From NCBI RefSeq assembly GCF_023509035.1, contig NZ_CP075583.1:3658001-3722000 (forward strand): a DNA stretch of 64,000 bases. The letters are read 5' to 3'. This document shows positions 1-64,000 of this stretch, piece by piece. A program made the position numbers and the translations under genes. The notes below the pieces were generated by a model. It worked only from the letters and a program-made list of their open reading frames with translations, had not been told where the DNA came from and searched no databases. This DNA is from Janthinobacterium lividum. Its GTDB lineage: Bacteria > Pseudomonadota > Gammaproteobacteria > Burkholderiales > Burkholderiaceae_D. How positions within the stretch are numbered: the first letter of the stretch is position 1; each line of letters starts with the position of its first letter.

Positions 1-185
1 GTATTGCGCCAGATCAGCGGCCAGGCGAATAGCCGAGCTCGCCTGCTTGCCTGTCGCGTTTTGCCACAGTCATGTTGCCGAATGGCGCAGCTGCGCCAAT
101 TTGCGTCATATTTTCCTTACAAAAGACTGACATCAGGCCAGCAATTGCGTCTTTTCCGCATGTTGCGACGCGTCATATGTAGTTG

Positions 186-214
186 TTGCTGGTGCATGTT
201 TACTCACCTACAAT
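186..214 (+). promoter_or_regulatory. candidate sigma-70 promoter of livK
   Basis: A TTGCTG element at 186-191 is followed after exactly 17 bases by TACAAT at 209-214, which differs from the TATAAT consensus at one base. It lies about 80 bases upstream of livK, and nothing else in positions 1-294 looks like a gene. A second TATAAA at about 250 is an alternative. This rests on base pattern alone. Confidence 0.4.
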
Positions 215-294
215 GATTTATCGATGGGGCGGTTATCCAGCGTACGACTATAAAAATAAGTGGCATTAAAAACGTTGTATCAGAGGAGATGACA

Positions 295-1452
295 ATGAAT
301 TTGAAACAGAAATTGCTCGTGGCAAGTTTGGTTTTGGGTTTCTCGCAGGCGGCAGTCGCAGCCGACCCCATCAAGATTGGCGTGTCCGGTCCGTTCACGG
401 GCGGTTCCGCGCCGATGGGCGTGTCGATGCGCGACGGCGTCAAGCTGGCCGTCGCCGAAATCAATGCCAAGGGTGGCGTACTGGGCCGTTCCCTGCTGCT
501 GATCGAGCGCGATGACGAAGCGAAGAACGAACGCGGCGTGCAGATCGCCCAGGAGCTGATCAACAAGGAAAAGGTCGCCGCCACCGTCGGCTACATCAAT
601 ACGGGCGTGGCCCTGGCGTCGCAGCGCTTCTACCAGGAAGCGAAAATTCCCGTCATGAACAATGTGGCGACGGGTTCCATTGTCACCAAGCAATTCGCCG
701 ACCAGCCGGAGAATTACATTTTCCGCAATGCGGCCAATGACACCATCCAGTCCGGCATGATCGTGCATGAGGCCATCGAGAGCCGCAAGTTCAAGAAAGT
801 GGCGATCCTGGCCGACTCCACCAACTATGGCCAGCTGGGCCGCGAAGACCTGGAAAAGGCGCTGGACAAGAAGGGCATCAAGCCCGTTGTCGTTGAAAAA
901 TACAACATCAAGGACGTCGACATGACGGCCCAGCTGCTGAAAGCCAAGCAGGCGGGGGCGGAAGTCGTGCTGACTTACGGCATCGGCCCGGAACTGGCGC
1001 AGATCGCCAACGGCATGGAAAAACTGGGCTGGAAAGTGCCGCTGATCGGCAGCTGGACCCTGGCCATGGGTAACTTCATCGACAACGCAGGCAAGAACGG
1101 CAATGGCACGCGCATGCCGCAAACCTTCATCCAGGATGCCAGCACGCCGAAGCGCAAAGCCTTCATCGACGCCTATGTGGCAGCCTACAAGCCATCGGGC
1201 GGGCGCATGCCATCGGCCGTCTCGGCCGCGCAAGGCTACGATTCCATCTACCTGCTGGCAGCCGCCTTCACGCAGGCAGGCGGCACGGACGGCCCGAAAG
1301 TGCGCGCCGCGCTGGAAAACCTGAATGAAAAAGTGGAGGGCGCCGTCACCACCTATAACAAGCCGTTCAGCAAAACCAACCATGAAGCGATCACGGCCGA
1401 ACTGACCGTGTTTGGCGAAGTCAAGGACGGCAAGGTCGTCCTTGCCAAATAA
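295..1452 (+). CDS. livK: branched-chain amino acid ABC transporter, substrate-binding protein
   Basis: Periplasmic receptor that delivers branched-chain or related amino acids to the Liv permease. The 385-residue product opens with a Sec signal peptide (Lys-rich start, hydrophobic core, AVA cleavage site near residue 22). The mature part begins DPIKIGVSGPF, the usual start of type-1 periplasmic binding folds of the LivK/LivJ family. ATG 295 is preferred over ATG 289 because AGAGGAG at 282-288 then has normal 6-base spacing. It heads the liv cluster, with livH 93 bases downstream beyond a terminator. Exact substrate specificity cannot be read from the sequence. Confidence 0.93.
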   Translation: MNLKQKLLVASLVLGFSQAAVAADPIKIGVSGPFTGGSAPMGVSMRDGVKLAVAEINAKGGVLGRSLLLIERDDEAKNERGVQIAQELINKEKVAATVGYINTGVALASQRFYQEAKIPVMNNVATGSIVTKQFADQPENYIFRNAANDTIQSGMIVHEAIESRKFKKVAILADSTNYGQLGREDLEKALDKKGIKPVVVEKYNIKDVDMTAQLLKAKQAGAEVVLTYGIGPELAQIANGMEKLGWKVPLIGSWTLAMGNFIDNAGKNGNGTRMPQTFIQDASTPKRKAFIDAYVAAYKPSGGRMPSAVSAAQGYDSIYLLAAAFTQAGGTDGPKVRAALENLNEKVEGAVTTYNKPFSKTNHEAITAELTVFGEVKDGKVVLAK

Positions 1453-1481
1453 GTCCGGCTAATTCCAACTATCTAGCCGCG

Positions 1482-1520
1482 AAATGGCCAGCCTTGAGGA
1501 ATCAGGACTGGCCATTTTTT
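1482..1520 (+). terminator. rho-independent terminator between livK and livH
   Basis: AATGGCCAG and CTGGCCATT form a perfect stem around a loop of about 16 bases, followed by a T6 run at 1515-1520. It sits between livK and livH on the coding strand. It probably trims most transcripts after livK, so the binding protein is made in excess over the membrane complex, as is common in binding-protein ABC operons. Confidence 0.75.
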
Positions 1521-1545
1521 CATCTTTCGTCTTCCGGGGAACACC

Positions 1546-2436
1546 ATGGAAATCTTCCTGCAGCTCGTCTTCAGCGGCATCGCGCTGGGTATGATCTATG
1601 CCGTCATCGCCTTCGGCTATCAGCTGACCTTTGCCACTTCCGGCACCCTCAATTTTGGCCAGGGCGAATCCCTGATGCTGGGCGCGCTCGTGGGCCTTTC
1701 CGTGGTGGGTACCATCCACGGCGGCCCGTACATGAGCTATCTCTTGATGATCCCCATCGTCATCGTCTTCGGCGCCTTGCAGGGCGTGTTCGTCGAATGG
1801 ATAGGCGTGCGGCCCGCCATCAAGATCAAGTCCGAATTCGGCTGGATCATGTCGACCATCGCGCTGGCCATCATTTTCAAGAACGTGGCGGAAAATATCT
1901 GGGGCAAGGATGACCTGATGTTCCCGTCGCCGCTGTCGGCCGCGCCGTTCCAGGTGTTTGGCGCCAATGTGCAGCAGATGCAGGTGGCCGTTATCGTCGG
2001 CGCGCTGGCCATTATGCTGGCCGTCGAGGTATTCAACCGCAAATCGATCTACGGCAAGGCCGTCGTGGCGACGGCGAATGACCGCGACGCGGCCGGCCTG
2101 ATGGGCATCAACACGGGCATGGTCATCACCTTTTCCTACGCGCTGTCGTCGGCCACGGCCGCCTTTGCGGGCGTGCTGGTGGCGCCGTTGACCTTGACGG
2201 GGGCCACCATGGGCGCGTCGCTGGGCTTGAAAGCGTTTGCCGTGGCCATCATCGGCGGCCTGACCTCGGGCGTGGGCGCCATCGTCGGCGGACTGATACT
2301 GGGCATCGCCGAGACGACCACCGGCTATTACATTTCCACCGGCTACAAGGAAGTGCCTGGCCTGCTGCTCCTGCTGCTGGTGCTGGCCATCAAGCCGTCC
2401 GGCCTGTTCGGCAAAGCCGCGATCAAGAAAGTCTGA
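1546..2436 (+). CDS. livH: branched-chain amino acid ABC transporter permease LivH
   Basis: Inner-membrane permease of 296 residues that pairs with LivM to form the translocation path. The N-terminal half carries the LivH pattern (GIALGMIYAVIAFGYQLTF and TLNFGQGE), and several hydrophobic helices run through to residue 290. The C-terminal part has the EAA-like stretch ending in a GLFGKAA motif typical of the family. An AGGATCACATG junction leaves only 7 bases before the livM-livG gene, so the two are translated from the same message. Confidence 0.93.
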   Translation: MEIFLQLVFSGIALGMIYAVIAFGYQLTFATSGTLNFGQGESLMLGALVGLSVVGTIHGGPYMSYLLMIPIVIVFGALQGVFVEWIGVRPAIKIKSEFGWIMSTIALAIIFKNVAENIWGKDDLMFPSPLSAAPFQVFGANVQQMQVAVIVGALAIMLAVEVFNRKSIYGKAVVATANDRDAAGLMGINTGMVITFSYALSSATAAFAGVLVAPLTLTGATMGASLGLKAFAVAIIGGLTSGVGAIVGGLILGIAETTTGYYISTGYKEVPGLLLLLLVLAIKPSGLFGKAAIKKV

Positions 2437-2443
2437 GGATCAC

Positions 2444-4387
2444 ATGAACAAGAAAATCACCATGCTGGCGCTGAGCGCGGCGGGTCTGGCCGCGCTCGCG
2501 CTGTTCCCCATCGTCATCCCGAATCCCTATTACATCCACCTGGCCGAGACCATTCTGATCTACGCCATCCTGCTGTTCGGCCTCGATATCGTTGTCGGCT
2601 ACACGGGGCAGGTGTCGCTGGGTCATGCGGGCTTGTTCGGCATCGGCTCGTACGCCACGGGCGTGCTGGTATTCAAGCTGGGCGCGCCGTTCTGGCTGGC
2701 CATCCCTGCCAGTATCGTGGGCGCGGCCGTGTTTGGCGCCATCCTGGCCTTGCCTGCCTTGCGCGTGACGGGGCCTTACCTGGCCATGGTGACCCTGGCC
2801 TTCGGCACCATCGTGCAAATCCTGATCAATGAAATGAGCTTCCTGACGGAAGGGCCGATGGGCATCAAGATCCACAAGCCCGTCCTGTTCGGCCATAAAC
2901 TGACAGAGGTGGAGTACTACTATATGGTCGCCGCGCTGCTGGTGATATCGCTGGTGGTGGTGCACCGTATTTTGAAGTCGAACCTGGGCCGAGCGTTTGA
3001 AGCCTTGCGCGACAGCCCCATCGCCTCGGACTGCATGGGCGTGTCCGTCTACCGCTACAAGGTGTACGCTTTCGTCATCAGCGCCGGTTTCGCGGGCCTG
3101 GCCGGCAGCCTGTATGCATATTCGGAAGAATACATCTCGCCCAATACCTATAACTTCGAGCTGACGATCTTGTTCCTGCTGGCCGTCATCATGGGCGGTC
3201 GCAAGACGCGCTCGGGCGCGCTGATCGGCGCCTTGATCGTCGTCATGTTGCCCAGCCTCCTGTCGGACATTGAATTGTTCCGCAAGATCGCCGTCAGCGC
3301 CGCCGTGCTGGGCGTGATCGGTTCCGCCTTCATGCTGGCCAAGAAGCGCTCTACGCTGCGCGGCGTGCTCGTGCCCCTGGTGGCTACCATCGGCCTGGCT
3401 GCGTTTTCCTACAAACTGGACAACATGGTCGACTGGCGTTTGACCATCTTCGGCCTGATGACCCTGTTCGTCGTGTACTACCTGCAGGACGGCATCGTGG
3501 GTTTTTTGATGAGCTTTATCGGCAAGGGCCGGCGCCATGTGCAGGCCGTCGCTTCTCAAGGTGTGGCGCCGTTCGACCACGCACAGGGCGGGCAGCAGGG
3601 CGCGCCCCTGCTGCGGGTGGATCAGGCCCTGATGCAGTTCGGCGGCCTGAAAGCGCTGAACCAGGTGGACTTGAACGTTACGCAAGGCTCCGTGCATGGC
3701 TTGATCGGGCCGAACGGCTCGGGCAAGAGCACGATGATGAACGTGCTGACGGGGATCTACAAGCCGACGGCGGGCAAAGTGGAATTCGCCGGCGCCGTGA
3801 TCTCCGGCCGCACGCCGTCCGAAATCGCGCTGGGCGGCGTGGCGCGCACCTTTCAGAACGTGCAGCTGTTCGGCGAGATGACGGCCACCGAGAACGTGCT
3901 GGTGGGCTTGCACAATACCTTCAAATCGAATGTGCTGGACGTGATGCTGCATACGCCCCGCTACAAGCGCGAAGAAACGGCCGCGCGCGAGCGGGCCGCC
4001 AGCATCCTTGAATTCGTGGGCCTGGCCGACCTGGCCAACGAAGAGGCGCGCAATCTGCCGTATGGAAAGCAGCGGCTGCTGGAAATCGGCCGCGCGCTGG
4101 GCCTCAACCCGCGCCTGCTGCTGCTCGATGAACCGGCGGCGGGCCTGACGGCGCCCGACATCAAGGAGCTGATGGCCATCATCCGCAAGATCCGCGAGCA
4201 CGGCATCACCATCATCCTGATCGAGCATCACATGGATGTGGTGATGGCGCTGTCGGACGTGGTGACGGTGCTGGACTTCGGTCAGAAGATCGCAGAAGGC
4301 GCACCCGCGCTTGTCCAGAGCGACCCGAAAGTGATCGAAGCCTACCTGGGCGGCAGCGCCGAAACCCTGGCGCCAGCGGCGCACTGA
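2444..4387 (+). CDS. LivM-LivG fusion: branched-chain amino acid ABC permease plus ATPase
   Basis: A single 647-residue frame joins a LivM permease (about residues 1-350, with the GYTGQVSLGHAGLFGIGSYA signature) to a LivG ATPase (about 385-640). In the ATPase half I see Walker A GPNGSGKST, the Q-loop region TFQNVQLF, the Liv-type signature LPYGKQRLLEI and Walker B LLLLDEPAAGL, with the switch His in IEHHMD. No stop or start separates the halves, and a linker of about 35 residues joins them. The gene lies 7 bases after livH and 10 bases before livF. It replaces separate livM and livG genes, so the complex would be LivH, LivMG and LivF. Confidence 0.92.
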   Translation: MNKKITMLALSAAGLAALALFPIVIPNPYYIHLAETILIYAILLFGLDIVVGYTGQVSLGHAGLFGIGSYATGVLVFKLGAPFWLAIPASIVGAAVFGAILALPALRVTGPYLAMVTLAFGTIVQILINEMSFLTEGPMGIKIHKPVLFGHKLTEVEYYYMVAALLVISLVVVHRILKSNLGRAFEALRDSPIASDCMGVSVYRYKVYAFVISAGFAGLAGSLYAYSEEYISPNTYNFELTILFLLAVIMGGRKTRSGALIGALIVVMLPSLLSDIELFRKIAVSAAVLGVIGSAFMLAKKRSTLRGVLVPLVATIGLAAFSYKLDNMVDWRLTIFGLMTLFVVYYLQDGIVGFLMSFIGKGRRHVQAVASQGVAPFDHAQGGQQGAPLLRVDQALMQFGGLKALNQVDLNVTQGSVHGLIGPNGSGKSTMMNVLTGIYKPTAGKVEFAGAVISGRTPSEIALGGVARTFQNVQLFGEMTATENVLVGLHNTFKSNVLDVMLHTPRYKREETAARERAASILEFVGLADLANEEARNLPYGKQRLLEIGRALGLNPRLLLLDEPAAGLTAPDIKELMAIIRKIREHGITIILIEHHMDVVMALSDVVTVLDFGQKIAEGAPALVQSDPKVIEAYLGGSAETLAPAAH

Positions 4388-4397
4388 GAGGAAGACC

Positions 4398-5120
4398 ATG
4401 CTGACCATTAACAATCTGCACGCCGCCTACGGCAAAGTCGAAGTCCTGCACGGCATTTCGCTCGACGTCCCGAAGGGCAAGCTGGTGACCCTGATCGGCT
4501 CGAACGGGGCCGGCAAGACCACCACCATGCGCGCCATTTCCGGCATGCTGAAACCCAAATCCGGCACCGTCACCCTGGGCGGCAAGGATGTCACGGGTTT
4601 AGACTCGCACCGCATCGCCCGCGCCGGCCTGGCTCACTCGCCGGAAGGGCGGCGCGTGTTTGCCTCGATGTCGGTGACGGACAACCTGCTGCTGGGCGCT
4701 TTTCCCCGCTTTACGCGGGCGCGTCCGAAAGGCGACATCAAGGGCGACCTGGACAAGGCGCTGGAGCTGTTCCCCCGCCTGAAGGAGCGGCGCGACCAGC
4801 TGGCCGGCACGCTTTCCGGCGGCGAACAGCAAATGCTGGCCATGGCCCGCGCCGTGATGCTGAACCCGGAAGTGATCCTGCTGGACGAACCGTCGATGGG
4901 ACTGGCGCCCATCCTGGTAGAGGAAGTCTTCCGCATCATCACGCGATTAAAGGCGGAAGGCGTGACCATGCTGCTGGTCGAGCAATTCGCCGCCGCCGCC
5001 CTGAACGTGGCCGATTACGGCTACGTGCTGGAAAACGGCAGTATCTCGGTGCACGGGCCGGCCGAAAGCCTCAAGACAGATCCGAAGGTGATTGCGGCTT
5101 ACCTGGGCGGCGGGCACTGA
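4398..5120 (+). CDS. livF: branched-chain amino acid ABC transporter ATP-binding protein LivF
   Basis: Cytoplasmic ATPase of 240 residues, normal LivF length. Walker A is GSNGAGKTTT, the ABC signature LSGGEQQ and Walker B VILLDEPSMGLAP. The sequence SPEGRRVF is a LivF hallmark that distinguishes it from LivG. It is the last gene of the liv operon and overlaps the 3' end of the convergent membrane-protein gene by 22 bases. Confidence 0.94.
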   Translation: MLTINNLHAAYGKVEVLHGISLDVPKGKLVTLIGSNGAGKTTTMRAISGMLKPKSGTVTLGGKDVTGLDSHRIARAGLAHSPEGRRVFASMSVTDNLLLGAFPRFTRARPKGDIKGDLDKALELFPRLKERRDQLAGTLSGGEQQMLAMARAVMLNPEVILLDEPSMGLAPILVEEVFRIITRLKAEGVTMLLVEQFAAAALNVADYGYVLENGSISVHGPAESLKTDPKVIAAYLGGGH

Positions 5121-5788
5121 GCAAACATTTCCTCGAACCGCGCATCGCGTGCATGCAGCAGCAGCACGCAGTGCATGGAAGGGGCGGGCTCGAAGAAGAG
5201 GCTGTAGCTGTTGCCGAAAATGGCGGGACCTGCCAGGGTGCGGGTCCACCGCACCGTGGTGGTGGACTTTGTGATGCGTGTATAAGTGATTGTCTTGCCT
5301 TCGTCACCGATAGCATCAATATCGTACTGCGCCTCGAACGGCGCCAGTGCGCGCGCGCTTTTCAGCTGTTGGGTGACCAGGCGCCGTGCCAGCGTGCGCC
5401 AGAGCCATTCCCACGGCAGTTGCTGCCAGCTGATCACGCGCGGCACCAACACCAGCAAGGCAAAGATCAGTCCGGAAAAAAACAGGCAAACGAGGTCCAG
5501 CCGAACGCCGTGCACAAGCAGGCCGCCGCTCGCGGCAAAGGCCAGTGCCATCACCAGGCCGATCACGCTGCTCCACACCATGACGGCGTGGAGTCTGGGC
5601 GACTGTGCAAACGCCTGCTGAATCTCCCGCTCGCTGGCCTGCAAGCGTTGCTCGATGCCGCCGCGCACCCTGTTCGCCAGCAGCCTGGCGTGAAAGGCTG
5701 CTTCCAGTTCGGGTGCCATGCGTTCGAGGGTGTCCGTAGTGATGAGCGTGCGCAGGCGTAGGAGAGGGTGATGCGGGTTTGTTTGCAT
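5099..5788 (-). CDS. uncharacterised membrane protein
   Basis: A 229-residue protein I do not recognise. A soluble N-terminal part of about 65 residues, rich in Arg, Glu and Gln and probably helical, is followed by two adjacent hydrophobic segments (about residues 69-90 and 95-115). A C-terminal soluble domain of about 110 residues follows, with many aromatic and Thr residues. The topology suggests a small inner-membrane protein with both ends in the cytoplasm, possibly a YcxB-like architecture, but no signature supports this. It is convergent with livF and overlaps its end by 22 bases. Confidence 0.7.
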   Translation of the reverse strand: MQTNPHHPLLRLRTLITTDTLERMAPELEAAFHARLLANRVRGGIEQRLQASEREIQQAFAQSPRLHAVMVWSSVIGLVMALAFAASGGLLVHGVRLDLVCLFFSGLIFALLVLVPRVISWQQLPWEWLWRTLARRLVTQQLKSARALAPFEAQYDIDAIGDEGKTITYTRITKSTTTVRWTRTLAGPAIFGNSYSLFFEPAPSMHCVLLLHARDARFEEMFAQCPPPR

Positions 5789-5944
5789 GGGTAATCAGTT
5801 GCGTATCAGTGGGCGGCTGCCATGTTAAGCGATCGGCATTGCCTTTGTATACACTGCCTGCTGCAGGCGTGTATCGCCAAGCTGGCTTTAGCTTGTCAAA
5901 TCCTCTACACTGCGCCCTTCCTCACGTGGCGTAAAACAGCTCCC

Positions 5945-8075
5945 ATGCGCAGTGCCAGTCTGACTTTCCCGCTTTTTTTTCCTGCTTTTGCCCGCCATTG
6001 CCTGCGCCGAAAATGCGCCGCTGCAGAAAGTTGAAATTTCGGCCGCCAGCGGCATGCAGCAGCGGCGCGACGATACGGCCGCGAAGATCATCGTCAGCCG
6101 TGACGACCTTGTCCAATATGGCGACAGCAGCCTGGCCGCGACACTGAAACGCCAGCCCGGCGTCTCCGTCGTTGGCAACGAGGTGCGCATGCGGGGCCTG
6201 GGCGCCGGCTACACGCAAATGCTGATCAACGGCGACCCCGCGCCTCCGGGGTTTTCCATCGAGTCGATCGCCCCTGACATGATCGAGCGCATCGAGATTT
6301 TGCGCAGCGCGACGGCCGAATACAGCATGCAAGCCGTCGCCGGCAGCATCAACGTGGTCTTGCGCAAGGGCGCCAGCGGCGCCGAGCGCGAATGGAAACT
6401 GGGCGTGGGCCGGCAGGATGGCCGCTGGCAGCCTGCCGTGTCCTTGCGCGTGGCGGACAAGCTGCCGGGTTTCGCCTACGCGCTGACGGGCGCGCTGGAG
6501 CGCACGGCCGATGACGTGGCGGGACGGACGACTGAAACAATCGCTGATTCCACCGGCATGCTGCTGGCGCTGCGTGACACGCGCACGCGCAACGCTTCGT
6601 CCGTCAACAAGGCCAGCCTGACGCCGCGCCTGCACTGGACCCTGGACAATGGCGACACGCTCACCTGGCAAAGCTTGCTGGACTGGTATCGCACGGGGTT
6701 TGACGGTGTGGCCCGCGAAACGGTGCTGATGGGGGCGGCCAGCAGCTACCCGCGCAATGGCGCCACCTCGCAAGCCAGCGTGTTGTCGGCGCGCAGTGAT
6801 GTGAGCTGGGCGCACTCGCTGGGAGCGGCGGGCAAGCTGACGGGCAAGCTGGGCGTCAACCACAACCGGCGCGATACGGATTACGCCTTCCATGGCGAGG
6901 CGGCCGATGGCGCGCCCCTGCTGCTGCGCGGCGTGGTCTCCGACGCCATCGATGACAGCGTCAGCAGCAGCGGAAAATACCTGGGAAGGCTGGGCGGCGG
7001 GCATGCCCTGAGCTTGGGCTGGGACGGCAGCCTGATACGCCGCAGCGAGTCGCGCCGCCAGCGCGACACGTATTTTGCCGGCGGCGCATCGTATGCGCTC
7101 GATGAAGACTACACGGCCGATGTACGTCGCCTGGCCCTGTATGCGCAGGATGAATGGGATGTGACACCGCGCCTGCAAATGTATGCGGGCGTGCGCTGGG
7201 AAGGCTTGCAGACGGCGACCGAAGGGCGCACTTTGAGCGAAGTGCGCACGCGGGCCAGCGTCTGGAGTCCCGTGGCGCAGCTGCTGTGGAAGCTGCCGGA
7301 GCAGGAGCGCGACCAGCTGCGGCTGGCGCTGGCGCGCACCTACAAGGCGCCCACCACGCGCAACCTGGTGCCGCGCCGCTATACCGTCAACAATGGCAAT
7401 GGCGCCAATAATCCCGATTTTCAGGGCAATCCCAACCTGCGCCCCGAGCTGGCGTGGGGGCTGGACGCGGCCTGGGAGAGCTATTTTGGCAAGAGCGGCG
7501 TGGCCAGCCTGTCGGTATACATGCGGCGCATCAGCGACGTCACCGTGCAGCGCCTGTTCCAGCACGATGGCATCTGGATTGCCAGCCCGTTCAACAATGG
7601 CACTGCCACGGTGCGCGGCATCGAAATGGATGTGAAATTCCCCGCGCGGACCTGGTGGGTGCAGGCACCCGATATCGACGTGCGCGCCAATGCGGGGCGC
7701 AACTGGTCCAGCGTCGCCGCCGTGCCGGGTCCTGGCAACCGCCTGGCCAGCCAGGTGCCGGCCACGCTCAACCTGGGACTCGATTACCGGCTCTCGCCGA
7801 GGATAAGCATGGGCGGTAATCTGAACGTGCAGACGGGCGGCCTGGCGCGGCTCGATGCGCATGCCAGCAGCCATGCGGGCGTGCGGCGCACCCTTGACGC
7901 ATATGCGCTGTGGCAGCCGGACGCGAAAACGCGCGTGCGCCTGTCGGCGGCCAATCTGCTGCATCAGCATCAGGTGCAGGGGCTATCCTATGTGGATGAT
8001 GCGGGCCGCAGCGACAGCGTGACGACCCTGGACGGCAGCGCAGCGCTGCGCCTGATGTTCGAGCGCAGCTTGTAA
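5945..8075 (+). CDS. TonB-dependent receptor, frameshifted within the signal peptide
   Basis: Outer-membrane active transporter. The main frame, open from codon 5988 to 8075 (695 residues), contains a plug domain (about residues 25-130; LINGDPAPPGFSIESI, then ERIEILRSATAEYSMQAVAG) and a long beta barrel. It lacks a start with a signal peptide. ATG 5945 starts in another frame with MRSASLTFPLFF. Removing one T from the T8 run at 5973-5980 joins the two frames into MRSASLTFPLFFLLLPAIACA, a textbook signal peptide, giving a 709-residue protein. This is either a homopolymer sequencing error or an OFF state of a slippable tract. The substrate is unknown; siderophore-type receptors share this plug. 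Confidence 0.8.
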
Positions 8076-8078
8076 GCA

Positions 8079-8399
8079 TCAGTGTCTGGTGGGCTTTTCC
8101 TGCTGCACCAGGATGAATGGGCTGACGACGACGGCCCATAGCGCGGCATCGGCTGCCTGCCAGTCCAGCGCCTGCTGGTCCGACACCTTGGCCACTTTGC
8201 CATCGACCATCCACTGCGTGATGGTGGCCTTGTCGTCGTGCGAGATGCGCACGGCCACTTCGACCAGGTCCAGTTCATTGGCGACCCAGACGACGTTGCC
8301 CTGGGCGAAGTGTTTTTCCAGCTCGCTCCAGGCCAGGCGGGCCGTTTCGCTGTTCACTTTGAGGCGTAGTTCGGTGTCTTTTTCAGGATTGGTTTGCAT
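8079..8399 (-). CDS. DUF2288-like small protein
   Basis: A 106-residue acidic soluble protein from ATG 8399 (MQTNPEKD). It shows the pattern I associate with DUF2288: LAWSELEKHFAQG, then LDLVEVAVRISHDD, then a conserved end with WQAADAALWAVVVSPFILVQ. The family is of unknown function and usually about 100 residues long, as here. A longer frame begins at 8438, but the extra residues (MHRHPTHRNLIFR) look unlike the family. It is convergent with the TonB receptor gene, leaving 3 bases between the stops. Confidence 0.7.
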   Translation of the reverse strand: MQTNPEKDTELRLKVNSETARLAWSELEKHFAQGNVVWVANELDLVEVAVRISHDDKATITQWMVDGKVAKVSDQQALDWQAADAALWAVVVSPFILVQQEKPTRH

Positions 8400-8442
8400 G
8401 CGAAATATCAGGTTGCGGTGAGTCGGGTGCCGATGCACGCGG

Positions 8443-9151
8443 TTACTTGCCTGGCAGGGCTTCCACGTGCGGCGTTGGCGTACCCTGCCATGTTAACCGA
8501 TAGGCCGTGCCTTTGCGAACATTGCCCACGAGGGCGGGGCGGAAGCAGGCCAGGCTTGGTGCCGCTGGCGTGACGGACGCTGGGGAAGATCACGCCCATG
8601 GAACCGGCTTCGAGGAGGATGGCGGCCAGGTCTTGCGAGGCGATGTAGCTGGCCGGATCGAGGCAGGCGATGTAGCGCTCCTGGCCGCGCAAGTCGTGGA
8701 AGCTGGCGGAAAAATCGGCCAGCAGCGACTGGTAGTTGACGCTGTCGTCGAAATAATCGATTTCCTGGTATTCCACGGTTTTGTGGAAAATGATCTCGGC
8801 CAGCGCCGTTTTCATGTCGAAGGCGCAATACCAGGCCCCCCGTTCGCCATCGTTGAAACGCGCCCCTTCCGGGCGGGCGTACGTATAGGCGGCATTGATG
8901 ATACGAAAGTGCGGCACGCCAAAAACCAGCTCGTCCACGCCAATTCCTGGCGCGCCGCCGTACTCGGCCACCAGGCGCGCATTGGTCGCGTTATCGAGCT
9001 CGAACAGCTCGCGCAGGTGGTCGTCGTCCTCGGCCAGGGGCGCCAGCACGGAGTCTTCCATGTCGGCGAAGCGCGAAGGAATCAGGCGGCAGGTATCGAT
9101 CTGGCGCAAGGCGGCCAGCGGCGGCAGGGGGAAATTTGGGGCGGCAGGCAC
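8443..9151 (-). pseudogene. RES-domain toxin of a RES/DUF2384 toxin-antitoxin pair, frameshifted near its C-terminus
   Basis: RES toxins are NAD-degrading enzymes of the MbcT type. From GTG 9151, which lies 2 bases after the antitoxin stop, the frame carries the RES features ARFNDGERGAWYCAFD, ALAEIIFH and VIFPSVRHASGT. After that Thr the frame reads nonsense and runs on to 8408. Dropping one base of the TT at 8556-8557 instead gives SLACFRPALVGNVRKGTAYR and an end at 8443, the expected RES C-terminus and a 235-residue product. The defect is therefore one inserted base. It may be a sequencing error or a genuine loss of toxin activity with the antitoxin retained. Confidence 0.8.
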
Positions 9152-9153
9152 GC

Positions 9154-9591
9154 TTACAGCCCTCCGCGGCGCGCGTCGAGCAGCTTGCGCACGGTCTGCA
9201 TCGCCAGCAAGCCGCCGGCCAGCATCTGCGACAGGGGCGTGCGTCCGCCGAAGATGGGGTTTTTGTTGGGCAAACTCACCCATTCGTCCGCCAGCTTGTC
9301 GCCATACAGGATGTGCAAGGCCTTGTAGATGCCCAGCAAATAGGAAATGCGCGTGATGCGGTCCACTTCCAGCACGCGGTCCGGGTGCTTCTTCCACTCG
9401 TAGTAGGCGCTGCTGGACAGGCCGCCCAGCAATTCGCGCGCATCGTCGTCGCGCAGTTTCCAGGCGGCGGCCAGCTTGAAAAACCCTTTCAATGCCGCCT
9501 GCGACAATCGCTCGCGCTCGGCTTTCGCGTTCAAGTCGACGAGGATAGCCGGCTCGAAGCGGCTCTTGGGGTAGGCATAGGCGAGATTCAT
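9154..9591 (-). CDS. DUF2384 (Xre/MbcA/ParS-type) antitoxin
   Basis: A 145-residue cytoplasmic protein preceded by a strong AAGGA site. Its C-terminal half matches the MbcA/ParS toxin-binding domain: a helical region with ITRISYLLGIYKALHILYG, then WVSLPNKNPIFGGRTPLSQM (the NPxFxGxxPL motif) and a last helix. The N-terminal half (SQAALKGFFKLAAAWKLRDDDARELLGG, then SSSAYYEWKKHP) looks like the Xre-like DNA-binding part. Partner of the RES toxin, which starts 2 bases after this stop, so translation is probably coupled. Such antitoxins usually autorepress the operon. Confidence 0.88.
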   Translation of the reverse strand: MNLAYAYPKSRFEPAILVDLNAKAERERLSQAALKGFFKLAAAWKLRDDDARELLGGLSSSAYYEWKKHPDRVLEVDRITRISYLLGIYKALHILYGDKLADEWVSLPNKNPIFGGRTPLSQMLAGGLLAMQTVRKLLDARRGGL

Positions 9592-9667
9592 GGCAGTCCT
9601 TCTTTAAAACTCTGTTTGTGGATTATTTATACTCCTTTTTCGGATTCATTGCAAGGGCGTGCGCATG

Positions 9668-9710
9668 AAAAACGGGGCGCGCCAGGACATGTGTCCCGGT
9701 GCGCCCCGTT
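9668..9710 (-). terminator. strong rho-independent terminator of the S53 peptidase gene
   Basis: A long inverted repeat with outer arms AACGGGGCGC/GCGCCCCGTT and inner arms GGACA/TGTCC is followed on the minus strand by a T5 run. It begins 17 bases beyond the stop codon of the peptidase gene. Confidence 0.8.
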
Positions 9711-9726
9711 GGCGGGCCGTGCCGGC

Positions 9727-12345
9727 TTATCTGGCCGTGACAGTCACCGGCACGGTCAGCTGCGCCGTCAGGCCGTTATTGTCCAGCGCCACGACCTTCA
9801 GCGTATAGCTGCCCGTCACCGGCAGGGGCCAGCGGGCCGTGATCGTCATGCCGTTCATGGAAAACTGCATGCCCAGGGGCGCGCCGGTAATCGAGATCCA
9901 TAGCGCGTTCGCGCCCGGTGCCGTCAGCACGATGCTGCCGCTCATGGTCTTGCCGGCCACGCCCATCATGGTGGCGGCGTTGATCGTGGGGCCGGCGGCG
10001 GCGATTTTCACCGTGGCCACGGCCTGGCCGCTCAAGCCCGACCTGGTGTCCCTGGCGATGACCGTCACGCTGTAGCTGCCCAGTACGGGCTTGGCCCAGT
10101 TGACAACGCCGGCGGCATTGATGGTCATGCCGGACGGCGCGCCCGACAGGCTGTAGGTGACGGGGTTGGGCGCCACCGTCGTGGCGGTGAATGACAGGGC
10201 CACGTCCGGCTTGCCGCTGACGCTGGCCACGGTGACCACGGGTGGCAGGGGGGCGGCGATGGCCACTGTGTAGATGCCTTTGCCGCTCAGCTCAGTCTTG
10301 CTGTCCTTGGCTGTCACGGTGACGGCATAGGTGCCGGCCACGGGTGCAGCCCAGCTCACCAGTCCGGCGCTGCTGATGGTCATGCCGGCCGGCGCGCCGC
10401 TCAGCGTATAGCTGACAGGATTGGCGGAGCTAACGCTGACGTTGAATGCCAGCGCCGTGCCAACCTTGCCCGTGATGGCGCCGGTGCCGACGACGGGCGG
10501 CGCGACGGGGGTAATGACGATGGCGTACACGCCCTGGCCACTGAGGCCGCTGACGCTATCCTTGGCCACCATGGTCACGGCATACGTGCCCGCGATGGGG
10601 GCTGCCCAGCTGACCACGCCAGTGGCGGCGATGCTCATGCCGGCCGGCGCGCCCAGCATGGTGTAGCTGAGGGGATTGGCTGCGCTGGCCGCTACGGTGA
10701 ACGACAGTGCCTTGCCGGCCGCGCCGCTGATGCTGGCCGGCGCCACCACGGGGGCGGCCGGTGCGATCTGCGTGCCCGACAGGCTGGCCAGCAGGCTTTT
10801 CACGTTAGGCGTGCCCAGGCCGCCCAGCGGGTCGTAGCCGACCCTGGCCGTGCACACGCTGCAAGTGCCGTTGCTGCCGCGCGTGATGTCGGCAAAGCTG
10901 CTGGCAAAGGTGCCCGGCACGGTGGCGATCTGGCCGTACAGCATGCTGTGCGGCAAGCCGAGCGCTGTCTTGGCTTGCAGCGCGCGGCTGGCGTTGGCGA
11001 TGGCGACCAGGCCGGCCCATTGCGGCGTGGACAGGCTGGTGCCGCCGATGCTGAGCCAGCTGGCGGTGCTGCTGCCGGGAGTCATCACGGCCGTGTACTG
11101 GCCCGTGGCGGGGTCGGCATTGAAGGCCACGTCGGCCACATTGCGCCGCAGCAGGTTGGTCAGGCCGGGGACGCTGGCCGTCTGGTAGGTGGGCAGCGCC
11201 GTATAGGCGCTGATGCCGCCGCCCGTGCCGGACCAGGCCGTTTCGCTGCGCATGCCGCTGCCGCTGTAGCTGAGCGTGGTACCGCCCACGGCCAGCACGT
11301 TGGACGACACGGAGGGCCAGGACACGCCGCTGCCCGAATCGCCCGTGGCGGCCAGGTAGCTCATGTTCTTGCCCGTGAAGGCGCTGTCGACGGAAGCTGT
11401 CCAGTTGCCTTCGGCAGCGCCAAAGCTCATCGAGACGACGCCAGGCCCCATCAGGTTGGCCAGGCGCACGGCGCCCAGCAGGCTGTTGATGGAAGCGTCG
11501 GGCGCCTCGATCAGCACGATGCGCGCCAGCGGTGCCGTGGCATGCGCCCATTGCACGTCGAGCGCGATTTCCATGGCCCAGCCCGAATTATAGGCTGGCG
11601 CGGTGGCCGTCATGGTGCTCGATGGCGTGTTGTACACGACTGAAAATTCACAGCCGCTGGCCGGGGCGGGCGGCAGTGGCAGGCTGGCATTGGTGGCGAT
11701 GGCTTTGGTGGTGCAGCCGGGCAAGCCGAACTTCTGGTTGAAGATGGCCAGTTCGGCCGCCGCGTTCGGATTGTGCATGGCGTCGACGATATAGATCGTC
11801 TGTCCTGCGCCCAGCTGTGCCGCCTGGGCTGGCGTCAGTGCCGTGCCAGCCGCCGGCAGGGCGGGCAGGTCGTAGGCGGCGCGAATTTGCGCGGGCGAGT
11901 AGGTGGCCACGACGCTGCTGCCGGCCATGGGTGCGGCGATGTCGCTCGCGCCGCCGTCCAGCAGCGGCGCGATGTCCTGTGCCGTCTGTTCCACGGCGGC
12001 GATTCTTTGCGCCGTCAGGCGGCGCGTGCTCATTTCCCTCATGGCGCCTGGCACGTTCTGCAAGTGTGGCCGCCAGTGGGCCGAGCCGCTGCTGTTGGCG
12101 CTGTCGCGCCCGTCAGGCGCATCGAGCAGGGCCGGGGCCGCATGAAACATTGGTTGCGCCACCAGCGCGCCGACGGCGGCGGGGATGACGGGTACCTCGA
12201 CACTGAACTGTGTCGCGGCCGTGGCGATGGCGGCAGGCGGCGTCGAGGTCTCCTGGCCGGGGCCGCAAGCACCCAGCAGGAGGGTGGCAGTGGCGCCCAG
12301 CAGCAGGCGCCCGTGACGGGGATGCGGCGGGATGAATCTTTTCAT
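9727..12345 (-). CDS. secreted S53 family (sedolisin) serine peptidase with four C-terminal Ig-like repeats
   Basis: An 872-residue exported endopeptidase. ATG 12345 has a GGAGAG site and opens a lipoprotein-type signal (hydrophobic core ending LLLGACG). The catalytic domain shows the S53 signatures: Glu and Asp in AMEIALDVQW, the oxyanion Asp in ATGDSGSG, the nucleophile in IGGTSLSTPQWAG and the calcium site DITRGSNG..GYDPLGGLGTP. After it come four tandem repeats of about 85 residues (consensus SYTLSGAPAGM, VSWAAPVAGTYAVTV, KDS) resembling He_PIG Ig-like domains, probably for substrate or surface binding. A cyclic di-GMP-I riboswitch precedes it. The longer frame up to 12594 would run through that riboswitch, so I reject that start. 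Confidence 0.88.
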   Translation of the reverse strand: MKRFIPPHPRHGRLLLGATATLLLGACGPGQETSTPPAAIATAATQFSVEVPVIPAAVGALVAQPMFHAAPALLDAPDGRDSANSSGSAHWRPHLQNVPGAMREMSTRRLTAQRIAAVEQTAQDIAPLLDGGASDIAAPMAGSSVVATYSPAQIRAAYDLPALPAAGTALTPAQAAQLGAGQTIYIVDAMHNPNAAAELAIFNQKFGLPGCTTKAIATNASLPLPPAPASGCEFSVVYNTPSSTMTATAPAYNSGWAMEIALDVQWAHATAPLARIVLIEAPDASINSLLGAVRLANLMGPGVVSMSFGAAEGNWTASVDSAFTGKNMSYLAATGDSGSGVSWPSVSSNVLAVGGTTLSYSGSGMRSETAWSGTGGGISAYTALPTYQTASVPGLTNLLRRNVADVAFNADPATGQYTAVMTPGSSTASWLSIGGTSLSTPQWAGLVAIANASRALQAKTALGLPHSMLYGQIATVPGTFASSFADITRGSNGTCSVCTARVGYDPLGGLGTPNVKSLLASLSGTQIAPAAPVVAPASISGAAGKALSFTVAASAANPLSYTMLGAPAGMSIAATGVVSWAAPIAGTYAVTMVAKDSVSGLSGQGVYAIVITPVAPPVVGTGAITGKVGTALAFNVSVSSANPVSYTLSGAPAGMTISSAGLVSWAAPVAGTYAVTVTAKDSKTELSGKGIYTVAIAAPLPPVVTVASVSGKPDVALSFTATTVAPNPVTYSLSGAPSGMTINAAGVVNWAKPVLGSYSVTVIARDTRSGLSGQAVATVKIAAAGPTINAATMMGVAGKTMSGSIVLTAPGANALWISITGAPLGMQFSMNGMTITARWPLPVTGSYTLKVVALDNNGLTAQLTVPVTVTAR

Positions 12346-12429
12346 GGCGAAACTCTCCGAGTTGGGCGAGGGCCACATCTCGACAATGCATCCAGGTCGG
12401 GGGCCGCGCGCTGGCGGTCCTGGTCCTGC

Positions 12430-12516
12430 ACATTGGCAACCCCGCTGCCATGGCGCTTGCGCGCGGTAGGCCGGTGGCTTTGCGTCCCCGCCTTTCGACG
12501 GGTTTGCCCTCAGAAT
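12430..12516 (-). promoter_or_regulatory. cyclic di-GMP-I (GEMM-I) riboswitch
   Basis: Read on the minus strand, the region has the conserved GEMM-I core in order: AGGGCAAACC (12510-12501), a GAAA tetraloop hairpin (GAAA at 12496-12493), GACGCAAAGCC (12486-12476), ACCGGCCTA, and the second hairpin ending GCAGCGGGGTTGCC (12448-12435). This is the aptamer that binds cyclic di-GMP. It ends about 85 bases before the start codon of the S53 peptidase on the same strand. No T-run follows it, so control at the ribosome site is more likely than termination. Whether it switches on or off cannot be read. Confidence 0.92.
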
Positions 12517-12793
12517 TAATCGTGCATCGTTATAAACTTCCTGATGCGTTATCAATTCTAGTGAATTTGACAAATAAGTGTTAACTATTCTCAATCAATA
12601 TTTTTATTCTCACAATAAAATGTGGTAGATTTGTCTATTGATGAGTGGAATCTTGTCAGCTTTATTAAGTCTTAAAAGCAAGGTTATCAGGGGAGTATCG
12701 ATGCGTTACAGTGTTTTTCCACAGCAACGGTGCTTGTCTTTTTGATTTTTAAATGAATTTAACGAATTTATTGAATATGCGGTATTTTCAGGA
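12517..12793. other. AT-rich intergenic region upstream of the riboswitch
   Basis: This stretch is far richer in A and T than the surrounding genes and holds no convincing gene. On the minus strand a TATAAC at 12535-12530 could be the -10 element for the riboswitch transcript, placing its start within a few bases of the aptamer. I found no well-spaced -35. A 14-codon plus-strand frame from ATG 12701 with a GGGGAG upstream is probably chance. Confidence 0.4.
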
Positions 12794-13207
12794 TTAATCC
12801 TCGAATACCATGTCTTGATACGGCGCCGCGCGGCAGGCCGCCAGCCGCTGCGCCAGGCTGCCCGCATGGGCTTCCAGCTGGTGCCCGTCCGGATCGAGAA
12901 AATACAGGGAGTCGCCGGCGCTGCGATTTTGCTGCCATTCCACCACGCCAGCGGCGCGCAGGCGGGCGGCAAAGGCGGCGAAGTCTTCCTGGGAGATGGC
13001 AAAGGCATAGTGCGTGTAGGCAGGTCTGGCCAGTGCAGCCGTGTCTTGCCCGTCCAGCGCCAGGCACAGCCACAAATCCCCGGCCGACAGATACGCGCCC
13101 CTGTCCCAGCGCGCATGCAGGCGCAGGCCCAAGGTGTCGCGGTAAAAAACGACACTGCGCGCCAGGTCGCGCACGGACAGGGTGAGGTGGTTCAGGCCGG
13201 TCAACAT
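12794..13207 (-). CDS. FosA-like fosfomycin glutathione transferase (VOC family)
   Basis: A 137-residue VOC-fold metalloenzyme. The FosA family opens the fosfomycin epoxide with glutathione. It starts [15 protein letters not shown] (ATG 13207). The predicted metal ligands are His7, His66 and Glu112, matching His7, His64 and Glu110 of FosA, and [19 protein letters not shown] matches the K+-loop and C-terminal signature. The position of FosA Lys90, which contacts the drug, is Gln92 here. It lies 48 bases after recJ on the same strand. FosA-like proteins with poor activity are known, so resistance should not be assumed. Confidence 0.82.
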
Positions 13208-13255
13208 GGATGGGAGTGTGTCAAGAAGGTGGCCCATGGGTTTGGGCAAGTGCCG

Positions 13256-14956
13256 TCAGACAGGCTCGGCGTGCTCCACCATTAACTGTACTTTTGTCGT
13301 GCCATTGTATTCATTCGCATCGAGCCGGAAGGCCACGCGCGTGCGTTCGCCCAGGGCGTCTGTGTGGCCGAACCAGATGGCGTCGAAGCGAACGCCGTTC
13401 TTTTCCAGCAGCAGTTTCAAATGGCGCTCTTTTAATATGCGCTGGCTGACGACGCGGAATTCATCGCAGAAGACGGGCGGGGCGAAGCCCTGGCCCCACA
13501 CCTGGCCATCCATCAGCTCGATGAAGGCCGTCGTGTAATAGGCGTCTTCCAGCGGGCCATCCGTTTCCACCACCCGTTCCAGCTGTTGCTGGCTGAGCCA
13601 GGCTTGGCCCACGGCTTCGAAGGCCTGGGAAAATGCGTCGAAAGCGTCGGCGCGGATGGTGAGGCCCGCCGCCATGGCGTGGCCGCCGAACTTGTCGATC
13701 AAGCTGGGCGCCCGTTTCGACACCAGGTCGAGCGCGTCGCGCAAGTGGAAGCCGGGAATCGAGCGTCCGGAACCCTTGATCCAGCCGTCCGCGCCCGGCG
13801 CAAACGTGATGGTCGGGCGGTAGAATTTTTCCTTCAGGCGCGAAGCCACGATGCCGATCACGCCTTGGTGCCAGGATGCATCGAAGACGCTGATGGTGCT
13901 GCTGTTGGCCGGTTCGAAAGCATCGAGGTGCAGCAGGGCCGTATCCTGCATTTCCGCCTCGATTTCGCGGCGTTTCAGATTGATGTCGTTGAGTTGCTGG
14001 GCCAGCGCCCAGGCGCGGCCTTCGTCGTCCGTGATCAGGCATTCGATGCCCAGGGACATGTCTTGCAGGCGTCCGGCCGCATTCAGGCGCGGTCCCAGCG
14101 CGAAGCCCAGGTCGAACGGCGTGGCGCTGCGCGCTTCGCGGCCCGCCACGCGGAACAGGGCGGCCACCCCCGCGTGCATATTGCCCTTACGCATGCGTTT
14201 CAAGCCTTGCGCGACGAGGATGCGGTTGTTCGTATCGAGGCGCACCACGTCGGCCACCGTGCCCAGCGCCACCAGGTCGAGCAGGTTATCGAGCTTGGGT
14301 TGCGTTTGCGCATCAAAGATGCCGCGCCGGCGCAGCTCTGCGCGCAAGGCCAGCAAGACGTAGAACACCACGCCCACGCCCGCCAGGTGCTTGGATGGGA
14401 AACCGCAGGCGGGCTGGTTCGGGTTGACGATGACGGCCGCGTCGGGCAGGGTATCGGCCGGCAAATGGTGGTCGGTGACAACCACCTGAATGCCGCGCCG
14501 GTTGGCCTCGGCCACGCCGTCGATGCTGGCGATACCGTTGTCGACGGTGATGATGATGTCGGGTGACTTTTCGCGCGCGGTGAGCTCGACGATTTCCGGC
14601 GTCAGGCCGTAGCCGTATTCAAAACGGTTGGGCACGATGAAATCGACGTCGGCGCCCATGGCGCGCAAGCCGCGTATTGCCACGGCGCAGGCGGTGGCGC
14701 CGTCGCAATCGTAATCGGCCACGATGACCATGCGCTTCTTGGCGGCAATCGCGTCGGCCAGGAAGACGCCGGCCGCGCCGATGTGCAGCAAGCCGGACGG
14801 CGGCATCAGGGCCGCCAGTTCGCTCGACAGTTCTTTCGCGTCGGACAGGCCGCGCGAGGCGTACAGCCGGGCCAGCACGGGATGGATGCCGCCCTGGCGC
14901 AGCAGTTCGGATTCGCGGTAGGGGCAGGGACGAGTGGCGATGCGGGTACGGGTCAT
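13256..14956 (-). CDS. recJ: single-stranded-DNA-specific exonuclease RecJ
   Basis: A 5'-3' exonuclease of 566 residues acting in RecF recombination and mismatch repair. The DHH phosphoesterase core is clear: VADYDCDGATA, then IITVDNGIAS and VVTDHHLP, the Mn-binding motifs, and the DHHA1 GGHAMAAGL motif further on. ATG 14956 overlaps the stop of the upstream gene as ATGA, so translation is coupled. Longer in-frame sequence to 15154 lies inside that neighbour and has no family resemblance. Confidence 0.96.
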   Translation of the reverse strand: MTRTRIATRPCPYRESELLRQGGIHPVLARLYASRGLSDAKELSSELAALMPPSGLLHIGAAGVFLADAIAAKKRMVIVADYDCDGATACAVAIRGLRAMGADVDFIVPNRFEYGYGLTPEIVELTAREKSPDIIITVDNGIASIDGVAEANRRGIQVVVTDHHLPADTLPDAAVIVNPNQPACGFPSKHLAGVGVVFYVLLALRAELRRRGIFDAQTQPKLDNLLDLVALGTVADVVRLDTNNRILVAQGLKRMRKGNMHAGVAALFRVAGREARSATPFDLGFALGPRLNAAGRLQDMSLGIECLITDDEGRAWALAQQLNDINLKRREIEAEMQDTALLHLDAFEPANSSTISVFDASWHQGVIGIVASRLKEKFYRPTITFAPGADGWIKGSGRSIPGFHLRDALDLVSKRAPSLIDKFGGHAMAAGLTIRADAFDAFSQAFEAVGQAWLSQQQLERVVETDGPLEDAYYTTAFIELMDGQVWGQGFAPPVFCDEFRVVSQRILKERHLKLLLEKNGVRFDAIWFGHTDALGERTRVAFRLDANEYNGTTKVQLMVEHAEPV

Positions 14957-16017
14957 GATGCTTTCAACTTGTTCAGGGTAATCGCGCGCCAGAATTTGCG
15001 CTGCGCATGCTTGCTGGTGGTGCAAACTAGCCAGGCGTCGCGGTGGCTCAGCACCAGGCGCAGCTGGCCAAGACGGCCATCTTTCAGGGCCGCCAGCAGG
15101 GGCACGAACCAGTCTGCTTCCAGTGCCTGCAACTGTTGCAGCCACATGCCCCACTCCTGCGCCTGCGCCGCTTCGATCAGGCCGCCCAGCGCGACAATCG
15201 CGTCCTGTTTGCTTGCCAGCACACTGTTTGGGCTGGCATCGCGCCGCGTTGGTTCCGCCAGCGCGGCCAGCCAGCCAGCCGCGTCCTTGGTATGCAGGCT
15301 GGCCGCGCAGCGCGCAGGTGCCGGGGCAGATTCCGCCGTGGCCAGGCTCCCGCCCCAGATCCAGAATGAGTTGATGGCTTTTAAGCCCTGTTCTTCGCGC
15401 GCCGCGTTGACGGGATGTTCATGCCACAGCATCTGCACTTCGTTCTGCAGGCGGCGCGCGGCGCGCGCGTGCTCACCTTCCGGCATCCACACGGACAGGT
15501 CTTGCGTGGTGGCGGCGTCCGGCGTGGCGCACTGCAAGTCGGTCCAGGCATCGGCGCGCATGAACCAGGTGCCCGCGTCGCCATACGCCAGGGGCTGGCC
15601 GATCTCGTCGAAATACGGACGCGCCGTGTCGAACAGTGTGCGGCCATCGGCCTCGCTCAGCTTGAGCTGGCGCAAGTCTTCCAGGCTGATATGGCTGCGG
15701 GCAATGGCCAGGTGGGCCGGATGCAGCAGGAAGTAGCGCGCGCCCGGTTCCGGCACGAGGCCATAGCCGCGCATGGCCTGGGCGGCGAAGGCCGCCTGCG
15801 CCGCCTCGCCGTTGGGCGCGGGCGACAGGCCCAGCGCGTGCGCCAGCCACGTTTCGTGCGGCAGCAGGCGGTTGGCGTTGTCAAAAGTTTCCAAATTGCA
15901 AGTGGAGGTGCGCGACAGCAGGGCCGCCAGGGCGGGCGCCTGCAAGACCTTGAGCAGGTCGGCAGCCAGTTCGGCATTGGGCAAGGCGAAGGGCAGGACG
16001 AGGGTAAGTTGATTCAT
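14953..16017 (-). CDS. RpfE-type regulatory / phosphoglycerate-mutase-like protein
   Basis: A 354-residue cytoplasmic protein starting MNQLTLVLPFALP. Proteins of this kind lie directly upstream of recJ in many beta- and gammaproteobacteria and are named RpfE after the Xanthomonas rpf cluster, where the same recJ neighbour exists. They have distant resemblance to cofactor-independent phosphoglycerate mutases. I see WMPEGEHARAARRLQNEVQM and FWIWGGG-like NSFWIWGGS, typical of the group. Its biochemical role is not known. It overlaps recJ by 4 bases and is divergent from the LolC/E gene. Confidence 0.7.
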   Translation of the reverse strand: MNQLTLVLPFALPNAELAADLLKVLQAPALAALLSRTSTCNLETFDNANRLLPHETWLAHALGLSPAPNGEAAQAAFAAQAMRGYGLVPEPGARYFLLHPAHLAIARSHISLEDLRQLKLSEADGRTLFDTARPYFDEIGQPLAYGDAGTWFMRADAWTDLQCATPDAATTQDLSVWMPEGEHARAARRLQNEVQMLWHEHPVNAAREEQGLKAINSFWIWGGSLATAESAPAPARCAASLHTKDAAGWLAALAEPTRRDASPNSVLASKQDAIVALGGLIEAAQAQEWGMWLQQLQALEADWFVPLLAALKDGRLGQLRLVLSHRDAWLVCTTSKHAQRKFWRAITLNKLKAS

Positions 16018-16177
16018 CCCGAGATTGTAGGCGATTGTGGCGGTAGGGGAGTAGTCTCCGCGGTTTTTCCCTTGACGGCGGGCGCGGGAAAGTGGCGCCA
16101 CGGTGATGTGTTTCACGCATGAGTGTCATTTGTGTGGCACACTGCGCGCTCGCATATTATCGTTGTCGCGGGAGCGC

Positions 16178-17455
16178 ATGAGCATCATCAAACAATTTCC
16201 TTTTGAGTGGCAGGTTGGCGTGCGCTATACGCGTGCCGGGAAACGCAGTGGCCGCAACAGCTTCATTTCCTTTATCTCCCTCATTTCCGTGGCCGGCATC
16301 GGCCTGGGCGTGGCCGCCCTGATCGTCGTCCTCTCCGTCATGAACGGCTTCCAGAAGGAAGTCACCGACCGTTTGATGTCGGTGCTGGCCCACGTCGAGG
16401 TGTTCGATACCAGCGGCTCCATGCCCAACTGGCAGGCGCAGGAGCGCGCCGCCTACGCCAACCCGCAAGTCAAGGCCGTGTCGCCGTTCGTGGAAACCCA
16501 GGGCATGCTGCTCAATGACGAAACCATGCGCCCATCCGTCGTGCGCGGCGTGTTGCCGCAGCAGGAAGCCACCGTGTCGAGCGTGGCGAGCCAGATGAAG
16601 CAGGGCAGTTTCAAGGACTTGACGCCAGGTTCCTACAACATCGTGCTGGGCATCGACCTGGCCAAGGCGCTCGACGTGAAAGTGGGGCAGAACGTCACCC
16701 TGATGCTGGAACGCGAGCCGAAGGCGGGCGACCCGGTCAATGGCATCGTCATGCCGCGCATGCGTGCGCTCAAGGTGGCCGGCATCTTCGAGGCAGGTCA
16801 TAATGAACTCGATGGCAGCCTGGCGTTTGTGAATATGCAGGATGCCGAGCAGCTGCTGCAGCTCGATGGCCCGTCCGGCCTGCGTTTGCGCCTACACGAC
16901 ATGAACAAGGCGCCGCAGGTGGCGCGCGAACTCAAAGCGTCGATGCCGGGCCAGCTGTGGATGCGCGACTGGTCGCGCGCCAGTGCCAGCTGGTATGCGC
17001 TGGTGCAAAGCCAGAAGAACATGATGTTCATTATCCTCAGCATGATCATCGCCGTGGCGGCGTTCAACCTCGTCTCGACGCTGGTGATGTCGGTCACCGA
17101 CAAACAGGCCGATATTGCCATTCTGCGTACCCTGGGCGCCTCGCCGTTTTCCATCATGAAGATATTCATGATCCAGGGCGCGCTGGTGGGCTTGCTGGGG
17201 AGTGCGCTGGGCGTGATCGGCGGCGTCGTGCTGGCGCTGAACGTGGGCGTCATCGTGCCCTTCATCGAAGGCATTTTCGGCCTGCACTTCATCTCGAAGG
17301 AAATCTACCAGATCAGCGCCGTGCCATCGGACGTGCATTGGCTGGACGTGGCGCAGATCGGCCTGATCGCCTTTGGCCTGGCGCTGGTGGCAACCATCTA
17401 TCCGAGCTGGCGCGCCGCGCGTGTCAGGCCGGCCGAGGCATTGCGCTACGAATAA
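16178..17455 (+). CDS. lipoprotein-releasing ABC permease, LolC/LolE family (copy 1)
   Basis: A 425-residue inner-membrane permease of the Lol system, which extracts lipoproteins from the inner membrane and hands them to LolA. It has one N-terminal membrane helix ([15 protein letters not shown]), a periplasmic MacB-PCD-like domain (about residues 50-260) and three C-terminal helices with [20 protein letters not shown] and the coupling sequence [11 protein letters not shown] 16178 follows GGGAGC. A near-duplicate follows 32 bases later, and lolD follows that. Whether this copy is LolC or LolE cannot be told by eye. Confidence 0.92.
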   Translation: MSIIKQFPFEWQVGVRYTRAGKRSGRNSFISFISLISVAGIGLGVAALIVVLSVMNGFQKEVTDRLMSVLAHVEVFDTSGSMPNWQAQERAAYANPQVKAVSPFVETQGMLLNDETMRPSVVRGVLPQQEATVSSVASQMKQGSFKDLTPGSYNIVLGIDLAKALDVKVGQNVTLMLEREPKAGDPVNGIVMPRMRALKVAGIFEAGHNELDGSLAFVNMQDAEQLLQLDGPSGLRLRLHDMNKAPQVARELKASMPGQLWMRDWSRASASWYALVQSQKNMMFIILSMIIAVAAFNLVSTLVMSVTDKQADIAILRTLGASPFSIMKIFMIQGALVGLLGSALGVIGGVVLALNVGVIVPFIEGIFGLHFISKEIYQISAVPSDVHWLDVAQIGLIAFGLALVATIYPSWRAARVRPAEALRYE

Positions 17456-17487
17456 CACTCCAAGAAACGATAAAGACCGCCTGAACA

Positions 17488-18753
17488 ATGAGTATTTTCA
17501 AGAATTTGCCCTTCGAATGGCTGGTCGGCTTGCGCTACACGCGGGCCGGCAAGCGCAGTGGCCGCAACAGTTTTATTTCCTTCATCTCCCTCATTTCCAT
17601 GGCCGGCATCGGCCTGGGCGTGGCGGCGCTGATTGTCGTGCTCTCCGTGATGAACGGCTTCCAGAAGGAAGTGACGGACCGCATGTTGTCCGTGCTGGCC
17701 CACGTGGAAGTGTTCGACAACAGCGGCAGCATGCCGGACTGGCGCGCCGAGGCGGCGCAGGCTTTTAAAAATCCGGCCGTCAAGGGCGCCGCACCGTTCG
17801 TGGAAACGCAGGGCATGCTGCTGCGCGACGATGCGCTGCGCCCCGCCATCGTGCGCGGCGTGCTGCCCGAGGAAGAGCCGAACGTTTCCGACGTGGCTGG
17901 CCAGACGCGCATGGGCAGCTTCAAGGCGCTGCAGCCGGGCACCTTCAATATCGTGCTGGGCATCGAGCTGGCGCGCGCCCTGCGCGTCAACCTCGGCGAA
18001 AAAGTCACCCTGATGCTGGCGCAGGGGCAGGTCACGCCGGCCGGCGTGCTGCCGCGCATGCGCAGTTTTACCGTCAGCGGCATCTTCCAGGCGGGTCACA
18101 ATGAATTCGACGCCGGTCTTGCCTTCATCAATATCGAAGACGGCCAGCGTTTGCTGCGCATCGACGGCCCGTCCGGCCTGCGTTTGCGCCTGGCCGACAT
18201 GAACCAGGCGCCGCAAGTGGCGGCGGAGCTGAAAAAATCCATGCCGGGTGACCTGTGGCTGCGCGACTGGTCCAAGCTGAACGCCAACTGGTTCGCCGCC
18301 GTGCAGACGGAAAAGCGCATGATGTTCATCATCCTGACCCTGATCATCGCGGTGGCCGCCTTCAACCTCGTGTCGACCCTGGTGATGACGGTGACGGACA
18401 AGCAGGCCGATATCGCGATTTTGCGCACCCTGGGCGCTTCTCCCCGTTCCATCATGAAGATATTCATGATCCAGGGCGCGCTGGTGGGCATCCTGGGCAC
18501 GATTCTGGGCGTGGGCGGCGGCGTGCTGGTAGCCATGAACATCGACGTCATCGTGCCCTTCATCGAGCACCTGCTTGGCGTGCAATTCCTCTCCAAGGAT
18601 ATCTATTTCATCAGCACCGTGCCGTCCGACCTGCGCTGGCCCGACGTCACCAAGATCGGCGTGCTGGCCGTGATCCTCGCCTTTTTGGCGACCCTGTACC
18701 CAAGCTGGTGGGCTGCCCGCGTCAAACCTGCGGAAGCCCTGCGCTATGAATAA
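17488..18753 (+). CDS. lipoprotein-releasing ABC permease, LolC/LolE family (copy 2)
   Basis: A 421-residue paralogue of the preceding gene, nearly identical in the first 60 residues and closely similar throughout ([38 protein letters not shown]). Layout is one N-terminal helix, a periplasmic domain and three C-terminal helices. Its stop lies inside the start of lolD (8-base overlap). The pair plus LolD could form a LolCDE-like heterodimer built from a recent duplication rather than from the divergent LolC and LolE of enterobacteria. Confidence 0.92.
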
Positions 18754-19495
18754 ACCATTGACTACGACCATGACCGATCTGAATAAACCCGCTTCCAACG
18801 GCGCTTCCGCTGATTCTGCCGTGCTTTCCTGCCGCGGCCTGGGCAAGACTTTTACGCAGGGCGCCTACAAGGTGCAGGTGCTGGCCGGCATCGACATCGA
18901 TGTTCACCGCGGCGAGCGCGTCGCCATCGTCGGCGCCTCCGGCTCGGGCAAGTCGACCCTGCTGCATCTGCTGGGCGGCCTCGATACGCCCACCAGCGGC
19001 AAGGTGACCTTGCTGGGCAAGGACTTCGCCACCCTCAGCGAAAAGGCGCGCGGCGACTTGCGCAATGCCTCCCTGGGTTTCGTCTACCAGTTCCACCACC
19101 TGCTGCCCGAGTTTTCGGCGCTGGACAACGTCGCCATGCCGCTGATGATACGGCGCATGAAGCGCGCGCCCGCCACCGAGCTGGCGCAGCAGATCCTGAC
19201 ACGCGTGAACCTGGCCAAGCGCGTCACGCACACGCCGGGCGAATTGTCGGGCGGCGAACGCCAGCGCGTGGCCCTGGCCCGCGCTCTCGTCACGCAGCCG
19301 GCCTGCGTGCTGGCCGATGAACCGACGGGCAACCTTGATCACGCGACGGCCGAACAGATTTTCGACCTGATGCTGGAATTGTCGCGCACCCTGGGCACGG
19401 CTTTCGTCATCGTCACGCACGATATCGAACTGGCCAAGCGTTGCGACCGCGTGCTGCGCCTGACGGACGAAGGGCTGCAGCCTTATCAATACTGA
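18746..19495 (+). CDS. lolD: lipoprotein-releasing ABC transporter ATP-binding protein LolD
   Basis: Cytoplasmic ATPase that powers the LolC/E permease. The 249-residue product has Walker [10 protein letters not shown], the LolD-typical [20 protein letters not shown], signature LSGGERQR and Walker [15 protein letters not shown] 18746 overlaps the upstream permease gene. ATG 18770 (MTDLNK) would give a product closer to usual LolD length, and neither has a clear ribosome site. Confidence 0.93.
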
Positions 19496-19514
19496 GCAAT
19501 ACTAAGGAGCCGCC

Positions 19515-20315
19515 ATGCTGTGGATCGACACGCACTGCCACCTCGACGCGCACGAATTCGGCAGCGAATCGCTGCAGGTGGCGGCGCGCGCGCAGCAGCA
19601 GGGCGTGGGCATGATCGTCATCCCTGCCGTCGAACGGGCCAATTTCGCCATCGTGCGCGAGCTGGCGGCAGCGGCGCCCAACGCCTGCTATGCGCTGGGC
19701 ATCCACCCGATCTACGTGCCGCACGCCACGGAAGACGATTTGATCGCCCTGCGCGAGGCCGTGCAAGCGGCCATGGCCGATCCGCGCTTTGTGGCCATCG
19801 GCGAGATCGGCCTTGATTTCTTCATTCCCATGCTGTGCGAACCGGCCATGCGCGTCAAGCAGGAGCATTTTTTGCGCGAACAGCTGAAAATCGCCCGCGA
19901 CTTCGACCTGCCCGTGCTGACCCACGTGCGCCGCTCGCAGGACATCGTCCTCAAGCACGCGCGCCAGATCCGCCCGAACGGCGGCATCGCGCATGCCTTC
20001 AATGGCAGCTTCCAGCAGGCGCAGGGCTATGTAGACCTCGGGTTCAAGCTCGGTTTCGGCGGCGCCATGACGTTTATCCGCGCGCTGCAGATACGCCGCA
20101 TGGCCACGGAATTGCCATTGGCGTCCATCGTGCTGGAGACGGACGCGCCCGACATTTCTCCTGCCTGGATACACCCTGGCCGCAACAGCCCTGAAGAATT
20201 GCCGCGCATTGGCGCCGTGCTGGCCGAATTGCGCGGCCTGGAACTTGCCGACGTGGCGGCGCAAACCAGCGCCAATGCGCGCGCCGTGATGCCCCGATTA
20301 CCCCTGATGGAGTGA
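19515..20315 (+). CDS. TatD family metal-dependent hydrolase
   Basis: A 266-residue amidohydrolase-fold protein. The metal-binding DTHCHLD lies at the N-terminus, followed by the family motifs GIHPIYV, IGEIGLDF, PVLTHVRRS, IAHAFNGS and LETDAPDI. TatD proteins are deoxyribonucleases, and proofreading roles are reported for some. An AAGGAG site precedes ATG 19515. It lies 19 bases after lolD and 4 bases before the next gene, in the same unit. Confidence 0.92.
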   Translation: MLWIDTHCHLDAHEFGSESLQVAARAQQQGVGMIVIPAVERANFAIVRELAAAAPNACYALGIHPIYVPHATEDDLIALREAVQAAMADPRFVAIGEIGLDFFIPMLCEPAMRVKQEHFLREQLKIARDFDLPVLTHVRRSQDIVLKHARQIRPNGGIAHAFNGSFQQAQGYVDLGFKLGFGGAMTFIRALQIRRMATELPLASIVLETDAPDISPAWIHPGRNSPEELPRIGAVLAELRGLELADVAAQTSANARAVMPRLPLME

Positions 20316-20319
20316 GACC

Positions 20320-21564
20320 ATGAACAAGAAAATGCTTGCGGGCGCCCTGGCAGCCTGCCTTACCGGCGCGTTTGCGCCAGCCCTGGCGGCTACGACCAGC
20401 GCCCAATGCGACGGCATGCCGCGCCTCGACGTCACCACGCCGGCCGGTTTTTGCGTAGCCGTGCTGGCCGACGGCCTGAAATTCCCCCGTGGCGTGCTGC
20501 CGCTGACGAACGGCGACATCCTCGTCACGGACATGACGGGATGGGCGCCGAAGCAGGGTAAATTGTGGCTGTTGCAACCCAAGGCGGCCGGTGGCGGCTA
20601 CGAGCGCAAGCTCCTGCTCGACAAGCTCGATCGCCCGAACGGCATCGTGCAGGGACCGGATGGCATGGTCTACGTGGGCGAGGTTGGACGCATCTTCCGC
20701 TTCGACTTGCGCGATCCATCGCACGCCCTCACCGACATCATCGGCGGCACCGCCAAGACCCCGCGCCTGCCGGGCCTGGGCTTGCACCTGCTGACGAACA
20801 TGCGCTTTGGCCCCAAGGGAGACCTGTATGTGAACGTGGGCTCGAGCACCGACCATTGCGAGAACGATGGCAAGGCGCCCGACCCGGCCAAGGCTTGCCC
20901 TTCGGCCGAGGGCCCGGAAGCGCTGGGCGCCATCCGCGAATACAAGATGGCCTGGCCGGCCGGCACGGTGACGAGCTGGCGCACGCATGCGCGCGGCTTG
21001 CGCAATTCGATGGCGCTGGCCTTCCATCCGGCCACGGGCGAGCTATGGCAGGCGGAAAACGCGCGCGATGCCATCCAGGCCGCCATGCCGCAACTCAAAA
21101 GCGACGAGAACCTGCCGCATGAAGAACTCAATTTGATCAAGGCCGACCGGCACTATGGCTGGCCGTACTGCTACGATGACAATGTGGCCAGTCCCGAATA
21201 TCCGAAGACGGCGTGCGACGCCCAGTATGCGGCGCCGCAGCGCCTGCTGCCCGGCCACGCCGCGCCGCTGGGCATGACCTTTTACACGGCCAGCCGCTTC
21301 CCCGATCTGTACAAGAATAGCCTGATCATCGGCTACCACGGCTACCGCAGCAACGGCCACCGCCTGGTGGCCCTGCTGCCCGACAAGGCCGGTGCGCCGC
21401 TGGGCAAGTCCGTCGACTTGATCAGCAACTGGGAGCGCAAGGGCAAGCAGGGCAGGGGCGCGCCCGTCGACGTCAAGCAGGGGCAGGATGGCGATATCTA
21501 TATGGCCGATGACCATAATGGGCTGGTACTCAAGCTGCACTACGAGGCGCCGGCCAAACTCTAG
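20320..21564 (+). CDS. PQQ-dependent sugar dehydrogenase-like beta-propeller protein
   Basis: A 414-residue exported protein with a signal peptide ending APALAA near residue 24. The six-blade GSDH/sorbosone dehydrogenase pattern is visible: LKFPRGVLPLTNGDILVTD, RPNGIVQGPDGMVYVGEVG, THARGLRNSMALAFHP, HYGWPYCYDD and QGQDGDIYMADDHNGLV. The family oxidises aldoses or related sugars in the periplasm using PQQ. The substrate is unknown and no PQQ synthesis genes are in the window. It is probably the last gene of the lol-tatD unit, followed by a convergent gene. Confidence 0.85.
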   Translation: MNKKMLAGALAACLTGAFAPALAATTSAQCDGMPRLDVTTPAGFCVAVLADGLKFPRGVLPLTNGDILVTDMTGWAPKQGKLWLLQPKAAGGGYERKLLLDKLDRPNGIVQGPDGMVYVGEVGRIFRFDLRDPSHALTDIIGGTAKTPRLPGLGLHLLTNMRFGPKGDLYVNVGSSTDHCENDGKAPDPAKACPSAEGPEALGAIREYKMAWPAGTVTSWRTHARGLRNSMALAFHPATGELWQAENARDAIQAAMPQLKSDENLPHEELNLIKADRHYGWPYCYDDNVASPEYPKTACDAQYAAPQRLLPGHAAPLGMTFYTASRFPDLYKNSLIIGYHGYRSNGHRLVALLPDKAGAPLGKSVDLISNWERKGKQGRGAPVDVKQGQDGDIYMADDHNGLVLKLHYEAPAKL

Positions 21565-21577
21565 CCCCCCAGCCGCC

Positions 21578-23089
21578 TTACAGGGTGCGGAACGACACCG
21601 ATGGGCCGGGCGCGCCGATCTGCACCAAGTGCAGCCCGGACTGCGCGCCGCTCCACCACTGGCTGGCTGGTGACGTGTCCGGCCCGAACTGGTTGTTGCC
21701 CGCATCGGCAAACAGGTCGCCCGCGTCGCCGTGGTTCGATGAATCGCGTTCCAGGTCGCACAATCCGTCGGCCTGCACCAGCGAACATTCATAGTGACGC
21801 TCGGGCGTCATCTGTTCATTCTGGTTGTCGCCCAGTTCATCGATATGCCACACGGCCAGCCCCTGCGCGGGCAGGGCCTTGTCGCGTCCGCTTGCCTGGC
21901 GGTTTTCGATGATGAAGTACTCGGTGGCGCTCTTGCGGTGAACGAAGAACTGGTTTTTCTCGGCCGCCGCCGCCGCATTCATGCCAGGATCGAGGCGGAC
22001 GGTGGAAGTGCCCCAACCGGCTCGGTATTTCAGGTAGGCATTGACCTGGGTGGGATTCTTCCTGTCGACGTTGGCGCCTGTGCACATCAGGCAAAAGCTG
22101 CCCACGCCCGACGACTCGGCGCCATAGTCGTACAGGTCGGGAAAGTCGCAGATCAGGTGGCCGTTTTCATGGCAGAAGGTGCCAAGCGACAGTTCCTTGT
22201 CCATGTCCGTGATCTGGTAGTCGAAACTGAAGGTTTCCGGGCCCAGCTTGTACGGCGTAAGCAGGTGGAACGAGTGCGGCCATAAACCCTTGGCCCAGTT
22301 GTTGACCCGCTTGCCAGCGTAGAAGACATTCGTCGCATACACATACTCCTGTTCGTCCGTCGACAGGGAAGAAAAATCGAAGCCCTGGCCCTTGAAATGA
22401 TCGAGCGCCTCCTTGATCAGTTCGCGCGCCCGTTGTGGCTGGCGTATTCTTTCATTCGTGTAATAGTCGCGTGGCTGGCGCGCCGTGTAATACGGTGTGA
22501 CGAGGTTGGTGTAGCGCATGCGCCCGGCTGAATTGTCGAAGAAGTAGTCGTAGACGGAGCCATGGTTGCCGAAGCCGCTGTAGCCGGGTTGGTTGCAAAA
22601 ATCGCTGACCTGCTGCTGCGTGATGGTGCCGGGCACGTCGGGGAAATCGATCAGCAGGCACAGGCCGACAAAGTCGCCCACCGTTTCGCGTTTCGGCGGT
22701 GCGGGCATCATGGCCGGCGCCAGGCTGTGGGCGCGCATTTCCGTCTTGTATTGCTTGCGCCGCAGCTCCCAGCGCGACGTGCCCGGCGTCAGCATGGTGC
22801 CTTCACGCACGATCGCCTTGGCTGCCTGGGGTGTAATACGCAGCCCTTGCTGTAGCCCCAGCGCCTGCGCGGCAACCTGCCTGGGCCTGGCGCCGCACGA
22901 TTGCAATTGTTCGCCGTCCGGGCTCAGCTTGGCATACATGTAGTAGCCGGTAGCCGGGTTTTCGACCACCGTGTAGCCATTCAGCGCCTCGAAGACGGCG
23001 TGATATTGGTTGCCCCAGCCCCGCACGGTCAGCGCGCTGCCGTCCGGTTGCGTGAAGGTGAATTCCTCGCCGTTAAATGGTGTAGACAT
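21578..23089 (-). CDS. M6-like zinc metalloprotease
   Basis: A 503-residue protein of the immune-inhibitor-A (M6) type. The zinc motif is HENGH (His307, Glu308, His311), followed by ICDFPDLYDYG, matching HExxH...PDLYD of M6 peptidases. A FVGLCLLIDFPDVPGTI segment starts the catalytic domain near residue 165. Before it lies a propeptide-like region with TVVENPATGYYMYAKLSPDG. No signal peptide is visible at MSTPFNGEEF, which is unusual for an M6 enzyme and implies cytoplasmic location or non-Sec export. It is convergent with the sugar dehydrogenase gene. Confidence 0.85.
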   Translation of the reverse strand: MSTPFNGEEFTFTQPDGSALTVRGWGNQYHAVFEALNGYTVVENPATGYYMYAKLSPDGEQLQSCGARPRQVAAQALGLQQGLRITPQAAKAIVREGTMLTPGTSRWELRRKQYKTEMRAHSLAPAMMPAPPKRETVGDFVGLCLLIDFPDVPGTITQQQVSDFCNQPGYSGFGNHGSVYDYFFDNSAGRMRYTNLVTPYYTARQPRDYYTNERIRQPQRARELIKEALDHFKGQGFDFSSLSTDEQEYVYATNVFYAGKRVNNWAKGLWPHSFHLLTPYKLGPETFSFDYQITDMDKELSLGTFCHENGHLICDFPDLYDYGAESSGVGSFCLMCTGANVDRKNPTQVNAYLKYRAGWGTSTVRLDPGMNAAAAAEKNQFFVHRKSATEYFIIENRQASGRDKALPAQGLAVWHIDELGDNQNEQMTPERHYECSLVQADGLCDLERDSSNHGDAGDLFADAGNNQFGPDTSPASQWWSGAQSGLHLVQIGAPGPSVSFRTL

Positions 23090-23351
23090 GTCAATTCCCT
23101 CTCGTTAAATTTAATATCGGGATCGCCGGGCGGTACCGTGGGAAGCGTGCCCGGCCCTCACCGCGTGCCAAATGAAAATCGGTAGCGGGTCTAGATGGAC
23201 AGGCTGTGGCAGGGAAGGTTCAGTCGTGCCGGTGCCCGCGTGGACGGCCAGCGCGCCCGTGCTCCTGGCTTACGCTTGACCTCGCTCAGAGCCTGGGCCG
23301 CCGCATCGCATTACAATCGGCCCGATGTCCCATCACTGACCAGGGCTGGCC

Positions 23352-23684
23352 ATGCGCCATGTTGTACTCCTTGCCGCGCTGTGCGCGGGTGTGGCCGGCG
23401 CCTGCCATGCGGCGGCCAACTATCCGGCCGCGCCGCGCCTGAGCGCCGACCGCTTGATCTCCTATTGCCAGGAAGGAGCACTCACTGGTGCGGCGCCAGA
23501 TCCCGCCTTTCTGCTCAATCAGCGCTATGCCCAGGGTTACCTGGCCGGCGTGGCCGATGCGGCGCAGGGCAGGCAGTGGTGCGACACGGGCCGCTTGAAA
23601 ACGCTGGAAATCGATGCGCTCATCGTCGCCGAGCTGAAACAGCTGTCTGTGCGCGCCTTGTCGACGCAGCGGCCCCGATCATAG
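23352..23684 (+). CDS. Rap1a/Tai-like periplasmic immunity protein
   Basis: A 110-residue protein with a signal peptide (MRHVVLLAALCAGVAGACHA) and a core SADRLISYCQEG, YAQGYLAGVADAAQGRQWCD, then IDALIVAELKQL. The two Cys and the YxxGYLxGVxDA helix match the Rap1a/Tai family, which neutralises T6SS peptidoglycan amidases in the periplasm. It lies 54 bases upstream of a Tae4-like amidase on the same strand, which strongly supports a cognate immunity role. Family placement is by motif recognition only. Confidence 0.75.
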   Translation: MRHVVLLAALCAGVAGACHAAANYPAAPRLSADRLISYCQEGALTGAAPDPAFLLNQRYAQGYLAGVADAAQGRQWCDTGRLKTLEIDALIVAELKQLSVRALSTQRPRS

Positions 23685-23738
23685 CCATTCTGGCGCGGCG
23701 CTTTCCCTGTTCCACGCCACCATCAACGGGAGGCTGAC

Positions 23739-24212
23739 GTGAAACCTGCATTCATCAAGCTGCGTGAAAACTATTCCAGCGTGGGCGCCGTCGAGCCGGC
23801 GGCCATGTTCGGCGAAATCGGCTGGGAAGACTTGATCGGCAAGGACAGCTTTGCCAACACCTGCGCCAACCGCGTCAGCCTGGCGCTGATCAAGGTGGGC
23901 ATCGCGCTGAAAGGCCGCATGGCGATCCGCAGGGGGCCGTTCAAGGGCGCGCTGATCGAACCGGGACAAGCCAAGCTGGCGCACATGCTGGCCAGTCCCT
24001 CGATGTTCGGCGGGCCTGAGAAATTCGCCAGGGATGCCGCCATGGCCGGCATCGGCCAGCGCCAGGGCTTGGTCGCCTTCTTCCGCATCCCCGGCTATCT
24101 GGGCGGCGCTGGCGGGAATATCGATATCCTGCTGCCATCCATCGGCGTGAAGGCCTGCGGCACCGAATGCTACTGGGATTGTGGCGAGGCCTGGTTTTGG
24201 GAAATCAGTTGA
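23739..24212 (+). CDS. T6SS amidase effector, Tae4-like
   Basis: A 157-residue protein without a signal peptide, resembling Tae4, an NlpC/P60-like amidase injected by type VI secretion to cleave the peptide cross-links of rival cell walls. The nucleophile region NTCANRVSLAL (Cys42) is intact. Where Tae4 has GHIDL with the catalytic His, this sequence reads GGNIDIL with Asn127, one base change from His. An acid-rich end with paired Cys (CGTECYWDC) follows. No T6SS structural genes are in the window, so it is an orphan pair with the upstream immunity-like gene. Confidence 0.78.
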   Translation: MKPAFIKLRENYSSVGAVEPAAMFGEIGWEDLIGKDSFANTCANRVSLALIKVGIALKGRMAIRRGPFKGALIEPGQAKLAHMLASPSMFGGPEKFARDAAMAGIGQRQGLVAFFRIPGYLGGAGGNIDILLPSIGVKACGTECYWDCGEAWFWEIS

Positions 24213-24215
24213 CGC

Positions 24216-26203
24216 TCATTTCAATTTTTTGCCGGAGCGTCCGCGCGAGGCCGCATTGTGCGCGCGCAGGATGGAGTCGACGCGCTCCGACGCATCGCGC
24301 GAGAGGTTTTGCGCCACGGTGATATCGGGAAAGAACTCGGGCAGGCGGTAGCTGAGCCACGCATAGGCGGAGTAGTAGCGGCAGGTGTCTTCCACCTGCT
24401 GCAAATTCTGCGTGCCGCCGCCATAGGCGTGCTGACGCAGCGTGCTCGTTTTCCCCTGCGACAGATTCTTCGCCCAGTGTTCCCAGGCCGTTTGCAGCGA
24501 CGGCACCTTGCTCGATATCGGCACCAAGGACAGGGTGAACTTGTCGGCCACGGACAGGGGCAGGGTGTCGAGCCAGACGGCGCGCTCCTTCTGGTCTTCC
24601 GTGATGCGGGGGAAGAAAAAGCCGTCCGGCACGTCGATATTGTGGATGAAGCGGCGTAGCAGTTTTGACAGCGACAACTCGCCCGTCACCGACGAAATGC
24701 GGTGCAAATGTTCGAGCGACGGCGCCACGGCAAAGCCGCTGGTGTTCAGCGGGTGCAGCTTTTCCTTCAGCAGGGCGCGCATCACTTCATGCGTCTCGTT
24801 GTCGTAGCCGGCTACCAGGCCTTCTTCATGCACGCCGTAGCGGCCCGCGCGCCCGGCGATCTGGCGTGCCAGCGCTGCCGAAATCTCTTCCTCTTCACGG
24901 CCATTGTATTTGACGCAGGTGGTCATGACGATGCGCGCAATCGGCATGTTCAGGCCCATCGCCAGCGCGTCCGTGCCGACGACGATATCGGCCGTGCCGT
25001 CGCGGAAGCGCTGCGCCTGCGCGCGCCGCACTTCGGGCGACAGGTTGCCGTAGACGGTGGCCACCGACAGCCCCGTTTCCGTGATCATGTCGCGCCACAT
25101 CAGCACTTCACGGCGCGAAAAGGCGATGACGGCGTCGCCGCGGCGCAGGTTGCGCACCTTGCGCACTGCAGTCGGCTCCATCGACAGGGGCGCCATGCGT
25201 TTCAAGACATGCACTTCCAGCGGGCAGTCCAGGCGCTCGGCCAGCGCCTCGATGGCGCGCCGCGCTTCGGGCGCCCCTACCAGGTAGACGGTGTGGGCGG
25301 GCGCGCCGCAGACGGCCGCCGTCCACGCGGCGCCCCGGTCCGGGTCGGCCAGCATTTGGATTTCATCGATGACGGCCACCTCGACGACGGTTTTCGTGTC
25401 CAGCATTTCCACCGTGCTGGCCACGTGCGTGGCGCCGTCGACGACCCTGCGCTCCTCGCCCGTGATCAGGCTCACGGCCAGCGGCTTGCCATGCGGTGCG
25501 GCTTCCTGCAGGCGTTCGTAGTTTTCCAGGGCCAGCAGGCGCAGTGGCGCCAGATAGATGCCGCTCTTCGCCTTGACCAGCGCCTCCATGGCGCGGTGCG
25601 TCTTGCCGGAGTTCGTCGGTCCCAGCAGGGCGATGAAGCGGCGCGGCAGGCGGCGCGCCATCTCGAACGAGGCCGGATACTCGGCCAGGTTGATGCTCTG
25701 GCGCGTGCGCGCCGCGTGCTGTTCTTCCTGCTGGCGCTCAATGGCATGATTGAAACGCTGGCGGATGCGGTCGAAGACCATGCCGGCCGGCTCGGACGTC
25801 TGCATGTCGGCCAGCGTGTGCAGGAAGACCATCGGGTCCGTATCAACATCCTCGCTCAGGCCCGCGATATCGGCGACGAAATCCATCACATGCTGGCGCA
25901 GCTCCTCGAAGACGGCCGCGCTGGCCCGTTCGCGCACCAGGGCCAGCTTGGTCTCGCGGTCCATCTTGCGCCACTTGGCTGGCCGCGCCAGCACGCCCTG
26001 GCTAGGCACCAGCGCATACGGCACTACCAGGTGGCCCGCCTTGACCACGCCGGAAAAGCGTACGAAGACGCGGCCTTCCATCTTCACCAGGCGGATATGC
26101 TCGGCCAGCTCCCCCAGTTCCGCGACCAGGGTGGCGTCGTTGTTGTCTTCGGTGCTGTCGGAAATGTCGGTGGAAGTATCGGGGGAAGTGCGGAGGAAGT
26201 CAT
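24216..26203 (-). CDS. SUV3-like DEAD/DEAH-type RNA helicase, apparent frameshift at N-terminus
   Basis: A bacterial relative of mitochondrial SUV3, an ATP-dependent RNA helicase. The motifs are Walker A LGPTNSGKTHRAME, motif II VIDEIQMLADPDRG, SNPVYLVGAPEA-like motif III and motif VI ARQIAGRAGRYG, followed by the SUV3 C-terminal region and a basic tail. The intact frame starts at GTG 26087 (623 residues), but coding-like sequence continues upstream to the methyltransferase stop without a start codon. Adding one C to the C5 run (G5 at 26181-26185 on the plus strand) connects to ATG 26203, giving MTSSALPPDTSTD and a 662-residue protein. The true role is probably RNA turnover. Confidence 0.82.
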
Positions 26204-26288
26204 GTCGTGCCTGGGTGTTGAAGTAAGCGAGGCCGATTATACCGTCGATGGGGGCGGGTGGTGGTGGCCAGCCTTGGCGTTCGCATAT

Positions 26289-27121
26289 TCACGCGGCACG
26301 CGCGCGCACCAGGCGCAGGCCCCAGCCGGTGGCGATCTTGCCATCGCCATCTTGCAGAGGCATCACGGCATCCATGAACGCCCTGCGCAGGCGCTGCCTG
26401 GCGTCATCGTCCAGGCGGTCGATATCGTAGGTGTCGGTCAGGGCGGCCCACAGTTCGCCCGGCGTGGGCATCCATCGGACGTCGATGTCGTCAAATGCAA
26501 GGTCTGTGAAACTGGCATCGAGCAGTTCCCGCCAGCCGGCTTCGGAACCCGTGCGGCGATCGCCGAAGCGCAGCGGCGGCAGCGCGTCGCTGGCGATGGG
26601 TTTGAACACACGCATGAAAACGTCGTTCACTTCGCCCAGTAAAAAGTCCGGCCGACGATGGCCGCGAACTTGCCACCGGGGCGCAGCACGCGGCGCATTT
26701 CGCGCACGACCTGCTCGATATCGTCCATCAGCATCAGCGCCATGTGCGAGACGAGATAATCCACGCTGGCCGATGGCAGGTCCAGCGCCTGGCCGCGTCC
26801 CTGCTGCAGCAGCACGGAGGCGGGCAGGGTGGCGCGCGCGGCGGCCAGTTCTGCCTGGCTCATGTCGACGCCGAGCAGTTGCAGCCGGGGCTGCCGTCTG
26901 GCCGCCAGCAAGCCCAGCAGATGGCCGTCGCCGCAGGCCAGGTCGAGCACGCTTAACGGCGTGTCCACGGCTGGTACCAGGCTGGTCAGCACGTCGTAGG
27001 ACGAGGCCCATCTGCCGATGCGGGAACTGGCCGGCAGATGGGCAAATGCGGCGCTGGTGACGCCCACTTGCCTTTGATGAAAGTCCTGCAAATAGGTTTC
27101 GGCCGCTGTCAGTAGGGTCAT
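26289..27121 (-). pseudogene. class I SAM-dependent methyltransferase, frameshifted
   Basis: From ATG 27121 (MTLLTAAETYLQDFHQRQVG) one frame encodes a Rossmann methyltransferase: VLDLACGDGHLLGLLA (motif I), LLGVDMSQAELAAAR and MRRVLRPGGKFAAIVG. It then stops after GRTFYWAK. The adjacent frame continues LLGEVNDVFMRVFKPIASD to a natural end at 26289. One extra T in the T5 run (A5 at 26641-26645 on the plus strand) joins them as GRTFLLGEVNDVF, giving 277 residues. The substrate is unknown. The helicase frame begins directly after this stop on the same strand. Confidence 0.75.
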
Positions 27122-27329
27122 GCGAGGTCCGTAAAGTCGTGGCGCCCGGGCGCCGGATGGCCATCTTAGCACGGGGAAAGTTTCGTCTGCGGTGATGACG
27201 GATGGCGTGCATGAGCGTTTTTTTCCACGTCACCATTGCGCCAGATCAGACGGCAAAGAGTCGAAAGCGATCACAGTATCTGAGTCCTTTTCGCAGCGAG
27301 CGACGATCCTGCCTTGATCCCGCCTTTTC

Positions 27330-29753
27330 ATGCGCACCCTGATACTCGGCTTTGCCGCTGGCGCCGCCTGCTTGCAGACGCAGGCCAGCTTGCCATCGCA
27401 GGCAGGCGTGTTGCTGTGGGTGGTCGCTGGCGTGTCGTTGCTGACGGCACTGCTGTTGCGCCATCACGCGCACTGGCGTTCTGTTGTTGCGCTTGCCTCT
27501 GGCGCCGGACTGGGCTTTTATTGGGCGGCCTGGCTGGCCCAGGCCGCCATGGCGCCGCAGCTGGCGCTGGCCGATGAAGGACAGGACATTAGCGTCACGG
27601 GCACCATCGCCAGCCTGCCGTACCGCTTCGAGCAGGGCGTGCGCTTCAATTTTGCCGTGGAGAAGGCTGTTGGGGCGAAGGTGCCGCCCTTGATCGCCCT
27701 GTCCTGGTACGCGGGTTTTCGCGACGAAGTGACGAACGCGGTGGGGGACGTGCAGCCAGGCGAGCGCTGGCGGCTGACGGTGCGGCTGCAGCGCCCGCAT
27801 GGCAATGCGAATCCCATGGGTTTTGATTACGAGGCGTGGCTGCTGGAGCAGGGCGTGCGCGCCACGGGCTACGTGCGGCCGCAGCCGCGCGCCGATACGC
27901 CGAATGTGCGCCAAGCGAGTTTCGTGCCTGGCTTCGGCAATGTGGTGGAAGCCAGCCGCGCGGCCTTGCGTGCCCGCATACTGCGCAGCCTGGAAGGCAA
28001 GCAGTATGCGGGCGTGATCGTGGCGCTCGTGGTCGGCGACCAGCGCGCCATTCCGCAGTCGGACTGGCAAGTGTTCAACCGCACGGGCGTGAGCCACCTG
28101 ATCTCGATATCGGGTCTGCACATCACCATGATCGCGGGACTGTTCGCCTTGGGTGCGGGCGCGCTGTGGCGGCGCTCGTTTTTTACCGACTGGCAACTGC
28201 CCCTGCGGCTGCCGGCGCAAAAAGTGGCGGCGCTGGCGGGCGCGCTGGCGGCCTTTCTTTACGTGCTGCTGGCCGGCTTTGGCGTGCCCGCGCAGCGCAC
28301 CTTGTATATGTTGCTGGTGGTGGCGCTGGCCTTGTGGCTGGGACGCATCACCAGCATAGGCCATATCCTGTGCCTGGCGCTGGGCGTAGTCGTGCTGCTC
28401 GACCCGTGGGCCGTGCTGTGGCCCGGCTTCTGGCTGTCGTTCGGCGCTGTCGCCACCATGCTGTACGCGACGGCAGGCCGCACCACGGCACCGATGCCGC
28501 CGCAGGCTGGGCGCTGGCGCCGTTTGCGCGCCGCCGTGGCGCTGGGCGCGCATACGCAGTATGTGGTGACGGTGGGGCTGGTGCCCCTGACGATGCTGCT
28601 GTTCTCGCAAGTGTCACTGGTCAGCCCCGTGGCCAATGCACTGGCCATTCCAATCATCAGTCTGCTCGTCACGCCCCTGTCCTTGGCCGGCAGCCTGCTC
28701 CCCGCGCCCCTGTGTGATGGGCTGTTGCTGCTGGCGCATGCCATCGTGCAGATGCTGGCGCAGGTGCTGGAATGGCTGGGCGCGCGCCGCTTTGCCGTGT
28801 GGACGGCGCCCGCGCCGCCAATGTGGAGTTTTTGCTGGGCATTGTTTGGCACGGCATGGCTGTTGGCGCCACGCGGGTGGCCGCACCGCTGGGCCGGCAT
28901 GCTGGGCTGGCTGCCGCTGCTGACGGCCTTGCCATCGAGCCCGCCGCCGGGCCGCATGTGGGTGACAGCCTTCGACGTGGGACAAGGCATGGCCGTGCTG
29001 GTGGAAACGCACAATCACCGCCTGCTGTACGACACGGGACCTGCCTACAGCCTCGACTCCGATGGCGCCAGCAGGGTCATCGTGCCTTACTTGCGCGCAC
29101 GCGGCATCGCCAAGCTCGACGGCGTGATCATTTCCCACAGCGACCTCGATCATGCGGGCGGCGCCGTGTCGCTGCTACAGAACGTGCAAGTGGGCTGGCT
29201 GGCCTCGTCCCTGTTCGACGGCCACCCTGCCGTCGAGGCCCGGCGGGAGTTGCACCGGCCCTATCTGCACTGCATGGCGGGCCAGAGCTGGACCTGGGAC
29301 GGCGTGCACTTCGCCATGCTGCACCCCTTGCCCGCCAGCCACACGGACATTGCACTGAAGCCGAACGCCCGCAGCTGCACCGTGAAAATCACGGCAGGCA
29401 AGCACTCGATCCTGCTGGCTGGTGACATCGAAGCGGCGCAGGAGGCGCAATTGCTGGCGCGCTCGGCGGAGGGCGAACTGGCCGCCGACGTGCTGCTGGC
29501 GCCGCACCACGGCAGCGGCACCTCATCGACGCCGGCGTTTTTGAACGCCGTCCATCCGACCTTGGCGATTTTTCAGGTCGGGCACAGGAATCGCTATAAA
29601 CACCCGAAGGCGCAGGTGTATGCGCGCTATGGCGACATGGGCATCACGCGGCTGCGTACGGATGTGGAAGGGGCGGTGGTGATGGATTTTGGCGAAGATA
29701 TTGATGTGACGCAGTATCGGGCCAGCCGGCCGCGCTACTGGCATGGGCGCTAG
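27330..29753 (+). CDS. comEC: DNA internalisation competence protein ComEC/Rec2
   Basis: An 807-residue inner-membrane channel for single-stranded DNA uptake in natural transformation. It starts with membrane helices and a DUF4131/OB-like region (about residues 1-200). The Competence domain follows with FNRTGVSHLISISGLHITMIAG (about 250-275) and many helices. The last 260 residues are a metallo-beta-lactamase-like domain with FDVGQGMAVLVE, ISHSDLDHAGG and LLAPHHGSGTSSTPAFL. The domain set is complete. Length is normal for Burkholderiales ComEC. Confidence 0.93.
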   Translation: MRTLILGFAAGAACLQTQASLPSQAGVLLWVVAGVSLLTALLLRHHAHWRSVVALASGAGLGFYWAAWLAQAAMAPQLALADEGQDISVTGTIASLPYRFEQGVRFNFAVEKAVGAKVPPLIALSWYAGFRDEVTNAVGDVQPGERWRLTVRLQRPHGNANPMGFDYEAWLLEQGVRATGYVRPQPRADTPNVRQASFVPGFGNVVEASRAALRARILRSLEGKQYAGVIVALVVGDQRAIPQSDWQVFNRTGVSHLISISGLHITMIAGLFALGAGALWRRSFFTDWQLPLRLPAQKVAALAGALAAFLYVLLAGFGVPAQRTLYMLLVVALALWLGRITSIGHILCLALGVVVLLDPWAVLWPGFWLSFGAVATMLYATAGRTTAPMPPQAGRWRRLRAAVALGAHTQYVVTVGLVPLTMLLFSQVSLVSPVANALAIPIISLLVTPLSLAGSLLPAPLCDGLLLLAHAIVQMLAQVLEWLGARRFAVWTAPAPPMWSFCWALFGTAWLLAPRGWPHRWAGMLGWLPLLTALPSSPPPGRMWVTAFDVGQGMAVLVETHNHRLLYDTGPAYSLDSDGASRVIVPYLRARGIAKLDGVIISHSDLDHAGGAVSLLQNVQVGWLASSLFDGHPAVEARRELHRPYLHCMAGQSWTWDGVHFAMLHPLPASHTDIALKPNARSCTVKITAGKHSILLAGDIEAAQEAQLLARSAEGELAADVLLAPHHGSGTSSTPAFLNAVHPTLAIFQVGHRNRYKHPKAQVYARYGDMGITRLRTDVEGAVVMDFGEDIDVTQYRASRPRYWHGR

Positions 29754-29797
29754 CGCTTTCATGCTACGCTCCGGTATCATCGTCCCAGGAGTCCTGA

Positions 29798-30320
29798 TTG
29801 CGCCATTCCAGCCACGCTTATCTTGTCAGCACGGCCCAAGCCGCGGACATCGACGCCATCACAGTCTTGCTGCAAGCCAATTCCCCCTCGCAGGGCGGCA
29901 GTCTGACGGGAGAGTTTTTCGCGCGACAAGGTGGCCGTCATGGCGGATGGCGCATCGCCCCTCATCGTGGCGCGGCGTGTAGCCGATGGGCCTGTCGTAG
30001 GCGTGCTGTTCAGCGCGGCGACAGCCACCGCGCAGGCGCCCGTGGTATTGGCCATGCTGGCTGCGTATGCGGGAAGGGAAAACGCCTATGTGTATGGTCC
30101 CGTCTGCATTGCGGATTCGGAGCGGGGGCAGGGCTTGCTGGCGCTGCTGTACTCTGCCATGCGCGAGCAGCATGGGGGCGCGGAGGCGGTGCTGTTCATC
30201 CGGCGCGACAATATCGGCTCGTTGAGCGCGCATGAACGGCTGGGCATGCGCGAAGTGGCGGATTTTGCTTTCGATGGTGCGCAGTTCGCCGTGTATAGCG
30301 ATGCTATGGTCGTGAAATAG
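29798..30320 (+). pseudogene. GNAT family acetyltransferase, frameshifted
   Basis: TTG 29798, with AGGA 7 bases upstream and directly after an in-frame stop, opens RHSSHAYLVSTAQAADIDAITVLLQAN, the usual GNAT N-terminus. The frame degenerates after LTGEFFAR. The other frame carries VAVMADGASPLIVARRVADGPVVGVLF, the acetyl-CoA loop ADSERGQGLLALLYSAM and the tail RLGMREVADFAFDG. Removing one T from T5 at 29915-29919 links them (GEFSRDKVAVMADG) into 173 residues. The substrate is unknown. It lies 44 bases after comEC. Confidence 0.72.
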
Positions 30321-30323
30321 GCG

Positions 30324-31247
30324 CTAACTTATGCGTTCATCGGGTATTTGCAGTCCCCGCTGCCGTACATATTCCAGAAACAGACGTGCCCCCTTGGCCA
30401 TGCGCGAGCTGCCGTACACGGCATGGATGCTGGGATCGAGCTCTTTCGATGACGTCAGCCGGTACGCCGTGCAGACCCGGCGCAGGGTGCCGGCGGCGAC
30501 GGCCGGTTCCGCAAGCCAGCTGGCCAGGCGCACGATGCCGGCGCCTTCCAGGGCGGCCTGGAAGGTGGCGATGCCGGAAGTGAAGCGGAAGCGCGGTTGC
30601 ACCTGGTAGCGTACGTTGCGCGTAGCAGAGACGAAATGCCAGTCGCGCAGGATGCGCGGGGCTGAGTGCATGATGATGTCGTGGCCGGCCAGCTCCTCCG
30701 GCTCGTCCGGCGCGCACATGCGATCGATATAGTCGGGCGAGGCATACATGTAGCGGCGGTAGTTCCACAAGGGATAGCCGATCAGCTCGCTCGATTGGGG
30801 AAACGCGCCGCGGATGGCAAAGTCCAGCTTTTCCTGGATGGGATCGATCGACTTGTCCGAGAAATGGATGTCCACCGACACGTTCGGGTAATCGCGCGAA
30901 AATTGCGCCACCACTTTCGGCAGAAAGCCCAGCGACAGGATTTCCGGCGCGGAGAGGCGCACCCAGCCTTGCGGCGAGTTGCTCAATTCCGCCAATTGGT
31001 CTTCCGCCTCGGCCTGCGTTTCCAGCAAGTGCTTGGCCGACGCGTAATACGTTTCGCCGGCCGTGGTCAGGGTGAACTGCTTTTGCGTGCGCAGAATCAG
31101 CTCGGCGCCGATGGCCTCTTCGAGGAACTGGATGGCGCGCGTGACGGCCGACGGCGAGCGTCCCAGCATGCGCGCCGCGTGGATGAAGCTGCGCTTTTCG
31201 ACCACGGTGCAGAAGGCGCGGATTTCCCACATCAGTTTCATCGACAT
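30324..31247 (-). CDS. LysR family transcriptional regulator
   Basis: A 307-residue regulator. The N-terminal winged helix (FCTVVEKRSFIHAARMLGRSPSAVTRAIQFLEEAIGAELI) is followed by a substrate-binding domain (VRLSAPEILSLGFLPKVVAQF). ATG 31247 is chosen because GGGAGT lies 6 bases upstream. Earlier in-frame sequence up to 31301 shows no family resemblance. It is divergent from a TSUP permease gene 150 bases away, so it probably controls that gene. The effector is unknown, possibly a sulfonate or organic acid. Confidence 0.9.
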   Translation of the reverse strand: MSMKLMWEIRAFCTVVEKRSFIHAARMLGRSPSAVTRAIQFLEEAIGAELILRTQKQFTLTTAGETYYASAKHLLETQAEAEDQLAELSNSPQGWVRLSAPEILSLGFLPKVVAQFSRDYPNVSVDIHFSDKSIDPIQEKLDFAIRGAFPQSSELIGYPLWNYRRYMYASPDYIDRMCAPDEPEELAGHDIIMHSAPRILRDWHFVSATRNVRYQVQPRFRFTSGIATFQAALEGAGIVRLASWLAEPAVAAGTLRRVCTAYRLTSSKELDPSIHAVYGSSRMAKGARLFLEYVRQRGLQIPDERIS

Positions 31248-31398
31248 CGCGTGACTCCCGGCAAAAGAGGCCAGTAGACCGCACGGGGCGCATTCCGTCA
31301 AGCGTTACGCCTGATTGCGTTTTCCGCAATTTGAAGTTGCATCCGGAAAAATCCACGGCGCCTATACTGCCGCTGTCGCCCATTCCTTACTGCCTATC

Positions 31399-32160
31399 AT
31401 GCTGACCATCTCGCTGCTGTGTTTATTTGCCTTCTTTGCCGGCCTGATCGATGCCGCCGTGGGCGGGGGCGGGCTGATCCAGCTGCCGGCCCTGTTCAAC
31501 CTGATGCCGAACATGGCCTCGACCTCTTTGCTGGGCACGAATAAACTGGCGTCCGCTTGCGGCACCACGTTTGCCGCCCGCTCGTTTGTCGGCAAGGTGC
31601 ACATCCCGTGGCTGCTGGTGCTGCCGGCCGTGGCCAGCGCCTTCGTCATGTCCTTCATCGGTGCGGCCGCCGTGTCCTACGTGCCGCAGCAGGTGGTGCG
31701 CCCCATGGTGCTGGTATTGATCATCATCATGGCCATCTACACCTTCATCAAGAAGGATTTCGGCACGACTCGCGAAGCGCGCCCCATCGGGCCGCGCGAA
31801 CGCATCCTTGCCATCGTCATCGGCGGCGCCATCGGTTTTTATGACGGCCTGTTCGGGCCGGGCACGGGCAGCTTTTTGATTTTCCTCTTCATCCGTGTCT
31901 TCGGCTTCGATTTCATCCTTGCCTCGGCTTGCTCGAAACTGGTGAATATCGCCACCAACGTGGCCGCACTGGCTTTCTTCATTCCTGCCGGCCACGTGGT
32001 GTACGCCGTGGCCGCACCGATGGCCGTGTGCAATATCCTGGGCGCCCTGACGGGGACCTGGATCGCCGTGCGCCGCGGTGCCGCCTTCGTGCGCATCCTC
32101 TTCCTCGTGCTGCTGGTGCTGCTGATCGTCAAGTTGTCCTACGACATCTTCTTCAAGTAA
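31399..32160 (+). CDS. TSUP (TauE/SafE) family permease
   Basis: A 253-residue inner-membrane protein with about eight hydrophobic segments. The family signatures are FFAGLIDAAVGGGGLIQLPAL near the N-terminus and GFYDGLFGPGTGSFLIF in the second half, an internal repeat typical of TSUP exporters of sulfite, sulfoacetate and similar anions. ATG 31399 replaces a longer frame from 31315 whose extra residues run through the shared promoter region. The HAD hydrolase starts 21 bases downstream and may be co-transcribed. Confidence 0.9.
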   Translation: MLTISLLCLFAFFAGLIDAAVGGGGLIQLPALFNLMPNMASTSLLGTNKLASACGTTFAARSFVGKVHIPWLLVLPAVASAFVMSFIGAAAVSYVPQQVVRPMVLVLIIIMAIYTFIKKDFGTTREARPIGPRERILAIVIGGAIGFYDGLFGPGTGSFLIFLFIRVFGFDFILASACSKLVNIATNVAALAFFIPAGHVVYAVAAPMAVCNILGALTGTWIAVRRGAAFVRILFLVLLVLLIVKLSYDIFFK

Positions 32161-32181
32161 GTTTTCAAACGACAACAAGCC

Positions 32182-32889
32182 ATGAAAACCATCCAGGGCG
32201 TGCTGTGGGACAACGATGGCGTGCTGGTCAATACTGAGCAGCTGTTTTACGAAAGCAACCGCGACTTGCTCTTGCCCTACGGCATAGACCTGACGCCGAA
32301 GCAATTCTTTGACTGGTTCCTGGACAATAACTACGGCGCCTGGCATGTGCTGCTGGGACAGGGCCACGCCATCGAGCTGGTCGAACGCCTGCGGGCCGAG
32401 CGCACCGTGCTGTTTGCGCAACGCTTGCGCCAGGCGCGCCAGCTGGCCATGCCCGGCATCGGGCAAGTGCTAACGGCGCTGCGCCCGCATGTGACCATGG
32501 GCGTGGTAACGAGCGCCTACGCACAGCATTTCCAGATCAGCCATGCGGCCACGGGCCTGTTGCAACACTTCGACTTCGTGCTGACGCGTGAAATGTATGG
32601 CGAGAGCAAGCCGGCGCCCGACGGCTACCAGCTGGGCTTGCAGCGTCTGGCCCTGGCCGCTGCCGACTGCGTGGCCGTCGAAGACTCGCCGCGCGGCTTG
32701 CGCGCCGCCAATGCGGCAGGACTGGAATGCATCATTGTGCGCAATCAGATGAACCGTCACCACGCGTTTGACGACGCTTTTTGCGTGGTGGATTCAAGCG
32801 CGGAGCTGGGCGAAGTGCTGGCCTCGTTCGTGCCCGGCATGGCGTCAGCGCGCCCGCTGGCACCTCGGAAATTAGAGGCCTTCCTCTGA
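32182..32889 (+). CDS. HAD superfamily hydrolase (beta-phosphoglucomutase-like)
   Basis: A 235-residue cytoplasmic phosphatase. The catalytic motif is WDNDGVLVNTE, then a helical cap, VTSAYAQHF (motif II), ESKPAPDGY (motif III Lys) and AVEDSPRGLRAANAAGL (motif IV). This arrangement fits the beta-phosphoglucomutase/Gph subfamily. The substrate is unknown. It lies 21 bases after the TSUP gene and is probably cotranscribed with it. Confidence 0.88.
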   Translation: MKTIQGVLWDNDGVLVNTEQLFYESNRDLLLPYGIDLTPKQFFDWFLDNNYGAWHVLLGQGHAIELVERLRAERTVLFAQRLRQARQLAMPGIGQVLTALRPHVTMGVVTSAYAQHFQISHAATGLLQHFDFVLTREMYGESKPAPDGYQLGLQRLALAAADCVAVEDSPRGLRAANAAGLECIIVRNQMNRHHAFDDAFCVVDSSAELGEVLASFVPGMASARPLAPRKLEAFL

Positions 32890-32947
32890 TACGTCTTGCC
32901 GGCATGCCATTACAATTGTCTATCGCATTCACTGGCTCCGCCCCACG

Positions 32948-33748
32948 ATGACCCTCCCGCAGCTGCACTTTGCCCACGCCAACAGTTATCCGGCCGGTAC
33001 CTACCGCAAACTGTTTGGATTGCTGGGCCAGCATTACACCGTGCAGGCGCTCGACATGCATGCGCATGACCCCGCGTACCCCGTCAGCACGGGCTGGCCC
33101 GAGCTGGTGCGCGAGTATATCGACGAGCTCGAGCGCCGCTACAGCGCGCCCGTCATCCTCGTCGGCCATTCGCTGGGCGGCATGCTCAGCGTGATGGTGG
33201 CCAAGCAGCGGCCCGACCTCGTGCGCTGCGTGGTCTTGCTTGATTCGCCCGTGGTGGCGGGCTGGCGCGCCTTGCTGGTGCGTCTGGCGCGCAACACGGC
33301 GCTGGGAGAGCGGTTTTCTCCTTCGCGTTTTTCCGCCCGGCGGCGCCAGCTGTGGCCAAGCGCGCAAGCCGCGTATGAACACTTCGCGGCCAAGGACATG
33401 TTCGCCATCTGGGCGCCGCACGTGTTGCGCGACTACATAGACAGCGGCCTGGTCCCTCATCCGGAAGGGGTGCAGCTGCGCTTTACGCGCGAAGTGGAAA
33501 CGCAGGTCTATCGCAGCTTGCCGCACCACATCGGCGGCCTCGTCAAGGATGGCTTTCCCGTGCTCATCGGTTTTATCGGCGGCACGGAATCGGTGGAATG
33601 CCGCCAGGCGGGGTTGACGGCTACGCGCAAGCTGGTCGGCAAGTTTTTCCGCCAGGTGCCGGGCGGCCATCTGTTTCCCATGGAAAACCCGGAACTGACG
33701 GCGCAAGTGGTGCGCGAGATGATCACTGCATTGCTGGCGAAACAATAG
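32948..33748 (+). CDS. alpha/beta hydrolase
   Basis: A 266-residue alpha/beta hydrolase-fold enzyme. The oxyanion region is FAHANSYPAGTYRKL, the nucleophile elbow VGHSLGGMLS, and the catalytic His lies in GGHLFPMENPE at the C-terminus. The substrate is not evident. It lies 58 bases after the HAD hydrolase gene on the same strand. Confidence 0.87.
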   Translation: MTLPQLHFAHANSYPAGTYRKLFGLLGQHYTVQALDMHAHDPAYPVSTGWPELVREYIDELERRYSAPVILVGHSLGGMLSVMVAKQRPDLVRCVVLLDSPVVAGWRALLVRLARNTALGERFSPSRFSARRRQLWPSAQAAYEHFAAKDMFAIWAPHVLRDYIDSGLVPHPEGVQLRFTREVETQVYRSLPHHIGGLVKDGFPVLIGFIGGTESVECRQAGLTATRKLVGKFFRQVPGGHLFPMENPELTAQVVREMITALLAKQ

Positions 33749-33881
33749 CCTGTCGCCAAGGATTTTCAGGGGAAGGGGGCCAACAGCGGCGGATTTTCGC
33801 GTAAAATCCTGCCATCCGGGCCGTGCCTGCAGCAGGCGTGCGGCCTCAGCCATTCCGATATTCTAGAAAGATACCCCTGCG

Positions 33882-34451
<570 letters not shown>

Positions 34452-34480
34452 TTGCTCTGAAGGGCGGCGCGCCAGCCGTC

Positions 34481-34505
34481 TTTACCTGTCTTTACCTGCC
34501 TTTAC
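34481..34505 (+). promoter_or_regulatory. CpxR-box-like array upstream of the FlxA-like gene
   Basis: TTTAC occurs at 34481, 34491 and 34501, with five bases between each copy. The E. coli CpxR box is GTAAA-N5-GTAAA, whose reverse complement is TTTAC-N5-TTTAC. The array ends 67 bases before ATG 34573. The same motif lies upstream of the Spy/CpxP-like gene at 37334 next to a CpxRA-like pair. Binding is inferred from the pattern. Confidence 0.7.
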
Positions 34506-34572
34506 ACCCGTGGCTCTACACCCGCGCCCATGCCTGCCGTTAACCTTGGTATCGAAACACTGAGGAGGCAGT

Positions 34573-34914
34573 ATGGTAGCGGCAATCGGTTCAGGCGGCG
34601 CGGTCAGCGCGGCCGGTGGCGCCAGTGCGGGCAGCAGTTCGCAGATCGCGGCGCTGCAAAAGCAGATCACGGCGGCGCAAAAGCAGTTGACGGAATCGCA
34701 GAAGGGCGAGCAGACGGAAGCGTCGCAAAAGCTGCAGCAGCAATTGGCGCAGCAAATCCAGGCCTTGCAGGCGCAAATTGCCCAGTTACAGGCGGCCGCC
34801 GCGCAAAAGGCGGCGCAGCAAGACTCTCAGACGGCCAGCAGCGCCGATACGGCGACGAGTCCTGCCAAGTCAAGCTCGTCCACTCTCGGTAGCATCATCG
34901 ATACGCAGGCGTAA
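34573..34914 (+). CDS. FlxA-like coiled-coil protein
   Basis: A 113-residue protein with a Gly/Ala/Ser-rich N-terminus, a Gln/Leu-rich helix (about residues 24-85, repeats of QLAQQIQALQAQIAQLQA) likely to form a coiled coil, and a Ser/Thr-rich tail. It fits the FlxA-like family of unknown function. No signal peptide is present. A TTTAC repeat array precedes it, suggesting control by the neighbouring Cpx-like system, and a bidirectional terminator follows. Confidence 0.75.
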   Translation: MVAAIGSGGAVSAAGGASAGSSSQIAALQKQITAAQKQLTESQKGEQTEASQKLQQQLAQQIQALQAQIAQLQAAAAQKAAQQDSQTASSADTATSPAKSSSSTLGSIIDTQA

Positions 34915-34933
34915 CAGCACATCCGCGCGTAAG

Positions 34934-34970
34934 AAACGCCAGGTTCGCCGACAGGTCAGCCTGGCGTTTT
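34934..34970. terminator. bidirectional rho-independent terminator
   Basis: Arms AACGCCAGG (34935-34943) and CCTGGCGTT (34960-34968) enclose a 16-base loop. T4 follows on the plus strand and TTTCTT on the minus strand. It serves the FlxA-like gene and the convergent sensor kinase gene, whose last codons lie within it. Confidence 0.7.
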
Positions 34971-36449
34971 GACGGGCAACAGCATTTCCACGCACAGCCC
35001 GCCGCCGCTGCGCAAGCTGGCCCCGATGCGGCCGCCATGGGCGTTGATGACGTGCTGGGCGATGGCCAGGCCCAGGCCATGGCCGTCCGTGCTGTGCTCG
35101 GTATTGCTGGCGCGGAAGAATGGTTGAAAGATGTTGGCCAGGTCGGCGCTGGCCACGCCGGGGCCACGGTCCAGCACGGCGATGCGCAGCCAGTCATGCT
35201 GGCGCGACAGCTGCACGTCCACCGTGCCGCCATCGGGGCTGTGCTTGACGGCATTGCGCAGCACGTTTTCCACGGCGCGCGCCAGCAGTTCTGGCTGGCC
35301 CGTGACGCTGGCGTCGGCCGTGGCCGCGTCGCCAGCCAGGTCGATGCCCAGCAGGCGCGCCCTGGCTTCATAGCGTGCGTCGTCCACGATGTCGTGCACG
35401 AGGTCGGCGATGCTGACGTCTTCGCTGTGCGGGTGCCCGGCGCCCGCTTGCCCTGCACCCGCTTCCAGCCGTGACAAGGTCAGCAGTTCACCGATCAGTT
35501 TATCCATGCGTTCGCTTTCGCGTTCGATGCGCTGCATTGAGGCGCCCATCTTTTCCGGCTGCTGGTGCGCCAGGCCGATGGCAGCCTGCAAGCGCGCCAG
35601 CGGCGAGCGCAACTCGTGCGAGACGTCATGCAGCAAACGCGTCTGGCTATCCATGAGGCTGCGCAAACGGCCCGTCATGCGGTCGAAATCGCGTCCCAGG
35701 TCCGTCAATTCATCGCCGCGCTTGCCGCTGGCGTGAAAGCGTGGCGCCAGGTTGCCGTGCGAGGCGGCCTCGAACGCTTGCCGCAGGTCGCGGATGGGAC
35801 GCGCAAAATACCAGGCCAGCAAAAAAGCGAACAGCAGGCTGGCGGCGATGGCGGCGGCCAGGGGAATGAAGGTGCGGTAGGGACTGTCCATGCGCGGGCC
35901 GGGCGGCATGCCGCGGCCGAATTCGCCGCGTGGCGGCGGGGCGCCCGCTTCGTTGGGCCGTGGACCGGGTCCCAAGGCGCGCGGGCCGCTCATGGCGACG
36001 GCATTGAGCGTGTCGCGCGCGGCGCCCGCCTCGGCATTGCGGAAGCGTTCGGACGAGGGCAGGAACAGAAGGTAGCGCTTGCCGTCGCTGCCGGCCGCTT
36101 CGCGCACCACGGGATGGGCCTGGCCCTGTTCCAGCATGGCGCGCGCCTTGGCCAGCATGGTGGGATGCACCGCGCGGCCCATCAGTTCTTGTCCTTTGGC
36201 ATCGACGGCAAACACGCGCATGCGTTCCAGCTTGCCCAGGAATTGCCGCAAGGCCTGGCTGCCGCCCGCTTCCAGGGTGGCGCTGGCGGCCTCGATGATC
36301 ATTTGCGCCGGCGGACTGGTGTCGATGTCGAGAGCCCGTTCCTGCTGTGCGGCCCGGTTTTTCAGCCAGAAGGTGCCGCCGATGCCGATGGTGGCCGTCA
36401 CTTGAGCCAGCATGATGCACAGAAAAAACTTCCAGAACAGACGGCCCAC
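34956..36449 (-). CDS. two-component sensor histidine kinase, CpxA-like
   Basis: A 497-residue inner-membrane kinase. It begins GTG 36449, two bases after the regulator stop, with an N-terminal helix (FFLCIMLAQVTATIGIGG). A periplasmic sensor region of about 165 residues, rich in Pro and Gly near its end, and a second helix (FIPLAAAIAASLLFAFLLAWYF) follow. HAMP and HisKA come next, with the phosphorylated His in LLHDVSHELRSPLARL, then a HATPase with NVLRNAVKHSPDGG, VLDRGPGV and GHGLGLAIAQ. Together with the regulator, the TTTAC boxes and the Spy/CpxP gene it forms a Cpx-like envelope stress system. Confidence 0.9.
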   Translation of the reverse strand: MGRLFWKFFLCIMLAQVTATIGIGGTFWLKNRAAQQERALDIDTSPPAQMIIEAASATLEAGGSQALRQFLGKLERMRVFAVDAKGQELMGRAVHPTMLAKARAMLEQGQAHPVVREAAGSDGKRYLLFLPSSERFRNAEAGAARDTLNAVAMSGPRALGPGPRPNEAGAPPPRGEFGRGMPPGPRMDSPYRTFIPLAAAIAASLLFAFLLAWYFARPIRDLRQAFEAASHGNLAPRFHASGKRGDELTDLGRDFDRMTGRLRSLMDSQTRLLHDVSHELRSPLARLQAAIGLAHQQPEKMGASMQRIERESERMDKLIGELLTLSRLEAGAGQAGAGHPHSEDVSIADLVHDIVDDARYEARARLLGIDLAGDAATADASVTGQPELLARAVENVLRNAVKHSPDGGTVDVQLSRQHDWLRIAVLDRGPGVASADLANIFQPFFRASNTEHSTDGHGLGLAIAQHVINAHGGRIGASLRSGGGLCVEMLLPVKTPG

Positions 36450-36451
36450 GC

Positions 36452-37141
36452 TTACTCCTTGATCAGCTGGTAGCCGAGACGGTACACCGTTTGCAGGCAG
36501 GAGCGGCCGTCGGCCAGGCTGCCGAGCTTGCGGCGCAGGCTGCTCAAGTGCACGTCGATATTGCGGTCGAAGCGGGCCATGGGCCGTCCGAGGCCCAGTT
36601 CCGACAGTTGATTCTTGCTGACGGGCTTGCCCGCATGGCGCACCAGCACTTCCAGCAGGTTGAATTCCGTGCTCGTCAGCTCCAGGTGTGCGCTGGCCCA
36701 GGCGGCGCGGCGCTGCTCGGGCCACATCGTCAACTGGCCCACGGTCAGCGGCGCCAGGCCTGACGTATCGTGCGGCACGGCTTGCGAACGGCGCAGGATG
36801 GCGCGGATACGCGCCGTCAGTTCGCGCGGCGTGCACGGTTTCGTCACGTAATCGTCGGCGCCCAGCTCCAGCCCCACGATGCGGTCCGTATCGTCGCCGC
36901 GCGCCGTCAGCATCAAGATGGGCAGGCTACTGCCGGCGCGGATGCGGCGCAGGGTTTCCAGGCCATTCATGCGCGGCATCATGACGTCGAGGATGGCGAT
37001 GGCATACAGACCCGTCAGCGCTTCGGCCGCACCGCTTTCGCCGTCATGCACGGCACGGGCGTCAAAACCTTCCTGCGTCAGGTATTCCTGGAACATGCCG
37101 ACCAGTTCCACGTCGTCATCGATTAACAAAACCTTGCTCAT
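36452..37141 (-). CDS. OmpR family response regulator, CpxR-like
   Basis: A 229-residue DNA-binding regulator. The receiver domain has the acidic cluster LLIDDDVEL, the phospho-acceptor Asp in AILDVMMPRMNG, LMLTARG and YVTKPCTPREL. A winged-helix Trans_reg_C domain follows (LELTSTEFNLLEVLVRHAGKPVSKNQL, ending RFDRNIDVHLSSLRRKLG). It is divergent from the Spy/CpxP-like gene, with TTTAC-N5-TTTAC boxes in the gap, as for cpxR-cpxP in enterobacteria. It is translationally linked to the sensor kinase 2 bases downstream. Confidence 0.92.
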   Translation of the reverse strand: MSKVLLIDDDVELVGMFQEYLTQEGFDARAVHDGESGAAEALTGLYAIAILDVMMPRMNGLETLRRIRAGSSLPILMLTARGDDTDRIVGLELGADDYVTKPCTPRELTARIRAILRRSQAVPHDTSGLAPLTVGQLTMWPEQRRAAWASAHLELTSTEFNLLEVLVRHAGKPVSKNQLSELGLGRPMARFDRNIDVHLSSLRRKLGSLADGRSCLQTVYRLGYQLIKE

Positions 37142-37205
37142 GCCTGTGCTTTTTCGGGTGAATATCGCCCGATGATAGCAGTCAAAGGGCGCCGTTCAGG
37201 GCGTT

Positions 37206-37285
37206 TTTACCCGCTTTTACATACGTCCACTTACATTTGCGCACCTTCCTTTACACGCTTTTACGCGGCCCTAACGTTGCTTTAC
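37206..37285. promoter_or_regulatory. cluster of CpxR-box-like repeats between cpxR-like and cpxP-like genes
   Basis: Three repeat pairs have exactly five bases between units: TTTAC 37206/37216, TTTAC 37250/37260, and CTAAC 37271 with TTTAC 37281. They lie in the 192-base gap between the divergent response regulator and Spy/CpxP-like genes. They match the reverse complement of the known CpxR box. Autoregulation in both directions is the likely purpose. Confidence 0.72.
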
Positions 37286-37333
37286 ACGCCAGACGCCGAC
37301 AATCAGGGTTGATCGCCACGAAAGGAAAGCCCG

Positions 37334-37810
37334 ATGAAATACCTGAGTATCGCCGTATCCCTGTTGCTGTTGTCCGCCTGCAGCATGCCGCTGCTGGCGC
37401 TGGCCCAGCAAGATTCTGCACCGGACGGCCCGCTAGCGCGCGCCATGGAAGGGCCGCCGCCCGGCTTTGGCCACGCGCCAGGCTTGCCGCCATTCCTGCA
37501 TGGTATCGATTTGAGTGAAGCGCAGCAGGACAAGGTTTTCGCGGCCACCTACGCCCAGGCGCCCTTGCTGCGGGAACAGGAAAAGATTGCCTTCAAGGCC
37601 CATGCGCAGCTGCGCGCGCTGGCCGGATCCAGCGCCTATGACGATGCGAAGGCCAGTGCGCTGGCGAACACGGCGGCGCAAGCCATGGCGACAATCAGCT
37701 TGCAGCAGGCGCGGCTGGAACAGCAATTGCTGGCCGTGCTGACGCCGGAACAGCGCAAACAGGCGCAGCAGCGGCGCGACAGCCGCCCCGGCCCGCGCGG
37801 CGCCCAATAA
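37334..37810 (+). CDS. Spy/CpxP family periplasmic protein
   Basis: A 158-residue exported protein. The signal region (MKYLSIAVSLLLLSACSMPLLALA) holds a possible lipobox LLSAC, so it could be a lipoprotein. The mature part is helical with IDLSEAQQDKVFAATYAQAPLLREQEK and a C-terminal LTPEQRKQAQQRR, the LTxxQ motif of Spy and CpxP. Such proteins bind misfolded periplasmic proteins or the CpxA sensor. It lies across from the CpxR-like gene with CpxR-like boxes between. The 16-base gap to the next gene implies an operon. Confidence 0.87.
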   Translation: MKYLSIAVSLLLLSACSMPLLALAQQDSAPDGPLARAMEGPPPGFGHAPGLPPFLHGIDLSEAQQDKVFAATYAQAPLLREQEKIAFKAHAQLRALAGSSAYDDAKASALANTAAQAMATISLQQARLEQQLLAVLTPEQRKQAQQRRDSRPGPRGAQ

Positions 37811-37826
37811 GCACAGGAGATTAACC

Positions 37827-38474
37827 ATGAGCATCAGTGCCTTGAGTTCGACCAACGCCGCCAGCCAGCTGAGTGCGTTCAGCCGCCTGGGCGGCAGCGG
37901 CAGTTCCAGCAGTACCAGCAGCGTGGGCGGCACGCGGCCGCAAAAGCCTGACGATGGTGCGTTTCTCGACGCCATTTCCAGTGCCTTGTCATCGATCGGC
38001 GTGACGGTCGATACCAGCGATACGGCCACGTCTGAAAGTGGCGCCAGCAGCGACGTGGGCCAGGCGCTGGGCGCCTTCCTGCACCAGTTGATGGGCAGCC
38101 TGCATGCGCAGAGCGGCGGCAGCGCCGGCGGGCAAGAGGAGGGCGGCGAACCGTCTTCGGGACCGCCGCCCGGCGGTGGCGCGCGCGCTGGCGGCCCCGG
38201 CAATATCGAGTCCGATTTGCAAAGCCTGCTGCAAAAACTCTCCACGTCCAGCAGCGACAGTGGCAGCAGCGACGGCAGGGACAGCAGCGTGGCGGACTTG
38301 CAGTCCAGCTTTGCCAGCCTGCTCAGCGTGCTGGGCGGCGATGAGGGCAGCACGAGCACCAGCAGCAGTAGCAAATTGAGCAGTTTCTTGCAGGCGCTGT
38401 CGGGCAGCCTGGGCGCGGCGAGTGCGGGCGGCAGCCTGTCCGCCAGCGGCAACCTGGTCAATACAACGGCCTGA
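37827..38474 (+). CDS. uncharacterised Ser/Gly-rich protein of the Cpx-like locus
   Basis: A 215-residue protein I do not recognise. It starts MSISALSSTNAASQLSAFSR with no signal peptide and is dominated by Ser, Gly and Ala tracts. Three short amphipathic helical blocks are recognisable (AFLDAISSALSSIGV, ALGAFLHQLMGSLHA, and LQSSFASLLSVLGG then LSSFLQALSGSLGA), separated by low-complexity linkers including GPPPGGGARAGGPG. The repeated blocks look like degenerate internal repeats. It follows the Spy/CpxP-like gene by 16 bases with an AGGAG site, so the same boxes probably control it. The start resembles those of unconventionally secreted flagellar or hook-type proteins, but this is weak. Confidence 0.75.
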   Translation: MSISALSSTNAASQLSAFSRLGGSGSSSSTSSVGGTRPQKPDDGAFLDAISSALSSIGVTVDTSDTATSESGASSDVGQALGAFLHQLMGSLHAQSGGSAGGQEEGGEPSSGPPPGGGARAGGPGNIESDLQSLLQKLSTSSSDSGSSDGRDSSVADLQSSFASLLSVLGGDEGSTSTSSSSKLSSFLQALSGSLGAASAGGSLSASGNLVNTTA

Positions 38475-38599
38475 ACCATGGAACGCAAGCTCGCCCTGGC
38501 CGCCAGGAAGGCGCTCTCGCGACATGCGACACAGGCGTTGTACCTGTGCGCCAGCCTGAGTCCCGCCTTGGCGGGCTTGCCCCACTTGATGGAGTATGT

Positions 38600-39463
38600 A
38601 TGGACTTATATGATCACGGCCTGGCATCCGACCTCGAAATGATGCGGCGACAGGCGGCCGAGCGGCGGCAAGTCCTGCGCTGGCTGCTGGCCGGCGCCGC
38701 CACCGTGCCGTTGATGAGTTGCGGTGGCGGGTCGGACGCCAGCAGCACCGCCGCGAGCAGCGGCGCCAGCACCGGCACATCCGGTACGGCTACGGACGCG
38801 ACGCCGGCCACGGGCGCCTGCACGGTGATCCCCGAAGAAACGGGCGGGCCGTATCCGGCCGATGGCACGAATACGAATGGCGGCAGCATCATCAACGTGC
38901 TGAACCAGTCGGGCGTCGTGCGCAGCGATATCCGCGCCAGTTTTAATGGCGCCACCGGCGTGGCGGCAGGCGTGCCGCTCACCATCAAGTTGCAGCTGCT
39001 CAACGCCAGCGGCAGCTGCGCCAGCCTGGCCGGCTACGCCGTTTATCTATGGCATTGCGACCGCGAAGGCCTGTATTCGCTGTATTCGAGCGGCGTGACG
39101 GCACAAAATTATTTGCGCGGCGTGCAGGAAACGGACAGCGCTGGCAACGTCGGCTTCACGACCATCTTTCCCGGCTGCTACGCGGGACGCATGCCGCACG
39201 TACACTTCGAGGTCTATCCCAGCCTGGCCAAGGCGGCCAGCGCCGCGAACCGCCTCAAGACCTCGCAGTTCACCTTCCCGATGGCAACGTTAAACGAGGC
39301 CTACACGGCCAGCGGCTACACGGCCAGCGTGCGCAACCTGGCGCAGATCAGCTATGCCACCGACAATGTCTTCCGCGACGGCACCAGCCTGCAGATGGCC
39401 ACGGTGACGGGTAATGCCACCGATGGTTATGTGGTGACCTTGACGGTGGCCGTGAACGGTTAG
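38600..39463 (+). CDS. intradiol ring-cleavage dioxygenase-like lipoprotein
   Basis: A 287-residue protein from ATG 38600 with GGAG 5 bases upstream. A hydrophobic segment ending VPLMSCGGGSD resembles a lipoprotein signal, and RRQAAERRQ before it is reminiscent of a Tat signal. The catalytic domain starts at CTVIPEETGGPYPADG and carries VYLWHCDREGLYS and FPGCYAGRMPHVHFEVYP, which supply the Tyr and His ligands of the Fe(III) site in intradiol dioxygenases. Exported members of this family exist, but their substrates are mostly unknown. It is convergent with the DUF1501 gene, overlapping it by 4 bases. Confidence 0.85.
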   Translation: MDLYDHGLASDLEMMRRQAAERRQVLRWLLAGAATVPLMSCGGGSDASSTAASSGASTGTSGTATDATPATGACTVIPEETGGPYPADGTNTNGGSIINVLNQSGVVRSDIRASFNGATGVAAGVPLTIKLQLLNASGSCASLAGYAVYLWHCDREGLYSLYSSGVTAQNYLRGVQETDSAGNVGFTTIFPGCYAGRMPHVHFEVYPSLAKAASAANRLKTSQFTFPMATLNEAYTASGYTASVRNLAQISYATDNVFRDGTSLQMATVTGNATDGYVVTLTVAVNG

Positions 39464-40899
39464 CTTGCCGTCATGAAACCCAGGTCGCGCCGGCTGAAGT
39501 TGCCGATATTCGGGAACACGTCGGCCAGCTGGCTGTCGGCCACGCCGAACCACTTGGCCAAGGTGGCGCCGTACTGGTCGACGGAGGTGGTTGGCAGCAG
39601 GGCGCCGGAACCCACGTCCAGCGCATGGCCCAGGCCCGTGACGGGGAAGGTGCCGTAGATGTCGCGGCCCTTCACGGCGCCGCCCACGACAAAGTGGTGC
39701 GCACCCCAGCCGTGATCCGTGCCGTCGCCATTGCTGCTGAAGGTGCGGCCGAAGTCCGACGCCGTAAACGTCGTCACCTGGCGCCGCACGTCGGCGCCCT
39801 GCAGGGCCGCCAGGGTTGCGTCGAAGTACGCCAGCGCATGGGCCAGGCGGGCCATCAGGTCGCCATGCAGTTCCTTTTGGCGGTCATGCGTGTCGAAACT
39901 GCCCAGGGTTACATAAAACACTTGCCGTTTCGCCCCCAGGGGGCCGCGTCCGCCGATGATGCGCGCCACCGTTTGCAATTGCACGGCCAGCTGGTTGACG
40001 CCGGACGCGCCCGTGTTCGGGTTGACATAGGGCGGGGGATTGGGCACGCCGCCCGCGCCGGCTGCCAGCATGGCGCCGCTGAGGATGCTCTGGCTGGAAA
40101 TGGCGCGCTGCGCGACTGCCACGTGTTCCTGTTCGATCAGGTCGCTGCCCGCATCGTTGATGATGGCTTGCAGTGCGCTCGCGCCGCCCGTGCTGCCATA
40201 CAGGTTGCCGCTCAGGCCACGGATGGGCACAGCGCCTGCCTGGCCCACCTGGAACTGGCGCACCTGGCGCCCGCTGAGGAAGACGGTGTTGCCCGCAGCG
40301 GAAATGGCCGTGAACATGGCATTCGTATTGAGCGAGCCGGCCACGTCGGCCACCCGGCCGCCCCAGCCCACGCTGGCCCCTTCCGGCGAACCCGATTGCC
40401 ACGTCGATTGCTGGTCGTTGTGCGAGAACAGCTTGGGTGGCAAGGCCACGCTGCCCGCCTTGTATTGCGCCAGGGTGGCGGGCTGGATCAGGGTGCCCAC
40501 ATTGGCCACGATGGCGGCGCGGCCATTATCGAACAGGTCTTTCAGCGGCGCCAGTTGGGGGTGCAGGGCGAAGGCGCGGCCGGTTTGCACGGTAGCGGGC
40601 ACGACTGGCAAGACGCCGCCCGTCTCGCCCACGCCGGGCAGATGGATGGAATCGGCGCCGCCCGTGTTGCGCAGGCGCGAGTATTCATTCCATGACGTGG
40701 GATCGGTGGCCAGCACCGTGTTGAAGGCGTCGTTGCCGCCTGCCATGAACAGGCAGACCATGGCCTTGTAGTCGTCGGCCGATTGCGCGGCGGCGTTACC
40801 CATGGCGGCCAGGTTCATGGCGAAGGGGGTGGCCGTGGTGCCGGCCAGGCTCAGCATGGAACCGAGGAAGCGGCGGCGGGAAAATGGGAAGTTTTGCAT
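39460..40899 (-). CDS. DUF1501 domain protein with Tat signal
   Basis: A 479-residue protein with a twin-arginine signal (SRRRFLGSMLSLAG, cleavage near AAAQ about residue 38). The DUF1501 features are VCLFMAGGNDAFNTV near the N-terminus, FSHNDQQSTWQSG, FYVTLGSFDTHDRQKELHGDL and FTASDFGRTF..DGTDHGWGAHHFVVGG. These resemble alkaline-phosphatase-like folds, but the function is unknown. It follows a DUF1800 gene by 10 bases; the pair is widely co-conserved in exported protein loci. Confidence 0.9.
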   Translation of the reverse strand: MQNFPFSRRRFLGSMLSLAGTTATPFAMNLAAMGNAAAQSADDYKAMVCLFMAGGNDAFNTVLATDPTSWNEYSRLRNTGGADSIHLPGVGETGGVLPVVPATVQTGRAFALHPQLAPLKDLFDNGRAAIVANVGTLIQPATLAQYKAGSVALPPKLFSHNDQQSTWQSGSPEGASVGWGGRVADVAGSLNTNAMFTAISAAGNTVFLSGRQVRQFQVGQAGAVPIRGLSGNLYGSTGGASALQAIINDAGSDLIEQEHVAVAQRAISSQSILSGAMLAAGAGGVPNPPPYVNPNTGASGVNQLAVQLQTVARIIGGRGPLGAKRQVFYVTLGSFDTHDRQKELHGDLMARLAHALAYFDATLAALQGADVRRQVTTFTASDFGRTFSSNGDGTDHGWGAHHFVVGGAVKGRDIYGTFPVTGLGHALDVGSGALLPTTSVDQYGATLAKWFGVADSQLADVFPNIGNFSRRDLGFMTAS

Positions 40900-40909
40900 G
40901 TGATCGCTC

Positions 40910-42715
40910 TTACTTTTGTACCAGGTAGGCCGGCGAGGCCATGGTCAGGAAAATGGCCAGCTTGACGCGGCGGGCCTGGGCGGTGGCTACCTGTGTGGCA
41001 TTGTTGGCCGTGGCTGCGGGGATGCTGATGCCATTGACGGCGGTCAGGATTTGGCCGCGCAGCCTGGCGGGCATGCTGCCATGCATCATGAGCAGGTCGA
41101 CGCGGTCGAGCAGGGCGCCCGTGTCGCTGGCCAGCGCCAGTTCGCGCGTGTAGTCGGGCTTGACCTCATTGCCCTCGCCCACACCGCTATTGATGGCTTC
41201 TTGCATGAAGTTCAGGTAGCCCGTCACCGACGGTTCAGCCGTGATTTGCAGTTCCGGCGCCACCAGGCCCGCGCTGGCAAGGGCGGAGTTGGGCGGCGTA
41301 TAGGCGGGGCGGAAAAAACTGAAGACGGAAGACGGATTCAAGGGACTCTGTCCCAGGCCGCTCAAAGGATCGTCGAGGTAATAGAGGCTGTAGCTGCCGC
41401 CGGCCGGCTTGGCGTTGAAGGCGCGCATCCAGCCAGCCAGGCGCAGCAGTGGCTCGCGCAGCTTGCCTGTGCGCAAAGTGGTGCCGCTTGGGGCCAGCGC
41501 CTCCGGGTCGAGCAGCACGGCACGAATCACGGCTTGCATGTCGCCGCGCACGCCACTGCCATTGTTGGCAAACGAGGCGGCAACGCGGCCCACGTAGGCG
41601 GGGCTGGGATTGCTGCTGACCAGGCGCTGGATCAGCTGGCGGGCAAAGAACGGTCCCGTATTGGGATGATTGAACAGGGTATCGAGCGCCAGTTTCAGGT
41701 CGGCCTGACCGCTGCTGGCGCCGGAGATGCTCTGGCCCAGGAAACGCTTGTCGCCGCTGGAATGATAGGCCGCGTAGTTCTGCATCGGCTTCCAGTCGCG
41801 GTCGGGATCGGTCGTCTCGCCATAGAAGCGCGTGGCGCTCTGGTCCGGGCCGGCCCAGCTCCAGCCCGTAAAGACGCGAGCCAGGCCCGCCACGTCGTCG
41901 CGCGTGTAGGTGTCGATGGGCTTGCCACCGGACAGTTTCAGGCTGCCGTCCGGATTCAGCTGGTACAAGCCTATGGTAAACAGTTGCATCACTTCGCGGG
42001 CGAAGTTTTCATCGGGCGTGCGCGTCGCCGATTCCTTCTGGTTGCGCAGGTGGGACAGGTACAGTCCCATCATCGGATGCAGGGCCACGCCTTGCAGCAG
42101 GTCACGGAAGTTGCCAAAAGCATGCTGGCCCAACATGTCGTAGTAACTGGCCACGCCACGCACCTGCGGCCGCACGGACTCATTCTGCATGGAAATAACG
42201 AAAATCTCGGACAGGGCAAAGGCCATGCGCTGGCGCAATTGATCCTCGCCGCGGATGCCCTGCTGCCAGAAGGTTTCATACACTCCCGTAAAACCCACTT
42301 GTTGCCCGCCGGCGGCCTGCGCTGCCAGCATGGCGTCGATATATTTTCGATGCAAGGTTTGTGGCTTGGAAAACTGCGCACGGAACCAGGCGTCGCTATC
42401 GCTGGCGGCCAGCGCGTCGATGGCCGCCATGTCCGGTCCGAACGTGGCGCGGCCCAGGAAGCGCGACGCTTCCTGGCGCGTAAAGGTCGCTGTCTGGCCG
42501 GCCGGGGGCGTGGTCAGGGGTGGTGGCGGAATGGTGTCGCCAGGCGCGGCCGTACCGGGGGCTTGCGGATCGCCGGGGGCGGTGGTCGCTGGCGGCACGA
42601 CCGAGACGTCCGGATTCTGGGTGGAGCCGGTCTTGCTGTCGCCGCCACCGCCGCAGGCGGTAAGCAGGCTGAACAAGGTAATGGCCAGCAAACGGCGCAA
42701 AGTAGGGTCAGTCAT
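40910..42715 (-). CDS. DUF1800 domain lipoprotein
   Basis: A 601-residue protein with a lipoprotein signal (LLAITLFSLLTACGGGG) and a Pro/Thr-rich linker before the DUF1800 domain, which starts at ASRFLGRATFGPDMAAI. Characteristic pieces include ENFAREVMQLFTIGLYQLNPDG, DDVAGLARVFTGW and FFARQLIQRLVSSNPSPAYVGRVA. The function is unknown. It is the first gene of the DUF1800-DUF1501 unit. Confidence 0.9.
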   Translation of the reverse strand: MTDPTLRRLLAITLFSLLTACGGGGDSKTGSTQNPDVSVVPPATTAPGDPQAPGTAAPGDTIPPPPLTTPPAGQTATFTRQEASRFLGRATFGPDMAAIDALAASDSDAWFRAQFSKPQTLHRKYIDAMLAAQAAGGQQVGFTGVYETFWQQGIRGEDQLRQRMAFALSEIFVISMQNESVRPQVRGVASYYDMLGQHAFGNFRDLLQGVALHPMMGLYLSHLRNQKESATRTPDENFAREVMQLFTIGLYQLNPDGSLKLSGGKPIDTYTRDDVAGLARVFTGWSWAGPDQSATRFYGETTDPDRDWKPMQNYAAYHSSGDKRFLGQSISGASSGQADLKLALDTLFNHPNTGPFFARQLIQRLVSSNPSPAYVGRVAASFANNGSGVRGDMQAVIRAVLLDPEALAPSGTTLRTGKLREPLLRLAGWMRAFNAKPAGGSYSLYYLDDPLSGLGQSPLNPSSVFSFFRPAYTPPNSALASAGLVAPELQITAEPSVTGYLNFMQEAINSGVGEGNEVKPDYTRELALASDTGALLDRVDLLMMHGSMPARLRGQILTAVNGISIPAATANNATQVATAQARRVKLAIFLTMASPAYLVQK

Positions 42716-43072
42716 TTAGTTTCTTTCAGGCAATCAATTCTGGCCCGTTAATTGTAGGGCTTGCTTACCAGAATCCTGTTTCCAATTAACTATTTGTGTG
42801 TTGGCTACGTTTGTTTTTTTGCCATACTTTTGCATGGCGTTGCTGGTGTTTTCGGTGAGGTAGCGCGAAGTTTATTTTTTAGAAATGGAAAATATTTTTT
42901 ACCGGTCACGGGGACTGTGGCGGATAGGCGACGTAATCATTCCTGGCAATTAAGCTTGTTTTAACGATTATCTTGACAACAAAACCCGCTACGCCGGAAA
43001 CGATGGTTTTTACGTCATCGGAGAAACGCCGTCCGCCTGTCTTTCCGCGGAGCGCGCGGTGGCCTGAAATGC
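42716..43072. other. intergenic region upstream of the DUF1800 gene
   Basis: About 360 bases without a supportable gene, markedly AT-rich between 42760 and 42970. It should hold the promoter of the minus-strand DUF1800-DUF1501 unit. I saw no clear repeat or RNA motif. A 67-codon plus-strand frame from 42761 has no ribosome site and no recognisable features. Confidence 0.5.
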
Positions 43073-43104
43073 AAAACGCCGCCTGATTTACATCAGACGG
43101 CGTC
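43073..43104 (-). terminator. rho-independent terminator of the decarboxylase gene
   Basis: On the minus strand GACGCCGTCTGAT pairs with ATCAGGCGGCGTT (one G-U pair) around a short loop. A T4 run follows. It lies about 30 bases beyond the stop of the decarboxylase gene. Confidence 0.8.
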
Positions 43105-43135
43105 CGTGACCGCGGTTCAAGGAAGGGCGATGTTT

Positions 43136-45400
43136 TTAGACGTTTTCGTCCAGTTTCACACAGTCAACAAAATAGCCACGCTTGCCATCGACTTCGCGTT
43201 TCACGAGACCGTGCACATCCGTCTCGAAGCCGGGGAAGCGCTCGTTGAAGTCGCGCGCGAAGCGCAGATAGTCGACGATAGTCTTGTTGAAGCGCTCGCC
43301 CGGGATCAAGAGCGGAATGCCCGGTGGATACGGCGTCAGCAGGATGGACGTGATACGGCCTTCCAGTTCGTCGATGGCCACGCGCTCGATTTCGCGGTGC
43401 GCCATCTTGGCGAACGCGTCCGACGGCTTCATGGCCGGGATCATGTCCGACAGGTACATTTCCGTCGTCAGGCGCGCCACATCGTATGCCTTGTAGAAGT
43501 CGTGGATTTGCTGGCACAGGTCGCGCAAGCCCATTTTTTCGTAACGTGGGTTGGCCGCCGCGAATTCCGGCAGGATGCGCCACATCGGCTGGTTCTTGTC
43601 GTAGTCGTCCTTGAATTGCTGCAAGGCCGTCAACAGGGTATTCCAGCGGCCCTTGGTGATGCCGATGGTAAACATGATGAAGAACGAGTACAGGCCGCAT
43701 TTTTCAATGATGACGCCGTGCTCGGCCAGGTACTTGGTGACGATGGACGCGGGGATGCCCGTGTCGCCGAACTGGCCGTCCAGCGACAGGCCCGGGTTGA
43801 CGATGGTCGCCTTGATCGGGTCGAGCATATTGAAGCCGGGAGCCAGGTCGCCGAAGCCGTGCCAGTCATCTTCGGCGCGTATCATCCAGTCTTCCTGCTG
43901 GCCCATGCCTTCGTCGTTGAAGCTGGCCGGACCCCATACCTGGAACCACCAGTCCTGGCCCCATTCCTGGTCGATCTTCTTCATGGCGCGGCGGAAATCA
44001 AGCGCTTCCATGATCGATTCTTCCACCAGGGCCGTACCGCCCGGCGCTTCCATCATGGCCGCGGCCACGTCGCAGGAGGCGATGATCGAGTATTGCGGCG
44101 AGGTCGAGGTGTGCATCAGGTAAGCCTCGTTGAAGGCGTCCTGGTCCAGTTTGACCGTATCCGATTCGCGCACGAGGATTTGCGAGGCCTGCGACAGGCC
44201 TGCCAGCAATTTGTGCGTGGACTGGGTCGAGAAGATCATCGATTCCTTGGCGCGCGGACGGTCCTTGCCGATGGCGTGCATATTCTTGTAGAAATCGTGG
44301 AAGGTGGCGTGCGGCAGCCATGCTTCATCGAAGTGCAGGGTGTCGATCTTGCCGTCCAGCATTTCACGCAAGGTTTCCACGTTGTAAATCACGCCATCGT
44401 AGGTCGATTGCGTGATGGTCAGGATGCGTGGTTTCTTGTTCTTCGCTTCGCGCGCGAACGGATTCGCCTCGATCTTGCGGGCAATGCTTTCCGGCGTGAA
44501 TTCATGCAGCGGAATAGGACCGATGATGCCCAAGTGATTGCGCGTCGGCATCAGGAACACGGGAATGGCGCCGCACATGATGATCGAATGCAAGATCGAC
44601 TTGTGGCAGTTGCGGTCGACGACGACGATGTCGCCTGGCGCCACGGTCGAGTGCCACACCATCTTGTTCGAGGTCGACGTGCCGTTGGTAACGAAATAGC
44701 AATGGTCGGCATTGAAGATGCGCGCCGCATTGCGCTCCGACGCGGCGACAGGACCCGTATGGTCGAGCAGCTGGCCCAGTTCCTCGACGGCGTTGCAGAC
44801 GTCGGCGCGCAGCATGTTTTCACCGAAGAACTGGTGGAACATCTGGCCGATCGGCGACTTCAGGAACGCCACGCCGCCCGAGTGGCCGGGGCAGTGCCAC
44901 GAGTAGGAGCCATCGTTGGCGTAGTGCACCAGCGCGCGGAAGAACGGCGGCGACAGGCCATCGAGGTAGGATTTCGCTTCGCGGATGATGTGGCGCGCGA
45001 CGAATTCCGGTGTATCTTCGAACATGTGGATGAAACCATGCAGTTCGCGCAGGATATCGTTGGGGATGTGGCGCGAAGTGCGCGTTTCGCCATACAGATA
45101 AATAGGGATGTCGGCGTTTTTGTAGCGGATTTCCTCGACGAAAGCGCGCAGCGATTTCAAGGCGTGATCGGTTTCCTCGATGGAACCGGCGCCGAATTCT
45201 TCATCGTCGATCGACAGCACGAAGGCTGACGCGCGCGATTGTTGCTGGGCAAATTGCGACAAATCGCCGTAGCTGGTCACGCCCAGCACTTCCATGCCTT
45301 CTTTTTCCATTGCGGCGGCAAGGGCGCGAATGCCCAGGCCGGACGTATTTTCAGAACGGAAATCCTCGTCAATGATGACGATGGGGAAACGAAATTTCAT
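43136..45400 (-). CDS. biodegradative Orn/Lys/Arg decarboxylase
   Basis: A 754-residue PLP enzyme of fold type I that decarboxylates a basic amino acid and consumes protons in acid stress. It has the N-terminal receiver-like wing domain (MKFRFPIVIIDEDF), SWHCPGHSGGVAF, the cofactor motifs LHFDEAWLPHA and the PLP-binding STQSTHKLLAGLSQAS, and the C-terminal domain ending PYPPGIPLLIPGERF. Length and order match AdiA, CadA and SpeC/F types, and substrate choice cannot be assigned safely. The upstream 240 bases contain two inverted repeats. Confidence 0.92.
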   Translation of the reverse strand: MKFRFPIVIIDEDFRSENTSGLGIRALAAAMEKEGMEVLGVTSYGDLSQFAQQQSRASAFVLSIDDEEFGAGSIEETDHALKSLRAFVEEIRYKNADIPIYLYGETRTSRHIPNDILRELHGFIHMFEDTPEFVARHIIREAKSYLDGLSPPFFRALVHYANDGSYSWHCPGHSGGVAFLKSPIGQMFHQFFGENMLRADVCNAVEELGQLLDHTGPVAASERNAARIFNADHCYFVTNGTSTSNKMVWHSTVAPGDIVVVDRNCHKSILHSIIMCGAIPVFLMPTRNHLGIIGPIPLHEFTPESIARKIEANPFAREAKNKKPRILTITQSTYDGVIYNVETLREMLDGKIDTLHFDEAWLPHATFHDFYKNMHAIGKDRPRAKESMIFSTQSTHKLLAGLSQASQILVRESDTVKLDQDAFNEAYLMHTSTSPQYSIIASCDVAAAMMEAPGGTALVEESIMEALDFRRAMKKIDQEWGQDWWFQVWGPASFNDEGMGQQEDWMIRAEDDWHGFGDLAPGFNMLDPIKATIVNPGLSLDGQFGDTGIPASIVTKYLAEHGVIIEKCGLYSFFIMFTIGITKGRWNTLLTALQQFKDDYDKNQPMWRILPEFAAANPRYEKMGLRDLCQQIHDFYKAYDVARLTTEMYLSDMIPAMKPSDAFAKMAHREIERVAIDELEGRITSILLTPYPPGIPLLIPGERFNKTIVDYLRFARDFNERFPGFETDVHGLVKREVDGKRGYFVDCVKLDENV

Positions 45401-45510
45401 GCATGTCTCCAAAAAAGCAAGCCGCCCCTGACATAATGAAGGGGCGGACTAGGGCGCGACTTCAGGCGGTGGTACAACCCGGTAGCCACAGAAAAAAAAT
45501 AAGAACGGGA

Positions 45511-45584
45511 TTCTCGCAGAAATGCGGCATCTGCGGGAAAAAAATATCGCAGCTAAGCGTCACAAGCCTGCGCTAGCGTGACGC
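45511..45584. promoter_or_regulatory. two inverted repeats upstream of the decarboxylase gene
   Basis: TTCTCGCAGA and TCTGCGGGAA (45511-45539, one mismatch, 9-base centre) and GCGTCAC and GTGACGC (45557-45584) lie between the divergent-side promoter of the decarboxylase and the end of folA. A further GTGAC follows at about 45591. They are candidate operator sites for acid or amino acid control. No T-run supports termination. Confidence 0.3.
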
Positions 45585-45636
45585 AAAGGTGTGACAGGGG
45601 TATTACAGCAATATTCTGGCTATCAGTATCACCTTA

Positions 45637-46122
45637 TCAGGCTTTGCGTTGCAGCGTGACAAAGGCGTAAGGCAGGCCGGTTTTCTCCGAAACATGCGCT
45701 ACGCGCGCGGTTTCTTGCCACACAGCATGGTCAACGGCGGGGAAAAAGGCGTCGCAGTCAAACGTCTGGCCGATTTCCGTGATGATCAAGCGTTGCGCCA
45801 GGGCTAGTGATTGCTTGTAGATTTCGGCGCCGCCGATGACATAGCCTTCGGCGCCGTCCAGCAGGGCGATGGCTGCTTCCACCGACGACACCGCTTCCAC
45901 GCCCTCATGGCGCCAGTCCGGATTGCGCGTGATGACGATGTTGCGGCGGTTCGGCAACGGACGGCCGATGGAATCGAAGGTCTTGCGGCCCATGAGGATG
46001 GGGTGGCCCGTCGTCAGGCGCTTGAAATGCGCGAGGTCTTCCGGCAGTTTCCACGGCAGGGTGTTGTCGATGCCGATGCCGCCTTGCTGGTCGGTCGCGA
46101 CGATGATGGTCAAATGGCTCAT
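45637..46122 (-). CDS. folA: dihydrofolate reductase
   Basis: A 161-residue enzyme reducing dihydrofolate with NADPH. Hallmarks are IVATDQQGGIGIDNTLPWKLPEDLAHFK with the catalytic Asp/Glu region, MGRKTFDSIGRPLPNRRNIVITR, and YVIGGAEIYKQSL. Length is normal. It overlaps the upstream hydrolase gene by 4 bases (ATGA). thyA, which makes its substrate, lies 8 kb downstream on the same strand rather than adjacent as in many bacteria. Confidence 0.96.
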   Translation of the reverse strand: MSHLTIIVATDQQGGIGIDNTLPWKLPEDLAHFKRLTTGHPILMGRKTFDSIGRPLPNRRNIVITRNPDWRHEGVEAVSSVEAAIALLDGAEGYVIGGAEIYKQSLALAQRLIITEIGQTFDCDAFFPAVDHAVWQETARVAHVSEKTGLPYAFVTLQRKA

Positions 46123-46931
46123 TGGTTCTGTGAAAAAGGTGGGGGCGAGGCCCGATGCCCGTCATTATCGTTGAAATTGCCTGCAGCCTCCAGATGCGCA
46201 CGCATGGCTTGCGCCAGCGCGCCCGGTGCTTCCAGCGGAATCATGTGGCCTGTGTTGTCTTTTAATAAGTGCAGGGTGGCTTGCGGCAGGCGGGCCGCCA
46301 TGGCGCGCAGATCGTCGGGATCGACGAGCTTGTCGTCTTCGGCGCCCACGATCAGCACGGGAAAATCGAGCTCCGGCAAGCGCGCCATCAGGTCGGGACG
46401 GGCGATGGTGGTGATGAATTGCGCCAGCAGTACGTCCTTGCCCAGGTCCAGGCCCATCTGCTGGATCAGTCCCGTGATGGCGACATCGCCCAGGTGCGAC
46501 GGGTGCAGCAGTTCGCGCAGGCGCTGGCGCGTGATGCCCGCATAGGCATTGCGCTCGAGCATGGCGACGATGCGCTGGCGCGCTTCGACTTCCGTCGGCA
46601 GCAAACCTTTGGCGGAATTGGCGATCAAAGTCAGGGACTTCACGCGCCGCGGGTGCGCCAGCGCGTGTTCAAGCGCCAGGTAGGCGCCCAGCGAAAAACC
46701 CACCAGATGGGTTTGCGGCGCGCTGTGGCTGGCGATCATCTCCTGCATCTGCAGGCGCGTGCGCGCCTGGTACAGGGGCACGTGCTGTAGCTGAAAGGCG
46801 TCGCCCAAGGCAGGCGCCAGGCGCGACCACAGGCGCTCGTCGCACAGGGTGCCAGGAATACAGTCGAGTCGTATCTTGGTATTGGTCAAGGACAAACCTG
46901 GATGAGGGTGAAAATTCTTATCGAGCGGCAT
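46119..46931 (-). CDS. alpha/beta hydrolase
   Basis: A 270-residue alpha/beta hydrolase-fold protein. The fold shows LDCIPGTLCDERLWSRLAPAL, nucleophile elbow LVGFSLGAYLALEHAL and catalytic His in NTGHMIPLEAPG. The substrate is unknown; the general pattern resembles MenH/BioH-like esterases. Translationally coupled to folA through a 4-base overlap. An internal start near residue 20 is possible because the first residues (MPLDKNFHPHPG) are unlike the family. Confidence 0.85.
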   Translation of the reverse strand: MPLDKNFHPHPGLSLTNTKIRLDCIPGTLCDERLWSRLAPALGDAFQLQHVPLYQARTRLQMQEMIASHSAPQTHLVGFSLGAYLALEHALAHPRRVKSLTLIANSAKGLLPTEVEARQRIVAMLERNAYAGITRQRLRELLHPSHLGDVAITGLIQQMGLDLGKDVLLAQFITTIARPDLMARLPELDFPVLIVGAEDDKLVDPDDLRAMAARLPQATLHLLKDNTGHMIPLEAPGALAQAMRAHLEAAGNFNDNDGHRASPPPFSQNQ

Positions 46932-47106
46932 TATCCGTCATTTTGCGCATCCGGGCAGTGGCACCGTCTCCCCGTATGGCATTATTTTCAATAGTGCGCG
47001 GTTGGCAAGCGGGAACTTTATGGTAGGCTCATGGCTCATCAAGCCGGCGTGCCGGCGACGTGACCTGAAACACCGAATGCAACCCCCACATTAAAGAGGA
47101 ATTACC

Positions 47107-47682
47107 ATGGCGATCAGTTTGCAAAAAGGCGGCAATGTCAACCTGAGCAAGGAAGCTCCTGGCTTGAAGAAAATCGTGATTGGCCTGGGCTGGGACCCGC
47201 GCGCCACCGATGGCGCCGCATTCGACCTGGACGGCAGCGCCTTCCTGCTCAAAACGGATGGCAAGGCCCGTTCCGATGCCGATTTCATTTTTTACAACAA
47301 CCTGAAGTCTGCTGACGGCTCCATCGTCCACGCAGGCGACAACACCACGGGCGGCGGCGATGGCGATGACGAGAAAGTTGCCGTCGACCTGGCCAACGTG
47401 CCTGCCGACATCGACAAGATCGCCGTGGCCGTCACCATCCACGATGCGGAAAACCGCAAGCAAAACTTCGGCATGGTCGGCAAGGCCTATATCCGCTGCC
47501 TGAACGGCGACAACGGCGCGGAAATCGCCCGCTACGACCTGTCGGAAGACGGCTCGACGGAAGCGGCCATGATCTTCGGCGAAATCTACCGCGCCGGCAG
47601 CGAATGGAAATTCAAGGCCATCGGCCAAGGTTTCAAGGGCGGCCTGGGTCCTCTGGCCCGTTCTTTTGGTATTAATGCTTAA
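47107..47682 (+). CDS. terD: TerD family stress / tellurite resistance protein
   Basis: A 191-residue cytoplasmic protein with a strong AAAGAGGA site. It opens [28 protein letters not shown] and contains the calcium-binding [13 protein letters not shown] and [14 protein letters not shown], the TerD signatures. Ends [17 protein letters not shown]. TerD proteins bind calcium and act in tellurite, phage and colicin tolerance through an incompletely known route. It heads a three-gene Ter module read in one direction. Confidence 0.94.
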
Positions 47683-47779
47683 AAAGCATGTTGACGCCTG
47701 AAAGGGCGTACCTTTGCCGGGCGGCCACGCTGCCCGGTTTTGCTTCTCCTTTGCACCTCCCTCTTATCTACCTGACTCC

Positions 47780-49030
47780 ATGGAAAACCTGATCAAGGGG
47801 CAGCGCCTGGCGCTGTCCGGCCTCGTCACGGGCAATATTGTGCAACTGGGGCTCGCCAGCGCCGGCGTGCCGTTGGACTTTGCCTGTTTCGGCCTCGACG
47901 CCAACGGCAAACTGTCCGACGACCGCTACATGACTTTCTTTAACCAGCCGCGCACGCCGTGCGGCGGCGTGGAAGCCTCGTCGCCGTCCGGCGATGCGGT
48001 CGGGTTCAGCTATCAGCTCGACCGTTTGCCTGCCTCCATCGAGCGCCTGGTCGTCACGGCCGCCATCGATGGCGCGACCACGATGGCGCAGTTGCGCAGC
48101 GGCTATCTGCGCCTGCTCGACGGCGGGCGCGAGCTGGCCCGCTACACGTATGCGGGTGCTGATTTTGCGCAAGAAAAAGCCGTCATGCTGGGCGAGTTCT
48201 ACCGCAAGGACGGGAGCTGGCGCTTCATGGCCGTGGGCCAGGGTTTCAATGGCGGCCTGGACGCGCTGGTCGCCCATTTCGGCGGCGAAGTGGCGCAGGC
48301 GGCCCCTGAAGCTGTGGCACCCAAGATTTCCCTGTCGAAAATCTCGCTAACCAAGGCGGGCCAGACGCACAAGGTATCGCTGGAAAAGGGCGCGGGCGCG
48401 CCGAGCAAGCTCACCGTCAAGGCCACCTGGGTCGATAACGGCGATGGCGACGACGATAACGACGACCTCGATTTAAGAGTCGGCATCCTCTTGCCGAATG
48501 GCCAGATGCGCTTCATCCAGGCGCCTGATACGCCCGGCAACTTTGACGTCATGCCCTTCGTGCGCCATCTGGGCGACGTGGCGGGCGCAGCGGGCAAGGA
48601 ACCGGCCACGGAAACGGTGGAAGTCAATCCCGCGCTGGCGCAACATTACGGCGGCACGGTGGGCCTCGTCTTCAGCGTGTATTCGGCGCTGGCCAACGGC
48701 GCCGTCTCGGTCGCTTCCATGCGGCCGAAAATGGTCATGCAATACGGCGAGCAGATCGTCGAGTGCGCGTTCGACTTCCGTCTGTCCAAGGCGGCCGAGG
48801 ACGATTCCGTCTACACCTATGTGATCGGCATGGCGCGCATCACGCCGGACAGCATCATTCTGGAGCCTTCGGGCAAGACATCGGAGCCGGGCAGCGAAGC
48901 GACGCCGTGGCTGAGCTGGCAGGGCGAGAACCTGCAACTGGCCTTCAACGGTCCCGTCGTCTTCAAGGGTGAGGACAAGGAAGATGAAGATGATTTCAAT
49001 GCGGACAATCCGCGCCGCTATATCGCCTAG
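47780..49030 (+). CDS. TerA-like protein: TerD domain plus C-terminal TerA domain
   Basis: A 416-residue protein from ATG 47780. Residues 1-180 form a TerD-like domain (LIKGQRLALSGLV, FACFGLDANGKLSDDRYMTF, GEFYRKDGSWRFMAVGQGFN). After a linker, residues 200-416 contain a second domain with THKVSLEKG and DDDNDDLDLRVGILLPNG, reminiscent of the TerA C-terminal half, and an acidic tail. The N-terminal half is closely similar to the next gene's, so the two arose by duplication. Assignment to TerA is by resemblance only. Confidence 0.82.
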   Translation: MENLIKGQRLALSGLVTGNIVQLGLASAGVPLDFACFGLDANGKLSDDRYMTFFNQPRTPCGGVEASSPSGDAVGFSYQLDRLPASIERLVVTAAIDGATTMAQLRSGYLRLLDGGRELARYTYAGADFAQEKAVMLGEFYRKDGSWRFMAVGQGFNGGLDALVAHFGGEVAQAAPEAVAPKISLSKISLTKAGQTHKVSLEKGAGAPSKLTVKATWVDNGDGDDDNDDLDLRVGILLPNGQMRFIQAPDTPGNFDVMPFVRHLGDVAGAAGKEPATETVEVNPALAQHYGGTVGLVFSVYSALANGAVSVASMRPKMVMQYGEQIVECAFDFRLSKAAEDDSVYTYVIGMARITPDSIILEPSGKTSEPGSEATPWLSWQGENLQLAFNGPVVFKGEDKEDEDDFNADNPRRYIA

Positions 49031-49039
49031 GAGGCACGG

Positions 49040-50383
49040 ATGGAAACTTTGAACAAGGGTCAGCGCTTGCCGCTGGCCAATCTCGTTCCCGATGGCGTGC
49101 TGCAGATCGGCGTGGCCGCGCAGGGGCTGGCGCTCGACGTCGCCTGTTTCGGCCTCGACGCCCAGGGCAAACTGTCCGACGAGCGCTACATGACCTTTTT
49201 CAACCAGCCGCGCACGCCGTGCGGCGGCGTGGAAGCGCGGGTTGGCAGCGGTGGCGACATGGCCGAGTTTGCCTTGCAATTGGCGCGCTTGCCGGCCAAT
49301 ATCGACCGCCTCGTCGTGACGGCGTCCATCGATGGCGGCGGCGTGATGTCGCAGTTGCAAGCTGGCCACGTGCGTCTGCAGGCGGGTGGGCGCGAACTGG
49401 CCCGCTTTGCCTTTGCTGGTAGTGATTTCGCACAGGAAAAAGCCGTCATGCTGGCCGAGTTGTACCGCAAGGATGGCGGCTGGCGCTGCATGGCCGTGGG
49501 ACAAGGTTTCAATGGGGGACTCGACGCGCTGGTGCGCCACTTCGGTGGCGAAGTCGACCAGGCTGCGCCGACCGCTCCTGCGGCGGCCCCGGCGGCTTCG
49601 GCCGTCATGCAGGCGAAGATCAACCTGGAAAAGCGCGTTGAACGCGAAGCGCCGCAACTGGTCAGCCTGGTCAAGCAGGCGGGCGTGTCCCTGCAAAAAG
49701 TGGGCTTATCCGACCACCGCGCCAAGGTCTGTTTATGCCTGGACATTTCCGGCTCCATGGGACGGCTGTATAAAGAGGGGCTGGTGCAGCGCTTTGCCGA
49801 ACGCATCCTGGCTTTGGGCTGCAAGTTCGACGACGATGGCGAGATCGATGTTTTCCTGTTCGGCAAGAACGTTCACCATCCGGCGCCCATGGCCTTGAGC
49901 AACTGCAATAGCTACGTGGGCCAGGCCATACAGCGCCATCCGCTGGAAGGCGATACGCGCTATGGTGCCGCCATGCAAGCGATCCGCGCGTTTTACTTCC
50001 CAGACGCGGCTGGCGGCGAGCGCACGCGGCCCGTCACGGCGGAATTACCCGTGTACGTCATGTTCGTTACCGATGGCGGCACGAGCGACCAGGCGACGAC
50101 GGAGAAGCAGTTGCGCTGGGCCAGCAATGAGCCGATTTTCTGGCAATTCATGGGCATCGGCAAGGGACGCAAGTCGAAAAGCAAGTTCCTCGCCGCCTTT
50201 GCCGATTCCGACTTCCCGTTTCTGGAAAAGCTCGACGAATTGCAGGGACGCCTGGTGGACAACGCCAATTACTTTTCCGTCAGCTCCCCCGATGAGCACA
50301 GCGATGCGGAACTGTATGATTTATTGATGACGGAATATCCGGGTTGGCTGAAACTGGCGCGCGGCAAGGGCTTGCTGAGCTAG
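49040..50383 (+). CDS. TerF-like protein: TerD domain plus von Willebrand A domain
   Basis: A 447-residue protein starting METLNKGQRLPLANLV, 9 bases after the previous stop. Residues 1-180 are a TerD domain. From about residue 225 a vWA domain begins (VCLCLDISGSMGRLYKEG), with the MIDAS DxSxS intact and later YVMFVTDGGTSDQ. This TerD-vWA arrangement is that of TerF, thought to scaffold Ter complexes through metal-dependent contacts. It ends the Ter module; about 200 bases separate it from the next gene. Confidence 0.88.
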   Translation: METLNKGQRLPLANLVPDGVLQIGVAAQGLALDVACFGLDAQGKLSDERYMTFFNQPRTPCGGVEARVGSGGDMAEFALQLARLPANIDRLVVTASIDGGGVMSQLQAGHVRLQAGGRELARFAFAGSDFAQEKAVMLAELYRKDGGWRCMAVGQGFNGGLDALVRHFGGEVDQAAPTAPAAAPAASAVMQAKINLEKRVEREAPQLVSLVKQAGVSLQKVGLSDHRAKVCLCLDISGSMGRLYKEGLVQRFAERILALGCKFDDDGEIDVFLFGKNVHHPAPMALSNCNSYVGQAIQRHPLEGDTRYGAAMQAIRAFYFPDAAGGERTRPVTAELPVYVMFVTDGGTSDQATTEKQLRWASNEPIFWQFMGIGKGRKSKSKFLAAFADSDFPFLEKLDELQGRLVDNANYFSVSSPDEHSDAELYDLLMTEYPGWLKLARGKGLLS

Positions 50384-50580
50384 CGTAAAGGTAGCGCAAA
50401 GGTCAGCGGATGAGGTTGCGCGACCACAAGTGCAAGAGATTTGTAAATTGAAGTAAATAACAATGGTTCGCATTTGCTTTGCTCAATGGAGTCGTGGCAT
50501 GCTTTCACTGTGCCCTGACATGTGCCCTCACGCCGCGGCGTAGTGCCTCATCCGTAGCGTCTCCATTATTTTTTAGCCAA

Positions 50581-52845
50581 ATGCATAAACTCTTTTTTCA
50601 TTGCCTGGCGGGTAGCAGCCTGCTGCTCGCCAGCGCCGCTGTCCAGGCGCAAACTGTCACCGGCGATACTGCCGTCAAGCCGGCGCCGGCCAAGGCGCCC
50701 ACCGTCGATGCGCCGCCATCCGTCAGCGTCACGGCCGAACGTCCGACGGGCCGCATCGACCGGCAAGTCTACGACGTCAAGTCTGACGTGGGCAGCAGCA
50801 ATGGCACGGCGGCAGATGCCTTGAACAATGTGCCGTCGGTGGCCGTCGACCCCGACGGTTCCGTGTCCTTGCGCGGCAGCAGCAATGTGCAGATATTGAT
50901 CGATGGCAAACCATCGGCCATGCTGCAGGGCGATTCGCGCGGCGCTACGTTGAACGCCATGGCGGCCGACGATATTGAGTCCGTGGAAGTGATCAACAAT
51001 CCCGGCGCCCAGTTCGGCAACGAAGCCGGTGGCGGCCCCATCCTGAACCTGGTGATGCGGCGCAACCGCAAGCCGGGCGGCTTTGCCACCGTCAACGCCA
51101 ATGCGGGCATCGCGGGACGCTACAACAGTTCCGTGTCAGGCACTTATAATGAAGGGCCTTGGGGCTATCAGGGCGGCATCAATGTGCGCCACGATGGCCG
51201 CAATTCCGTGGGCGAGGTCAGTCGCGAGCGCCTGGAACGCGACACTGGTGCTTTCGCCCCCAGCAGCCAGCAGTCCAGCAACAATGGTTTGAATGACTCG
51301 CTGGGCTTGCACGGAACCGTCAATTACAACCTGAACGCCAACGACACACTGGCCGCCAGCGTGTCGTATAACGGACGCAGCAACGACCAGCGCTCGCTCG
51401 ACCGCTATATCAACGGCGACAGCACGGGCAGCACCATCGGCGACTATGTTCGCAGCACCGTGCGCAATGGCGACAGTCGCAACTACAGCTGGGGGGCGCG
51501 CTACGACCACAAGGGTGAGTTGCCGGGCGAAACCCTCAAAATTGACTTGCGCGTGTCCTCGTCGACCAACGAGAGCGACAGCAATTACGCCAATACCTAC
51601 ACGGTCGCGCCCGTCAACGCCTTCGACAGCCGCGCGCGCCAGCACAGCGAGACGGGCAATCGCATCGTCGACTTCAGCGGCGACTACGAGCGTCCGCTGG
51701 CGGGCGGCACGGCCAAGCTTGGCTACAAGGTGGCCGATAACAAGAGCAGTTTCGACACCCTGTACACGGACATCAATCCGGGTAGCCTGGCGGAAACTGT
51801 CAACCCCATGCGCAGCAACCGTTTCGAACTCGACGAGCGCACCATCGCACTGTATGGCTCCTACCAGATGCGCTTGACCGAGCGCTGGGGCGCGCTGGCT
51901 GGCTTGCGCGCCGAATACACGGACTTGAACGTGCGCCAGATCACCAGCGGCATCGAGGCGAGCAACAATTACGTCAACTACATTCCCAGCCTGTTTGCCA
52001 CCTATAAGGTCAGCGACGAAAGCAATGTGCGCTTCAGCTACGCGCACCGCATCCGCCGCCCGAATGCGGGCGACCTGAATCCGTACGTGGTCTACCGCGA
52101 CGAGTTCAATGTGTCAGCCGGCAATCCCAAACTGAAGCCCACGCAGACGGACTCGTTCGAGATTGGTTATGAAACGAAGATCGCGGGCCTGGAAAGCAGC
52201 TTGCGCGCCTATCACCGGCGCGACACGGACGCCATCGTCGATTACCGTTACTTCATCAGCGATAATGTGCTGCTGACCACGCGGGAAAACGGCGAAGGCA
52301 GCCATTCGAGCGGCCTGGAGTTCAGCGTCAGCGGCAAGTTGACGCCATCGCTGACCCTGAACACGAGCGGCAATCTGGCGCGCAGCCAGCAAACCAGCTC
52401 GGATGACCTGGGCAACCGCAGCACGCGCACGGCGAATGCCCTCAGCGGCCGTGCGCGCTTGAACTACCAGTTCGATGCGGCGAACCAGCTGCAACTTGCC
52501 CTGCAAATGCAAGGCAAGATGCTGTCGGGACAGGGCTACCGCTCGCCGAACAATACGTTGAATGTGAGCTGGCGCCACACGGTGACGCCGCAGTTGAGCC
52601 TGGTCATGAATGTGACCGATGTGTTCAGCAGCAACAAGATGGAAACCGTCATCAACAGCGCTTCTCTGCGCGAGACGAGTACGCGGCGCTTCGATGGCCG
52701 CATGATTTATGTGGGGCTGTCGTACCGCCTCGGCGGCGCCACCTCGGCGGCGAAAGAGGGCGAACGGGAACCGCGCTTCGGTCCGCCGGGCGGACGCGGG
52801 CCAGGCGGACCCGGCCCGGGCGGACCGGGCGGCGAAGCAGGCTAG
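50581..52845 (+). CDS. TonB-dependent outer membrane receptor with Gly/Pro-rich tail
   Basis: A 754-residue protein from ATG 50581 with signal peptide ending AAVQAQ. The plug domain (about residues 40-150) shows DALNNVPSVAVDPDGSVSLRGSSNVQILIDG and DIESVEVINNPGAQFGNEAGGG. The barrel follows, of the type grouped as outer membrane beta-barrel family 3. The last barrel strand (RMIYVGLSYRLGG) is followed by about 37 residues, ending in a Gly/Pro-rich tail of about 23 (RFGPPGGRGPGG), so the chain does not end in the usual aromatic residue. The substrate is unknown. It is convergent with the SUKH gene (4-base overlap). Confidence 0.9.
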   Translation: MHKLFFHCLAGSSLLLASAAVQAQTVTGDTAVKPAPAKAPTVDAPPSVSVTAERPTGRIDRQVYDVKSDVGSSNGTAADALNNVPSVAVDPDGSVSLRGSSNVQILIDGKPSAMLQGDSRGATLNAMAADDIESVEVINNPGAQFGNEAGGGPILNLVMRRNRKPGGFATVNANAGIAGRYNSSVSGTYNEGPWGYQGGINVRHDGRNSVGEVSRERLERDTGAFAPSSQQSSNNGLNDSLGLHGTVNYNLNANDTLAASVSYNGRSNDQRSLDRYINGDSTGSTIGDYVRSTVRNGDSRNYSWGARYDHKGELPGETLKIDLRVSSSTNESDSNYANTYTVAPVNAFDSRARQHSETGNRIVDFSGDYERPLAGGTAKLGYKVADNKSSFDTLYTDINPGSLAETVNPMRSNRFELDERTIALYGSYQMRLTERWGALAGLRAEYTDLNVRQITSGIEASNNYVNYIPSLFATYKVSDESNVRFSYAHRIRRPNAGDLNPYVVYRDEFNVSAGNPKLKPTQTDSFEIGYETKIAGLESSLRAYHRRDTDAIVDYRYFISDNVLLTTRENGEGSHSSGLEFSVSGKLTPSLTLNTSGNLARSQQTSSDDLGNRSTRTANALSGRARLNYQFDAANQLQLALQMQGKMLSGQGYRSPNNTLNVSWRHTVTPQLSLVMNVTDVFSSNKMETVINSASLRETSTRRFDGRMIYVGLSYRLGGATSAAKEGEREPRFGPPGGRGPGGPGPGGPGGEAG

Positions 52846-53885
52846 GCCGCCCGCGCGATTTCGTGCAGGAAGTCGATGAAATCGTCCGTATGGAGCTCGA
52901 AACGCCATCCGCCCGTGCCATGTTCGGCGCGGTACACGGGCAAGTCACCGTCGATGCTTCTTTCTTCCAGGTGCACGCAGTACGGGTCGCCGCCCGCATC
53001 GGCAATCACCACGAGCTTCGACTGCCAGCTCGCGATGTTGTGATGATGCACGGCATGGACGGAGTAGCCGTGCTGGGCCTTCACCAGCTGCGCCGCGCCG
53101 TACAGATGCAGGCCCTGGGGGAAGCGCTTGCCGTCGACATGCACGCGCAACGGCGAATACCATTGCAGGAAGCAGCGGTATATATCCGGCAAGACCCAGT
53201 GCGCGTCGATCTCGGCCATGTCCTTGGCGCTGGCGATGGTCAGCCAGTTCGACGGTTGCGCCAGGTCCTGTTCGTGCTGGCGCCGCAGCGCCAGTTTTCG
53301 CTCCAGCAAGGCGGCTGCTATTTCCAGGCGCGACAGCGGTTTGGCCAGCGTCTTATGCGTGGCGGGCGCCTTGTAGCCTGCACCGTCCGGGTAGCCGTCC
53401 GCTTGCCAGGCCAGCACGGCGTCCAGCCGTAGCTGCTCTGCCTTCCAGTGGCCGGGATCGGACGGCAAGCCCTGGTCAAACGGCTGGCGGCTGAATACGG
53501 CCAGGCTCTTGATCGCCTTGGCGCGCACTTCCAGGCTGGCGGCGCCGGACGTTGCCAGCGCCACCAGGGGAGCATACGCATCGACACCTGTACTTTTCAG
53601 CAAGCCATCCACGGCCCAGTACGCCAGTGTGGGCTGCTCCAATGCCCAGGCGAAAAAGGCCGCATGTTTGCTGCCTTCCACCAGATGCACGATATCGCTC
53701 ATCAAAAAGGAGCGCCAGTGCAGCAGTTGCCCATCGCGCGCATACGCCATCAGGATATCGAGCACGGCCAGCCGCTCGTCCGCGGCATGCTTTTTCAGCA
53801 GGCGCTCTTTCAGCCGGGCGAACTTGCTGCCATCCGTTTCGTCAAACAGCTTGCGGTGCAGGGCTGCCAGCGGTGAGACCGCCAT
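52842..53885 (-). CDS. HEAT-like repeat plus SUKH (SMI1/KNR4) domain protein
   Basis: A 347-residue cytoplasmic protein. The N-terminal 200 residues are helical with HEAT-like repeats (LEVRAKAIKSLAVF, LRLDAVLAWQADG). The last 135 resemble a SUKH domain: NWLTIASAKDMAEIDAHWVLPDIYRCFLQWY, then KLVVIADAGGDPYCVHLEE, PVYRAEHGTGGWRF and FIDFLHEI. SUKH proteins are often immunity proteins against polymorphic toxins. No toxin gene is adjacent. Its start overlaps the thyA stop by one base (TGATG), so it is co-expressed with thyA. Confidence 0.72.
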   Translation of the reverse strand: MAVSPLAALHRKLFDETDGSKFARLKERLLKKHAADERLAVLDILMAYARDGQLLHWRSFLMSDIVHLVEGSKHAAFFAWALEQPTLAYWAVDGLLKSTGVDAYAPLVALATSGAASLEVRAKAIKSLAVFSRQPFDQGLPSDPGHWKAEQLRLDAVLAWQADGYPDGAGYKAPATHKTLAKPLSRLEIAAALLERKLALRRQHEQDLAQPSNWLTIASAKDMAEIDAHWVLPDIYRCFLQWYSPLRVHVDGKRFPQGLHLYGAAQLVKAQHGYSVHAVHHHNIASWQSKLVVIADAGGDPYCVHLEERSIDGDLPVYRAEHGTGGWRFELHTDDFIDFLHEIARAA

Positions 53886-54859
53886 CAGACGGCCATCGCG
53901 GCCTTGATGGGCGCATGGTGTTCATAGCCTTCCAGCGAGAAATCCGACGGCTCGATCTTTTCCAGCCATTCCGGCTCGTACTTGCCCGTCTTGGCGTAGT
54001 CGGGCACGCGGTCGGAAATGACGAAACGGGGCGCCGGGAACGGCGTGCGCTTCAGCTGTTCTTCCACCATGTCGAGGTGGTTTTCATAGATGTGTGCGTC
54101 GCCAATGAAATAGGTGAACCAGCGCGGCGTGTAGCCCGTCAGGCGCGCCACCAGGTGCAGCAGGGCCGCGCCTTCGGCGATGTTGAAGGGCGTGCCCAGG
54201 CCGATATCGTTGCTGCGCACATATAAACACAGGGAAATTTCGCGCGTGCTGGCGTTCGGGATGAACTGGTACAGCAAATGGCAGGCGGGCAGGGCGACGG
54301 CGTCCAGCACGGCCGGGTTCCAGCCGTGGAACAGGATGCGCCGGCTGCCCGGGTTATTCATGATGGTGTCCAGGCATTCGCGCAACTGGTCGACGGCCTT
54401 GTACAGCAGCACTTTTTGCACGCCGTCTTCGACGATGGGGGCAACCAGCGTAAAACCGTTCGCTTGTGCGTCGGCAATCTGTGCCGGCTGGTCGGCGGCT
54501 AGCAGTTTATACGCGGGCCACTGGCGCCACTGCACGCCGTACACAGGCCCCAGGTCGTCCTCGCCTTCGCGGTAAGGGTTGGCCAGCCATTGCGCGTTTT
54601 CATTGGCGTTCTGGTCCCACACCTTGCAGCCCAGCGCGCGGAATTCGGCCGCGTTGCGCGAAGCGCGCAGGAAGGCGCATAATTCGCCGATCACGGATTT
54701 GAAAGCCAGTTTCTTGGTCGTCACGGCAGGGAAATTGCCGTTGGCCAAGTCGAAACGCATCATGGCGCCCGGCACGCTCAGGGTGCGGATGCCCGTGCGG
54801 TTGTCTTGCCAGCTGCCTGTTTCGAGCACGGTCTTGATCAAATCTTGATATTGCTGCAT
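53885..54859 (-). CDS. thyA: thymidylate synthase
   Basis: A 324-residue enzyme methylating dUMP to dTMP, with motifs [28 protein letters not shown], nucleophile Cys in [27 protein letters not shown] and GDAHIYENH. It is longer than the 264-residue E. coli type because of an insertion after YGVQWRQWP. The RSCDVFLG of common ThyA reads RSNDIGLG here. ATG 54859 is chosen over an upstream in-frame start at 54928 whose residues lack homology. The next gene on this strand overlaps its stop by one base. Confidence 0.95.
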
Positions 54860-55016
54860 GTATTTCTCCAACGGTAAGGATAGTGATTGTAACGCAGGCG
54901 CGACAGGCGGGCTGCGGCCCACACACATAATTACGCTGCTGGCTTACCTGCAAACATGACTCTGTGGTAATTTGTGTGTCCTTGAAGAAATACACAGAAA
55001 CGGCAGATGCTGCACC

Positions 55017-57779
55017 ATGTTCTTGCGACAATTTGTAAATAATAATAACGCCGCCGTGGTGGAGATGAGCAGGGCCGATTTTCTCAAGGCCAACCTGCGC
55101 CTGATCCTGGCCTGGCCCCTGCTGGGACTTATCCTGTGCGCCGTGCTGTGGACGGCCACCTTGCTCCAGCTGGAGGCGGAAAAGAAGGTGGCGCAGCAGC
55201 AGGCGCTCGACAGCGTGTCATCGCTGTCGAAAGCGTATGGCCAGTATCTGCTGCGCACCCTGGAGCAGATGGACCAGCTGACCTTGCAGCTCAAGTATGA
55301 GTGGGAAAATTCGCGCGGCCACTTGCGTCTCGACCAATTGAAGACGCAGGGCATGTATGCCTTGCCGCAATTTGCCATCGTTGCCATCCTCGACCGCAAG
55401 GGCCATCCCGTGACGGCCACGGCGCCGCTGCAGCGCCTGCGGGTCAACGAGCGCAGCGATTTCCTGCTGCGCCATTGGCGCAGCAATTCCAGTGCGCTGC
55501 GCATCGCGCTGGGAAGGGCCAATGCGGCCAATGCAGCCAGCGAGGCCACGGCGTCGGGCGCCGATGAAAGCCTCGTGCATTTCACGCGCCGGCTGGAAGA
55601 CGTGGATGGTAATTTTGACGGCGTGCTGCTCATCTCCATCCATTCCAGCTATTTTTCCGAATTCTACAACAGCGTCAGTTTCGGCAAGTTCGGCATGTCG
55701 GCCATGGTGGGCGAGGAGGGCGAGCTGTTCAGCACGCGCCTCGGCTCGCGCGTGCTGCCCGTGCAGAGCGGCCAGGGCACGCCGTTTCTCGATACCAGCT
55801 TCCTGGAATCGGAGAGCGGCGCCATGCATTCGGGCGGCAGGATCGCTTTTTCCGACAAGCAAAGCCGCTATGTGGGCTGGCAGGCCCTGAAAGCCTATCC
55901 GTTTACGGCCGTGGTCGGACTGTCGGATGGCGAAATGCTGCACCCCTACGAGGAAACGCGCACCATTTATATCGGCATCGCCCTGGCCGTCACCGTGCTG
56001 CTGCTGGCCTTTGCCGCCGTCGCCACCGTGCTGTCGTTGCGCCTGGCGTGGCGCCACCACCAGTCCGAAGGCGTGCGCAATGCCTACCGCATGGCTACCG
56101 AAGGCACGAGCGACGGCTTTTACATCATTGCCGCCCTGCGCGGCGAGGATGGCAGCATTCTCGATTTTGAGATCGTCGACTGCAACGAGCCGGGCGCTGG
56201 CTACTTTGGCGTGCGCCGCGAACAGCTGCTGGGCATGCGCTTGCAGTCGCGCGCCCACGAGCCGTATTTCCGCGACCTGATCCATAATTACCGGGCCGCC
56301 ATGGTCTCCGGTTTTTCCGAGGAAGAGATCGAGCTGCCGGAAGGTAACCCCTTCAAGCTGCGCTGGATACGCCGGCGCCTGGTGCGTAGCGGAGACCGTC
56401 TGGCCGTCACCCTGCAAGACATCAGCACGGCCAAGGAGCACGAGCGCGATTTGCGCCGCCTGGCCAATGAAGATGGCTTGACGGGCTTGCCCAACCGCTA
56501 CTGGCTGCAGCAATTCCTGCCCGGCGCCCTGGGGCGCGCCGCCATCGCGCGGCAGATGCTGGCGCTGCTGTTCATCGATCTCGACGGCTTCAAGGATATC
56601 AATGACACGCAGGGCCACGCCGAGGGCGACAAGGTGCTGCGCGCCGCCTCGCTGCGCCTGAAGGCCGTGCTGCGGCCGGGCGACCACGTGGTGCGCCTGG
56701 GCGGCGACGAATTCGTCGTCGTGCTCGACCCCGTGGAGGACGACAGTCGCGCCGAACAGGTGGCGCAGCGCATCGCCATCGCCTTCGACGAACCGTTTTA
56801 CCTGGGCACCGAGCGCCACAAGATGGGCGCCTCGATCGGCATCAGCCTGTATCCGCGCGATGGGGCCGAGACGGAAGTGCTGCTGAAGAACGCCGATATC
56901 GCCATGTACGCCGTGAAGGTGGCGGGCAAAGGTCATCACCGCTTCTTCCAGCCGGAATTGTTCGAAACCATCCGCAACCGCCGCGAACTGGAGCAAAGCC
57001 TGGTGGCGGCGCTGGAGCAGGACCAGTTTCTCGTCGTCTACCAGCCGCGCGTCGACGCCATGAGCGGGCAGCTGTGCAGCATGGAAGCGCTGGTGCGCTG
57101 GCACCATCCGCAGCACGGCATGGTGCCGCCGCTGGAATTCATTCCCGTGGCCGAAAGCAGCGGCCTGATTTCGCAGCTGGGCGAAGTCGTCATCGAGAAG
57201 GTATGCCTGCAGATGGCGCGCTGGCAGGCCAGCGGACTGGAACTGGTACCCGTTTCCATCAACGTCTCGGCGCGCCAGTTCGGCCGTGGCGACGTGCACC
57301 AGGTGCTGGCGTCGGCGCTGACGCGCCACCGCATCGATGCGCGGCTGATCGAGGTGGAAATCACGGAATCGGCCATGATGGATGAACAGAACCGCGCCGT
57401 GGAGCAGTTGTCTGCCATCCGCGCGCTGGGCGTGCGCCTGCTGGTCGACGATTTCGGCACCGGCTATTCCTCGCTGTCGCAGCTGCAGAAGTTCGCCATG
57501 GATGGCTTGAAGATCGACCGCGCCTTCACCATGGAGCTGGGCCGTTCGGAGCAGGGCGAAGTGTTCGTGCGTGCCATCCTGTCGATGGCGCATGCGCTGG
57601 GCATGAGCGTGGTGGCCGAAGGGGTGGAGACGCGCGAGCAGCTTGACATCCTGCGCGCCCTGCAATGCAACGAGGTGCAGGGCTATTTCATCTCGCGCCC
57701 CGTACCCGCCGAACAGATGCTGTCGCTGATGCATCAACGCTTTCTGATACCGCTTCCAGCCCCTGCGTTGACATCGTAG
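55017..57779 (+). CDS. membrane GGDEF-EAL cyclic di-GMP turnover protein with PAS domain
   Basis: A 920-residue protein that may make and break cyclic di-GMP. Layout: N-terminal membrane helix (LILAWPLLGLILCAVLW), a periplasmic Cache-like sensor of about 260 residues, a second helix (IGIALAVTVLLLAFAAVAT), a PAS domain (about 355-470), GGDEF with an intact RLGGDEF near residue 562, and EAL with SMEALVRWHH near 689. Both signature motifs are intact, and the EAL catalytic region carries DDFGTGYSSL. Both activities are therefore possible. It starts after a weak ribosome site at ATG 55017. Confidence 0.93.
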   Translation: MFLRQFVNNNNAAVVEMSRADFLKANLRLILAWPLLGLILCAVLWTATLLQLEAEKKVAQQQALDSVSSLSKAYGQYLLRTLEQMDQLTLQLKYEWENSRGHLRLDQLKTQGMYALPQFAIVAILDRKGHPVTATAPLQRLRVNERSDFLLRHWRSNSSALRIALGRANAANAASEATASGADESLVHFTRRLEDVDGNFDGVLLISIHSSYFSEFYNSVSFGKFGMSAMVGEEGELFSTRLGSRVLPVQSGQGTPFLDTSFLESESGAMHSGGRIAFSDKQSRYVGWQALKAYPFTAVVGLSDGEMLHPYEETRTIYIGIALAVTVLLLAFAAVATVLSLRLAWRHHQSEGVRNAYRMATEGTSDGFYIIAALRGEDGSILDFEIVDCNEPGAGYFGVRREQLLGMRLQSRAHEPYFRDLIHNYRAAMVSGFSEEEIELPEGNPFKLRWIRRRLVRSGDRLAVTLQDISTAKEHERDLRRLANEDGLTGLPNRYWLQQFLPGALGRAAIARQMLALLFIDLDGFKDINDTQGHAEGDKVLRAASLRLKAVLRPGDHVVRLGGDEFVVVLDPVEDDSRAEQVAQRIAIAFDEPFYLGTERHKMGASIGISLYPRDGAETEVLLKNADIAMYAVKVAGKGHHRFFQPELFETIRNRRELEQSLVAALEQDQFLVVYQPRVDAMSGQLCSMEALVRWHHPQHGMVPPLEFIPVAESSGLISQLGEVVIEKVCLQMARWQASGLELVPVSINVSARQFGRGDVHQVLASALTRHRIDARLIEVEITESAMMDEQNRAVEQLSAIRALGVRLLVDDFGTGYSSLSQLQKFAMDGLKIDRAFTMELGRSEQGEVFVRAILSMAHALGMSVVAEGVETREQLDILRALQCNEVQGYFISRPVPAEQMLSLMHQRFLIPLPAPALTS

Positions 57780-57822
57780 AACGTCGCGATAGGCGAGGAA
57801 AACAACGCTGTTTCATAAAAAG

Positions 57823-57840
57823 AGCGAACGTTCGCTTTTT
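57823..57840. promoter_or_regulatory. perfect palindrome between the GGDEF-EAL gene and fadL
   Basis: AGCGAACGTTCGCT at 57823-57836 is a perfect 14-base palindrome flanked by A- and T-runs, lying about 45 bases after the GGDEF-EAL stop and 140 bases before the FadL start. Perfect symmetry with GAACGTTC at the centre suggests a TetR-family operator. The following T6 also makes a terminator of the upstream gene possible. Confidence 0.5.
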
Positions 57841-57978
57841 TCTAAAAAATATTATATGCTTCGCTCATGCCGTCAGTGAATTGGAGTTCACGGCGGCAAG
57901 AAAAGTGCAAGACGGGGCAGCTTGAGATGCCCACGATAGTGTGCCGAAGACAATTTCATATAATAAAGAGAGACTAAC

Positions 57979-59421
57979 TTGAAACATAAATATCTGCCCC
58001 TCCTGATCGTTGCCGCGTTCGCCGGCATTTCCTCCACCGCACAAGCATCGGGCTACCGTTTCGGCTCGCAAAGCGTTTCCGCCCAGGGCACGGCCGATGC
58101 CAGCGGCGCCGAAGCGGGCGACGCGTCGACCATTTTCTACAACCCGGCCGGCCTGTCGCGCCTGGAAGGCACGCAGTTTGTTGGCGGCGGCACTTTGGTG
58201 GTACCGCATTCGACCTACACGGATGCGGGTTCGAAGCCGTTCTACCCCGGCAATCGCGCGCCTTTCAGCGCCACCAAGGACTATGCGCCGGACGCCGTAT
58301 TTGCGCCTGCGTTGTACGCCAGCAAGAAAATCAATGATCAGTGGACCGTCGGTGCCGGCCTGTTCGTGCCGTATGGCGCCAAGCTCGACTACGGCAACGA
58401 CTGGTATGGCCGCTATGCGATCACCAATATCAAGCTCGAAGCGATCGCCCTGAATCCTTCCGTATCGTTCAAGCTGGACCAGCACCACTCGTTCGGTTTC
58501 GGCGTGACGGCCGAATATATGAAGGCTGAACTTGGCCAGGGCGTGGACGTGCCAGGTTCGGTTGCCTTCCTGGGTAAATTTGCGCCAACCGCATCGCAGG
58601 CATTCCTGGCCAATATCGCCAAGACGCAAGGCCTGGCTGCGGCGCAAGCCGCCGGCGCTGCGCTGCAGGGCCCGATCAAGGATGGCCACGCTTCGATGGA
58701 CGGCCATGATTGGGGCTTTGGCTTCAACCTGGGCTATCTGTACCAGCTGAACGAAGGCACACGTTTCGGTATTGCCTACCGCTCGTCGATTTCGCACAAG
58801 CTCAAGGGCAGCACCATCTGGGACTTCTCGCAGGTGACGAACAACGCCGCCGTGAACGCTTTCATCGCCAAGGCCTCGAACAAGGTCAATTCGGAAGCGC
58901 TGGTGGAACTGCGTACGCCGGAAACCCTGTCGATCAACGCCTTCCATCAGATGGATGATCGTTGGGCCTTGATGGGCGATGTCACCTGGACCCGCACTTC
59001 GCGCCTGCAGAACCTGGACATCCAGTTCCCGCCGACGGCCGAAGGCGCTGAGCGCATCCGCCAGAACTGGAAAGACACTTACCGCGTCTCGCTGGGCACC
59101 AACTACAAGTACAGCGAGAACCTGATGTTGCGCGCCGGTATCGCCCATGACCAGGCGCCGGTACGCAGCGCCGAATTGCGCCATCCAGCCTTGCCGGACA
59201 GCGATCGCATGCAGTACTCGATCGGCGCGAACTGGAAGCTGAACGCCAATTCCTCGATCGACCTGGCTTACAGCTATATCGACTTCAAGGATGCTGAAGT
59301 CAACTACAAGAATGACTGCTCGCCGGTGATGGCTGGCTGCACCGGCAACGGTGAAACCACCAAGGGCCTGTTCAAGACCCGCATGCAGTTGATCGGTCTC
59401 GCTTATAACTACAAGTTCTAA
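57979..59421 (+). CDS. outer membrane long-chain fatty acid / hydrocarbon transporter, FadL/OmpP1 family
   Basis: A 480-residue outer-membrane barrel. The signal peptide ends AQASGYRFG near residue 24, and the mature start with SVSAQGTADASGAEAGDASTIFYNPAGLSRL is the FadL N-terminal hatch sequence including the NPA kink. The barrel ends RMQLIGLAYNYKF with terminal Phe, as expected for recognition by BamA. It imports hydrophobic molecules such as fatty acids. The upstream palindrome may bind a regulator. Confidence 0.93.
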   Translation: MKHKYLPLLIVAAFAGISSTAQASGYRFGSQSVSAQGTADASGAEAGDASTIFYNPAGLSRLEGTQFVGGGTLVVPHSTYTDAGSKPFYPGNRAPFSATKDYAPDAVFAPALYASKKINDQWTVGAGLFVPYGAKLDYGNDWYGRYAITNIKLEAIALNPSVSFKLDQHHSFGFGVTAEYMKAELGQGVDVPGSVAFLGKFAPTASQAFLANIAKTQGLAAAQAAGAALQGPIKDGHASMDGHDWGFGFNLGYLYQLNEGTRFGIAYRSSISHKLKGSTIWDFSQVTNNAAVNAFIAKASNKVNSEALVELRTPETLSINAFHQMDDRWALMGDVTWTRTSRLQNLDIQFPPTAEGAERIRQNWKDTYRVSLGTNYKYSENLMLRAGIAHDQAPVRSAELRHPALPDSDRMQYSIGANWKLNANSSIDLAYSYIDFKDAEVNYKNDCSPVMAGCTGNGETTKGLFKTRMQLIGLAYNYKF

Positions 59422-59457
59422 GCAGGTAGTGGCGGCCAACCAGGCCGCCATGAAATG

Positions 59458-59487
59458 AAAAAAGCGCCTTCGGGCGCTTTTTTTTGG
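59458..59487 (+). terminator. rho-independent terminator of fadL
   Basis: AAAAAAGCGCC, a UUCG-type loop and GGCGCTTTTTTTT form a classical terminator with a T8 run about 40 bases after the fadL stop. A second hairpin GGCGGCC/GGCCGCC lies just before it. Confidence 0.9.
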
Positions 59488-59541
59488 GTGTCACAATTGT
59501 GCTGGTGTCGGGTTGCGCTACGCTAATCCGACCTGCGCCGA

Positions 59542-60633
59542 TTACTGCCTGGCGCGCATGGCCTGATCCAGCAGGGTCAAGGCCAGCCGCACGGTGTCGT
59601 CGGGCATTTCCAGCAACTGATCTCCCACATACCATTCCACCACGCTGTGCCCGGGGAGTGCTGCGTGGCTGGCGCGGCCAAATAGCCAGATGCCGTGCTC
59701 TTCGGCCATTTGCTTACGGATGGCGAGGGCCCGTTCGCGCGAGACGGGCAAGTGCAGGTGCAGCATGTTCGCTTGCGGGCTTGCGGGATTGACGGCAATC
59801 GATGGAAAGTCGCGCAGCAGCGCGTACAGCCACTGCGTGCGTGCAAAATACTGCGGCATGGCGGCGATGCGCGCGTCGAACTGCATGGCGGCGGCTACCA
59901 CGTACGGCGTGCGGTGCACGATATTGCCGCCCTGGCGGCGGAACCATTCGCGCGCCCGTTCGACGAACGATCGGCTGCCGGCCAGCACGGCGCCACCGAG
60001 GCCGCCGATGCCCTTGTACAGCGAGACATAGACGGAGTCAAAGCCGTCGCAGATGGCGGGCAGGGGCTGGCCAAAACCCGCTTGCGCTTCCCACAGGCGC
60101 GCGCCATCCATGTGCAGATGAATGTTGTGGTCGCGGCAGTGCTGCTTGATCTGGCTCAAGTCTTCCCAGGAAGGGCACTGGCCGCCGATTTCGCGCATCG
60201 GCAGTTCGACCTGCACGGCGCCCAGCGCATCGGGTACGGCGCGCAAATCGTCCACCGTCCACGGACGGTGCGGGTCGCCGATCATCAAGCCCTTGAAGTG
60301 CTCGAGTAATTCGTGGTTGCCCCGTTCGTGGCGCAGGATGTGCGAAGTGGGATGCAGCGCGACCAGCGGCGCGCCGCGGTCCTGGCACGCCAGGCGCAGG
60401 GCGGTCACCTGCGTCATGGTGCCCGTGATGCAGAACACGGCCGCTTCGAAGCCGAGCAGGCTGGCGATCTTGTTCTCGAACTGTTCGATCAGCGCGCCTT
60501 CGCCATAGGTGTCGTGCGCGATGTCGTTGGCATCGCACCAGGCGGCCATGGCGGCGAAGGTGGCGCCTGGCGTGGGCTGGCGGTGGCCCGGCAGGACGGT
60601 GTGGCAGCGCTGGCGCAGTTCGAGGTCGGTCAA
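59542..60633 (-). CDS. threonine aldolase family protein
   Basis: A 363-residue PLP enzyme that splits L-threonine or allo-threonine into glycine and acetaldehyde. Family marks are AAMAAWCDANDIAHDTYGEGALIEQFE, FCITGTMTQVTALR, HMDGARLWEA and the PLP lysine in SVYVSLYKGIGGLGGAVLAG. It is the last of four closely spaced minus-strand genes, 12 bases after the LysE-type exporter. Substrate stereochemistry cannot be told from the sequence. Confidence 0.9.
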   Translation of the reverse strand: MTDLELRQRCHTVLPGHRQPTPGATFAAMAAWCDANDIAHDTYGEGALIEQFENKIASLLGFEAAVFCITGTMTQVTALRLACQDRGAPLVALHPTSHILRHERGNHELLEHFKGLMIGDPHRPWTVDDLRAVPDALGAVQVELPMREIGGQCPSWEDLSQIKQHCRDHNIHLHMDGARLWEAQAGFGQPLPAICDGFDSVYVSLYKGIGGLGGAVLAGSRSFVERAREWFRRQGGNIVHRTPYVVAAAMQFDARIAAMPQYFARTQWLYALLRDFPSIAVNPASPQANMLHLHLPVSRERALAIRKQMAEEHGIWLFGRASHAALPGHSVVEWYVGDQLLEMPDDTVRLALTLLDQAMRARQ

Positions 60634-60645
60634 GGTAGTTCTTCC

Positions 60646-61320
60646 TTAAAGGGTGGCCGTGGCCAGTTTCGCGCCAAAACCGATGAACATGGCGCCCACG
60701 CCGCCGCCCATGCCGGCGGACAGGCGGCGACGGCGGCGGAAGGTCTCGGCCAGGCGGGCGCCGACAAAGATGATGGCCGTCAGGTAGCTAAAGCTGATCA
60801 CCTGGCAGATCAGGCCCAGGCCGATGAAGGATAGTACCGGGTTCGGGAAGGCCGGGTCGACGAACTGGATGAAGAAGGAAATGAAGAACAAGATGGCTTT
60901 CGGGTTCATCAGGCTGATGATCAGGGCCTTGCGGAACGGGTCGCTTTCCTTGACGGGGCTTGGTACCGCAGGCGTTTCGCCGTCGGCCGGCGCAGGCGCG
61001 CGCAGCTTGCGCCAGCAGCCGATCAGCATCTGCAAGCCGATCCAGCCTAAGTAAGCTGCGCCGATGTATTTCACCACATAGAACAGGGCCGGGCTGGCTT
61101 TCAGCAGGGAGGCAACGCCGCAGGCCGACAGCACCATCAATATCAGGTCGCCGGCGAAGATGCCGAAGGCGCCCTGGTAGGCGGGCCGCACGCCGCGCTG
61201 GGCGGCGACCGACAGCACATACATGGAATTGGGGCCGGGCAGGATGACGATGAAGATGGTCCCCAGTAAAAAGGTCCAGAAATCGGTGATGCCCAGGTTG
61301 GCGTGGAATAAGGCGTTCAT
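60646..61320 (-). CDS. LysE family amino acid exporter (LeuE-like)
   Basis: A 224-residue inner-membrane exporter of the LysE/RhtB family with about six hydrophobic segments. The N-terminus has the family motif FLLGTIFIVILPGPNSMYVLSVAAQRG, and MNPKAILFFISFFIQFVDP is the second hallmark. It most resembles LeuE-type exporters. Placement between the ABC transporter and threonine aldolase, 12 bases from each, suggests one operon for export or catabolism of small amino acids. Confidence 0.9.
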   Translation of the reverse strand: MNALFHANLGITDFWTFLLGTIFIVILPGPNSMYVLSVAAQRGVRPAYQGAFGIFAGDLILMVLSACGVASLLKASPALFYVVKYIGAAYLGWIGLQMLIGCWRKLRAPAPADGETPAVPSPVKESDPFRKALIISLMNPKAILFFISFFIQFVDPAFPNPVLSFIGLGLICQVISFSYLTAIIFVGARLAETFRRRRRLSAGMGGGVGAMFIGFGAKLATATL

Positions 61321-61332
61321 GGCGAGTCGTGT

Positions 61333-63186
61333 TTAGTTGAGTTGTACGTGATGGAATTGCAGGGCCGCCAAATTGGCGTAAATGCCGCCCAGGGCAACGA
61401 GCGAGGCATGCGTGCCCGTCTCGACGATCTTGCCGTCTTCCATGACGATGATGCGGTCGGCCCGCTGGACGGTCGCCAGGCGGTGCGCGATGATGACGGT
61501 GGTGCGGCCGATCATGGCCGCTTCCAGCGCCTTTTGCACCAGGCGTTCCGATTCCGCATCCAGCGCGCTGGTCGCTTCATCGAGCAGCAGCAGCGGCGGG
61601 TTTTTCAGCAGGGCGCGGGCAATGGCGATGCGCTGACGCTGGCCGCCGGACAGGCGCACACCACGTTCGCCGAGGAAGGATTTATAGCCGTTCGGCAGGC
61701 GTTCGATAAATTCGTGGGCAGCCGCCATCTTCGCGGCCGCGATGACTTCCTCGTCGCTGGCGCCGGCGCGGCCGTAGCGGATGTTTTCCATGGCGTCGGC
61801 CGAGAAGATCACGGTATCCTGCGGCACGATGCCGATGGCGTCGCGCAGGGTGTGCAGGTCGAGCTGTTTGATGTCCACGCCGTCGAGGCGGATGCTGCCG
61901 CTTTGCGGGTCATAAAAACGCAGGAACAGCTGGAACAGGGTGGTCTTGCCGGCACCCGACGGACCCACGACGGCCACCGTTTCGCCGGCGCGGATGTCGA
62001 GGCTGACGTGGTCCAGCGCGTGGGTGTCGGGGCGCGACGGGTACGAGAACATGACATCGTCCAGGGACAGTGCGGCGCCAGTCGCGGCGCGCGCGGGCAG
62101 CGGCAGCGGCGTGGCCGGCGATTCGATTTCCGATTTGACGGCCATCAGTTCCAGCAGGCGCTCGGTGGCGCCGGCGGCACGCTGCGCTTCGCCCATGACC
62201 TCTGACAAGGCGCCGATGGCGCCGGCCACGATGGATGCGTACAGGATGAACTGGCCTAAGTCTCCGCCCGTCATCGAGCCTTCCAGCACGGCGCGCGCGC
62301 CCAGCCACAGCACGAACACGATGGTGCCGAAGACCAGCAGGATGGCGATCATGGTGAGCAAGGCGCGGGCGCGGATGCGGCGCATGGCCGTCATGAAAGC
62401 GCCTTCGACGGAGTCGCCGAAGCGCTTCGATTCGATTTTCTCGTGCGTAAACGCCTGCACGGTGGGCATGGCGTTGAGGATTTCGCCGGCCATGGCCGAG
62501 GCGTCGGCGATGCGGTCCTGCGAGTCGCGCGACAGCTTGCGCACGCGGCGGCCAAACACGATGATGGGCACGACGACGAGGATCAAGAGGCCGATGATGA
62601 TGCCGGCCAGCTTGGCGCTGGTGACGAACAGCATCACCAGGCCGCCCAGGAACAGCAGCACATTGCGCAGCGCCATGGAGATGCTGGTACCGACCACGGC
62701 CTGTATCAAGGTCGTGTCGGTGGTGATGCGCGACAGGACTTCGCCCGTCTGCGTGGTTTCAAAGAATGCGGGGCTTTGCGTGACGACGTGGCGGTACACG
62801 GCGCTGCGGATGTCGGCCGTGACGCGCTCGCCCAGCCACGACACCGTGTAAAAGCGCGCGGCCGTGGCCAGCGCCAGGATGGACGCCACGCCGAACAGGG
62901 CGAGGAACACCAGGTCGACGTGCTGGATGCTCTTGGAGCCGGCCACGCCGCCGAAACCAAGGTCGATCATCTGTTTGAAGGCGGCAGGAATGGCCAGGGT
63001 CGAGGCGGCGGCCACCACCAGCGCGATACCGGCCAGGAAGAACTGTTTGCGGTACGGCGTCAAAAAGGGCATCAAACCCTTGAAGGCGGCCAGGCTGCCT
63101 TTTTTCAGTTCGCGGCTGCTGCCGGTGTCAAGAGTTGGTGTAGCGGTTGCTGTACTGGTGCTGCCTGTTTCTGTGCTGGTTGTCAT
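61333..63186 (-). CDS. ABC transporter with fused membrane and ATPase domains (MsbA-like exporter)
   Basis: A 617-residue half-transporter that would work as a homodimer. A Thr/Ser-rich N-terminal tail of about 30 residues precedes six transmembrane helices, and the ATPase has Walker A GPSGAGKTT, signature LSGGQRQRIAIARALL and Walker B LLLLDEATSALD with switch His IAHRL. It resembles MsbA and related lipid or drug exporters. The substrate is unknown. It is cotranscribed with a LysE exporter and a lipocalin-like protein. Confidence 0.9.
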   Translation of the reverse strand: MTTSTETGSTSTATATPTLDTGSSRELKKGSLAAFKGLMPFLTPYRKQFFLAGIALVVAAASTLAIPAAFKQMIDLGFGGVAGSKSIQHVDLVFLALFGVASILALATAARFYTVSWLGERVTADIRSAVYRHVVTQSPAFFETTQTGEVLSRITTDTTLIQAVVGTSISMALRNVLLFLGGLVMLFVTSAKLAGIIIGLLILVVVPIIVFGRRVRKLSRDSQDRIADASAMAGEILNAMPTVQAFTHEKIESKRFGDSVEGAFMTAMRRIRARALLTMIAILLVFGTIVFVLWLGARAVLEGSMTGGDLGQFILYASIVAGAIGALSEVMGEAQRAAGATERLLELMAVKSEIESPATPLPLPARAATGAALSLDDVMFSYPSRPDTHALDHVSLDIRAGETVAVVGPSGAGKTTLFQLFLRFYDPQSGSIRLDGVDIKQLDLHTLRDAIGIVPQDTVIFSADAMENIRYGRAGASDEEVIAAAKMAAAHEFIERLPNGYKSFLGERGVRLSGGQRQRIAIARALLKNPPLLLLDEATSALDAESERLVQKALEAAMIGRTTVIIAHRLATVQRADRIIVMEDGKIVETGTHASLVALGGIYANLAALQFHHVQLN

Positions 63187-63229
63187 TGTTTTTCGCTTTG
63201 ATTTACATATTCGATGGTGCTGATAACGC

Positions 63230-64000
63230 TTATAACTTCATCGGCTGCACATAGCCCGTCATTTCCAGGTAGGCGCGGCCCACCGGCTGGCCGTCGCGCT
63301 CCACCGTCACGGCGCCTTCCCAGTATACGGCGCCCGTCGAGCGGCGCGAATCGAGCTCCTGGTCCGCTTGCAGCGGCTTGATCTGCCAGCGCGTGCGGCC
63401 AGTGCGGATCTCGGTGGCGACCGGGTATTCGGCTTGCGTGCGGGGCGAGCGCCACAGCTGCGTGGGCGTGAAATCGACTTCACCGGGGGCGAACTGCGTC
63501 ATCTTACCGGACGCATCGCGCCATGTCGCGTGCGCCCATAGTTTAGCACCTGTCTTGCTGCGTATCTGGAAGGCCATCAGTGCGCCGCCATCATCGAGGT
63601 TGGCGCCTATCCAGTTCCAGCCGCTGGCGTCCGTATCGAGCACCTGGCTCGACCACTCGTGATCGAGCCAGGTGGTGCCCGTCACGGCTTCGGGCTTGCC
63701 GCCCGCGCGCGCGATCGTGCCACGGGTAGCAAGCTGCGGCTCGCTGTAGTAGTAACTCGATTGCGCGGGCCGGGCGCCCTTGCGCGAGTAGCCGCCTTCG
63801 CCTTGCAGCAGCACGGGCTGGGTGGGGGCGAGAGTCAGCTGCAGTGCAAAATCGCGCGCGGCCAGGCTGACCCGGTAGCTGCCGTCCGCTTGCCGCTCCA
63901 TGCGCCAGTCGCCGAGTTTCACGTCCGTGTCGCCCACCTTGGCGTAGGCCAGGCCGAAGCCTTCGCGCGCGCTTTTCTCGTCGTGCAGCAGCTTGCCCAC
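63230..64000 (-). CDS. lipocalin-like (AttH/CrtC-type) protein, cut by the window edge
   Basis: At least 256 residues, with the true start beyond 64000. It matches the lipocalin-like AttH/CrtC pattern: GKLLHDEKSAREGFGLAYA, EGGYSRKGARPAQSSYYYSEP, GTTWLDHEWSSQVLD, ASGWNWIGANLDDGGALMAF and the final AYLEMTGYVQPMKL. Family members are exported or membrane-linked proteins that often accompany ABC transporters. It ends 43 bases before the ABC gene. The role is unclear. Confidence 0.85.
   Translation of the reverse strand: MGKLLHDEKSAREGFGLAYAKVGDTDVKLGDWRMERQADGSYRVSLAARDFALQLTLAPTQPVLLQGEGGYSRKGARPAQSSYYYSEPQLATRGTIARAGGKPEAVTGTTWLDHEWSSQVLDTDASGWNWIGANLDDGGALMAFQIRSKTGAKLWAHATWRDASGKMTQFAPGEVDFTPTQLWRSPRTQAEYPVATEIRTGRTRWQIKPLQADQELDSRRSTGAVYWEGAVTVERDGQPVGRAYLEMTGYVQPMKL

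Follow-up and report, generated by a model that had tools for sequence, protein, structure and literature searches.

Upstream of a gene for a probable exported S53 peptidase, the Janthinobacterium lividum genome carries a complete c-di-GMP-I (GEMM-I) aptamer, and the leader that contains it most likely acts as a translational OFF switch. The locus lies in a window of 64,000 nucleotides (contig NZ_CP075583.1 of assembly GCF_023509035.1, positions 3,658,001 to 3,722,000), and the pairing of aptamer and peptidase gene is shared by relatives across the genus and the family. We infer the sign of control from covariation among leaders and from computed folding.

When the whole window was searched with cmscan, RF01051 (c-di-GMP-I) was the sole family matched at its gathering threshold. 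The match spans model positions 1-87 of 87 and scores 87.3 bits, where the cut-off is 35. An earlier, sequence-only reading of the window had described a complete GEMM-I aptamer and proposed an Infernal search with RF01051 as a check; the aptamer is indeed there, with a score well over the cut-off. The strand and spacing given in that reading were also right (85 bases to the gene, 86 nt found between the aptamer and the ATG on the same strand), while its coordinates, 12430..12516, were off by 2 nt. No second RF01051 match with E up to 0.001 occurs in the genome of 6.26 Mb. A search of the genome for c-di-GMP-II gave no match, a result of little weight since the search controls were equally silent. 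The GAAA tetraloop and a G at model position 11 are each present in 60/60 leaders, and we take position 11 to be equivalent to the ligand-contacting, specificity-determining G, Vc2 G20. The aptamer of this strain is predicted to bind c-di-GMP.

Table 1. Positions of the S53 peptidase gene, the elements of its leader and two other genes, numbered from the first letter of the window.
Feature	Position	Strand	Basis and remarks
S53 (sedolisin/kumamolisin-type) peptidase, probable lipoprotein, C-terminal Ig-like repeats	9727..12345	minus	872 aa, ATG 12345, stop 9727
Shine-Dalgarno GGAGAG	12353..12358	minus	sequence
Anticore GCCCTC, complement of core, proposed anti-Shine-Dalgarno strand	12368..12373	minus	core:anticore covariation and opening-cost test
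Possible antitail TGCATTG	12384..12390	minus	by eye
Aptamer 3' tail CAATGTGCA	12427..12435	minus	covaries with block 36-67 nt before start codon, controls partly match
c-di-GMP-I (GEMM-I) aptamer	12432..12518	minus	RF01051, 87.3 bits, E 6.7e-16
Aptamer 5' core GAGGGC	12506..12511	minus	holds position we take as equivalent to ligand-contacting G; pairs with anticore by covariation
Possible 5' leader hairpin GCATC...GATGC	12524..12547	minus	directly after promoter; sequence
Probable sigma-70-type promoter (TTAACA, 18 nt, TAGAAT)	12555..12584	minus	pattern scan
RES-domain protein	8408..9397	minus	downstream of S53 gene
PAS-GGDEF-EAL protein	54972..57779		weak Cache match

The peptidase was recognised through its relatives. 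Pfam returned no S53 match for the protein, only Ig-type and related repeat domains, and NCBIfam gave nothing above its cut-offs and no S53. A profile built from 18 relatives matches chains of known structure from kumamolisin, sedolisin and tripeptidyl-peptidase 1 (TPP1), with kumamolisin-As as the best match (E 7.5e-29); a single-sequence search matched TPP1 at 3e-7. The residues E259, D263, D336, S437, D486 and D505 are invariant in 18/18 relatives, and are presumably the Glu/Asp/Asp/Ser catalytic residues of the S53 family together with the calcium-site Asp. The N-terminus reads LLLGAC-G, with the lipobox LGAC and Cys27, and a simple lipobox pattern is found in 20 of the 23 family relatives given. 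This lipobox cysteine makes free secretion less likely, and the protein is probably a peptidase exported as a lipoprotein. The exported sedolisin of the sequence-only reading is borne out in its S53 homology and export signal, and less so in its simple secretion. As for the four Ig-like repeats of that reading, He_PIG matches in 3 stretches account for three, and a fourth is plausible; weaker Ig-type matches lie near the C-terminus. The next feature downstream in Table 1, on the same strand, is the RES-domain protein.

The pairing seen in the window holds across genomes of the genus and the family, in agreement with the link between aptamer and peptidase first proposed for this locus. Among 40 genus genomes, 27 have the aptamer and 22 have a near-full-length S53 (at least 77% identity), which the aptamer precedes in all 22. 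The remaining 18 comprise 13 that have neither aptamer nor near-full-length S53 and 5 with aptamers elsewhere. In one of these five (G021, locus L028) the gene behind the aptamer is a more distant S53 relative (37% identity), and to that extent the pairing reaches beyond close orthologues; in the rest the aptamer precedes other genes. A GTDB scan found the closest loci in Janthinobacterium and the aptamer upstream in 21 of 26 named loci (53-94% identity). Those with the aptamer include Rugamonas, Curvibacter, Undibacterium and MAGs labelled Rhodoferax and Rhodocyclaceae (53-59% identity), and the 5 without it are Duganella.

A sample of 294 genomes gave the same picture for the family. Strong S53 orthologues were defined by a match above 600 bits (n=48), and pairing by an RF01051 match that lies no more than 1500 nt from S53 and on its strand; by coordinates the aptamer is upstream in 40/48. 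In a further genome (G084) the contig ends within the S53 gene, and a different contig has an aptamer before an S53 N-terminus that presumably belongs to the same gene; this brings the count to 41/48. The 7 orthologues without an aptamer (L152-L158) belong to one genus (g40, Duganella), and no RF01051 match was found upstream of any of them even at E 5. By eye, several of these seven have a promoter-like element near the start codon, an arrangement suggestive of a deletion of the switch. The 40 weaker S53 matches listed for the family sample (E up to 1e-20, at most five candidates scored per genome) all lack the aptamer; 15 of them were checked by script and 25 come from genomes without an RF01051 match. 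Outside the family it precedes 3/3 further orthologues above 600 bits, and 2 weaker orthologues have no aptamer within the stretch fetched.

The promoter pattern scan found 1 site against 0.6 expected in shuffles; a promoter-like pair is visible by eye in most genus leaders, L024 being an exception, in a comparison in which 5 of 22 rows were wrongly oriented. The hairpin that may follow the promoter has compensatory-looking changes in some genus relatives, again by eye. The Shine-Dalgarno motif is GAGAG in 20 of the 22 genus leaders and GAGAA in the other 2. A search of 12300-12850 for terminator-like sites was negative, in accord with the observation in the sequence-only reading that the leader has no T-run.

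The main evidence on the mechanism is covariation between two short segments, the 5' core of the aptamer and the anticore near the ribosome site. We collected 56 leaders, which form 25 clusters below 80% identity, with start codons chosen by frame and Shine-Dalgarno sequence; 4 leaders that share no more than 76% identity with the others were added later, giving 29 in all. This core, in most cases GAGGGC, is the complement of a block 20-36 nt ahead of the start codon, and the two covary. In several lineages both segments have changed in step: GAAGGC/GCCUUC in Rugamonas, CAGGGC/GUCCUG in G292 and CCUGGGC/GUCCAGG in G106b, and in each of these three cases the leader's own core ranks first of ten for its own downstream sequence. 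Across the 25 clusters, own cores on their own downstream sequences reach a mean of -11.8 kcal/mol versus -10.8 kcal/mol for swapped cores (p about 1e-4), and the best duplexes lie 26-32 nt before the start in 22/25 clusters versus 308/472 for swapped cores. The own core is within the best three of ten in 21 clusters and is not favoured in the other 4 (G143, G297, L043 and L045). Tested singly against shuffled downstream sequences, 14/25 clusters pass 0.05; the leader of the window itself gives 0.03.

Over the 29 leaders the core:anticore signal has a z of -4.3, and of -5.6 in a fixed window from -36 to -20. The controls are flat for the reversed core (z +1.1, and 0.1 in the fixed window), for the core against the Shine-Dalgarno/start window (0.0) and for the 5' flank (0.4); the P3 segment of the aptamer leans the same way as the core (z -1.5, p 0.07). 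In three of the 4 leaders added later the duplex lies 29-30 nt before the start, and in L164 the best duplex is elsewhere. The Curvibacter leaders have a correctly placed complementary block with the own core at rank 7 of 10, and we did not count them as support. The same core test gave no signal (z +1.5) on 39 of 59 leaders of genes other than S53, a set with starts guessed by longest ORF from which 20 were excluded for implausible gaps. This null result suggests that the core:anticore platform, as seen by sequence comparison, looks specific to S53 leaders.

The 3' tail of the aptamer is a further candidate for pairing. Against a block 36-67 nt before the start it gives a z of -6.4 over the 29 leaders, with controls that are not clean (reversed tail -3.0, neighbouring segment -3.9), and in the leader of the window a different tail pairing outscored the antitail picked by eye. 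For these reasons we grade the tail:antitail pairing as probable only. Two other ideas were discarded. An extension of P1 by a helix between 5' flank and tail looks good in Janthinobacterium and shows no covariation (z +1.0 to +1.6, 25 clusters). An ON switch acting through an antitail hairpin, our first idea, was abandoned once the core:anticore signal emerged.

To judge the direction of control, we computed how costly the ribosome site is to open. This site is masked by the anticore strand in local folds. With the anticore blocked, the mean cost of opening the region from -15 to +3 falls from 11.4 to 7.5 kcal/mol over the 29 leaders; with other segments blocked it averages 10.8 kcal/mol, and the distances of these segments to the ribosome site were left unmatched, a possible bias towards the anticore in such tests. 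Blocking the anticore lowers the cost by more than 0.5 kcal/mol in 25/29 leaders and raises it by that much in 0/29. Among the 22 genus leaders the mean goes from 8.2 to 7.2 kcal/mol, with a fall above 0.5 in 14 and a rise in 3, and in the leader of the window the effect is weak (8.5 to 7.5 kcal/mol). Covariation between anticore and Shine-Dalgarno is unclear in the narrow comparison (z -1.6) and reaches -5.0 over a wider region, against -2.1 for the reversed control.

Global folding of the free and bound states is nearly uninformative. It covered those leaders whose aptamer is 87 nt long (45 of the 56, from 17 of the 25 clusters), and J_L024 gave a 60 kcal/mol artefact. The mean accessibility of the Shine-Dalgarno sequence is 0.30 in free folding versus 0.27 with the aptamer forced (17 clusters, Wilcoxon p 0.03); the leader of the window gives 0.46 versus 0.43, with a core:anticore probability of 0.03. 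Given the weak effect in this leader and the flat global folding, the OFF reading draws on comparison among leaders rather than on a strong fold of a single RNA.

We propose that at low c-di-GMP the core GAGGGC would pair with the GCCCUC block, which lies about 23-28 nt ahead of the start codon; the 3' tail may engage a second block immediately upstream of that one. Such pairing would keep the anti-Shine-Dalgarno strand away from the ribosome site, and the protease would be made. With c-di-GMP bound, the core would be locked within the aptamer and the GCCCUC block freed to fold onto the Shine-Dalgarno/start region, so that the exported lipoprotein protease would not be made. The link to the motile/sessile switch suggested in the sequence-only reading would then take the form of synthesis in the motile, low-c-di-GMP state.

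The same pairing could also serve a translational ON switch, in which the core:anticore structure beside the ribosome site itself blocks initiation until c-di-GMP releases it. The pairing is supported and its effect on translation is a predicted one; global folding barely separates the two states, and in 3 of the 22 genus leaders blocking the anticore makes opening costlier. Across the wider set, however, with the anticore occupied the Shine-Dalgarno/start region becomes easier to open by more than 0.5 kcal/mol in 25/29 leaders and harder by that margin in 0/29, and we regard an ON switch as rather unlikely. That control is exerted mainly by transcription termination, intrinsic or Rho-dependent, with leader structures affecting translation indirectly, appears improbable. 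Two Undibacterium-type leaders (L040:2726-2770 and L055:2846-2890) do have, by eye, a hairpin and T-run directly after the aptamer, which possibly add transcription termination there, but the leader of the window has no terminator-like site and the conserved block adjoins the Shine-Dalgarno sequence. The translational control favoured by the sequence-only reading is the better reading in view of the empty terminator search, the core:anticore covariation and the shift in opening cost.

We hold it highly improbable that the aptamer is a relic, or that it recognises some ligand other than c-di-GMP, for example 3',3'-cGAMP. The GEMM-I variants that bind cGAMP carry an A at the specificity position, which is G in every one of the 60 leaders; the RF01051 score is high, and the aptamer-gene pairing spans genera. 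These points stand against the precedent of rare GEMM-I variants that bind c-AMP-GMP, as given in the accessible part of PMC7266159. A translational OFF switch responding to c-di-GMP is the reading that we prefer.

A membrane GGDEF-EAL enzyme in the window had been put forward as a possible feeder of the signal. The gene is real and encodes a PAS-GGDEF-EAL protein, but the genome has 60 GGDEF matches, a few of which are fragments of a single protein. At this density, about 0.6 per 64 kb, finding such a gene in the window accords with chance, and a special role is not supported.

Aptamers of this class also precede other genes. The family sample contains 144 RF01051 matches, 143 of them over the cut-off, and 41 precede S53. 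From the other 103 we took 60 (L167-L226), the higher-scoring ones and hence a score-biased set, and a downstream frame was obtained for 59, with starts guessed. Of these frames 17 match subtilases (S8), 8 match Reprolysin_5 (weakly, best E 1.2e-05) and 8 match lytic transglycosylase (SLT), and an HExxH motif occurs in 9/59. Ten further loci, 6 from the genus search and 4 from the family search, lead to S8 peptidases (2), M12-like proteins (2, weak), SLT (3), chemotaxis receptors (2) and a protein of no family (1). L022, L023, L025, L027, L029, L086, L093, L094 and L096 are non-S53 aptamer loci of this kind. Tentatively, the c-di-GMP-I riboswitch of Burkholderiaceae might have come mainly to control exported peptidases together with enzymes that lyse the cell wall (S53, S8, M12-like and lytic transglycosylases), a surface-remodelling set turned off at high c-di-GMP; in this genome it would be reduced to a single protease, with the ligand-binding strand itself as the anti-sequester.

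With one c-di-GMP-I aptamer, one protease and 60 GGDEF matches in the genome, the strain offers a simple test case, and the aptamer-free Duganella orthologues provide a natural comparison. The results suggest direct RNA control of surface proteolysis by c-di-GMP in a large bacterial group, parallel to the control of ZmpI in Clostridioides difficile. Among the matches listed in a search of open-licence papers, none appears to deal with a pairing of c-di-GMP riboswitch and S53. The co-mention of riboswitch and sedolisin in PMC9144310 and that of Janthinobacterium, riboswitch and c-di-GMP in PMC12456836 are, in the portions of these papers available, irrelevant to it.

Both the switch class and the OFF logic are already known, from Vc2 and from C. 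difficile ZmpI. The title of a 2018 paper by Inuzuka reportedly states that the Vc2 riboswitch masks the ribosome-binding site. Excerpts of PMC9262584 and of PMC7371385 describe Vc2, from Vibrio cholerae tfoY, as a translational OFF switch. The S53 leader has an aptamer of the same class, and the OFF logic fits our reading of it; Vc2 controls TfoY, whereas the S53 leader precedes an exported peptidase. The nearer parallel in function is ZmpI (CD2830), a secreted protease that cleaves surface proteins and that, according to the available part of PMC6200980, is under negative control by the class I riboswitch Cdi-1-12. As far as that part of the source goes, both systems place a class I c-di-GMP riboswitch before a protease gene, but ZmpI is a zinc metalloprotease of a Gram-positive host with known substrates, and the enzyme here belongs to S53. 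With kumamolisin, sedolisin and TPP1 the S53 protein of the window shares homology and catalytic residues; it differs from them in its lipobox and its C-terminal Ig-like repeats, and is a predicted peptidase.
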